Shown here one piece after another: positions 1-33,375 of a stretch of DNA of 33,375 nucleotides; the stretch's first letter is position 1; every line of letters starts with the position of its first letter. Made by a program: the position numbers and the translations under genes. The notes under the pieces were generated by a model. The model searched no databases. It was not told where the DNA came from and saw only the letters and a program-made list of their open reading frames with translations. Origin of the DNA: an uncultured Aequorivita sp. (lineage in GTDB: Bacteria > Bacteroidota > Bacteroidia > Flavobacteriales > Flavobacteriaceae); contig CAKZLK010000020.1 in assembly GCA_937125455.1 (NCBI GenBank), positions 1-33,375 on the forward strand, in the 5' to 3' direction.

Positions 1-5
1 ATAAT

Positions 6-485
6 ATGAAAAATTACCTTTTGGTCATGGCATTTGCCACGCTCTTTTCTTCTTGTTCCATTTCGAAGGCGGTGCGCGAAAAACGTAACATGTTGAGCGG
101 TACCTGGACCCTCAATGACGTCAGCTACGAAAATGGATCGGGGAATTTTAAGTCAACTATTTTTAACGATGCGGAGGATATCTGTTTCGAAGGAAGTAAT
201 TGGTATTTCCGTGACAACAATAGTACTGGTCGTTATACCTTGGCCGCATCATCCTTATGCCAGGGGGGGGACAGATTCATCCGTTGGTCGGTTATTGACA
301 ATCCAGAAAACTATTCAAGTCAATTGCAGTTCAAATTGATTAATGAAAAGAATAAAGACATATCCGGTATAGGTTACCGACTTAATATTTCAACCCTTAC
401 CGCAAGCGAGATGACCCTAAAATCGAATGCGACTGTAGACGGTAAGGTGATTAACATAGTTTATAAGTTCACTAAAAAATCTTAA
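6..485 (+). CDS. Lipocalin-like outer-membrane lipoprotein
   Basis: A 159-residue protein beginning with a lipoprotein signal peptide: Met-Lys, a short hydrophobic stretch and a lipobox ending LFSSC, which puts the lipidated Cys near residue 17. The mature part opens with an LSGTWTLNDVSYENGSG stretch, typical of the small lipocalin-like domains common in Flavobacteriia: a Gly-x-Trp near the N-terminus followed by beta-rich sequence. The ATG lies only five bases from the window edge, so its promoter is not visible. It is followed after 11 bases by an OmpA-type lipoprotein, so the two are probably co-transcribed and both act in the cell envelope. The lipocalin assignment rests on the Gly-x-Trp motif and size; the ligand is unknown. 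Confidence 0.7.
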   Translation: MKNYLLVMAFATLFSSCSISKAVREKRNMLSGTWTLNDVSYENGSGNFKSTIFNDAEDICFEGSNWYFRDNNSTGRYTLAASSLCQGGDRFIRWSVIDNPENYSSQLQFKLINEKNKDISGIGYRLNISTLTASEMTLKSNATVDGKVINIVYKFTKKS

Positions 486-496
486 AAAATACCCCC

Positions 497-1192
497 ATGA
501 AAAACAACTTTAAAAAAAGTATTTACATATTCGTGTCGGCAACCTTGGTTTTTAGCTGCAGTGCCGTTAAAAATGCAAATCATAAACAAAAAGGAGCGGT
601 TGTTGGTGCAACTAGTGGTGCTGTAATTGGTGGCGTCCTTGGAAATAATGTTGGCAAAGGAGACAATACTGCCTTAGGGGCCATAATTGGCGCTGTAGTA
701 GGTGGAGTTGCTGGAGGGTACATTGGAGACCGAATGGATAGGCAGGCCGAACGTATCGAGGAGGAAATTCCAGGAGCTGAAGTTACAAGAGTAGGTGAAG
801 GAATCAATGTCGTTTTTAACGAAGAAGCAGGCGTATATTTCGATACGAGTAAATCTAATGTGAAAGGCACCTCGGCGACAACACTGGATAAGTTAGCGGG
901 AATTTTCAAAGAATACCCCAAATCTTATATTTTGGTTGAAGGGCATACTGATAGTGCAGGCCCGGAGGACTACAACATGAAATTATCACAGCAGCGTGCC
1001 GAATCAGTAACAAATTATTTGATAACGCAAGGAATCAACCAAGGTCGATTTACGACTAAATGGTATGGTGAATTGCAACCTAAGGCTGATAACTCTACCA
1101 CAGAGGGCAAAAGTAAAAACCGTCGTGTAGAACTCGCAATCGTAGCTAGCCAAGAACTTAAGGACGAAGCAAAAAGCAAAACAAGTGAATAG
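497..1192 (+). CDS. OmpA-family peptidoglycan-binding lipoprotein with glycine zipper
   Basis: A 231-residue envelope protein. A signal peptide ends in a VFSC lipobox. Residues about 33-80 form a glycine-zipper region with repeated GAVVGA/GAVIGG-type small-residue spacing, similar to the YMGG/Omp-lipoprotein class. Residues about 108-215 are the OmpA C-terminal domain: the motif VEGHTDSAGPEDYNMKLSQQ and the later NRRVE are its hallmark, known to bind diaminopimelate-type peptidoglycan. Expected role: anchoring the outer membrane to the cell wall. It sits 11 bases after the lipocalin-like gene and is followed by a clear terminator, so the pair forms a short transcription unit ending before the polyketide operon. 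Confidence 0.93.
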   Translation: MKNNFKKSIYIFVSATLVFSCSAVKNANHKQKGAVVGATSGAVIGGVLGNNVGKGDNTALGAIIGAVVGGVAGGYIGDRMDRQAERIEEEIPGAEVTRVGEGINVVFNEEAGVYFDTSKSNVKGTSATTLDKLAGIFKEYPKSYILVEGHTDSAGPEDYNMKLSQQRAESVTNYLITQGINQGRFTTKWYGELQPKADNSTTEGKSKNRRVELAIVASQELKDEAKSKTSE

Positions 1193-1217
1193 TGTAAGTT
1201 TTAGAATATGAACTTTG

Positions 1218-1246
1218 AAACCCTGACCATCAAGTCGGGGTTTTTA
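1218..1246 (+). terminator. Rho-independent terminator after the OmpA gene
   Basis: A 10-bp stem (AAACCCTGAC at 1218-1227 against GTCGGGGTTT at 1234-1243, one G-T wobble) closes a six-base loop and runs into a T-rich tail. It separates the lipoprotein genes from the polyketide operon starting 20 bases later. Confidence 0.85.
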
Positions 1247-1265
1247 AATTCTTATCTTCACCTTA

Positions 1266-2390
1266 GTGAATTGCTATGATGTTATAATTGTTGGTGGAGG
1301 GTTGGCTGGGCTTACAGCTGCGATAGACCTTTCTCAGAAAAGCTACTCGATTTTAGTTATCGAAAAAAAGAAATATCCACATCACAAAGTATGCGGCGAG
1401 TATGTCTCTAACGAAGTGTTGCCCTATATGAATAGCCTTGGGGTTTCTTTCGCCGGTATACAAACAAAATCGATCAAAACCCTTTTGTTGAGTTCTTCAA
1501 AAGGAAAGTCGGTGCAAACCGAACTTCCATTAGGTGGTTTGGGTATCAGTCGCTTTGCCTTTGACCATTTACTTTACAAAAGAGCACTTGAAATGGGTGT
1601 GGATTTTCGTTTTGATAGAGCACTGGCAATTGATTATCAAGAAGACGTCTTTGAAGTACGAACTGAGAAAGATGAGAAATTCAGTGGGCATCTCGTTATC
1701 GGAGCCTACGGAAAACGGAGTGTTTTAGATAAGAACTTAAAAAGAGCTTTCATTTATAACAAATCATCTTGGCTAGGAGTTAAGGCACATTATAAAAACG
1801 ACGATTTTCCTGATGATTTAGTTGCCTTGCACAATTTTAATGGGGGATATGGAGGCTTGTCAAAAACTGAAACTGGGGCCATTAATTTTTGTTATTTAGC
1901 ATCGTATAAAAGTTTTCAAAAAGAAAAGAGTATTGAAAATTTCAATACCAACGTCATTGCTCAAAATCCGTTTTTGAGGGAATTCCTTCAAAAGTCCAAA
2001 CCGATTTTTAAAGAGCCTTTGACCATTGCACAAGTATCCTTCTATCGCAAAACGGCTGTTGAGGACCATATTTTAATGTGCGGCGATACGGCTGGTTTGA
2101 TTCATCCGCTTTGCGGAAATGGTATGGCAATGGCAATTAAAAGTGCTCAGATTTTTTCAGAAATATTTCTAGAGGCTTTTCAAACCAACGATTTTGAGAG
2201 AGACAAACTAGAAGAAAAATACAGAAACAAATGGGAAAGTGAATTCGGCGAACGGTTAAAAACAGGGAGGTTAATTCAGAGAATCTTATTGAATCCTTAT
2301 GCTTCAAAGATAGGATTTACAATGGCAAGAGCTTTACCTTCCCTAGTTCCAAAAATTATTAAAAAAACCCACGGAACCAAATCTCTATGA
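1266..2390 (+). CDS. FAD-dependent oxidoreductase of the polyketide operon
   Basis: A 374-residue flavoprotein of the geranylgeranyl-reductase / aromatic-hydroxylase superfamily. Residues 5-15 hold the Rossmann motif DVIIVGGGLAG, a Glu ends the second strand near residue 33, and the second FAD motif CGDTAGLIHP lies at 272-281. The reading frame is closed by a stop just upstream, so the start must be the GTG at 1266; no in-frame ATG would keep the dinucleotide-binding motif. Its stop overlaps the methyltransferase start (ATGA), indicating translational coupling. In Streptomyces srs a flavoprotein next to a type III PKS hydroxylates the alkylresorcinol; by analogy this enzyme probably oxidises or reduces the polyketide. 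Whether it is a monooxygenase or a reductase cannot be decided here. Confidence 0.85.
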   Translation: MNCYDVIIVGGGLAGLTAAIDLSQKSYSILVIEKKKYPHHKVCGEYVSNEVLPYMNSLGVSFAGIQTKSIKTLLLSSSKGKSVQTELPLGGLGISRFAFDHLLYKRALEMGVDFRFDRALAIDYQEDVFEVRTEKDEKFSGHLVIGAYGKRSVLDKNLKRAFIYNKSSWLGVKAHYKNDDFPDDLVALHNFNGGYGGLSKTETGAINFCYLASYKSFQKEKSIENFNTNVIAQNPFLREFLQKSKPIFKEPLTIAQVSFYRKTAVEDHILMCGDTAGLIHPLCGNGMAMAIKSAQIFSEIFLEAFQTNDFERDKLEEKYRNKWESEFGERLKTGRLIQRILLNPYASKIGFTMARALPSLVPKIIKKTHGTKSL

Positions 2391-3106
2391 TAACTTTCAA
2401 CAATAAACAAAGATCCCAACAAATAGAATTAATGGACGATATTGACTTTCGAGGGGAAGAAATGAAAAATCTTTTAGGCGATTTAAAAACGGTGAATAAG
2501 TGGCTAGGCGGAAACAGTATCACTCTTGATGGAATTGAAAAACTTTTAGGAAACAACTCAAAAAATGACCAGATAATTATTTTAGACATTGGTTGTGGTG
2601 ATGGAGAATTGCTCCGAAAGTGTGCAGAATTTGGAAAGAAAAACAATTTAAATTTTCATTGTATTGGATTGGATTTCAATGAGAACATTTTAAAGATAGC
2701 CGAGCAAAAGAGTGAGGATTACTCTAATATTACTTTTAAAAAAGTTGACATTTTTTTGGATGAAAAATTAATTCCAAATTCCGATATTGCATTGTGCACC
2801 CTGTTTTTACATCATTTCAGCAATGAAAAGATTGTAGGCTTGTTAAAAACCATACTAAATAAAACTAAATTAGGCATTGTAGTTAACGACTTACACAGAA
2901 GCAAACAAGCATTTAACTTGTTCAAAATAGCAAGTAATCTTTTTTTGAAAACCAAAACAGCAAAACATGATGGTCTTGTTTCCATAGCCAGAGGCTTTAA
3001 AAAACATGAGCTTGAAGAAATTTCAATAAAAATCCCAAATCAAAAAAGTGAAATCCATTGGCGCTGGGCCTACCGTTACCAATGGATACTCAAAAAAGAA
3101 TTATGA
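2387..3106 (+). CDS. Class I SAM-dependent methyltransferase of the polyketide operon
   Basis: A 239-residue protein with the class I motif I LDIGCGDGE at residues 66-74, an acidic residue after the second strand (GLDFNENILKIAE), and a post-motif LCTLFLHHFS region. These fit Methyltransf_11/25-type enzymes that methylate small molecules. It overlaps the flavoprotein by four bases and overlaps the polyketide synthase start by four bases (ATGA at 3103-3106), so the three should be made together. Expected role: O- or C-methylation of the aromatic polyketide, as SrsB does in Streptomyces. The position methylated cannot be predicted. Confidence 0.85.
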   Translation: MITFNNKQRSQQIELMDDIDFRGEEMKNLLGDLKTVNKWLGGNSITLDGIEKLLGNNSKNDQIIILDIGCGDGELLRKCAEFGKKNNLNFHCIGLDFNENILKIAEQKSEDYSNITFKKVDIFLDEKLIPNSDIALCTLFLHHFSNEKIVGLLKTILNKTKLGIVVNDLHRSKQAFNLFKIASNLFLKTKTAKHDGLVSIARGFKKHELEEISIKIPNQKSEIHWRWAYRYQWILKKEL

Positions 3107-4155
3107 GCGTTAAAATAGCCACAGTTGCAAAACAATTACCCGAATATAGCCGGAACACAGAAGAAGTTATTCCGTTTGTAAAACAATGGATGCAAGGCCA
3201 AGATAGTCGTTTTCAAAGAAAAGTGATTAAGATTTTTGAAGGAGCGGGTGTGGATAAACGCTATTCTATTATGGATCCCATTGAAGTTTTTACAAAAACA
3301 AGTTTTCAGGAACGCAATGATATTTACATCCGTGAAATCAAAAAACTTGGTAAACAATGTCTTGAAAAAGCACTTAATAAGGCAAACTGGAAATCTACCG
3401 ATATAGATTTTATTATCACAGTTAGCTGTACAGGTATTATGATTCCATCTGTAGATGCCTACTTAATTAACGAATTGCAAATGAAACAGGATATTGTTCG
3501 ATTGCCAGTCACAGAAATGGGCTGTGCTGCAGGGATATCAGGTATTATCTACGCAAATAACTTTTTAAAGGCAAATCCCGGTAAACGTGCGGCCGTAATA
3601 GCTTTGGAAGCACCAACAGCTACTTTTCAGTTAGAGGATTTTTCAATGGTAAACATTGTGAGTGCTGCAATTTTCGGTGATGGAGCGGCTTGTGTATTAA
3701 TGTCGTCAAACGAAGCGGACCATGGCCCCGAAATTCTTGCTGAAGAGATGTATCATTTTTACGATGCAACAAGTATGATGGGCTTTAAGTTAGTAAATAC
3801 AGGGCTTCAGATGATTCTTGATAAATCGGTTCCTGAAAAAATCGCTGAGCATTTTCCTGCTATCATCCATCCATTTTTAAAGAAAAGCAACTTAAAAATT
3901 GAAGATATTGATCATCTTATTTTTCATCCCGGCGGACGCAAAATTGTAGAAACAGTTGAAGATTTGTTTGGCAGCTTGGGTAAAAACATTGATGATACCA
4001 AAGAAGTGCTTAAATTGTACGGAAATATGAGTAGTGCAACGGTACTCTATGTTTTGGAAAGATTTATGGATCAAAAACCAGCAAAAGGAGACTTGGGATT
4101 GATGCTTAGCTTCGGTCCGGGTTTTTCTGCACAGCGTGTATTATTGAAATTTTAA
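3103..4155 (+). CDS. Type III polyketide synthase (chalcone/stilbene synthase family)
   Basis: A 350-residue type III PKS, close to the usual family length. The catalytic triad is intact: Cys141 in MGCAAGISG, His275 in FHPGGRK, and Asn308 in YGNMSSAT; the C-terminal loop FGPGFSAQ matches the GPGLT signature. It would extend an acyl-CoA or acyl-ACP starter with malonyl-CoA and cyclise the product to a resorcinol or pyrone. The reading frame also has an ATG at 3058, but the four-base overlap at 3103 and the conserved N-terminus favour 3103. Dedicated fatty-acid genes lie downstream, suggesting a long acyl starter delivered by the operon's own carrier protein, as in Azotobacter ArsABCD. Confidence 0.95.
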   Translation: MSVKIATVAKQLPEYSRNTEEVIPFVKQWMQGQDSRFQRKVIKIFEGAGVDKRYSIMDPIEVFTKTSFQERNDIYIREIKKLGKQCLEKALNKANWKSTDIDFIITVSCTGIMIPSVDAYLINELQMKQDIVRLPVTEMGCAAGISGIIYANNFLKANPGKRAAVIALEAPTATFQLEDFSMVNIVSAAIFGDGAACVLMSSNEADHGPEILAEEMYHFYDATSMMGFKLVNTGLQMILDKSVPEKIAEHFPAIIHPFLKKSNLKIEDIDHLIFHPGGRKIVETVEDLFGSLGKNIDDTKEVLKLYGNMSSATVLYVLERFMDQKPAKGDLGLMLSFGPGFSAQRVLLKF

Positions 4156-4157
4156 TT

Positions 4158-4931
4158 ATGAGCGAATTTAAAAATCAATGGGCAATCATACTTGGCGGAA
4201 GTAGTGGTTTAGGTCTTGCAAGTGCTATAAAACTAGCTTCCCAAGGAATGAATATCTGCATCGTTCACCGCGATCGAAAGAGTAATCTGGCAGCATTTGA
4301 GGAGGAAGTTATAAAAATGAAAACGTTTGGAGTAGCTGTAAAGACGTTTAATAAAGATGCTTTAAATGAAGATGTTAGAAATGAAATAATCAAACAATTT
4401 CCAAAAAATAGCGTAAAACTCTTACTTCACAGCATAGCTAAAGGGAGTTTAAAAAGTATGGATGCCGCAATGAGCGAAAAATTATCTAAACAGGATTTAG
4501 AAATAACCATTCATGCGATGGCAATTAGCTGGTATGAGTGGGTTCAAACATTGATAGAAAACAACATTTTTGCAAAGAAGGCACGTAGTATTGCATTTAC
4601 TAGTGAAGGAAATTCAAGGGTTTGGCCCGGTTACGGCGCAGTTTCAGCAGCAAAATCAGTACTGGAGGCTTTAATGCGAAATATGGCTATAGAATTAGCA
4701 CCTTTAAGTATTACAACCAACTGCATTCAAGCTGGAACTACGGAAACACCATCATTTTTAGTAATTCCTGACAGTGACAAATTAGCTGAAATGGCAAAGC
4801 TTCGCAATCCATTCAACAGATTAACAAGTCCAGATGATGTGGCTAGTGCAGTTTATTTACTTTGTAAAAATGAAGCCGATTGGATAAATGGAACGATTCT
4901 GAAAGTAGATGGTGGTGAAAGCCTTAGATGA
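4158..4931 (+). CDS. FabI/FabL-like enoyl-ACP reductase (SDR)
   Basis: A 257-residue short-chain dehydrogenase starting two bases after the polyketide synthase stop. The nucleotide-binding motif is GGSSGLG at residues 13-19. The active site has Tyr159 and Lys166 separated by six residues, the spacing of FabI/FabL/InhA enoyl reductases rather than the YxxxK of ketoreductases, and HSIAKG at 91-96 matches the FabI HSIA motif. The C-terminus ends with the usual GTILKVDGG. It should reduce the enoyl-ACP double bond in a dedicated chain-building cycle. No beta-ketoacyl reductase lies in the operon, so housekeeping FabG would have to supply that step. Confidence 0.82.
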   Translation: MSEFKNQWAIILGGSSGLGLASAIKLASQGMNICIVHRDRKSNLAAFEEEVIKMKTFGVAVKTFNKDALNEDVRNEIIKQFPKNSVKLLLHSIAKGSLKSMDAAMSEKLSKQDLEITIHAMAISWYEWVQTLIENNIFAKKARSIAFTSEGNSRVWPGYGAVSAAKSVLEALMRNMAIELAPLSITTNCIQAGTTETPSFLVIPDSDKLAEMAKLRNPFNRLTSPDDVASAVYLLCKNEADWINGTILKVDGGESLR

Positions 4932-4954
4932 TTAACGATTGAAGATTTTAGATT

Positions 4955-5395
4955 TTGAAACATAACTACATTCTTAATTCACTTCCTTATTCCGAACCAT
5001 TTTTGTTTGTGGATGAGATACTTTTTGTATCGGAAGATGCAATGAAGGGAGCATATACATTTGAGCCAGATGCGTACTTTTATAAAGGACATTTCAAAGG
5101 GAATCCAATTACACCAGGTGTAATTTTAACAGAATGTATGGCACAAATTGGATTGGTATGTTTTGGAATCTATCTTTTAAATGGAGAAACTATTTCAGAG
5201 AAATCAACATTTGCGCTAAGTAGTACCGAAATTGATTTTTATCTTCCTGTTTATCCAGGTGAAAAAGTTTTCGTCGTTTCAGAAAAGATCTATTTTAGGT
5301 TTCAAAAATTAAAGTGTAAAGTAAAAATGCTGAATGCAAAAGAGGAAGTTGTCGCTAAAGGAACTATTAGTGGTATGATTTTTAAAAGAGAATAA
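4955..5395 (+). CDS. FabZ-like 3-hydroxyacyl-ACP dehydratase
   Basis: A 146-residue single hot-dog domain. The motif GHFKGNPITPGVILTECMAQ (45-64) matches the FabZ active-site helix, with catalytic His46 and Glu60 kept, and LPYSEPFLFVD near the N-terminus matches the FabZ LPHRYPFLLVD segment. The only start that keeps this N-terminus is a TTG at 4955; an in-frame stop lies six bases upstream and the next ATG is 29 codons in. Expected role: dehydrating hydroxyacyl-ACP in the operon's fatty-acyl cycle. A dehydrating or cyclising role on the polyketide itself is a weaker alternative. Confidence 0.87.
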   Translation: MKHNYILNSLPYSEPFLFVDEILFVSEDAMKGAYTFEPDAYFYKGHFKGNPITPGVILTECMAQIGLVCFGIYLLNGETISEKSTFALSSTEIDFYLPVYPGEKVFVVSEKIYFRFQKLKCKVKMLNAKEEVVAKGTISGMIFKRE

Positions 5396-5401
5396 GCTGA
5401 A

Positions 5402-6673
5402 ATGAAGAAACGCGTTGTAATTACTGGTCTTGGAGTTGTTTCACCAAATGGGGTAGGGATTCCAAAATTTACAGAAGCCATAAAAAATGGGGTTTCTGGA
5501 ATCCAGTTTCTCCCCAAACTTCGTGATCTTAATTTCTCTTGTCAGTTGGGAGCTACGCCAACTATTTCAGAAGAAAAAAAACGGGATTACCTCTCTGAAC
5601 TACAACTGCGTAATTTTAATAGCAGTGGTATTTTATATGGAATAATTGCTGGAATGGACGCGTTCAAAGATGCTGAATTGGAACCTGCAAAAAATGATGA
5701 AGAACCACTTTGGGATTTGGGAATAATCTTTGGAAGCGGTACTAGTGGTGTTGAAAAATTTCGCGAAGCCATTTATAAAATTGATGATAAAAACGTACGC
5801 CGTTTGGGAAGCAATTCTGTGGCCCAAACTATGACAAGTGGGGTGAGTGCCTATTTGGGTGGACTTATTGGCGCTGGCAATATGGTAACGGCCAATTCCT
5901 CTGCCTGTGCTACGGGTACTGAAGCACTTTTAATGGGCTATGAACACATTGCAAATGGAAAAGCTACTTATATGCTTTGTGGTAGCACCAGTGATCAAGG
6001 CCCTTACATTTGGGGCGGTTTTGATGCAATGAAAGTCACAACTTACAAATACAATGATTCCCCTGAAAAAGTTGCTGGTCCAATGAGTGCTGATGCCAGT
6101 GGTTTTGTTCCTGGAAGCGGTGCAGGAGCTTATTTGCTCGAATCCTTAGAGAGCGCGCAAAAACGCGGTGCAACTATTTATGCAGAAATCTTAGGAGGAG
6201 CAATAAACAATGGAGGTCAAAGAGGAGGAGGGAGTATGACCGCACCCAATAGCTTGGCTATTCAAAAATGTATAACAAGTGCATTGAAAAATGCAAATAT
6301 TTCCGCATCAGAGATTGATTATATCAATGGACACCTAACCGCGACTATAAAAGATCCTGAGGAAATTGAAAACTGGTGTATTGCATTAAACAGAAAAGGA
6401 GCGGATTTTCCGTATATAAACTCTCTAAAAGGCATGGTGGGCCATTGTTTGGCCGCGAGTGGAAGTATTGAAATTGTTTCTGCAATACTTCAGCTTTATG
6501 AAGGTTTTATATTCCCCAATACGAATTGTGAAAATTTGCATCCAAAAATCGCCTCATTGGTTTCTCAAGAAAAAATATCGATGAAAACACTTAAAAATCC
6601 GTTACAAACCATTGTTAAAGCTAGCTTTGGTTTTGGCGATGTGAACGCATGTGCTATCTTTAAAAAAATTTAA
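5402..6673 (+). CDS. Beta-ketoacyl-ACP synthase (KAS II/FabF-like)
   Basis: A 423-residue condensing enzyme, full length for FabF. The catalytic residues are Cys169 (SSACATGTE), His311 (INGHLTATIKD, where FabF usually has NAHGTST) and His348 (KGMVGHCLAASG). The N-terminus VVITGLGVVSPNG is typical. Keeping all three residues argues for an active ketosynthase rather than a chain-length factor, although the second His sits in an unusual motif. It starts six bases after the dehydratase and five bases before the ACP. Likely role: decarboxylative condensation on the adjacent ACP to build the alkyl chain that primes the type III PKS. Confidence 0.92.
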   Translation: MKKRVVITGLGVVSPNGVGIPKFTEAIKNGVSGIQFLPKLRDLNFSCQLGATPTISEEKKRDYLSELQLRNFNSSGILYGIIAGMDAFKDAELEPAKNDEEPLWDLGIIFGSGTSGVEKFREAIYKIDDKNVRRLGSNSVAQTMTSGVSAYLGGLIGAGNMVTANSSACATGTEALLMGYEHIANGKATYMLCGSTSDQGPYIWGGFDAMKVTTYKYNDSPEKVAGPMSADASGFVPGSGAGAYLLESLESAQKRGATIYAEILGGAINNGGQRGGGSMTAPNSLAIQKCITSALKNANISASEIDYINGHLTATIKDPEEIENWCIALNRKGADFPYINSLKGMVGHCLAASGSIEIVSAILQLYEGFIFPNTNCENLHPKIASLVSQEKISMKTLKNPLQTIVKASFGFGDVNACAIFKKI

Positions 6674-6678
6674 AACTC

Positions 6679-6930
6679 ATGAATTCGGAGGAAATTTACT
6701 CACTTCTTGAACCTATAATAAAAAATTATTTACCTGAGGATGTTTCACCAAAACAAATCAATCGCAGCAGCGATTTGACACGTGAGCTGAACATTAATTC
6801 TGCCCATCTGGTAGATATTATTTTAGATATTGAAGACGTATTTAATATTGAGTTTAAAAATGAGGATATGGAAAATCTTCGTAATGTAAATGATGCCATT
6901 TTACTTATCCAGAAAAAAGCAACTATTTAA
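6679..6930 (+). CDS. Acyl carrier protein of the polyketide operon
   Basis: An 83-residue ACP with the expected four-helix sequence pattern. The phosphopantetheine site reads LNINSAHLVDIILDIE, so Ser41 is preceded by Asn and followed by Ala where most ACPs have Asp-Ser-Leu. The serine is present and the helix II residues fit, so it is probably still modified, perhaps by a particular phosphopantetheinyl transferase. It is the last gene of the seven-gene run and should carry the growing acyl chain between the ketosynthase, dehydratase and reductase and the type III PKS. Confidence 0.87.
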   Translation: MNSEEIYSLLEPIIKNYLPEDVSPKQINRSSDLTRELNINSAHLVDIILDIEDVFNIEFKNEDMENLRNVNDAILLIQKKATI

Positions 6931-6990
6931 AGAAACCGTTTAAATACTCATTTCTGTATCTTTCTTATTATTTAGTTAATTCCTGTTTAT

Positions 6991-7018
6991 AAGCCCGTTA
7001 AAGTGGGTTAAATTATTT
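6991..7018 (+). terminator. Weak hairpin after the polyketide operon
   Basis: A five-base stem (AGCCC at 6992-6996 with GGGTT at 7005-7009, one wobble) followed by T-rich sequence. It is the only hairpin seen in the 139-base gap after the ACP, so it may end the operon, but it is short. Confidence 0.25.
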
Positions 7019-7069
7019 CGTTTTGCCTTTTCGATTTTTTAATTTTAAGTAAATTAAAATAAAAAAATC

Positions 7070-7435
7070 ATGAAAAAACTATTTCCTATATTACTATTAG
7101 TGATAAGCTTCACCGCATTTTCCCAAAATCCATTTTTGCAAAAATCAAATCCTGAGGCTAAAAAGGAGGCTGTGAAAATAACGAATCGTTATATTCCAGA
7201 ACTTGCTTTAACGGGAGAACAACAACTTTTGTTCCAACAAAAAGTTGAAGAATATTTAATCAAACGGTATAAAATAGAAGCCGAATTTGAGGGAAAAGAA
7301 AAACTCAATTTGCTTTATGAGCTTCAGCAAGAGGAAACCAAAGATATGCACGACATATTAACGCGTCCGCAACTGGGAGTATACAAACGTGTAAAACCTA
7401 ACATCCAACCTTTAGAAGTTGTAAAAAAAGATTGA
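7070..7435 (+). CDS. Small secreted protein, function unknown
   Basis: A 121-residue protein with a clear signal peptide (MKKLFPILLLVISFTAFSQ, cleavage likely after Ser-Gln). The mature part is charged and helical, with heptad-like Leu/Glu/Lys spacing around residues 45-100, reminiscent of Spy/CpxP-type periplasmic helical proteins in size and character, though no diagnostic motif was recognised. It ends five bases from the convergent stop of the ArsC-like gene. It is separated by 139 bases from the polyketide operon and is probably independent of it. Confidence 0.65.
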   Translation: MKKLFPILLLVISFTAFSQNPFLQKSNPEAKKEAVKITNRYIPELALTGEQQLLFQQKVEEYLIKRYKIEAEFEGKEKLNLLYELQQEETKDMHDILTRPQLGVYKRVKPNIQPLEVVKKD

Positions 7436-7440
7436 TTTAA

Positions 7441-7914
7441 TCATTCATCTTTTTCAATAAAGGTTTCATTTTCATCGGTTCGTTCAATATCTGGATCCGC
7501 ATCGTTTGAAGGACTTTGTTCCAATCCTGCAGAATCTACTTCGAAAAATTCTAAAATTTCTGTAGGATTATCTATTTGCATGGTTCGCTTGCCTTTAATT
7601 GCAATTGGCCGTGAAATTACGGAATCGTCTTTCTGAATGATTTTAATCCAATCATCTGAGCTAAACTCAGCAGTACTTTCTGAACTTAGGTCAAGTTCTC
7701 TTTTGTCAACTAAATCACCAACCTTTACACCAAGAGCATCAGCAATTTCTGCCCATTGGGTGCCTGAAACTTTTGTTTTTGCGATATCAATGGCCAAATA
7801 TTTTTCGTCTATTGCTGTTAGGTAGCTCAGTGTGTGTCTGCCTACACGGGTATTGCTACTATATATTAGGGTTAGTTGATTTTCGCTTCTCGCTATTACT
7901 CCCATATCTTTCAT
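7441..7914 (-). CDS. ArsC/Spx-like thioredoxin-fold protein lacking all cysteines
   Basis: A 157-residue protein of the arsenate reductase (ArsC/Spx) fold. The strand-loop-helix LTLIYSSNTRVGRHTLSYL aligns with the ArsC catalytic segment, and VISRPIAIKGKR matches the conserved cis-Pro RP segment. The catalytic Cys is missing and the protein contains no Cys at all, so it cannot be a thiol arsenate reductase. The last 25 residues are an acidic tail. A binding role, as for Spx with RNA polymerase, is possible but unsupported. It lies downstream of the hibernation factor and TerC genes on the same strand. Confidence 0.75.
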   Translation of the reverse strand: MKDMGVIARSENQLTLIYSSNTRVGRHTLSYLTAIDEKYLAIDIAKTKVSGTQWAEIADALGVKVGDLVDKRELDLSSESTAEFSSDDWIKIIQKDDSVISRPIAIKGKRTMQIDNPTEILEFFEVDSAGLEQSPSNDADPDIERTDENETFIEKDE

Positions 7915-8008
7915 CGGTATTAAATATTTTTTTAATAATAGAATACTATAAGGTCTAAATCATTAGTAATCTTGATTTACAGCTTATTATCTGGAATCTT
8001 TTTATTTA

Positions 8009-8311
8009 TTAATGTGCTTTAAGCTTTTCTTTTCGTTTTTGAAGTTGTGAACGAAGCTCTGTTATTACTTTGGCTACGGAAGCTTCAAAAGAAGCTGTAG
8101 ATGTTTCAGCAAATATGGTAGGTCCTGGCATTGCCAAACGTACACTACAAATTTTCCCTACTTCAGGATTGGAAGTATTCTCCTTTTTAAAATAGACATC
8201 AGCACCTACTATTGCGTCATATTTGCTTTCAAGTTTATTTAGTTTTTCAGCTACAAAAGCTTCTAGTCTAGGGCTTGCAGCCACCTCGTGGTACTCAAAG
8301 TTTATATTCAT
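8009..8311 (-). CDS. raiA: Ribosome hibernation-promoting factor / RaiA (short form)
   Basis: A 100-residue protein of the HPF/YfiA family: an N-terminal beta-strand (MNINFEYHEVAASPRLEAFV), the conserved EKLNKLESKYDAIVGADV segment and a C-terminal basic helix ending in RSQLQKRKEKLK. The short form binds the 30S decoding centre and silences ribosomes in stationary phase or stress. No long C-terminal dimerisation domain is present. It lies between the ArsC-like and TerC genes on the same strand, with its own candidate promoter just upstream. Confidence 0.92.
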   Translation of the reverse strand: MNINFEYHEVAASPRLEAFVAEKLNKLESKYDAIVGADVYFKKENTSNPEVGKICSVRLAMPGPTIFAETSTASFEASVAKVITELRSQLQKRKEKLKAH

Positions 8312-8337
8312 TTTTCGTTGGTTTTAATTATCAATTT

Positions 8338-8368
8338 TAAAGATACAATAGCCTAAAATCCATTCCAA
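8338..8368 (-). promoter_or_regulatory. Candidate Bacteroidota promoter for the hibernation factor
   Basis: Read on the minus strand: TTG (8366-8368), a 20-base spacer, then TATCTTTA (8338-8345), one base off the TAnnTTTG consensus. It sits about 27 bases before the hibernation-factor start codon. Confidence 0.4.
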
Positions 8369-8391
8369 ACTTTTAATAGGATTTTGTGAAA

Positions 8392-9351
8392 TTAATCTTC
8401 TTCAGACGGCTGCGGGTTAGGATCGGGTATAAGTAGGGAAGCAATAATCCCTCCGGCCAATGAAACACCAATAACACCAAGTGAAAGCCACTCTGGTATT
8501 TCAATATTGTGGGAAAGAATCATTTTTACACCTACAAAAGCGAGTATTACAACCAAACTATAGTTTATATAGCGAAACTTGGTCAACATGCGTGATATTA
8601 AAAAATACATGGATCGAAGTCCTAAAATTGCCAATATATTCGAACTGAAAACAATAAAGGGATCTGCTGTTATCGCAAGGATTGCAGGAATACTGTCCAG
8701 TGCAAAAAGAATGTCCGTCAATTCAATTATAATCAATGCTACAAAAAGTGGGGTAGCAGCTTTAATGCCCATTCGCTTTATGAAAAATTTATCGCCGTCC
8801 ATTTTATAACTAATGGGGAATAGTTTTTTCAGAAAACGAAATATTTTAGACTTTTTGGGCTCGAATTCAGATTCTTTGTGAACCAACATTCTGAAAGCTG
8901 TAAACAGTAAAAAAGCTCCAAAAACATAAATTATCCAATCAAATTTATTGATTAGCGCAACACCAAAAAAGATCATTAAAGCCCTAAAGACAATAGCTCC
9001 CAAAATTCCCCAAAACAAAACCTCATGTTGGTATTTCTTCGGTATGGCGAAAGAAGAAAAAATAACCGCTATAACAAAAACATTATCAATGCTTAAAGAG
9101 AGTTCTATTAGATAGCCGGTTATATATTTAAGAACAGCAAGTTGAGGAGTTAGGCCTGTGGGGTTATCAATAAGACCATCAGTAAAAAGCCAATAAATAA
9201 TTCCAGAAAAACTAAGGGCTATAGCAACCCAAATGGTGGTCCAAATAGCAGCTTCTTTCGTCTTGATAACATGTGGGGTACGGTTAAAAACACCGAGATC
9301 CAAAGCAAGAAATAATATAATAAAAGCAATAAAAATTCCCCAGACGAGCAT
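8392..9351 (-). CDS. TerC/Alx-family integral membrane protein
   Basis: A 319-residue polytopic protein, with roughly eight or nine predicted membrane spans. The TerC family signatures are present: the acidic ELSLSIDNVFVIAVIF span and the paired IIELTDILFALDSIPAI span. Members such as Alx, MeeF and MeeY are linked to manganese export and metal homeostasis; the tellurite-resistance name is historical. On the minus strand TATTTTTG (9368-9375) lies just before the start and fits a -7 element, but no TTG was found at the right distance. No yybP-ykoY manganese riboswitch was recognised in the 138-base upstream gap. Confidence 0.92.
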   Translation of the reverse strand: MLVWGIFIAFIILFLALDLGVFNRTPHVIKTKEAAIWTTIWVAIALSFSGIIYWLFTDGLIDNPTGLTPQLAVLKYITGYLIELSLSIDNVFVIAVIFSSFAIPKKYQHEVLFWGILGAIVFRALMIFFGVALINKFDWIIYVFGAFLLFTAFRMLVHKESEFEPKKSKIFRFLKKLFPISYKMDGDKFFIKRMGIKAATPLFVALIIIELTDILFALDSIPAILAITADPFIVFSSNILAILGLRSMYFLISRMLTKFRYINYSLVVILAFVGVKMILSHNIEIPEWLSLGVIGVSLAGGIIASLLIPDPNPQPSEED

Positions 9352-9489
9352 TCAATAAGATTTTAAACAAAAATAAGGGCAAATGCAGTATTAAAAATAT
9401 AGGGAAATGTTAATACTGATAGGGAGCGTTAAATCTTTTTTAAAAACTTTTTAAGCCATTAAAAACCTGTTACATTTAAAAGAAAAAAG

Positions 9490-10104
9490 ATGAAAAACGT
9501 TGTTACAATTAAGAAAACCACTCCAATTGACCATCCAATACTTGATGGTATTAAAAATAGATGGAGTCCAAGAATGTTCTCACAAACCCCAATAACAGAA
9601 AAAGAGGCAAAAATATTATTGGAAGCTGGCCGCTGGGCTCCAAGTGCATCAAACATTCAGCCGTGGCGCGTTATTTGGGGAATTAAAGGTACTGAGATGT
9701 ACAATCGCATTTTTGAATGTCTGGACGAGTTCAACCAAAGTTGGGCGGGCAATGCACAAATGTTATGGATTAATGCTTTCAAAAAAACAATGGAAAAGAA
9801 TGATAAAGAAAATTTTCATGCCCTTCACGATTTAGGTCTTTTTATGGGTAATGTTATTCATCAAGCCCATAGCATGGGTATTGCCGCGCATCAAATGGCG
9901 GGGGTTCAGTTTAAAAAAGCTCAAGATGAGTTTCACTTTCCAGATGATTATCACGTAACTACCGCAGTAGCTTTTGGCTATTTTGGTGGAGACCTAGCAG
10001 GTTTACCAAGCGATTTAAAGAAACAGGAAATCAAAGAATTACGAGAAAGGAAGCAACAGGAAGAATTTGCTTTCAACGGAAATTTTCAGAATAAAAAACA
10101 GTAA
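9490..10104 (+). CDS. Nitroreductase-family FMN oxidoreductase
   Basis: A 204-residue nitroreductase-fold protein. The N-terminal NRWSPRMF matches the FMN-phosphate-binding RRSxRxF segment, and GRWAPSASNIQPWR matches the conserved APSxxNxQPW motif. The C-terminal part (VAFGYFGG) completes the FMN domain. Such enzymes reduce nitro-compounds, quinones or enals with NAD(P)H, usually as dimers in the cytoplasm. It is followed after 11 bases by a small hydrophilic gene and then by an F420-type NADP oxidoreductase, forming a likely three-gene redox operon. Confidence 0.92.
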   Translation: MKNVVTIKKTTPIDHPILDGIKNRWSPRMFSQTPITEKEAKILLEAGRWAPSASNIQPWRVIWGIKGTEMYNRIFECLDEFNQSWAGNAQMLWINAFKKTMEKNDKENFHALHDLGLFMGNVIHQAHSMGIAAHQMAGVQFKKAQDEFHFPDDYHVTTAVAFGYFGGDLAGLPSDLKKQEIKELRERKQQEEFAFNGNFQNKKQ

Positions 10105-10115
10105 AATAAAACAGT

Positions 10116-10331
10116 ATGAGTATTAAAAAGAAACATGCCGATTTTCAGGACGAATACCGAAAATCATCAAATTTTAGAAAATCTCAGCCAAATGAAAACT
10201 TAAAAATTAAGGGAGACGGCGAGTTAAAGGTTGAAAAAGATGCCGAAATGAAATCGAAATCGGAAGATAAAAAGATAGCTGATACCCTGAAGAAAATTAA
10301 TACGGAAGAAGATAATAACTCAAAAAAATAA
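10116..10331 (+). CDS. Small charged protein, function unknown
   Basis: A 71-residue very hydrophilic protein, rich in Lys, Glu, Asp and Ser and without aromatic or hydrophobic clusters, so probably disordered. It begins SIKKKHADFQDEYRKSSNF. It lies 11 bases after the nitroreductase and five bases before the NADP oxidoreductase, and the tight spacing supports a real gene. No family was recognised. Confidence 0.6.
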   Translation: MSIKKKHADFQDEYRKSSNFRKSQPNENLKIKGDGELKVEKDAEMKSKSEDKKIADTLKKINTEEDNNSKK

Positions 10332-10336
10332 AAATT

Positions 10337-10966
10337 ATGAAGATAGGAATTATAGGAAGTGGAAATATAGGAGGAAATTTAGGAAAACATTGGGCCAAAG
10401 CAGGACATGAGGTTTTATTTACCTCAAGACATCCCGAACAATTAAATCAATTAGTGCAAGAAGCAGGAGGGAAGGCAAAAGCCGTAAGCCTTGATAAAGC
10501 TTGGGAAGAAAACGCAGACGTCTATTTATTGGCAGTACCTTTTAAGGCTATCGATAAATTATCTGAACTTTATGCTGGTGAATACGGCAACAAAGTTATA
10601 ATTGATGCTACCAATCCCTACCCAGAAAGGGATGGTGAGATGGCGCAAGAAGTTCGGGACAGCAACCGAAATGCTTCCGAATATACCGCAATGAAATTCG
10701 GAACTGCCAAAACTGCCAAGGCCTTCAACACAATTTATGCTGACCACTTAAAAGATAAGGCATTTAGAGATACAGATAAACTGGCCATTCCATTTGCAGC
10801 CCAAGATGAAGATAGCAAAAAAATGACCCAAGAGTTAATTGAGGATATTGGTTTTGAGGCTGTTTATTTAGGAGGACTTGAAAACACGCATATAATGGAT
10901 CCGGATCAAAAGATTTATGGCGTATCCACTAACAGACAGGATTTGGAAGAAATGATTAAAAAGTAA
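10337..10966 (+). CDS. F420-type NADP oxidoreductase family protein
   Basis: A 209-residue Rossmann protein beginning MKIGIIGSGNIGGNLGKHW, with the Arg-His pair (TSRHPEQ) that in this family contacts the NADP 2'-phosphate. The AVPFKAI and DATNPYPERDG segments match the NADP_Rossmann / F420-dependent oxidoreductase family. Many bacterial members do not use F420, and this lineage is not known to make it, so it is more likely a general NADP(H)-dependent reductase. It is the last gene of the redox operon and is followed by a strong terminator. Confidence 0.87.
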   Translation: MKIGIIGSGNIGGNLGKHWAKAGHEVLFTSRHPEQLNQLVQEAGGKAKAVSLDKAWEENADVYLLAVPFKAIDKLSELYAGEYGNKVIIDATNPYPERDGEMAQEVRDSNRNASEYTAMKFGTAKTAKAFNTIYADHLKDKAFRDTDKLAIPFAAQDEDSKKMTQELIEDIGFEAVYLGGLENTHIMDPDQKIYGVSTNRQDLEEMIKK

Positions 10967-10986
10967 TCACATTACTTTATAAAACC

Positions 10987-11042
10987 AAAGGTTTCGTTTT
11001 TGATAAAATAAATAATTTTATCTTCGAGAACGAAACCTTTTT
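10987..11042 (+). terminator. Strong terminator after the NADP oxidoreductase gene
   Basis: A long two-part hairpin: AAAGGTTTCGTT (10987-10998) pairs with AACGAAACCTTT (11029-11040), and inside it GATAAAAT (11002-11009) pairs with ATTTTATC (11015-11022). The run of T ends at 11042. On the other strand it also has T residues after the stem, but no gene converges from that side. Confidence 0.85.
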
Positions 11043-11057
11043 GTATAACAACACGCT

Positions 11058-11915
11058 ATGACCGAAGAAAAAAACGCAAAAACCGAAGAACAGAAAAGCA
11101 TTGATGAGGAATTGAAGAAATCAAATTCCTCAGAGTTGACACATGCAAAATCGCACGGTGAAATCCTGAAACAACAGATTATTGAAGGGCAGGAAACGTA
11201 TGATAAAAATCCTTTAAGCATTCTGTTAAGCTCTTTTACCGCTGGTCTTGAGATAGGTTTCAGTTATTTGCTAATATGCACGCTGTTTTTTTTTCTTAAT
11301 GGTAAAATAGAAGAAGACACAATTATAAAGCTATTGTCTTTTGTTTATCCTGTAGGATTCATTATGGTAATTTTAGGCCAATCTATTTTATTTACAGAAC
11401 ATACGTCGTTGTTGACGCTTCCAGTTCTCAATAAAAAAAGAACCTTGGGTAGCTTATTAAGGCTATGGGGATTGGTAATATTGGGTAATTTGGTTGGTGG
11501 CTGTGCTATCGCTTTTTTACTAGTTTGGATAGGTCCGCGTTTAGATATTTTTGATCTTCAAACAGTTAAAAAAATAGCAGTGCACGTAACCAATTATGAC
11601 AAGAGCGTAATTATTTTAAGCGCTATTTTAGCAGGCTGGCTCATGGGCTTACTTTCATGGCTCATTGCAGCTTCAAAAAGTACACTAAGTAGAATTGTAC
11701 TAATATTTATGATTACCGCAGTCTTGTCATTTACAGGGCTTCACCATAGTATCGTGGGGAATGTGGAAGTTTTTGCAGGACTTATCAGTTCGCCGGCGAT
11801 AACTATTTCTGGGTATTTGGTATTTATTGGTTTATCACTTTTTGGGAATGCGCTAGGCGGAGCCTTCTTTGTGGCATTGCTTAAATACCGCGCCTTTGTG
11901 TATGATGTTAAGTGA
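11058..11915 (+). CDS. Formate/nitrite transporter (FNT) family channel
   Basis: A 285-residue membrane protein with a charged cytoplasmic N-terminal extension (about 50 residues) followed by six predicted membrane spans. The motifs LGQSILFTEHTSLLTLPVL and GNLVGGCAIAFLL correspond to the conserved FNT pore segments. FNT proteins pass small monovalent anions such as formate, nitrite or hydrosulfide; the long N-terminus resembles the YfdC-like branch, whose substrate is uncertain. It stands alone between two terminators. Confidence 0.88.
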   Translation: MTEEKNAKTEEQKSIDEELKKSNSSELTHAKSHGEILKQQIIEGQETYDKNPLSILLSSFTAGLEIGFSYLLICTLFFFLNGKIEEDTIIKLLSFVYPVGFIMVILGQSILFTEHTSLLTLPVLNKKRTLGSLLRLWGLVILGNLVGGCAIAFLLVWIGPRLDIFDLQTVKKIAVHVTNYDKSVIILSAILAGWLMGLLSWLIAASKSTLSRIVLIFMITAVLSFTGLHHSIVGNVEVFAGLISSPAITISGYLVFIGLSLFGNALGGAFFVALLKYRAFVYDVK

Positions 11916-11943
11916 TGACCCGAGATTACATTTAAAGTAAAAC

Positions 11944-11967
11944 CCCTCTTTAAGAAGAGGGATTTTT
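11944..11967 (+). terminator. Terminator after the FNT gene
   Basis: CCCTCTT (11944-11950), loop TAAG, AAGAGGG (11955-11961), followed after one A by five T: a compact rho-independent terminator. Confidence 0.82.
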
Positions 11968-11996
11968 ATATGTTTAATTAGCAAAGGCCAATATTT

Positions 11997-12134
11997 TTAG
12001 GTTGGATTAATATTCGCTCCAGGCTTTGGTTTAACCTTTGGCTTAGCTGATTTTTTTTTCGGTTTCGTTGTTGCTGCAGGTTTCTTTTTTGGTTTATCAT
12101 CCGGCAACGACTTCATATCTGGCGGTGTTGGCAT
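11997..12134 (-). CDS. Tiny Lys/Pro-rich protein (45 aa)
   Basis: An open frame of 45 codons on the minus strand, starting with ATG at 12134. The translation begins MPTPPDMKSLPDD and continues with alternating KP, KKK and AAT blocks to end PGANINPT. The composition is like the basic, proline-rich tails of nucleoid-binding proteins, but it has no recognised domain. It fills most of the 346-base gap between the FNT channel and the TPR protein, which otherwise holds only the terminator. Support is the unbroken frame with coherent composition; no clear promoter was found. Confidence 0.45.
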   Translation of the reverse strand: MPTPPDMKSLPDDKPKKKPAATTKPKKKSAKPKVKPKPGANINPT

Positions 12135-12261
12135 AATTAAAAGATTTTGGTTAAACAATAACTAAATATACGCATTTAGTAATTATCCTCTTAATTTAAT
12201 TTGAAATAAATATTCAAAGACTATATGAATTTAAGTATTTTAGCATTAGTAACCGAATATT

Positions 12262-14229
12262 ATGAAGCTTAACTCCTTTTTTAAGCAGTGTCACGAAAAG
12301 GAAGTCTTTAAAATGTTGTCCATTTATGTTGTGTCTGCATGGGTACTCTTGCAGGTACTATCTGTAACATGGCAGCCTTTGGGCCTTCCGAACAAATCCG
12401 TTGCCTTCTTAATTATTGTATTACTTCTTTGTTTTCCGCTCTATATTTTTTTTCTCTGGAAATTTAGAATCGTCCCCTTACAAAAAACTGAAATTGATGA
12501 TGATGTAAAGGACCAAAAGAAAAGAATAGCCTTTAAAAAAATGTATTTCTCCTTTTTGGGGGTGATTACTTCGCTTTGTGTAATAGCCGTATTTCTTATT
12601 ATCAACAAAAATTTTTCCCAAGAAAACAATGGAGTTCTTCCAAAAATAGAAACGAGCAATAAAATCGCTGTTTTAAGATTTGGCAACAATACCGGTGATC
12701 CAAAATATGACATTGTTAGTAAAATGGCTTCCGACTGGATAATCCATGGAATTACGGAAAACCAAGTTGCACAGGTAATAACCCAAGATTTGATAGACGA
12801 GTACAAAACGAATTTAAAAGGAAAAAGTACCGATGGAGACGAAAACGCAATAGTCAAGAATTATCTTAATCCCAGCAAGATCATTTCGGGAAATTTTTAT
12901 CTTCAAAATGGAAAAATGCTTTTCCAGGGAATGATAACTGATGGAAACACCAACAAAACCCTCATCTCTTTTAAACCCTCGGAATGTTCCACGGAAAATC
13001 CTTTGGATTGTATTGAAGACCTAAATGAGTCCATAACCGGTTACTTTATTACAGAAGACAAGAAAGGACTGATGCTCCAAGAAACGCCTCCAAAATACGA
13101 AGCTTATAAATATCTGCTTGAAGCAAAATATACCAACGACAACCAAGAATATATAAACCTTCTTAACAAAGCTATAGCGGCTGATGAGGACTATTTTGAG
13201 CCCAAAGTGCTTCGGGTTGCCCATTATTACAATCTAAAAGAATATAAAAAAGCTGATTCATTGCTGCAATTAATAAAACCGGATTCGTATTCAAACAAGC
13301 GCCAACTGAATTTACTGAATATGCATGAAGCACTGCTAAAAGGTGACAATCGAATGGCATATAGGGCTATACTGAAGGAATATGATTTAGCTCCTTTTGA
13401 TTTGATAACGAATAAAACAGCAATGGTTATAGCCTTGCAATTCGTTAACAAGCCAAAAGATGTTGAAGCTATTTACAAAACGGTCAATATGGACAGTATG
13501 AGCCTGCAAAACTGCATGTATTGTATACAAAGGATTTATGTAAAGGCTTTTGCCGATATTGAATTGGGCAAATATGAAACAGCTATTCAGAGTATTGAAA
13601 AGGCACAAAAGGAAGATGAAGCCAAATTATTGAACAAGCCATTGGCCATAGCTTATGTTCGAGCTGGTAAAATTGAAGCTCTTGACCAATTTTTAAGAAA
13701 AATAGGAATTACTTCAACTCCCGCAGAAACCCAAGCACTCTATTTACAAGCCGGAAAGGAATATTTATTGAAAGGCGACAAAACCAAAGCCAATGAATAC
13801 TTCAATAAAATAATAAAGTCAGAGCACGAAACGGTGGCTCCTAAAATGCTATCTGACGCTTTGTTTTTTAAAGGAGAATATGAAATGGCAATGGATATTT
13901 TAAAGAAAATTCTCATCGAAGAGCCTGATAATATTGATATTATAATAAAATTAGCTATTAGTAATTTCAAAATCGGAAATATGCCTGATGCTAAAAATAA
14001 CATTAGCGCTTTAGAAAATTCACGGACTGATTATCAATTCGGGGAAGTGGATTACGCGCTTGCACAATACTACGCGGCATTAGACAACCAGGATGAATTA
14101 TATAAACATCTTCTAAAAGCAGTAGCTAACGGACATGTATATAATTGGAAATACTTTAAAAACGATCCCCAATTCAAAAAGTATAATAAAACGAAAGAGT
14201 TTGAAGAAGCGATGACCTTTTGGAAATAG
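12262..14229 (+). CDS. Membrane-anchored TolB-like/TPR protein (partner of the caspase)
   Basis: A 655-residue protein. Three predicted membrane spans lie at about 18-38, 47-68 and 95-114; the first two (VFKMLSIYVVSAWVLLQVL and the following LGLPNKSVAF) closely resemble the N-terminal module found before TolB-like domains in bacterial adenylate cyclases and CadC-type regulators. Residues about 134-250 form the TolB-N-like domain (IAVLRFGNNTGDPKYDIVSK), and residues about 280-650 consist of TPR helices. There is no DNA-binding or cyclase domain. It ends 36 bases before the caspase gene, so the two are probably co-expressed. Likely role: membrane scaffold or sensor for the downstream protease; this is inferred from context. 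Confidence 0.8.
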   Translation: MKLNSFFKQCHEKEVFKMLSIYVVSAWVLLQVLSVTWQPLGLPNKSVAFLIIVLLLCFPLYIFFLWKFRIVPLQKTEIDDDVKDQKKRIAFKKMYFSFLGVITSLCVIAVFLIINKNFSQENNGVLPKIETSNKIAVLRFGNNTGDPKYDIVSKMASDWIIHGITENQVAQVITQDLIDEYKTNLKGKSTDGDENAIVKNYLNPSKIISGNFYLQNGKMLFQGMITDGNTNKTLISFKPSECSTENPLDCIEDLNESITGYFITEDKKGLMLQETPPKYEAYKYLLEAKYTNDNQEYINLLNKAIAADEDYFEPKVLRVAHYYNLKEYKKADSLLQLIKPDSYSNKRQLNLLNMHEALLKGDNRMAYRAILKEYDLAPFDLITNKTAMVIALQFVNKPKDVEAIYKTVNMDSMSLQNCMYCIQRIYVKAFADIELGKYETAIQSIEKAQKEDEAKLLNKPLAIAYVRAGKIEALDQFLRKIGITSTPAETQALYLQAGKEYLLKGDKTKANEYFNKIIKSEHETVAPKMLSDALFFKGEYEMAMDILKKILIEEPDNIDIIIKLAISNFKIGNMPDAKNNISALENSRTDYQFGEVDYALAQYYAALDNQDELYKHLLKAVANGHVYNWKYFKNDPQFKKYNKTKEFEEAMTFWK

Positions 14230-14265
14230 TTTTTATTTCTTCAATCTTTAAGAAAATACAAGAAT

Positions 14266-16497
14266 ATGGCAAAGCTTAAGAATGCTCATGCGCTTATAAT
14301 TGGGGTAGGGAGTAAGGACCTTCCGGAAACAGTAACAGACGCTAAGGCTATTTATCAAATTCTGGGCGATAAGGAACACGGTAGCTACTACAAAAAAAAC
14401 ATAAAAAAACTTACAGGAAAAAAAGCAACGCGCTTGGGCATTCTTAAAGCGTTTGATGAATTGCTTGAACGTACAGATGAAAATTCCTCTGTATTGCTCT
14501 ATTATTCAGGCCACGGTGGTATGTATAGTGACAATACATTTATTAAAGATGAAGCCAAAAAGAAACCCGAGGCAGAAAACCAGAAATATTTTCACCTATG
14601 CCCAAATGATTATGACCCAAATAACTATGAAACTACTTGGATTAAGGCTGAAGAAATAAAATATAAAATCTCGCAATTAAAATCGCGAAGATTAATTTTC
14701 TTTTTAGACTGTTGCCACGCCGCAGGAATGACGGCAGGTGTTTCAGGACTACAACATAAACACACCAATGCAGACGGTCTTGCCCAAAAGATGGATGACG
14801 GTCGGGGTATGACCATAGTTTCTGCCTGTCGCGCTGAACAGTTGAGTGTTATATTGGAAGGCGATGAAAACAGTCTTTTCACCAAATGTATGATTGAAGT
14901 TTTAAGGGGAGATACCAAGCACGATGCTAACGACCCCTTTGTGCGTATTCTTGAAGTGGTTAAATACCTATTCAAGAGAGTTCCAGAGATATATCCCGAT
15001 CAAAATCCATATGCAAACCTCCAAATATTTGAGGATTTCGTGGTGAGTTTTGATTCAAATTTGATGGATGACAACGTTGCTGATGATGAAATTGAAACTT
15101 TAACAGAAAAAACTAAAAAGACTCAAAAAGAACCAATTACAAAATTCAGGGAAACAGAAAATTCCAATAGTGTCATTCTGTTTGTACACGGGTTTTCTGG
15201 CGATGCGGAAAATACTTTTTCAGAAGCACCCAAACTGCTGATGGCAAATGAAGAAATGAACGGTTGGGATATGTTTCCATTAGGGTATAGCGGCAATGTG
15301 GTACCAGAAATGGGTAAGAATATTTGGGCCTGCGCGAGTGATATTAAAAGGAATTCAGACCATTTGCTGACTTCAATCAAGAATAAATTTTCAAGATATA
15401 AGCGTATTGCCATCGTTGCCCACGATTTGGGTGGCATTGTAGCGCAACAGGCATTGCTGGAACTGGAAAAGGAGGATTTAGATAGAATAAGCCATGTGTT
15501 GTTTTTTGCCACACCTAGCAACGGGTTGCCGGAAATAGAGTTGAAAAACTTCTTTACCTACGGTAATGAAGAGAAGGAACTCAAGGAAAGAAGTCCGTAT
15601 ATGGGACGACTTCGAAATAGTTGGGAGGAAAAATTTCAAAACAAATATCCTTTTACATTTAAGACTATTGCCGCCACCAAAGATGAATATGTTCCCATAA
15701 CATCAAGTTTGGAGCCGTTTCCGAAGGAATATCAGGAAATAATAGAGGCGGACCACTTTTCACTAGTGCAGATTAATGATGTGAATGATGATAGCTACCA
15801 ACTTTTGTTGAATACCTTGATGAATAAGAGTTTCCTCAATACATTTTCGAATAAGGAAGAGGTTAATATTGCTTTGGGAGAATATAATGCGGTAATAAAT
15901 TCGCTGTTGCCAAACCTGAACTCCCTTGACGCCAAAGGACTGGAGCGTTTAATGTATGCTTTGGAAGGTGCGGGTAGGGAAGAAGAGGCAACGAAAATTT
16001 TGGAGGAGCACCCCATGGCGAAGGGTAATTCCAAATTATTGGGTATTTTGGGAGAACGCTATAAACGACAGTATTTAAACACATTTGCCGCAGCAGATTT
16101 AAATATGGCTTTTAAACACTATAAAGAAGCATTGAAGATTTCGGAGACAAAGAAAAACCAAGCACAAATCTATTTTCACGCCATAAACCTGGCGTTTTTA
16201 AGCTTGTTACAAGAGGATAAAGCGGCAATGGCTACGTATGCAGAACAAGCATTTAAAGCTACAGAGAAAGATCCATTTCCAAGTCTTTGGAAATTGGCGA
16301 CACTAGGCGAAGCTTTTCTTTATAAAGGAGATTTTGAAAAGTCTAAAGAAAATTATTCAAAAGCTGCTGCAATGGCTGGTTTACGCGAAAAGATTTCCAT
16401 ACATACAAATGCTTATAAAGCGTATATAAGCCTAATGCAAACAGATAATCCAGAAGATCCGTTTATCAAGTTTCTAAAAACCAATTTCCTGACTTAG
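14266..16497 (+). CDS. Caspase-alpha/beta hydrolase-TPR fusion protein
   Basis: A 743-residue cytosolic three-domain protein. Residues 5-265 are a peptidase C14 caspase domain with the dyad His83 (YYSGHGG) and Cys150 (FFLDCCHAAG). Residues 300-510 are an alpha/beta hydrolase domain of the PGAP1/SERAC1-like type (ILFVHGFSGDAENTF at 304-318); the nucleophile elbow reads AHDLGG, so Asp387 replaces the usual Ser, while an acidic residue (473) and His497 remain. Residues about 520-743 are TPR-like helices resembling the MAP3K TRAF-binding domain (ILGERYKRQYLNT). Bacterial caspases with such partners are predicted regulated-death or conflict effectors. It follows the membrane TolB-like/TPR gene and is ended by a hairpin. 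Confidence 0.88.
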   Translation: MAKLKNAHALIIGVGSKDLPETVTDAKAIYQILGDKEHGSYYKKNIKKLTGKKATRLGILKAFDELLERTDENSSVLLYYSGHGGMYSDNTFIKDEAKKKPEAENQKYFHLCPNDYDPNNYETTWIKAEEIKYKISQLKSRRLIFFLDCCHAAGMTAGVSGLQHKHTNADGLAQKMDDGRGMTIVSACRAEQLSVILEGDENSLFTKCMIEVLRGDTKHDANDPFVRILEVVKYLFKRVPEIYPDQNPYANLQIFEDFVVSFDSNLMDDNVADDEIETLTEKTKKTQKEPITKFRETENSNSVILFVHGFSGDAENTFSEAPKLLMANEEMNGWDMFPLGYSGNVVPEMGKNIWACASDIKRNSDHLLTSIKNKFSRYKRIAIVAHDLGGIVAQQALLELEKEDLDRISHVLFFATPSNGLPEIELKNFFTYGNEEKELKERSPYMGRLRNSWEEKFQNKYPFTFKTIAATKDEYVPITSSLEPFPKEYQEIIEADHFSLVQINDVNDDSYQLLLNTLMNKSFLNTFSNKEEVNIALGEYNAVINSLLPNLNSLDAKGLERLMYALEGAGREEEATKILEEHPMAKGNSKLLGILGERYKRQYLNTFAAADLNMAFKHYKEALKISETKKNQAQIYFHAINLAFLSLLQEDKAAMATYAEQAFKATEKDPFPSLWKLATLGEAFLYKGDFEKSKENYSKAAAMAGLREKISIHTNAYKAYISLMQTDNPEDPFIKFLKTNFLT

Positions 16498-16558
16498 TCA
16501 TACTACTTCCTGTAATACATATATTTTCTAAATAGATTCTTTTCCATGGAAATAGAAA

Positions 16559-16584
16559 AATAGGGCAGTTGCCTTATTTTATTT
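16559..16584 (+). terminator. Hairpin after the caspase gene
   Basis: AATAGGGC (16559-16566) pairs with GCCTTATT (16571-16578) across an AGTT loop with one wobble, followed by a T-rich stretch. It probably ends the TolB-like/caspase unit and separates it from the secreted beta-propeller gene. Confidence 0.6.
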
Positions 16585-16634
16585 GTTTACTATTATTTGG
16601 AGCTTGCATACTGTAATTTTCAACTAAATATCTT

Positions 16635-17882
16635 ATGAAAACTAATTACAATATTACGGTATTACTGTGTTTACTATTAAGTATATATACTTTTAGTTCC
16701 CAAGCCCAAACGTGGCAAAACTTAGGGAATCCTGAAGTAGGAGGGCAACCTATAGATAATATGTATAGCATCGAAGGCCATACTTCGGGTGTGTACTTTT
16801 GTACGGACCGCGGACTGTTTAAATCTACCGATGGGGGAGCTACTTTTACAAATCTTACTTGGGAGAGTGGCATTACGGCAGGGCTTCCCATTTTATGTCT
16901 TTTTATTGACGATAGCGATGGGGCCATGTATATAGGAGGTGAGGATGCTCTTTTTAAAAGCACCAACAACGGGACTACTTGGTCTGCAACTGCATTAACA
17001 GCTTCTGGTACAATTAACGATATTTCCAAGGCAGATACAAATCTAATTGCTGCTTACGATCAAGGTTTTGGCAGCGGGGGTGTTTATTTTTCTGCAGATG
17101 GCTTTGCTACTTTTCAAGAACCTACAACATTGCCCGACTTGCAAATGTTGGATCTTTTGTATTTTAACAATAAAATGTTCTTGGCGGGCGATGCGGGTAT
17201 GTATTCCAGTACCGATGAGGGAGCAACGTGGGGCGTTCAGGGAACAGGCCATCCGGTTGGCGGGCGTTATATAAAAACTGTAGACTTAAACGGCAACTTG
17301 TTTAGTGGTGACATTAATGGAAAAGGCCTTTTTAAGAGTTCAGATAATGGGGAAACGTGGGCTATACCAGATACAGGAACGTTTCAGGATTTTTGTCAGG
17401 TGTTTGATCTTACCGCAGGCGGGGGCGTTATTTTGGCATTGACCGATGGTGTAAATTGCAATCCACAGGGAATTCCAATTAGGTATAGTGATGATGATGG
17501 TTTAAATTGGCAATCTGCAATGGGTAATTTGCCTGGTGCTTTTTATAATGAATTAGGAAAAAGTGCCGACGGATCTTGTTTTTACGTCTATGCATTATTT
17601 GATAACTTGTTGTACACAACTTGTGATCTTGCATTAAGTGTAACAGAAAATAGTTTAGATGCTATTAAAATTGCTCCAAATCCATCTAAAGGTATTATTG
17701 CAATATCTGGGATTGAAAGCGGAACGATGACTTTAGTAAATACCCAAGGGAAAGTACTAAAAACTTACAAGAACATTCCTGTAGATAAAACAATAGATAT
17801 TTCTGAATTTGCCCAAGGATTGTATTTCTTAAATATAAGTAACGAAGGATGTACTAAAACCTTTAAGATTATAAAGAATTAA
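16635..17882 (+). CDS. T9SS-exported BNR/sortilin-like beta-propeller protein
   Basis: A 415-residue secreted protein. A signal peptide ends near SSQAQ. Residues about 45-330 contain repeats of the BNR/VPS10 type (FKSTDGGATF, FKSTNNGTTW, YSSTDEGATW, FKSSDNGETW, YSDDDGLNW), expected to form a propeller. Residues about 340-415 are a type A T9SS C-terminal sorting domain (IAPNPSKGIIAISG ... AQGLYFLNI ... KTFKIIKN), which directs export through the PorSS machinery and cell-surface anchoring. The gene has a hairpin on each side and is probably expressed on its own. Confidence 0.93.
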   Translation: MKTNYNITVLLCLLLSIYTFSSQAQTWQNLGNPEVGGQPIDNMYSIEGHTSGVYFCTDRGLFKSTDGGATFTNLTWESGITAGLPILCLFIDDSDGAMYIGGEDALFKSTNNGTTWSATALTASGTINDISKADTNLIAAYDQGFGSGGVYFSADGFATFQEPTTLPDLQMLDLLYFNNKMFLAGDAGMYSSTDEGATWGVQGTGHPVGGRYIKTVDLNGNLFSGDINGKGLFKSSDNGETWAIPDTGTFQDFCQVFDLTAGGGVILALTDGVNCNPQGIPIRYSDDDGLNWQSAMGNLPGAFYNELGKSADGSCFYVYALFDNLLYTTCDLALSVTENSLDAIKIAPNPSKGIIAISGIESGTMTLVNTQGKVLKTYKNIPVDKTIDISEFAQGLYFLNISNEGCTKTFKIIKN

Positions 17883-17906
17883 ATAAAAAAGACCATTAAA
17901 TATGGC

Positions 17907-17952
17907 AGCCTATAACTATTTTACATTCTGCTGAAAAGGTTATAGGCTTTCC
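17907..17952 (+). terminator. Hairpin after the T9SS cargo gene
   Basis: AGCCTATAAC (17907-17916) is perfectly complementary to GTTATAGGCT (17939-17948), with an additional TTTT/AAAA pair inside. The T-tract after it is short and interrupted, so termination efficiency is uncertain. Confidence 0.6.
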
Positions 17953-18456
17953 AGTTTTCAGGTATTCTATTTTACATAATATAAATTATAGAACATTTAT
18001 TATAAATATGCAAATATCGCTTTTCACGCTATTTCACATAATTCTGTTAGTGCCTTTAGGTCTATAAAAAGGAATTATGTAACAGCATATTTGCGCCACG
18101 CACCAACCACTGTAGTTATAATTCTATATGTTTGCCAGCGCCAAAAAAAACTTCCTTTTTTTGTTATTGAAATTTTAGCGTATTTAAATAATTGTACAGT
18201 CTATTATTTTTTACGCGATTCTCGTGGATTGCCAAAAAAGCATAAATTTTATGAAATCGAGTTTTCTTGAGATTCCCGAGCTCCGCTCTTATTTATCAAA
18301 TAAAAATCTGCAAATAATATTCAACCACTTTACCTGTGCAAAAAAACCATTTACAGTTTGTTACATTAAAATCTATAAGCGCTTACACACCGAAATTTTC
18401 ATTTAGATTATTTTTTATCAACGGAATCAAAAATTTTTATTAAAAAAAATCATAAT
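17953..18456. other. 500-base intergenic region before the export operon
   Basis: No convincing gene was found in this stretch. A 60-codon open frame at 18224-18406 has no coding character. The stretch holds a nested inverted repeat (18010-18094), given separately, and a TATGTTTG at 18127-18134 that fits a -7 element but has no TTG at the right distance. The length is unusual for this otherwise compact window. Confidence 0.6.
18010..18094. repeat. Nested inverted repeat in the long intergenic region
   Basis: Outer arms GCAAATAT (18010-18017) and ATATTTGC (18087-18094) are perfect complements. Inside them, ACATAATTC (18036-18044) and GAATTATGT (18072-18080) are perfect complements around a 27-base loop. 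Together they could fold as an 85-base two-stage hairpin or be paired binding sites. No T-run follows, so it is not a typical terminator. Confidence 0.55.
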
Positions 18457-18479
18457 TAATAGTAATACTATTATATTTG
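18457..18479 (+). promoter_or_regulatory. TetR-operon promoter with overlapping palindromic operator
   Basis: A perfect 17-bp inverted repeat, TAATAGTA-A-TACTATTA (18457-18473), overlaps the -7 element TATATTTG (18472-18479). No TTG lies at the expected -33 distance. The palindrome is 24 bases before the TetR start codon, the usual place for TetR autoregulation. Confidence 0.65.
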
Positions 18480-18497
18480 CGCAAAATTATATTAATT

Positions 18498-19178
18498 ATG
18501 AATAATTTACTTTCAAATTTTAAAATTAATATCCCCCAGGGTATTTATTTAAAGGATCCTGAATCGTCATTATTGGGGAAAAAAATTATTGAACAAGGTA
18601 TCATTTTAATCCATGAAATTGGTTTTGAAGATTTCAATTTTAAAAAATTGGGCAATCTTATAAATTCAAACGAGAGTTCCATATACCGCTATTTTGAAAG
18701 TAAACATAAACTGCTGGTTTACCTCACTTCTTGGTATTGGAGTTGGATTGAATATCAACTTGTTCTAGAAACCTATAGTATTGCAAACACCGAAGAAAAA
18801 TTAAGAAAAGCCATTGAAGTTGTTACAAGAACTACAAAACAAGACAGCAATTTTAGCCATATCAACGAGGTGTTGTTAAATCAAATTGTAATTAATGAAA
18901 ACTCAAAATCTTTTTTAACTAAAGATGTAGATGTGGATAATAAAGACGGTTTTTTTATACCGTATAAGCTTGTAATACTGCGTCTTTCAGAAGTAATATC
19001 AGCTTACAACAGCAGTTATTCCTATACTTTGAGCTTGTCCAACACTATTATTGAAGGTTCGCTTCATCAACATTTTACAAAAAAACACTTCAAAACCATT
19101 ACGAATTGTAATGATAAAAAAACGCCAACAGATTTCTTCACAGATTTAGCATTAAAAACACTTTCATCAAATGGATAA
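18498..19178 (+). CDS. TetR-family regulator of the export operon
   Basis: A 226-residue regulator. The ATG at 18498 is chosen because an upstream in-frame TTG (18477) overlaps the promoter. Residues about 25-75 form the TetR DNA-binding domain; SSIYRYFESKHKLLVYL is the recognition helix and following helix in canonical form. The C-terminal ligand domain is divergent. It overlaps the ABC gene by eight bases, so it is translated with the export operon, and it probably binds the palindrome in its own promoter and represses the operon until a ligand is bound. Confidence 0.85.
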   Translation: MNNLLSNFKINIPQGIYLKDPESSLLGKKIIEQGIILIHEIGFEDFNFKKLGNLINSNESSIYRYFESKHKLLVYLTSWYWSWIEYQLVLETYSIANTEEKLRKAIEVVTRTTKQDSNFSHINEVLLNQIVINENSKSFLTKDVDVDNKDGFFIPYKLVILRLSEVISAYNSSYSYTLSLSNTIIEGSLHQHFTKKHFKTITNCNDKKTPTDFFTDLALKTLSSNG

Positions 19179-20835
19179 AAACAAACTATCGCCTTGGAAG
19201 CGCTTTTTAGGATTAATAGAGCTTGAACGTAAAGATATTTATCAAATTGGGTATTATGCTATATTCGACGGTATTATCGCATTGTCATTACCGCTTGGAA
19301 TACAAGCCATCATCAACTTGATACAAGGTGCCCAGATATCTACTTCCTGGATTGTTTTGGTTATACTGGTAACTACCGGTGTTGCTTTTTCTGGCATGCT
19401 AAAGTTGATGCAAATGCGTATTATAGAAACTATCCAACAGCGTATTTTTACAAGAGCTTCTTTAGAACTAAGCTATCGATTTCCGAAGATTAAAATGAGT
19501 GAATTACGCAATTTTTACCTTCCAGAATTGGCAAATCGTTTTTTTGATACGTTAACCATTCAAAAAGGATTGTCCAAAATTTTAATTGATATGCCTTCGG
19601 CATTATTGCAAATTATTTTTGCCCTACTCCTACTCTCCTTTTACCATCCGTTCTTCATTATCTTCGGTTTATTACTGTTGCTTTTAATCTATATTGTATT
19701 TAAGTATACTGCAAAAAGCGGATTGGAAACAAGTTTAATAGAATCTAAAAACAAATACAAAGTAGCCCATTGGTTGCAAGAGGTTTCACGTGCTGTAATT
19801 AGTTTTAAACTCTCTGGCGAAACAAATTTAGCCATGCAAAAAAGTGATGCTTTAGTATCCAAATATTTAACTTCAAGAGAAAATCACTTTAAGGTTTTAA
19901 TATTACAGTTTATACAACTAATTAGTTTTAAGGTTTTAGTAACGCTGGGTTTATTATTAATTGGAGGGTATCTCGTTTTAGACCAGCGGATGAACATTGG
20001 ACAATTTGTTGCGGCTGAAATTATTATAATTATGGTTATTAATTCGGTTGAAAAATTAGTTTTAGGACTAGAATCCTTTTACGATGTTTTAACGTCTATT
20101 GAAAAATTAGGACAGATTATCGATAAGCCTATCGAAGCCCAAAAGGGTGAAATGATTAAAAGCGATGCTGCTTTAAGCATTGAACTCCAAGATGTTTCGT
20201 ATCAAGTTAGCGAAAAAAGACTTCCTATTTTAAATAATATTTCACTCACGATAAACCCTACGGATAGAATATTAATTAACGGTGAAAGCGGTTCTGGAAA
20301 ATCTAGTTTATTACAGCTTATTTCAGGCGTCATCTCACCAACTTCGGGATATATTTATGTTAATAATCTTTCTATTGAAAGTCTTTTTATTAATGAATAC
20401 CGGGCACATTTAGGTCTGTCTCTGGCCGAGGAAACTCCTTTTGAAGGCACCCTTAGAGAAAACATCACATTTGGCAATTTAAAAATTAGTGATGATGCCA
20501 TCTATCAAGCTTTTAAAAACATTGGCTTAACCGAATTTTTAAAAGAACAACCAAAAGGATTAAATACTGTTTTAAAACCAGAAGGCAAACAAATTGCAAA
20601 TACCGTTGCTAAAAAGTTGGTATTGGCAAGAGCCATCGTAAAGCAGCCAAAACTATTAATTCTTGAAGATCCGTTAGATCACTTTCAAAAAGAAGAAGCC
20701 ACTAAAATCATTTCTTTTTTAACTGATGCAGCGCAACCTTGGAGCCTTGTTGTTGTAAGCAGTCGCGAAAGTTGGAAAGAAAAATGCAATAAGCACATCG
20801 TACTTAAAAATGGAAATATTGTTAATCAAAACTAA
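19171..20835 (+). CDS. ABC exporter with degenerate nucleotide-binding domain
   Basis: A 554-residue membrane-plus-ATPase half transporter of the HlyB/MsbA type, without a C39 peptidase domain. The membrane domain (about 25-310) is followed by an ATPase domain (about 335-554). Walker A is intact (GESGSGKS, 371-378). The rest is unusual: the Q-loop position reads SLAEET, the LSGGQ signature is replaced by KQIANTVAKK, Walker B reads LLILED so the usual Asp-Glu pair is swapped, and the H-loop position reads VVSSRES with Ser for His. It lies with HlyD- and TolC-type genes and should export a substrate directly outside the cell, or have become a regulatory or weak ATPase. Confidence 0.88.
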   Translation: MDKNKLSPWKRFLGLIELERKDIYQIGYYAIFDGIIALSLPLGIQAIINLIQGAQISTSWIVLVILVTTGVAFSGMLKLMQMRIIETIQQRIFTRASLELSYRFPKIKMSELRNFYLPELANRFFDTLTIQKGLSKILIDMPSALLQIIFALLLLSFYHPFFIIFGLLLLLLIYIVFKYTAKSGLETSLIESKNKYKVAHWLQEVSRAVISFKLSGETNLAMQKSDALVSKYLTSRENHFKVLILQFIQLISFKVLVTLGLLLIGGYLVLDQRMNIGQFVAAEIIIIMVINSVEKLVLGLESFYDVLTSIEKLGQIIDKPIEAQKGEMIKSDAALSIELQDVSYQVSEKRLPILNNISLTINPTDRILINGESGSGKSSLLQLISGVISPTSGYIYVNNLSIESLFINEYRAHLGLSLAEETPFEGTLRENITFGNLKISDDAIYQAFKNIGLTEFLKEQPKGLNTVLKPEGKQIANTVAKKLVLARAIVKQPKLLILEDPLDHFQKEEATKIISFLTDAAQPWSLVVVSSRESWKEKCNKHIVLKNGNIVNQN

Positions 20836-20837
20836 AG

Positions 20838-22199
20838 ATGTTAAATATATCAAACAATAGCGTTTCAGAATATGTAGACTTGAAAACCTTTAAGTCTGGA
20901 ACAAAAATTTTCACTATAGAATATCACAAAAGATTTAAAAAGTTCCTTTTAGGTTTTTCTATTCTTTTACTTATAATACTATTCTTACCCTGGACCCAAA
21001 ATATATCCAACAATGGAACGGTAACCACCTTAAAACCGAACCAGCGACCACAAACCATACAGTCTCAAATTCCTGGGCGAATAGAGGAATGGTTTGTTGT
21101 TGAAGGCGATTTTGTGAAAAAAGGAGATACCATTCTTCGCATTTCAGAAATTAAGAGTGATTATTTTGATGAAAGATTAACGGAAAGAACAAACAATCAG
21201 CTTACTTCAAAATCGTCATCTGTTGAAGCCTATAAAAACAAGGGAATTGCTTTGGAAAATCAAATTTCGGCATTGCAGCAAGAGCGCGGTTTGAAGTTAG
21301 AACAGGCTAAAAACAAATTACTTCAAGCGCATTTGAAAGTAAAAACGGATAGCATGGATCTAGAAGCTATTAAAATAAATGCAGCGATTTCCAAAACGCA
21401 ATACGAACGTACTGTTTCACTGCAAGAAGAAGGCTTAAAGGCAGTTAAGGATGTAGAAGAAAAACGCAATAAACTGCAAGAAGCAACGGCGAAATTAATC
21501 TCACAGCAAAATAAGCTTCTAAGTAGCAAAAATCAGGTAATCAACGCTGAACTTGACATTTCAACCATTAAGGCTACGTATAGCGACAAATTGGCGAAAG
21601 TTCAAAGTGACTTGTTTACCGCGCAGTCAAGTGGATATGACACCGAGGCCGAAGTTTCTAAATTAGAAACCAACCTTGCAAACTATATAAAGCGCAATAG
21701 TTTATTATATGTAACTGCACCTCAGGATGGCTATATAAATAAAGCGATAAAGGCAGGTATTGGAGAAACTTTTAAAGAAGGGGAACAATTAGTGAACATT
21801 ATGCCTGCAAATTATGATTTGGCTGTTGAAATGTATGTTAAACCAATAGATTTACCATTAATTCATATAGGCGAAAATGTGCGCGTTCAGTTTGATGGGT
21901 GGCCTGCTATTGTTTTTAGTGGGTGGCCCAATGTATCCTACGGAACCTATGGAGCTAAAATTATTGCAATCGAAAACTTTATAAGTGATAATGGTATGTA
22001 TCGTGTGCTATTATCCCCAGATAGTGATGATATTAGTTGGCCAGAGGCCATTCGTGTTGGTTCTGGAGCAAAAACAATTGCTCTATTGGATGATGTTCCC
22101 ATTTGGTTTGAGTTATGGCGACAGATTAATAGCTTCCCGCCTAACTTCTATCAACCAAACCAAAAAGCAAACAATTCCAACGATAAAAAGAAAGCGTAA
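20838..22199 (+). CDS. HlyD-family periplasmic adaptor
   Basis: A 453-residue membrane-fusion protein: a cytoplasmic N-terminus, one membrane span at about 35-52, a biotinyl-lipoyl-like half motif (IPGRIEEWFVVEGDFVKKGD), a long coiled-coil hairpin (about 120-290), the matching second lipoyl half (LYVTAPQDGYINKAIKAGIG) and a beta-barrel domain. It links the ABC transporter to the outer-membrane TolC-like channel. It starts two bases after the ABC gene and overlaps the TolC gene by one base. Confidence 0.92.
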   Translation: MLNISNNSVSEYVDLKTFKSGTKIFTIEYHKRFKKFLLGFSILLLIILFLPWTQNISNNGTVTTLKPNQRPQTIQSQIPGRIEEWFVVEGDFVKKGDTILRISEIKSDYFDERLTERTNNQLTSKSSSVEAYKNKGIALENQISALQQERGLKLEQAKNKLLQAHLKVKTDSMDLEAIKINAAISKTQYERTVSLQEEGLKAVKDVEEKRNKLQEATAKLISQQNKLLSSKNQVINAELDISTIKATYSDKLAKVQSDLFTAQSSGYDTEAEVSKLETNLANYIKRNSLLYVTAPQDGYINKAIKAGIGETFKEGEQLVNIMPANYDLAVEMYVKPIDLPLIHIGENVRVQFDGWPAIVFSGWPNVSYGTYGAKIIAIENFISDNGMYRVLLSPDSDDISWPEAIRVGSGAKTIALLDDVPIWFELWRQINSFPPNFYQPNQKANNSNDKKKA

Positions 22200-23587
22200 T
22201 GCAAAGACTTGTACTGATATTGTTTTTGTTGGGTTCTTTGTTTGGTTTTTCGCAAACAAACGATACTGTTTTAACCTTGGAAGAATACTTGGGATATGTA
22301 AAAAAATATCATCCTATTGTAAAGCAGGCACAACTCATAACCACGGAAAGTGAAATAAAATTGCTTAAATCCAGAGGCGCTTTTGATCCTAAATTAGAAG
22401 TGGATTACAACCGTAAAAAGTTTAAAGAAACTGAATACTACGACAAGCTAAATGCGGCTTTTAAAATCCCAACCTGGTACGGTATTGAGTTAAAAGCGAA
22501 TTATGAAAATAATGACGGCACCTACTTAAATCCTGAGTACACTACTCCCGAAGATGGTTTGTACAGTGCCGGTATTTCCATAGCACTGGCAAAGGATTTG
22601 TTTATCAATAAACGAATGGCTACGCTAAAACAGGCCAAATTATTTACAATGCAGGCGCAAGCTAATCAGCAATTGGTTATTAACGACATTTTGTACAATG
22701 CCGTAACTACCTATTTTGACTGGTTAAAAAATTACCAATCTAAATTAGTCTATGAAGATTATCTTGTAAATGCAGAAACCAGATTGTCGAATGTAAAAAA
22801 AACCTTTTTCGCTGGAGATAAACCAGCCATAGATACGCTAGAGGCGAGTATTAATTTAAAAAGCCGCTTGCTAGATTTGGAAAAGGCAAAAATTGGATAT
22901 GTTAAGTCAACGTTGGAGCTTTCCAATTATTTGTGGTTAGAAAATAACCTGCCCTTAGAGTTGGAGGAAACAATCTCACCGGATATAACTACCATTGATA
23001 AAATTGATCTAATATTTAATAGTTCGCTGTTAAACAGCACGGAAGATTTAATTGCCAACCACCCTAAATTACAAGAATTTCAAATTAAAAAGAAGATACT
23101 GACCATTGACAAACGCTTAATGGTAAACAACTTGTTGCCAAAAATTGATTTGCAATACAATTTTCTAACCACCAATTATAACAATATAAGTTCTTTTAAT
23201 ACAGCAAATTATAAAAGCGGATTAAATATTAGTTTTCCACTATTTTTAAGAAAGGAACGCGCAGATTTAAAGCTTGCTAAACTCAAACTACAAGATATTG
23301 ATTTTGATATTTCGGCTACCAAAGTCAGTTTAAAAAACAAAATTGAAAGCCTATTTCAAGAGATTGAATCGTATGCAACACAGTATAATATTCTACTCGA
23401 TCTTGTAAAGGACTACAAACAACTTGTGAATAGTGAAGAACGCATGTTTACCCTTGGTGAAGGTTCGTTGTTTCTTGTGAACTACAGAGAGGTTAAATTA
23501 ATTGAAAGTCAGCTAAAATCGATTGATACCGAATATCAATTGTTTATCAGTAAGTCAAATTTATTGCGGGTTTTAAATACATTGTAA
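22199..23587 (+). CDS. TolC-family outer-membrane efflux protein
   Basis: A 462-residue protein with a signal peptide (MQRLVLILFLLGSLFGFSQ) and the two-fold repeated helical and beta-strand layout of outer-membrane efflux proteins. Coiled-coil stretches are rich in Lys/Leu/Glu, and a barrel strand region (SGLNISFPLFLRKERADLK) precedes the last long helix. Its ATG overlaps the stop of the adaptor by one base. It supplies the outer-membrane tunnel of the TetR-ABC-HlyD-TolC export system. No cargo gene is adjacent. Confidence 0.92.
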   Translation: MQRLVLILFLLGSLFGFSQTNDTVLTLEEYLGYVKKYHPIVKQAQLITTESEIKLLKSRGAFDPKLEVDYNRKKFKETEYYDKLNAAFKIPTWYGIELKANYENNDGTYLNPEYTTPEDGLYSAGISIALAKDLFINKRMATLKQAKLFTMQAQANQQLVINDILYNAVTTYFDWLKNYQSKLVYEDYLVNAETRLSNVKKTFFAGDKPAIDTLEASINLKSRLLDLEKAKIGYVKSTLELSNYLWLENNLPLELEETISPDITTIDKIDLIFNSSLLNSTEDLIANHPKLQEFQIKKKILTIDKRLMVNNLLPKIDLQYNFLTTNYNNISSFNTANYKSGLNISFPLFLRKERADLKLAKLKLQDIDFDISATKVSLKNKIESLFQEIESYATQYNILLDLVKDYKQLVNSEERMFTLGEGSLFLVNYREVKLIESQLKSIDTEYQLFISKSNLLRVLNTL

Positions 23588-23706
23588 TACTTCAATTTAA
23601 TCCTTTTCTATATAGCATGCTCCCCTCCTACACTGCTACTTCCTTTAGTCAGTGTAATGCCCAAATAGCTATGTATTAATAAGACGTCATTTTCTGGCTA
23701 CTACAC

Positions 23707-23734
23707 AAAAAAAGCCATTGCGAAATGCAATGGC
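23707..23734 (-). terminator. Terminator of the fasciclin gene
   Basis: GCCATTGC (23714-23721) and GCAATGGC (23727-23734) form a perfect 8-bp stem with a five-base loop. On the minus strand it is followed by seven T (23707-23713), an excellent rho-independent terminator. Confidence 0.88.
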
Positions 23735-23762
23735 CTTAATCTTCTTTTTCATAGTGTATTTC

Positions 23763-24341
23763 TTACTTCGGCATCACCACAGCATCTAGTGCATGGATAA
23801 TCCCGTTTGAGGCTGCAACATCTGCAATAACCACTGTCGCGGTTCCGCCATTGGAATCTGTCAAGATTACATTGCCATCTTTTAGGCTTAAATCAATCTT
23901 GTCCCCTTGAACTGTTGTTACAGAAAATTTGCCTTTGTTGGCATTAATGGCTTCAATAACCGCCGCGGCATCAAATTTTCCAGATACCACGTGGTAGGTT
24001 AAAATTTTTGATAGCGTAGCTTTGTTTTCCGGTTGCAAAAGACCTTCTACTGTTCCAGCTGGTAATTTTGCAAAGGCGTCATTTGTTGGGGCAAATACTG
24101 TGAATGGACCATCGCCACTTAATGTTTCAGCCAATCCTGCAGCTTTTACCGCAGCAACCAAGGTGGAAAAGTTTTCATTTCCAGCGGCAACCTCTACTAT
24201 GTTAGGTGTTTTCATTTCCTGTACGGGAATTTCTGTTACCTGTGCAACAGGCTCTTCTGTAGTTTCTTTTTGCTTTTCACCACAGGATACAAATAATAGC
24301 CCCGAAAGCGCGAAAAAGCTTAGTAGTTTAATTGTTTTCAT
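23763..24341 (-). CDS. Fasciclin-domain lipoprotein
   Basis: A 192-residue lipoprotein. The start chosen at 24341 gives a clean signal peptide (MKTIKLLSFFALSGLLFVSC), whereas the longer open frame upstream adds a non-signal-like stretch. After a short Glu/Lys/Thr linker comes one fasciclin (FAS1) domain, with the H1 motif FTVFAPTNDAFAKLP and the H2 region GIIHALDAVVMPK at the end. Such proteins are surface adhesion or stress-related envelope proteins in Bacteroidota. A candidate -7 element, TATCTTTA, is seen on the minus strand just upstream. Confidence 0.93.
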   Translation of the reverse strand: MKTIKLLSFFALSGLLFVSCGEKQKETTEEPVAQVTEIPVQEMKTPNIVEVAAGNENFSTLVAAVKAAGLAETLSGDGPFTVFAPTNDAFAKLPAGTVEGLLQPENKATLSKILTYHVVSGKFDAAAVIEAINANKGKFSVTTVQGDKIDLSLKDGNVILTDSNGGTATVVIADVAASNGIIHALDAVVMPK

Positions 24342-24582
24342 AGTTTTTTTGTTTTTAAATTTTGATAAAGATACAGGTCTTTTTAAGTTGTTTAACTTAT
24401 TTAACAAAAGATTAAACAAGATGTAGGGCTTCTCCACTTTTGTGACCATAATTCTTGTCTTTTATTTTGAACATGAAATGCCCATTGACAGTATGATTGC
24501 CTGCTTTGTGATGATTCCCACAGATATTAAATGATTTTAGAATGGAATAGCCAAATTATGGGCTGATGGAATAGATTGTTTA

Positions 24583-25143
24583 TTATTTTTCGGCGGCATT
24601 CTTTAGCTCCTTCAAATTTTTCTTCACTCCCTCATCCAAGTTTTTTTGAAAATATGTTTTGAAAAACTTGGGAAACACACCTTGTAGGCTCTCTTCAACG
24701 TAGACTGTGGTTTTTTCTCCATCATCCTTAAAGAACCAATTATGGATTGCACTAGCACCAAACGTTTTCCCGGTCCATCCAAATTTGATTTTTGGGTCAA
24801 TCGTGTGAATTTGTGACGTAAACGATAATCCGCCAGCCTTCCATTTAAATTCAGCTTTTTCTTTTAGTTCTTCTTTCAAATTCGATTCAGTAACATCTGA
24901 TTGCCACGCGGGCCAGTCATTTATTGAAGTTAATAGCCGCCACACTTTTTCTGTCGGTGCATTAATGACAATTTCTGCGTGTGACTTCACAGGTGCATCT
25001 TGGTTGATTGGAATATTCATATCGTTTGTTTTATTTATTTCTGAAGCAGATATGTAACTGTTAAACTGAATGCTTTCATAAGTGAATAAAGCTATTGCTG
25101 TGACAACAATTGGCAAGAGGATGTAAAAAATAATCTTTTTCAT
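24583..25143 (-). CDS. SRPBCC-family protein with N-terminal membrane anchor
   Basis: A 186-residue protein: a membrane span at about 4-22, a linker, then a START/SRPBCC (polyketide cyclase-like) domain from residue 50 with the motifs IVINAPTEKVWRLLTSINDW and KWKAGGLSFTSQI. The domain binds hydrophobic ligands, but the ligand is unknown. It has a good promoter with a 17-base spacer about 85 bases upstream. A broken paralogue lies at 30308-30849. Confidence 0.87.
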   Translation of the reverse strand: MKKIIFYILLPIVVTAIALFTYESIQFNSYISASEINKTNDMNIPINQDAPVKSHAEIVINAPTEKVWRLLTSINDWPAWQSDVTESNLKEELKEKAEFKWKAGGLSFTSQIHTIDPKIKFGWTGKTFGASAIHNWFFKDDGEKTTVYVEESLQGVFPKFFKTYFQKNLDEGVKKNLKELKNAAEK

Positions 25144-25228
25144 TTATCCCGGATTTATTTGTTTAGTTTTCAATGCTTTGCCTATAATTCCGTTGCGGTT
25201 TCCAAGTGGGAAATTTAATGAAATAAAA

Positions 25229-25256
25229 CAAACTTAAAGACTTCTGCCCTTTTCAA
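25229..25256 (-). promoter_or_regulatory. Promoter of the SRPBCC gene
   Basis: Read on the minus strand: TTG (25254-25256), a 17-base spacer, and TAAGTTTG (25229-25236), an exact match to the Bacteroidota -33/-7 consensus. It is divergent to the next promoter, about 33 bases away. Confidence 0.75.
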
Positions 25257-25288
25257 CTTAAAATCACCTATAGCAAGGAACTATACCG

Positions 25289-25316
25289 TTGTTGTGCCCC
25301 GTTTTTACTATATTTG
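25289..25316 (+). promoter_or_regulatory. Promoter of the four-helix-bundle gene
   Basis: TTG (25289-25291), a 17-base spacer and TATATTTG (25309-25316), a full consensus match, about 32 bases before the start codon. It shows that the in-frame upstream GTG at 25294 is not the start. Confidence 0.8.
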
Positions 25317-25347
25317 CGTTAATTTATTTTATATAAAAACCACTGCT

Positions 25348-25947
25348 ATGACATTCTATAATAAAGTAAAATGGGTTCTTGGGATTCTTATCATTTTTGT
25401 ATTGATTCTCGCAACAAATTTAATAGATAGAAACAATTTTTTACAAGTTAAGGATTCAGTAATTACTATTTATGAAGATAGATTGGTTGCAAATGACCTA
25501 TTGTTTGAAATGTCTAAGTTGATTCAGGAAAAAGAAGTTGCCATTGTTACATTGGATTCTACGTTCTTTTTAAATAAAAACAACCAGGTAAATACGGATA
25601 TTCAAGATCTGGTTTCGCGGTTTGAGCAAACAAAACTTACCATGGAAGAAGGTAAGGTCTTTACTGACTTTAAAGCCAATTTAGAAGCCTTGCAAAAGTC
25701 CGAAACTGCTTTTATACGGTCCAAATTCTCCCAAAATACTACATTGGCCAATCAGGTTGGGGATCTGAAAGAAAACCTTTATAAGTTGTCTAAAATTCAA
25801 TTGAGTGAAGGCGGAAGGCAAACCTCCATAAGCAAAAAAGCAATCGATTCCGTGGAGCTGTTCACCCATATGGAAATCTATTTTTTAGTCGTTCTTGCCA
25901 TCCTCATTCAAATAATTGTTATCTACAAACCAAAAGAAAAGAACTGA
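25348..25947 (+). CDS. Four-helix-bundle (MCP-like) membrane sensor without output domain
   Basis: A 199-residue protein starting at the ATG downstream of the promoter. A membrane span near the N-terminus (VLGILIIFVLILATNLI, about 9-25), a helical extracytoplasmic region of about 150 residues typical of the 4HB-MCP ligand-binding domain, and a second span near the C-terminus (IYFLVVLAILIQIIVIY) ending in KPKEKN. In chemoreceptors this module is followed by HAMP and signalling domains; here nothing follows. It may work as a stand-alone sensor, a regulator of another membrane protein, or a membrane spacer. Confidence 0.75.
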   Translation: MTFYNKVKWVLGILIIFVLILATNLIDRNNFLQVKDSVITIYEDRLVANDLLFEMSKLIQEKEVAIVTLDSTFFLNKNNQVNTDIQDLVSRFEQTKLTMEEGKVFTDFKANLEALQKSETAFIRSKFSQNTTLANQVGDLKENLYKLSKIQLSEGGRQTSISKKAIDSVELFTHMEIYFLVVLAILIQIIVIYKPKEKN

Positions 25948-25977
25948 TTTTTCTTAAAATTTTGGGTTTTGGAAATG

Positions 25978-26015
25978 TTTAGGCTAAACACCTCCCCTAG
26001 CCTAAATTGCTTTTG
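25978..26015 (+). terminator. Hairpin after the four-helix-bundle gene
   Basis: TTTAGGCTA (25978-25986) and TAGCCTAAA (25998-26006) are perfect complements across an 11-base loop, with a T-rich but interrupted tail. It probably ends the upstream transcript and touches the -33 element of the next promoter. Confidence 0.55.
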
Positions 26016-26042
26016 ATTGCGAGAGTTACATTTTTATATTTG
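26013..26042 (+). promoter_or_regulatory. Orphan promoter with no downstream gene on its strand
   Basis: TTG (26013-26015), a 19-base spacer and TATATTTG (26035-26042), a full consensus match. The next coding gene is on the opposite strand, so transcription from here would yield a non-coding RNA of about 100 bases. Confidence 0.6.
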
Positions 26043-26048
26043 GTTTGC

Positions 26049-26153
26049 TAGTTTAGCTATAGATTGTTTATAAGGCACGTGTTGCAAACGCGCGCCAGCT
26101 GGGCCTAGGTTTCTATTAGCAAATTGTTTTCAATTTGTTGCTACCGTTTTTTT
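26049..26153 (+). ncRNA. Candidate small RNA with promoter and terminator
   Basis: A stretch of about 105 bases between the orphan promoter and a hairpin with seven T (AAATTG, loop TTTT, CAATTT at about 26120-26135, extended by weaker pairs, then T at 26147-26153). It contains no start codon with a useful frame. The middle is relatively GC-rich and has short palindromes (CACGTG, GCGCGC, CCAGCTGG, CCTAGG), which suggests structure. It reads convergently towards the 264-residue gene, whose stop is at 26157, so it could also act on that transcript. The boundaries are inferred. Confidence 0.4.
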
Positions 26154-26156
26154 CAA

Positions 26157-26951
26157 CTATAAATAAACATAAATGCTTGACGTTGCCCATTGCGCACCAT
26201 CACGTTCAACTATTTCTATGCGATCTGAGCTTGCAATTGGTAGTTTTATAGTAATGTCATCAAATTTCAATTCAAAATCATACTTTCTAAAGTTAGACAA
26301 CGGAATTAAAACAGTACTTGTCATTAATTGTGCTATTTCTCCATTTGGCAAAACGGAATCATAAGGACCGCTGAATTGAATATCAGCATCATTAACTATA
26401 TGCGGGTTATTCATAGGCAGTGAAGTGTGATTAATAAAATAATAACGCCACTGTGTGGCTCTTGCGGTAAACGAAATAGCAAAGGAAACTGCTGCATCAT
26501 GGGTGGCCAAAGCCATTATATCATCTATGGCGATATGTAATTTGCCAAAAAAGTTAGTATCCTCACTTTCATTCAAGCTTGGATGGAATGTTGTTTGGTT
26601 TCCAACGGTTTCATTTTGGGTGTCTGCGCTAGAAAAAGACAAGGAAACCATCCTGCCTAAGGGAAGATCTGTGTAATTATAAAATAAGGGATCTTGATTA
26701 GTAATATCAAAATCAAATGAGGTGGTGCCATGGGTATTGCTAAGTTGCGCTAAAAAGGAAGTAATTGCTTCGTCTGTAGGGGCAAATAATTGAAAGCCAT
26801 TTGCTGTCTGCCTTAGCACGATGCCCAATTGTCCAATAATTTCTTTAAAGTGACCAGCGGGAGCAAAATTTAAACCACGCATAAGGGTGTCCTCAAAATA
26901 GGAATGAAAAACCTGTAAAGAACAAATAGGTTTATAGGTAGTTTGATTCAT
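26157..26951 (-). CDS. Orphan 264-residue protein, function unknown
   Basis: A full-length open frame with normal composition and no signal peptide or membrane span. Segments such as GIVLRQTANGFQLFAPTD and YDFELKFDDITIKLPIAS suggest a beta-rich soluble protein, and the Asn/Thr/Ser-rich middle looks like exposed loops. No family was recognised. It is flanked by the candidate small RNA at its 3' end and by transposase debris at its 5' end, which suggests a horizontally acquired or accessory gene. Confidence 0.7.
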   Translation of the reverse strand: MNQTTYKPICSLQVFHSYFEDTLMRGLNFAPAGHFKEIIGQLGIVLRQTANGFQLFAPTDEAITSFLAQLSNTHGTTSFDFDITNQDPLFYNYTDLPLGRMVSLSFSSADTQNETVGNQTTFHPSLNESEDTNFFGKLHIAIDDIMALATHDAAVSFAISFTARATQWRYYFINHTSLPMNNPHIVNDADIQFSGPYDSVLPNGEIAQLMTSTVLIPLSNFRKYDFELKFDDITIKLPIASSDRIEIVERDGAQWATSSIYVYL

Positions 26952-27054
26952 TACCCGAAGATAGTAAATTGTAATGAATTGATTTTAGCTAAGCAACTTT
27001 GCAACAAAAACTTGAGGAACCAATTGTTCCTGTGATCCTTTTCAACATACAAGC

Positions 27055-27212
27055 ACAACAAAACATGCTGAGAGGTTTATAAGCGTATAGTGGCAAAGGG
27101 AAAAAGCAAAAGACTAGCGTTGATAGCAGTGGCAAATAAATTGCTGAAACAGGCATTTGCAATCGCGAAGAGTGGACTGCCTTATGACGAGAAATTTATA
27201 TCGAAATTTTAG
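27055..27212 (+). pseudogene. C-terminal remnant of an IS110-family transposase
   Basis: The frame from 27072 to the stop at 27212 reads EVYKRIVAKGKSKRLALI and continues with AVANKLLKQAFAIAKSGLPY, the well-known C-terminal segment of IS110/Transposase_20 proteins. A short piece in another frame just before it (TTKHAE) looks like the preceding part, so at least one frameshift or stop disrupts it. The N-terminal catalytic DEDD region is absent. It is a dead fragment, of interest as evidence of past insertion at this junction. Confidence 0.7.
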
Positions 27213-27266
27213 AAAAAAGATTAGGTTTTTAACTTAGATCTTTGTTAGCTGCTGGGTTTTTCTTTT

Positions 27267-27479
27267 TTATTTAGTGTCGTTCATTAAGTCCAATTCCATA
27301 AATAACAAATAGTTCTTAAATTCTGGTGGAATTTCCATTTCTGGATATGCTTCAATATCAAGAAACCCCAAACTTCTATATAACGAATGAGCTTCTTCCA
27401 TAAACTTTGGACTGTCAAGACGAACCTTTTTGTAACCAGCTTTTTTCGATTCAGTTAAAAGTCCTGAATTCTTTTTTAA
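27267..27479 (-). pseudogene. C-terminal remnant of a GNAT acetyltransferase
   Basis: On the minus strand a 70-codon frame reads GLLTESKKAGYKKVRLDSPK, then FMEEAHSLYRSLGFLDIEAY and ends with FMELDL, the last third of a GNAT domain (motif B, with the YRSLGF signature). Its N-terminal acetyl-CoA-binding part is missing: the frame begins inside the 3' end of the AraC gene. Either a deletion or the arrival of the AraC module removed the rest. Confidence 0.75.
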
Positions 27480-28387
27480 TTATATAATTTCCGAAATTCC
27501 AACGGTGTCAATTCCGTTTTTTTCTTAAAAAATTTCCCGAATGATTGTGGGTGTTCAAATCCTAAACCGAATGCAATTTCATTTACTGTTAACTCAGTAG
27601 TTGAAAGTTTCTCTTTAGCTAATTGCATTAGTTTTTCGTGAATAAATTCTTGAGTACTTTTTCCTGATAGTGTTTTTAATAATCTGCTTAAATAATTGGG
27701 TGATAAGTTTAATGAAGCAGAGAGATAATTAACTGTTGGCAAACCATTTTCCTGTAGGTCTTTGCTTTTAAAATAATTATTTAAAAGTGTTTCGAATTGC
27801 TCAAGTATTCTATGGTTTGTTTTTTTTCGAGTGATAAATTGACGTTGATAAAACCGTTCTGAATACGTGAGTAATAATTCCAATTGTGAAATGATAACAT
27901 CTTGACTGAATTTATCAATATTTGAATTATATTCTTGATTAATATTTTGCATCAAATCGGTTAACGTATTTTGTTCCTTGTCCGAAAGATGTAATGCTTC
28001 TGTTAATTCATAACCAAAAAAGTCATATTTCTTTATTTTTTGCGCCAAAGATGTATTCCAAAGAAAATCGGGATGAAAAATAAGCAACCATCCCGAATGA
28101 TTTAGTTTTTGTTCATCTTCTACTTCAATACGCATTACTTGATTTGGTGCGATGAAAGCTAATACACCTTCGTCAAAGTCGTATTCCTGTTGTCCATATT
28201 TCATTTTACCATTAAACACCTGTTTTAAGGCAATAGAATAAAAACCGTGCGTAAAACTTGAAACCGTTATATTTTCTTTCCTTTTAATATCGGCAAAATT
28301 AATTACGCTAACCAAAGGATGCTGTGGTTTTGGCAACTGCATTAATCTATGATATTCGGTTATATTTTTTATGTGAAGTATAGACAT
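27476..28387 (-). CDS. AraC-family transcriptional regulator
   Basis: A 303-residue regulator with an N-terminal cupin-like sensor region (residues about 20-150) and a C-terminal double helix-turn-helix (about 200-300), with the motif LNLSPNYLSRLLKTLSGKS and the closing NEIAFGLGFEHPQSFGKFFK. It is the last gene of an SDR-NmrA-AraC block on the minus strand and probably controls that operon. Its stop overlaps the acetyltransferase remnant, so it sits at a junction. Confidence 0.92.
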   Translation of the reverse strand: MSILHIKNITEYHRLMQLPKPQHPLVSVINFADIKRKENITVSSFTHGFYSIALKQVFNGKMKYGQQEYDFDEGVLAFIAPNQVMRIEVEDEQKLNHSGWLLIFHPDFLWNTSLAQKIKKYDFFGYELTEALHLSDKEQNTLTDLMQNINQEYNSNIDKFSQDVIISQLELLLTYSERFYQRQFITRKKTNHRILEQFETLLNNYFKSKDLQENGLPTVNYLSASLNLSPNYLSRLLKTLSGKSTQEFIHEKLMQLAKEKLSTTELTVNEIAFGLGFEHPQSFGKFFKKKTELTPLEFRKLYN

Positions 28388-28396
28388 TAGTTTGTT

Positions 28397-29161
28397 TTAA
28401 ATCATTTGTCCGCCAGAGACTTCGATACGTTGTGCGTTTATCCATTTAGCATCATCGGTGCATAAAAAAGCTACAACACTTCCAATATCATCTGGTAATC
28501 CAACACGACCTAAAGCTGTGTTAGAGGCTATAAAGCTATTCATTTTTTCATTATCTCTAACTGCTCCACCACCAAAATCAGTTTCGATAGCTCCTGGTGC
28601 GATTACATTTGACCGAATTTTTCTTTCTCCTAATTCTTTGGCCTGATACTTTGTTAAGGTTTCAATAGCATTTTTCATAGACGCATAAGCTGAAAATCCG
28701 TTTAATGCAAAACGTGTAAGTCCTGTTGATACATTTACAATTCCTCCACCGTCGTTTAGAATGTTTAATGCACTTTGAGTGAATAAATAGGTGCCTTTAA
28801 ATTGAATATTATAAATCGTATCTAATTGTTCTTCAGTAGTTTTAGCAAAAGGTGCGTTTATTCCAATTCCCGCATTATTAATGAGGTAATCGATTTTTTC
28901 AACTCCGAATTTGGATTTAATTGACTCTTTAATGGTCACAAAGAATTCTTCAAAATTATTGAATTCAGTAACATTTAATTGAACCGCAATTGCTTGTTGT
29001 CCTAAACGCTCAATTTCTTTGATAACCTCTTTAGCTTTTTCTTCATTGCTGTTATAAGTTAGAATTATATGAAGTCCTTTTTTTGCCAATTCTAAAGCCA
29101 TATTTTTTCCTAATCCACGACTTCCACCTGTTACTAAAGCAATTTTTATTTTGTTTGTCAT
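28397..29161 (-). CDS. Short-chain dehydrogenase/reductase (classical SDR)
   Basis: A 254-residue classical SDR with the cofactor motif TGGSRGLG near residue 12, NNAG at about 95, and catalytic YASMK. The C-terminal IEVSGG is typical. It reduces or oxidises an unknown carbonyl/alcohol substrate with NADP(H). It is nine bases from the AraC gene and 10 bases from the NmrA gene, so the three are co-transcribed. Confidence 0.92.
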   Translation of the reverse strand: MTNKIKIALVTGGSRGLGKNMALELAKKGLHIILTYNSNEEKAKEVIKEIERLGQQAIAVQLNVTEFNNFEEFFVTIKESIKSKFGVEKIDYLINNAGIGINAPFAKTTEEQLDTIYNIQFKGTYLFTQSALNILNDGGGIVNVSTGLTRFALNGFSAYASMKNAIETLTKYQAKELGERKIRSNVIAPGAIETDFGGGAVRDNEKMNSFIASNTALGRVGLPDDIGSVVAFLCTDDAKWINAQRIEVSGGQMI

Positions 29162-29171
29162 TTCTTTGTTT

Positions 29172-30038
29172 TTATAAATTGAATAATATTTTTAAGCCTT
29201 CTTTTATGCTTTTTGGTTTACGTCCAAGATAATGTTGCAATTCATTTGTGACTGTTGATTCTTGTCCGTTTTTAATATCAAGATTAAAACCTACTATCTT
29301 ATTGACCATTGGTTCTGGAACTCCGTTTTCTAACATTATTTTTTTGAATGGCTCAACGTCTATAGATTTGTAATTTACCTGTTTGCCCGAAAGTTCAGTA
29401 AGTGCAGTTGCAATATCATAAAAAGAATATGCATCAGAACCCGTAAAATTTAATGTTTGGTTTTCGAAACTATCGTTGATTAAAACATTGGCTATTGCCT
29501 CGGCTTGTTCAGCTTTTAAAACATAGGCAACTTTTCCATTTCCGGCAGGTTGTAATATGCCTTTCTCAAAAACGTGTTTGCCAACAAAAAGTGGTAATAC
29601 ATCCATATACAAAGCATTTCTGAAAATGATATATTTCAATCCGCTTTCTTTAATATAATCTTCGGTTAAGAAATGCTCCATCATTAGTTTATTTACTAAC
29701 GTGTTTTTGTCCTTTAAGGAACGACTTGTATAGGCAATGTTCTGAACACCTTTCTTTTTTGCAGTATCAATAACGTTTTTATGTTCTTGCATTCTGTCAC
29801 CTTGGTCTCCTGAAGAAATAAGTAAAACAGTATCTACGTTCTCCATCGCTTTTTCAAGTGATAACACATCACTATATTGCCCGATAAACGCGTTTAAACC
29901 TCTTTTTTCAAATTCAATTTTGCTTTCTTCTTTTCTTGTGAGTACCGAAATATCTTCGGCTTTCATAGTTTTAAGTAAAGTTCCAATAACTGTAGTTCCT
30001 AATTCTCCAGTTGCACCAGTAACTAATATTTGTTTCAT
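29172..30038 (-). CDS. NmrA/QOR2-type NAD(P)H-binding oxidoreductase
   Basis: A 288-residue atypical SDR: the glycine motif TGATGELG at the N-terminus, NADP-contacting TRKEES, and no YxxxK catalytic pair, as in NmrA and the QorB/QOR2 quinone-reductase-like proteins. Possible jobs are reducing quinones or sensing the NADP redox state. First gene of the three-gene minus-strand operon, with repeats in its promoter region. Confidence 0.87.
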   Translation of the reverse strand: MKQILVTGATGELGTTVIGTLLKTMKAEDISVLTRKEESKIEFEKRGLNAFIGQYSDVLSLEKAMENVDTVLLISSGDQGDRMQEHKNVIDTAKKKGVQNIAYTSRSLKDKNTLVNKLMMEHFLTEDYIKESGLKYIIFRNALYMDVLPLFVGKHVFEKGILQPAGNGKVAYVLKAEQAEAIANVLINDSFENQTLNFTGSDAYSFYDIATALTELSGKQVNYKSIDVEPFKKIMLENGVPEPMVNKIVGFNLDIKNGQESTVTNELQHYLGRKPKSIKEGLKILFNL

Positions 30039-30061
30039 TTTCCAATTTTATAAGTGAAGTA

Positions 30062-30089
30062 CAAAGGTCAAATAGTTAAACTATAGTTA
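30062..30089 (-). promoter_or_regulatory. Possible promoter and operator of the NmrA-SDR-AraC operon
   Basis: The 7-base word ATAGTTA occurs twice (30072-30078 and 30083-30089), 11 bases apart, and the 10-bp palindrome AACTATAGTT spans 30079-30088. On the minus strand GACCTTTG (30062-30069), near the TAnnTTTG consensus, lies just downstream. Direct repeats one helical turn apart are typical of AraC-family operators. Confidence 0.4.
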
Positions 30090-30170
30090 TGTAGTCGAAT
30101 CTATCTTTGTATCAGCCAAATCGGATAATTGATTGAAGTTTGTGGATTAGCACGATGTTTTTTCCATTAT

Positions 30171-30301
30171 AGCTAACGGTTTACAATATGAAACGGTTGG
30201 GTTTACGGAGCGCGTCTGTATTCACCGTTGAAAAAGTTGGTTTAAAAATAATCGCTTGCAAACCGCTGAATCCCAACAGTTTTATATTGCGTGTTGTGTG
30301 C
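30171..30301. repeat. Imperfect inverted-repeat element (MITE- or attC-like)
   Basis: A stretch of about 130 bases, more GC-rich than its surroundings, with no gene. CAATATGAAACGGTTGGG (30184-30201) pairs with CCCAACAGTTTTATATTG (30272-30289) at 16 of 18 positions, and ACGGTTTACAA near the left end is nearly the inverse of TTGCAAACCG inside the right half. The outer ends read AGCTAACGG and GTGTTGTGTGC. The composition resembles intergenic repeats common in Bacteroidota. Ends are approximate. It lies between the NmrA operon and the broken SRPBCC gene. Confidence 0.5.
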
Positions 30302-30307
30302 AGTTTT

Positions 30308-30849
30308 TTATTTTTCAGATGTACGTTTCAAGTCATTCAAATTCGTCTGGATTCCGCTGACTAAATTTTTCTGGAAATACTTTTTTAAATAATTTTGGAA
30401 AAAACCCTTTCAAACTTTCTTCATCTTTAATAACCGTTTTCCCATTTTCTCCCGAGAAAATCCAATTATGAATTGCACTGGTGCCAAAAGTCTTGCCGGT
30501 CCATCCAAATTCTTTTAACAGGTGGTTGGTATGTATCTTTGACGAAAACGATAATCCACCCGCTTTCCATTTAAACTCAGCACCTTCTTTTGGTTCACCG
30601 TTCAGATTTGATTCCGTAACTTCTAATTGCCATGAGGGCCAGTTGTTAATGGTTTTCAGAACTTGCCAAACCTTTTCCACGGGGGCATCTATTATAATTT
30701 TTCCTTTGGATTTTACAGGAGCACTACTATTAATCGGGATAATCATAATATTTTTTCTGTTTTTTTCATTTGAAGACACATAGTTTTCAAACTGTAAATT
30801 TTCATAAACGAAGAATGCTAACAGACTGAAAAGGATTGTTTTTTTTCAT
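30308..30849 (-). pseudogene. Broken paralogue of the SRPBCC membrane protein
   Basis: If two single-base frameshifts are corrected, the region encodes 179 residues parallel to the intact SRPBCC protein at 24583-25143. The first lies in a run of eight A just after the start (30839-30846; seven A would give MKKTILFSLLAFFVYENLQF, a membrane span). The second is a run of six A (30381-30386; five A would restore YFQKNLVSGI and the C-terminus). Only the central part (30333-30779) remains open. It is 51 bases after the MDR gene on the same strand and was probably the last gene of that operon. Sequencing error in homopolymers is a real alternative. Confidence 0.78.
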
Positions 30850-30900
30850 ACTCAAAATCTTAATTACCCTCAGTGGAAACTGATTTTGTTATTATTGTCT

Positions 30901-31872
30901 TTAATCCATCCGGAAAAGCGTTTTACCCTCTTTGGCGTTTCTGCTTTCTGAAATCGCCTCTTTAAAATTTTCCAATAGATATTTTCCTGAGGTTTTCATT
31001 TTAAAATCCGGTTTTATAATTTCCCGGATGATATCTGCCCAGATATGTTTTATTTCTGTTTTTGTTTTACTGTTTATCCAGGCATCAATTCCAAATCCTT
31101 TAATGGTCAGATTTTTAAATATAATATAAGAATTGTGGTACTCTGTGTTTTGGTCGCCGTATAAACCGTAATGGATGATATTGCTGTTAGCTGAAATCAT
31201 TTTAATAATTTTTGAGGTGATATCACCCCCAACAGCATCTAAAAAACATGAAATTCTTTCTGCTTTGGCAAGTTTGCCGATTTGTTCTTCTATCCTCTCA
31301 CTATCAGATTTTAGAACCAAACTGGCACCAAGACTTAATAGTTCCTCTTTTGAGTCATCGTTGCGAACAATTGGAATCGTCTTAATTCCTTTATCCCTGG
31401 CAAATTGAATGATTAATTTGCTTAATGCCGAATTTCCTGCTGTCAGAATAATCCATTCATTTTCCTTCGCTTTTGATTCTTCAAGTAGTGCCCATGCTGT
31501 AAGAGGATTTAAAGATAACTGAGCTGCTTTTTCAATGGGTAAATCATGAGGCAAAAGGATGATTTTATCCTTGGGAATGTTCGCAAATTCTGCCCAAATA
31601 TTTTTATGTCTGAAAGCGACAAGTGAATTAACAGGGAAATCTGCATCTCCATTATTATCGGTTATAGTCCCTACGCCCTCAAAACCCGCTATTTGTGGAA
31701 AAATAGGTTCCACCCGATACACTCGTTCTATAAACATAAAATCGGCAGGATTTATCGGACTTGCTTTTACTTTAACCCGAACCTCGTTGGCCAACAAATC
31801 AGGGATATTGTTTTCCCCAAATTTCAGTACTTCTTCAGCTTTTCCTTTTTTATTGAAATATAAGGTTTTCAC
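30901..31872 (-). CDS. MDR-family NADPH:quinone/enoyl reductase
   Basis: A 323-residue medium-chain dehydrogenase/reductase with no catalytic zinc ligands. The N-terminal catalytic domain includes KASPINPADFM and the GFEGVG segment; the cofactor domain follows after SLNPLTAWALLE, with a modified glycine motif (TAGNSALSKLIIQFA). This fits the enoyl-CoA reductase or quinone oxidoreductase branch (MECR/ETR1-like). It is the fourth gene of the Crp/Fnr-cupin-YciI-MDR run, 19 bases after YciI. Confidence 0.9.
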   Translation of the reverse strand: MKTLYFNKKGKAEEVLKFGENNIPDLLANEVRVKVKASPINPADFMFIERVYRVEPIFPQIAGFEGVGTITDNNGDADFPVNSLVAFRHKNIWAEFANIPKDKIILLPHDLPIEKAAQLSLNPLTAWALLEESKAKENEWIILTAGNSALSKLIIQFARDKGIKTIPIVRNDDSKEELLSLGASLVLKSDSERIEEQIGKLAKAERISCFLDAVGGDITSKIIKMISANSNIIHYGLYGDQNTEYHNSYIIFKNLTIKGFGIDAWINSKTKTEIKHIWADIIREIIKPDFKMKTSGKYLLENFKEAISESRNAKEGKTLFRMD

Positions 31873-31891
31873 TTAAATTCTTTCTTTGATT

Positions 31892-32182
31892 CTAGTCTTT
31901 CATTAAAAATTTTAGTCCCACACTTGTCTTGCTTGGAACAAACTCAATCACGTCATAGTAAGCAAGATTCTGTATAAAAAAAGGATCCTTTTCAATAATT
32001 TTTTCCAAGTCACATTTAATCGCAACGTCAGATAATATTATTCCTCCTGTTCTGGGAACTTTTCGCCCGGAAGCCAGAAAATTGCCCAATTCATATTGCT
32101 CATCCAGAAATTTGACGTGTTCAGCCAAATACTGGTCAATCTTTTCCATCTGAGCTTTGTAGGTAATGTTGATAATGAACAT
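31892..32182 (-). CDS. YciI-family protein
   Basis: A 96-residue protein with the YciI fold signature: an N-terminal strand (MFIINITYKAQMEKID), the conserved HVKFLDEQYELGNFLASGR segment and the DPF motif (EKDPFFIQNLA) near residue 66. YciI proteins are small dimeric ferredoxin-fold enzymes or binders with largely unknown roles. It starts two bases after the cupin stop, so the two are translationally linked. Confidence 0.88.
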   Translation of the reverse strand: MFIINITYKAQMEKIDQYLAEHVKFLDEQYELGNFLASGRKVPRTGGIILSDVAIKCDLEKIIEKDPFFIQNLAYYDVIEFVPSKTSVGLKFLMKD

Positions 32183-32184
32183 CG

Positions 32185-32589
32185 TTATTTCTTTTTTGTG
32201 TGCAACATCTCAATTAATTCGTCCTCCCCATTTGTCAGATAATAAGCGATAAATTTCATCGGTTCAGTCTCCGAATAATTATCGAAATGAACTATGGGAG
32301 TGTCTGCCGGTTCGAAAAATGCCTCCCCGGCTTTCAGAATTTTTGCCGGTTCACCTTCAACCTTTACCAGACACTGTCCTTCAACTATTGACCCGATAAC
32401 CGGACACGAATGTTTGTGAAGAGGAGCCTTCTGTCCGGCCGGAAATTCAATTTCATCAACCTTAATTAATGAAACCTCACTTTTCCCAATGTCAATACTA
32501 GACAACTCTTTTCTTTTAATTTCATTTTGTGCCATTGTTTCCATAATTGAAATGATTAAAATTAATACCAGTGTAATTTTTGTTTTCAT
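32185..32589 (-). CDS. Secreted cupin-domain protein
   Basis: A 134-residue protein with a signal peptide (MKTKITLVLILIISIMETMAQ) and a single cupin domain. The first cupin motif reads PLHKHSCPVIGSIVEGQ with two His (HKH), and the second ends FFEPADTPIVHFDN, so a metal site is likely. A periplasmic cupin beside cytoplasmic YciI and MDR proteins suggests a response to a small exogenous molecule. It begins 35 bases after the Crp/Fnr gene. Confidence 0.87.
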   Translation of the reverse strand: MKTKITLVLILIISIMETMAQNEIKRKELSSIDIGKSEVSLIKVDEIEFPAGQKAPLHKHSCPVIGSIVEGQCLVKVEGEPAKILKAGEAFFEPADTPIVHFDNYSETEPMKFIAYYLTNGEDELIEMLHTKKK

Positions 32590-32624
32590 ATTACTTATTC
32601 ATATTTATTGGAACAAAGTTATTC

Positions 32625-33236
32625 TCAAGAAATCCTTTTTTCATTGATGTATGTTAAGGATTTTATTCGGCTCAACGATTCGGCTTTTATTCCAAGATAG
32701 GATGCAATATGATATTGAGGTACTAATTGCTCAATATGAGGATAAATGCTTAAAAGGAATTTGTAACGGTCGCTAGCAGAGTCCATTAACAAGGATGACT
32801 CTCTTTTGCACTTTTTAATAAATAAAGAATCTGATATATATTTTCCCAACTTGTAATATTCTGAATTTAATTTTAGCAACTTGCTGTAATCAGAAAGATT
32901 TAAAATATAAATTACCGATTCAGATAATGCCTGAATGTCTCCTGCCGATGGAGTTTGAGTCAGAAAACTTGTATAAGCACTTACAAATGAACCTGGCATA
33001 TAGAAATCAATATTAAATTCATTGCCCTCCGTTAATATATATGAGCGAAGAACTCCGGTTTCCAGAAATCCGATGAATGAACAAACTTTTCCTTCTTTTA
33101 TCAGAAATTCCTTTTTACTTAGATGCAAGCTTACTAAAACCTTTTCCAGTGGAAAAAAAAGTTCTTCATCCAGACCAATTTCTTTATTCAATATGTTCCT
33201 TAATGTTTCCATTGTTATAAGTTGATTATAACTCAT
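32625..33236 (-). CDS. Crp/Fnr-family transcriptional regulator
   Basis: A 203-residue regulator: the N-terminal cyclic-nucleotide-binding-like barrel (residues about 25-130; KEFLIKEGKVCSFIGFLETG and IDFYMPGSFVSAY) and a C-terminal helix-turn-helix (VPQYHIASYLGIKAESLSRI). It lacks the Fnr iron-sulfur cysteine set, and cAMP binding is not assured. The start could be 33236 or the next ATG at 33212. It is the first gene of the minus-strand operon with cupin, YciI and MDR genes and is likely its regulator. No consensus promoter was seen in the 139 bases before the window edge. Confidence 0.9.
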   Translation of the reverse strand: MSYNQLITMETLRNILNKEIGLDEELFFPLEKVLVSLHLSKKEFLIKEGKVCSFIGFLETGVLRSYILTEGNEFNIDFYMPGSFVSAYTSFLTQTPSAGDIQALSESVIYILNLSDYSKLLKLNSEYYKLGKYISDSLFIKKCKRESSLLMDSASDRYKFLLSIYPHIEQLVPQYHIASYLGIKAESLSRIKSLTYINEKRIS

Positions 33237-33375
33237 TGGCTAAATTCCTTTGCATATTTCAACGCTTAATATTTAATCGGCTGATATGTTTGATTTTAAT
33301 GTCTTGTCCTGAAATATGGCTACAGGTTAAAATTGATTTACGCTGTTTTTAAATATACCATATTTGGAGTTTTGA

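Follow-up and report, generated by a model that had tools for sequence, protein, structure and literature searches.

The locus examined here raises the question of what a membrane protein lacking an effector of its own does beside a bacterial caspase, and how that caspase is switched on. It lies in a window of 33,375 nucleotides, the whole stretch of DNA analysed, from the marine bacterium Aequorivita (Flavobacteriaceae). Gene 1 (12262..14229, plus strand; 655 aa), a membrane sensor-like protein by its open reading frame, its domain and helix predictions and its homologues, is followed after a gap of 36 bases (14230..14265) by gene 2 on the same strand (14266..16497; 743 aa), a caspase / alpha-beta hydrolase / TPR-S protein. 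This agrees with the layout seen in a preliminary description of the sequence, a three-helix TolB-like/TPR membrane protein and then a caspase gene 36 bases on. A consensus scan found no plus-strand terminator-like site in the gap. It placed weak terminator-like hairpins, also on the plus strand, at 11944..11961, between the pair and the formate/nitrite transporter gene that precedes it, and at 16557..16580, 3' of the pair; with 9 sites over 11900-18500 against 5.0 (sd 2.5) in shuffles, this is weak evidence.

Joint presence and joint absence of the two genes

Among near relatives, 20 of 59 genomes have gene 2, and exactly these 20 have a full-length gene 1, upstream in every case, directly adjacent in 17 and with one gene between in three. 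Across 397 genomes of the family, each gene is found in 40 and both in 37, compared with about 4 joint genomes expected under independence, an expectation that related genomes do not strictly satisfy; the count of 40 for gene 2 omits four of 44 genomes with distant caspases only (G582, G675, G752 and G768). At the level of loci (60, from 61 rows minus L173, a duplicate of L148), gene 1 lies upstream of the caspase at a distance of at most two genes in 55 of 57 evaluable cases, intact in 54 and fragmented in one, with L142, L154 and L161 set aside at contig edges. The distances of the two genes also correlate (r 0.675 over 29 non-Aequorivita pairs, 0 of 2000 permutations), to which shared ancestry contributes.

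The pair is missing from 10 of the 28 genomes of the genus and from about 90% of the family genomes sampled, indicative of a patchy distribution. In one pair-less genome (G020), what remains at the site is the final 23 codons of gene 2, with no match to gene 1, and another (G008) retains a weaker 67-base match over the gene 2 end. Gene 1 without gene 2 was seen in G476 and G680, which counts against the reading that we favour below. Gene 1 and gene 2 most probably form one functional unit. The neighbourhood is conserved, presence and absence are joint and the caspase dyad is intact, so the two-gene module proposed earlier is real and has withstood the refutation named with it, a lack of neighbourhood conservation; what that proposal overlooked is the longer operon of many relatives, which adds a small membrane protein, a phage-protein-like small protein and TIR-membrane proteins.

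Domains and predicted topology

The caspase domain of gene 2 (Peptidase_C14; 14278..15063, residues ~5-266) matches Pfam at 63.8 bits against a cut-off of 21.4, and the catalytic dyad, His83 (14512..14514) and Cys150 (14713..14715), never varies among the 58 proteins that contain the domain. Judged by its sequence, gene 2 is a prokaryotic caspase with an intact His/Cys dyad and predicted activity. Orthocaspases cut behind residues of positive charge (PMC6426788). The preliminary description rightly saw a caspase with TPR-like helices and missed the alpha/beta-hydrolase domain (15160..15840, residues ~299-525). At the nucleophile position of this domain, residue 387 (15424..15426), the window carries Asp. 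Among 50 full-length proteins, which exclude the truncated L154 (Gly at this position) and L161 (Ser), the residue is Ser in 29, Asp in 17 (window included) and Gly in four; the Ser is thus lost in 21 of the 50, and the whole domain is missing in eight proteins. The Ser nucleophile triad is incomplete in the window, where Asp387 replaces Ser and Asp473 and His497 are retained. The window's hydrolase appears degenerate, and Asp387 may serve as an Asp nucleophile in place of Ser, a type that occurs in epoxide hydrolases. Behind it follows a TPR-S domain (15883..16200, residues 540-645; PF20308, 50.9 bits against a cut-off of 27.6), a region kept in relatives whether or not they have the hydrolase. 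Since the highest hydropathy in gene 2, 1.31 at residue 144, falls short of that of a membrane helix, there is no signal-peptide-like start, and its TPRs are predicted to be cytosolic.

In gene 1, three predicted membrane helices (12316..12372, residues 19-37; 12403..12465, residues 48-68; 12550..12606, residues 97-115) precede a TolB-like alpha/beta domain (12655..13056, residues ~132-265) and a TPR superhelix with a TPR end-of-group region (13093..14226, residues 278-655), both predicted to be periplasmic. Its Pfam matches are of TPR type only, in line with the earlier observation that it lacks an output domain, and no winged-helix DNA-binding domain was found in gene 1, where only ~18 residues precede helix 1. 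On a second look, the best match of the gene 1 model was the periplasmic domain of CadC (structures 3ly7 and 3lya); counting against the favoured reading, CadC is absent among the 50 Foldseek matches listed for the model. Sequence comparison with E. coli CadC detects no similarity (hhalign probability 2.5%, with a shallow profile, Neff 2.3). Because the folding alignments hold 21 sequences, confidence is middling, with mean pLDDT of 77.8 and 76.4 for the two models and low confidence in the gene 1 membrane helices.

Lys/Arg counts are higher in the N-terminus than in loop 1, and higher in loop 2 than in loop 1, in 38 of 38 aligned gene 1 partners. The Cys pairs 242/250 and 418/421 are kept in 37 and 36 of these 38, respectively. 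Helix 1 is the best-conserved region (0.78), and conservation of the cytosolic loop 2 is low (0.40). An N-in orientation with three helices would put the TolB-like/TPR part outside the cytoplasm, and the Lys/Arg counts, the conserved Cys pairs and the CadC periplasmic fold together suggest that the gene 1 TPRs lie in the periplasm. In one partner (L125), the match to the gene 1 profile starts only at position 90, which counts against the favoured reading. As predicted topology and the conserved Cys pairs separate the periplasmic TPRs of gene 1 from the cytosolic ones of the caspase, the TPR-TPR contact suggested earlier is unlikely.

We favour, with about an even chance of its being right, a reading in which gene 1 is a periplasmic CadC-fold receptor and gene 2 its cytosolic caspase output, switched by an envelope signal. 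Gene 1 would sit in the inner membrane as a receptor-like protein with its TolB-like/TPR part in the periplasm and would sense a change in the envelope; the signal would pass via its membrane helices and short cytosolic N-terminus to gene 2, composed of the caspase, the degenerate hydrolase and then a regulatory TPR-S, and would release the protease activity. The outcome would most likely be growth stop or cell death, during phage infection or envelope damage. The sensing role and the conflict or cell-death role proposed in the preliminary description are both roles that we infer as well, and the pair probably acts in immunity or cell death. In form it resembles a pared-down bacterial counterpart of a receptor coupled to a death protease. 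Prokaryotic immune sensors described so far mostly respond to cytosolic signs of infection; if the favoured reading is true, bacteria possess a two-gene path by which a large periplasmic sensor links the envelope to a suicide protease. The pair opens a direct test of how bacterial caspases switch on, for which hydrolase-less variants, relatives that carry or lack the TIR block and congeneric strains devoid of the pair offer natural controls.

The longer operon of relatives and alternative readings

A small gene with relatives in a phage family of wide distribution is present at 34 of 60 loci, and TIR-membrane proteins are encoded within three genes downstream at 31 of 60. All 36 of these TIR proteins have a predicted helix, and 34 retain a Glu, which we take to be the catalytic one. 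A single weak match to a death effector domain (E 0.018), in one of 18 small intervening membrane proteins, was set aside as noise. G020, G008 and G026 carry the small-gene/TIR block but not the pair, so the TIR genes and the pair are separable. In the window's clade, the TIR and phage-like genes are missing from the site, and no small-gene remnant was matched at E 0.1 in six frames in the window, L066, L067, L024, L032 or L079. The window's genome gave no match to TIR_2, and a search of the whole genome, run without a positive control, found no phage-protein-like small gene. Given the TIR_2 result and the state of the site in the clade, the conflict context lies outside the window's genome, a point against the favoured reading, for which the TIR neighbours of relatives and the patchy distribution speak. 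It is a tentative and rather doubtful extension that the pair forms a death-receptor-like pathway, in which the output-less periplasmic receptor would directly gate the caspase and the full operon would add TIR-membrane receptors and the phage-related small protein as a possible guard, decoy or antitoxin, coupling envelope-stage phage attack to caspase and TIR effectors.

The TIR genes, with their retained Glu, also suit a different switch. TPR-S may sense a nucleotide signal, and the caspase could be switched from the cytosol through this domain, for example by a TIR-made nucleotide, leaving gene 1 mainly an anchor or brake. The retention of TPR-S irrespective of the hydrolase fits this, as does another family in which a hydrolase/TPR-S protein adjoins a protein with MAP3K_TRAF_bd and TPR-S domains; yet no TIR_2 match was obtained in the window's genome and the TIR block occurs without the pair, and we consider this switch rather unlikely.

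A housekeeping or stress unit, such as envelope quality control by regulated proteolysis, would be no conflict system at all. Within Aequorivita the pair occupies a fixed chromosomal site, unlike a mobile defence island, and is under purifying selection; the fixed site counts against a conflict role. CadC itself responds to pH and to the availability of lysine rather than to infection, and 13 of the genus's 28 genomes hold distant gene 1 paralogues (21-30% identity). This account is nevertheless unlikely in view of the patchy distribution within genus and family, the varying architecture and the TIR and phage-protein-like neighbours in relatives. For a dif-like element beside the locus, position and skew tests gave mixed results.

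Co-transcription of two genes without direct coupling would suit the 18 of 54 intact pairs with one intervening gene, once a TauE-family transporter, but is highly improbable against the 37 joint genomes, the missing gene 1 where only a scrap of gene 2 remains, and the correlated distances.

Relation to known systems

In PADLOC-DB 2.0.0, gene 1 has no match, gene 2 matches a generic caspase only, and no listed system is matched by both components, another point against the favoured reading. Among the open-licence papers listed, mostly at title and abstract level, we recognised no description of a TolB-like or CadC-like caspase partner. The pair would be a new variant among known membrane-plus-caspase conflict systems.

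CadC carries a cytosolic winged-helix output. Gene 1, modelled with a periplasmic alpha/beta and helical fold behind its membrane segment, resembles CadC/ToxR-like one-component regulators (3ly7, 3lya) and differs from CadC in having three helices and no cytosolic winged helix, its output being the separate caspase gene.

Pfam includes an EACC1 model, and no EACC1 match was found among the 18 small intervening membrane proteins of relatives or in gene 1, whose matches are of TPR type. NCBIfam caspase_w_EACC1 scores 69.5 bits in gene 2, below its cut-off of 140, and the pair was rejected as a member of the EACC1 system. The general plan is shared nonetheless: in the portions consulted of Kaur et al. 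2020 (eLife 52696, PMC7159879), the EACC1-caspase 'System 4' has a 5' membrane gene, proposed as the sensor that activates the 3' caspase, and a 3' gene with an N-terminal caspase fused to further domains. The same portions describe EACC1 as a single-helix domain prevalent in actinobacteria, in contrast to the three helices and ~530-residue CadC/TolB-like/TPR part of gene 1.

Eukaryotic TPR-S relatives carry a kinase, unlike gene 2, where TPR-S comes after the caspase and hydrolase; the primary paper on TPR-S is reportedly that of Burroughs and Aravind from 2020. With TPR-S above cut-off, gene 2 also resembles the TPR-S proteins of the ASK-forerunner kind, the bacterial origin of ASK signalosome forerunners being treated in the consulted part of PMC8195603. 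Finally, a caspase occurs together with an alpha/beta-hydrolase in the VMAP ternary systems as well, where, in the portions consulted of PMC7159879, the hydrolase is a gene neighbouring the caspase in MoxR-vWA systems; in gene 2 the hydrolase is part of one protein, with the caspase before it and TPR-S behind, and is often degenerate.

Pairing of gene 1 and gene 2 across genomes

Both reading frames of the preliminary description, gene 1 (12262..14229) and gene 2 (14266..16497), were recovered at exactly these positions on the forward strand, 36 bases apart, on contig C20 of a 3.73 Mb genome whose near relatives belong to Aequorivita, Flavobacteriaceae. A consensus scan placed terminator-like hairpins 5' (11944-11961) and 3' (16557-16580) of the pair and a forward-strand terminator-like site within gene 2 (14800-14814), with no forward-strand hairpin in the gap between the genes; over 11900-18500 it returned 9 sites, against 5.0 (sd 2.5) in shuffles. 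A short Lys/Pro-rich reading frame, read by eye, lies on the reverse strand at about 11998-12136, between a transporter gene and gene 1.

The two genes had been taken to form one module, and their neighbourhood is indeed conserved: gene 1 lies upstream of gene 2, on the same strand and at most two genes away, in 55 of the 57 loci with enough upstream sequence. Fifty-four of these 55 hold intact pairs; gene 1 and gene 2 adjoin in 36 of them and are separated by a single gene in 18. Two loci depart from this: L115, in which gene 1 lies 5 kb upstream beyond other genes, and L135, at its second copy of the caspase. Among 59 near-relative genomes (the window's own included), gene 2 occurs in 20 and full-length gene 1 in the same 20, just upstream every time, with one gene between in three; the remaining gene 1 matches reach 21-30% identity, mostly over the N-terminal half. 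Across 397 genomes of the family, gene 2 was found in 40 (44 matches at E 1e-30 minus four distant caspases), gene 1 in 40 (E 1e-60) and both in 37. As for the exceptions, gene 1 is fragmented in G584, contig edges account for G659 and G789 (and likewise for gene 1 in G793), and G476 and G680 carry gene 1 without gene 2.

Values of dN/dS were 0.04-0.10 for both genes alike in four comparisons, with dS near 1 or above in three. Protein distances of the two genes correlate (r 0.88 over 47 pairs; 0.675 over 29 pairs outside Aequorivita), as shared ancestry alone could also produce.

Loss of the pair and the downstream genes of relatives

The pair is absent from 10 of 28 Aequorivita genomes, and a conserved flank gene could be located in eight of the ten. 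At this site the small phage-protein-like gene and TIR gene(s) are still present in G020, G008 and G026, the small gene stands alone in G021, neither is found in G022, G023 and G009, and the contig of G018 ends early. In G020 the final 23 codons of gene 2 survive (70% identity, E 1.5e-4), with unrelated sequence also in the gap; gene 2 therefore formerly stood there. G008 bears a weaker scar, a 67-base match (85%) across the last bases of gene 2 with no protein-level match. Neither site gave a credible gene 1 match, and in G020 gene 1 was lost along with gene 2, the downstream block being retained.

The small gene (73-83 residues) lies 1-98 bases 3' of gene 2 in 34 of 60 loci (L117, L068, L073 and 31 others). 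The three members that were scanned all match a widespread phage family, phrog_419 (best E 4.9e-19), and fall just short of the Pfam PGDYG cut-off (26.3, 26.4 and 21.7 vs 27). By tblastn, relatives occur in 499 of 50,697 phage records, all below 60% identity; in two streptococcal phages, one lies near integrase and repressor genes. A role as guard, decoy or antitoxin is possible.

A TIR protein is encoded within three genes downstream in 31 of the 60 loci. Both TIR proteins scanned scored about 98 bits against TIR_2, a Glu is conserved in 34 of 36, and hydropathy gives all 36 a hydrophobic segment or two. The small gene occurs without the pair in L187, L188, L189 and L190, and in L187, L189 and L190 it is joined by TIR-membrane gene(s). 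Since these genes persist at the site without the pair, they look like a separate module.

Seventeen of the 54 intact pairs have a small membrane protein encoded between the two genes, all from a single family. A family of membrane proteins of 166-229 residues, encoded immediately 5' of the caspase gene (L072 9325-9870, L073 9053-9679, L117 7547-8077 and 15 other loci), has an 'IWPLT' helix and a part predicted to be cytosolic; Pfam gave no credible match for it. Six loci, the window's and those of near relatives L066, L067, L024, L032 and L079, lack the small gene, the TIR genes and the intervening membrane protein at the site. Where many relatives have small and TIR genes, the window encodes a BNR-repeat protein with a secretion-system C-terminal sorting domain (16635-17882).

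A probable periplasmic sensor and its proposed caspase output

The domains of both proteins, the invariant dyad of gene 2, the pairing and the shared absence are directly supported. Most likely, gene 1 is by its anatomy a periplasmic sensor without an output, and gene 2 the cytosolic output. Conservation in gene 1 is highest in helix 1 (0.78), followed by loop 1 (0.69), helix 2 (0.67) and the N-terminus (0.65), with cytosolic loop 2 (0.40) and helix 3 (0.45) variable; we thus assign the coupling to the N-terminus together with helices 1-2. The sensor part would face the periplasm and gene 2 the cytosol, the N-terminus and helices 1-2 would contact gene 2, a trigger would then release its protease, and the outcome would be cell death or arrest.

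The main rival explanation holds that a cytosolic signal acts on TPR-S to switch the caspase, and that in relatives this signal comes from TIR proteins. A TIR_2 search of the window's whole genome gave no match (control positive in 5 of 14 genomes), an argument for the pair being able to act on its own.

Of the described arrangements that we found, the EACC1-caspase system is closest: there, too, a membrane gene stands ahead of a caspase gene, and the logic proposed is the same (PMC7159879). Gene 1 does not show the EACC1 partner feature, gene 2 scores below the cut-off of that system's specific caspase model, and PADLOC reported only a generic caspase for the pair. For a CadC/TolB-like partner of a caspase (CadC being a membrane regulator of similar periplasmic fold), our literature searches found no description.

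Other architectures occur in relatives. L171 (7131-11607), a single case, has gene 1 but no caspase; 3' of gene 1 and co-oriented with it come a 141-residue gene and a TPR-guanylate cyclase that may serve the same sensor as an alternative output. In L155 (7607-10407), from another family of the same phylum, a hydrolase/TPR-S protein without caspase adjoins an ASK1-like MAP3K_TRAF_bd plus TPR-S protein.

A dif-like element near the pair

Downstream of the pair lies a 23-base dif-like element (17969-17991, forward strand), followed by an ordinary efflux operon of consecutive TetR regulator, ABC transporter, HlyD-type and outer-membrane efflux genes (18477-23587). Its position is constant across the scanned Aequorivita loci, pair present or absent, and three loci from other genera (L115, L123, L124) also have it close to the caspase. 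It is single-copy in eight of nine genomes searched, G005 having a second copy with two mismatches. We infer that it may be the chromosome's Xer/dif site; position and skew gave mixed results. In four complete genomes dnaA is not opposite the element; in G017 the sampled GC skew, noisy and with other sign changes elsewhere, turns from plus to minus at about 2.77 Mb, the position of the locus.
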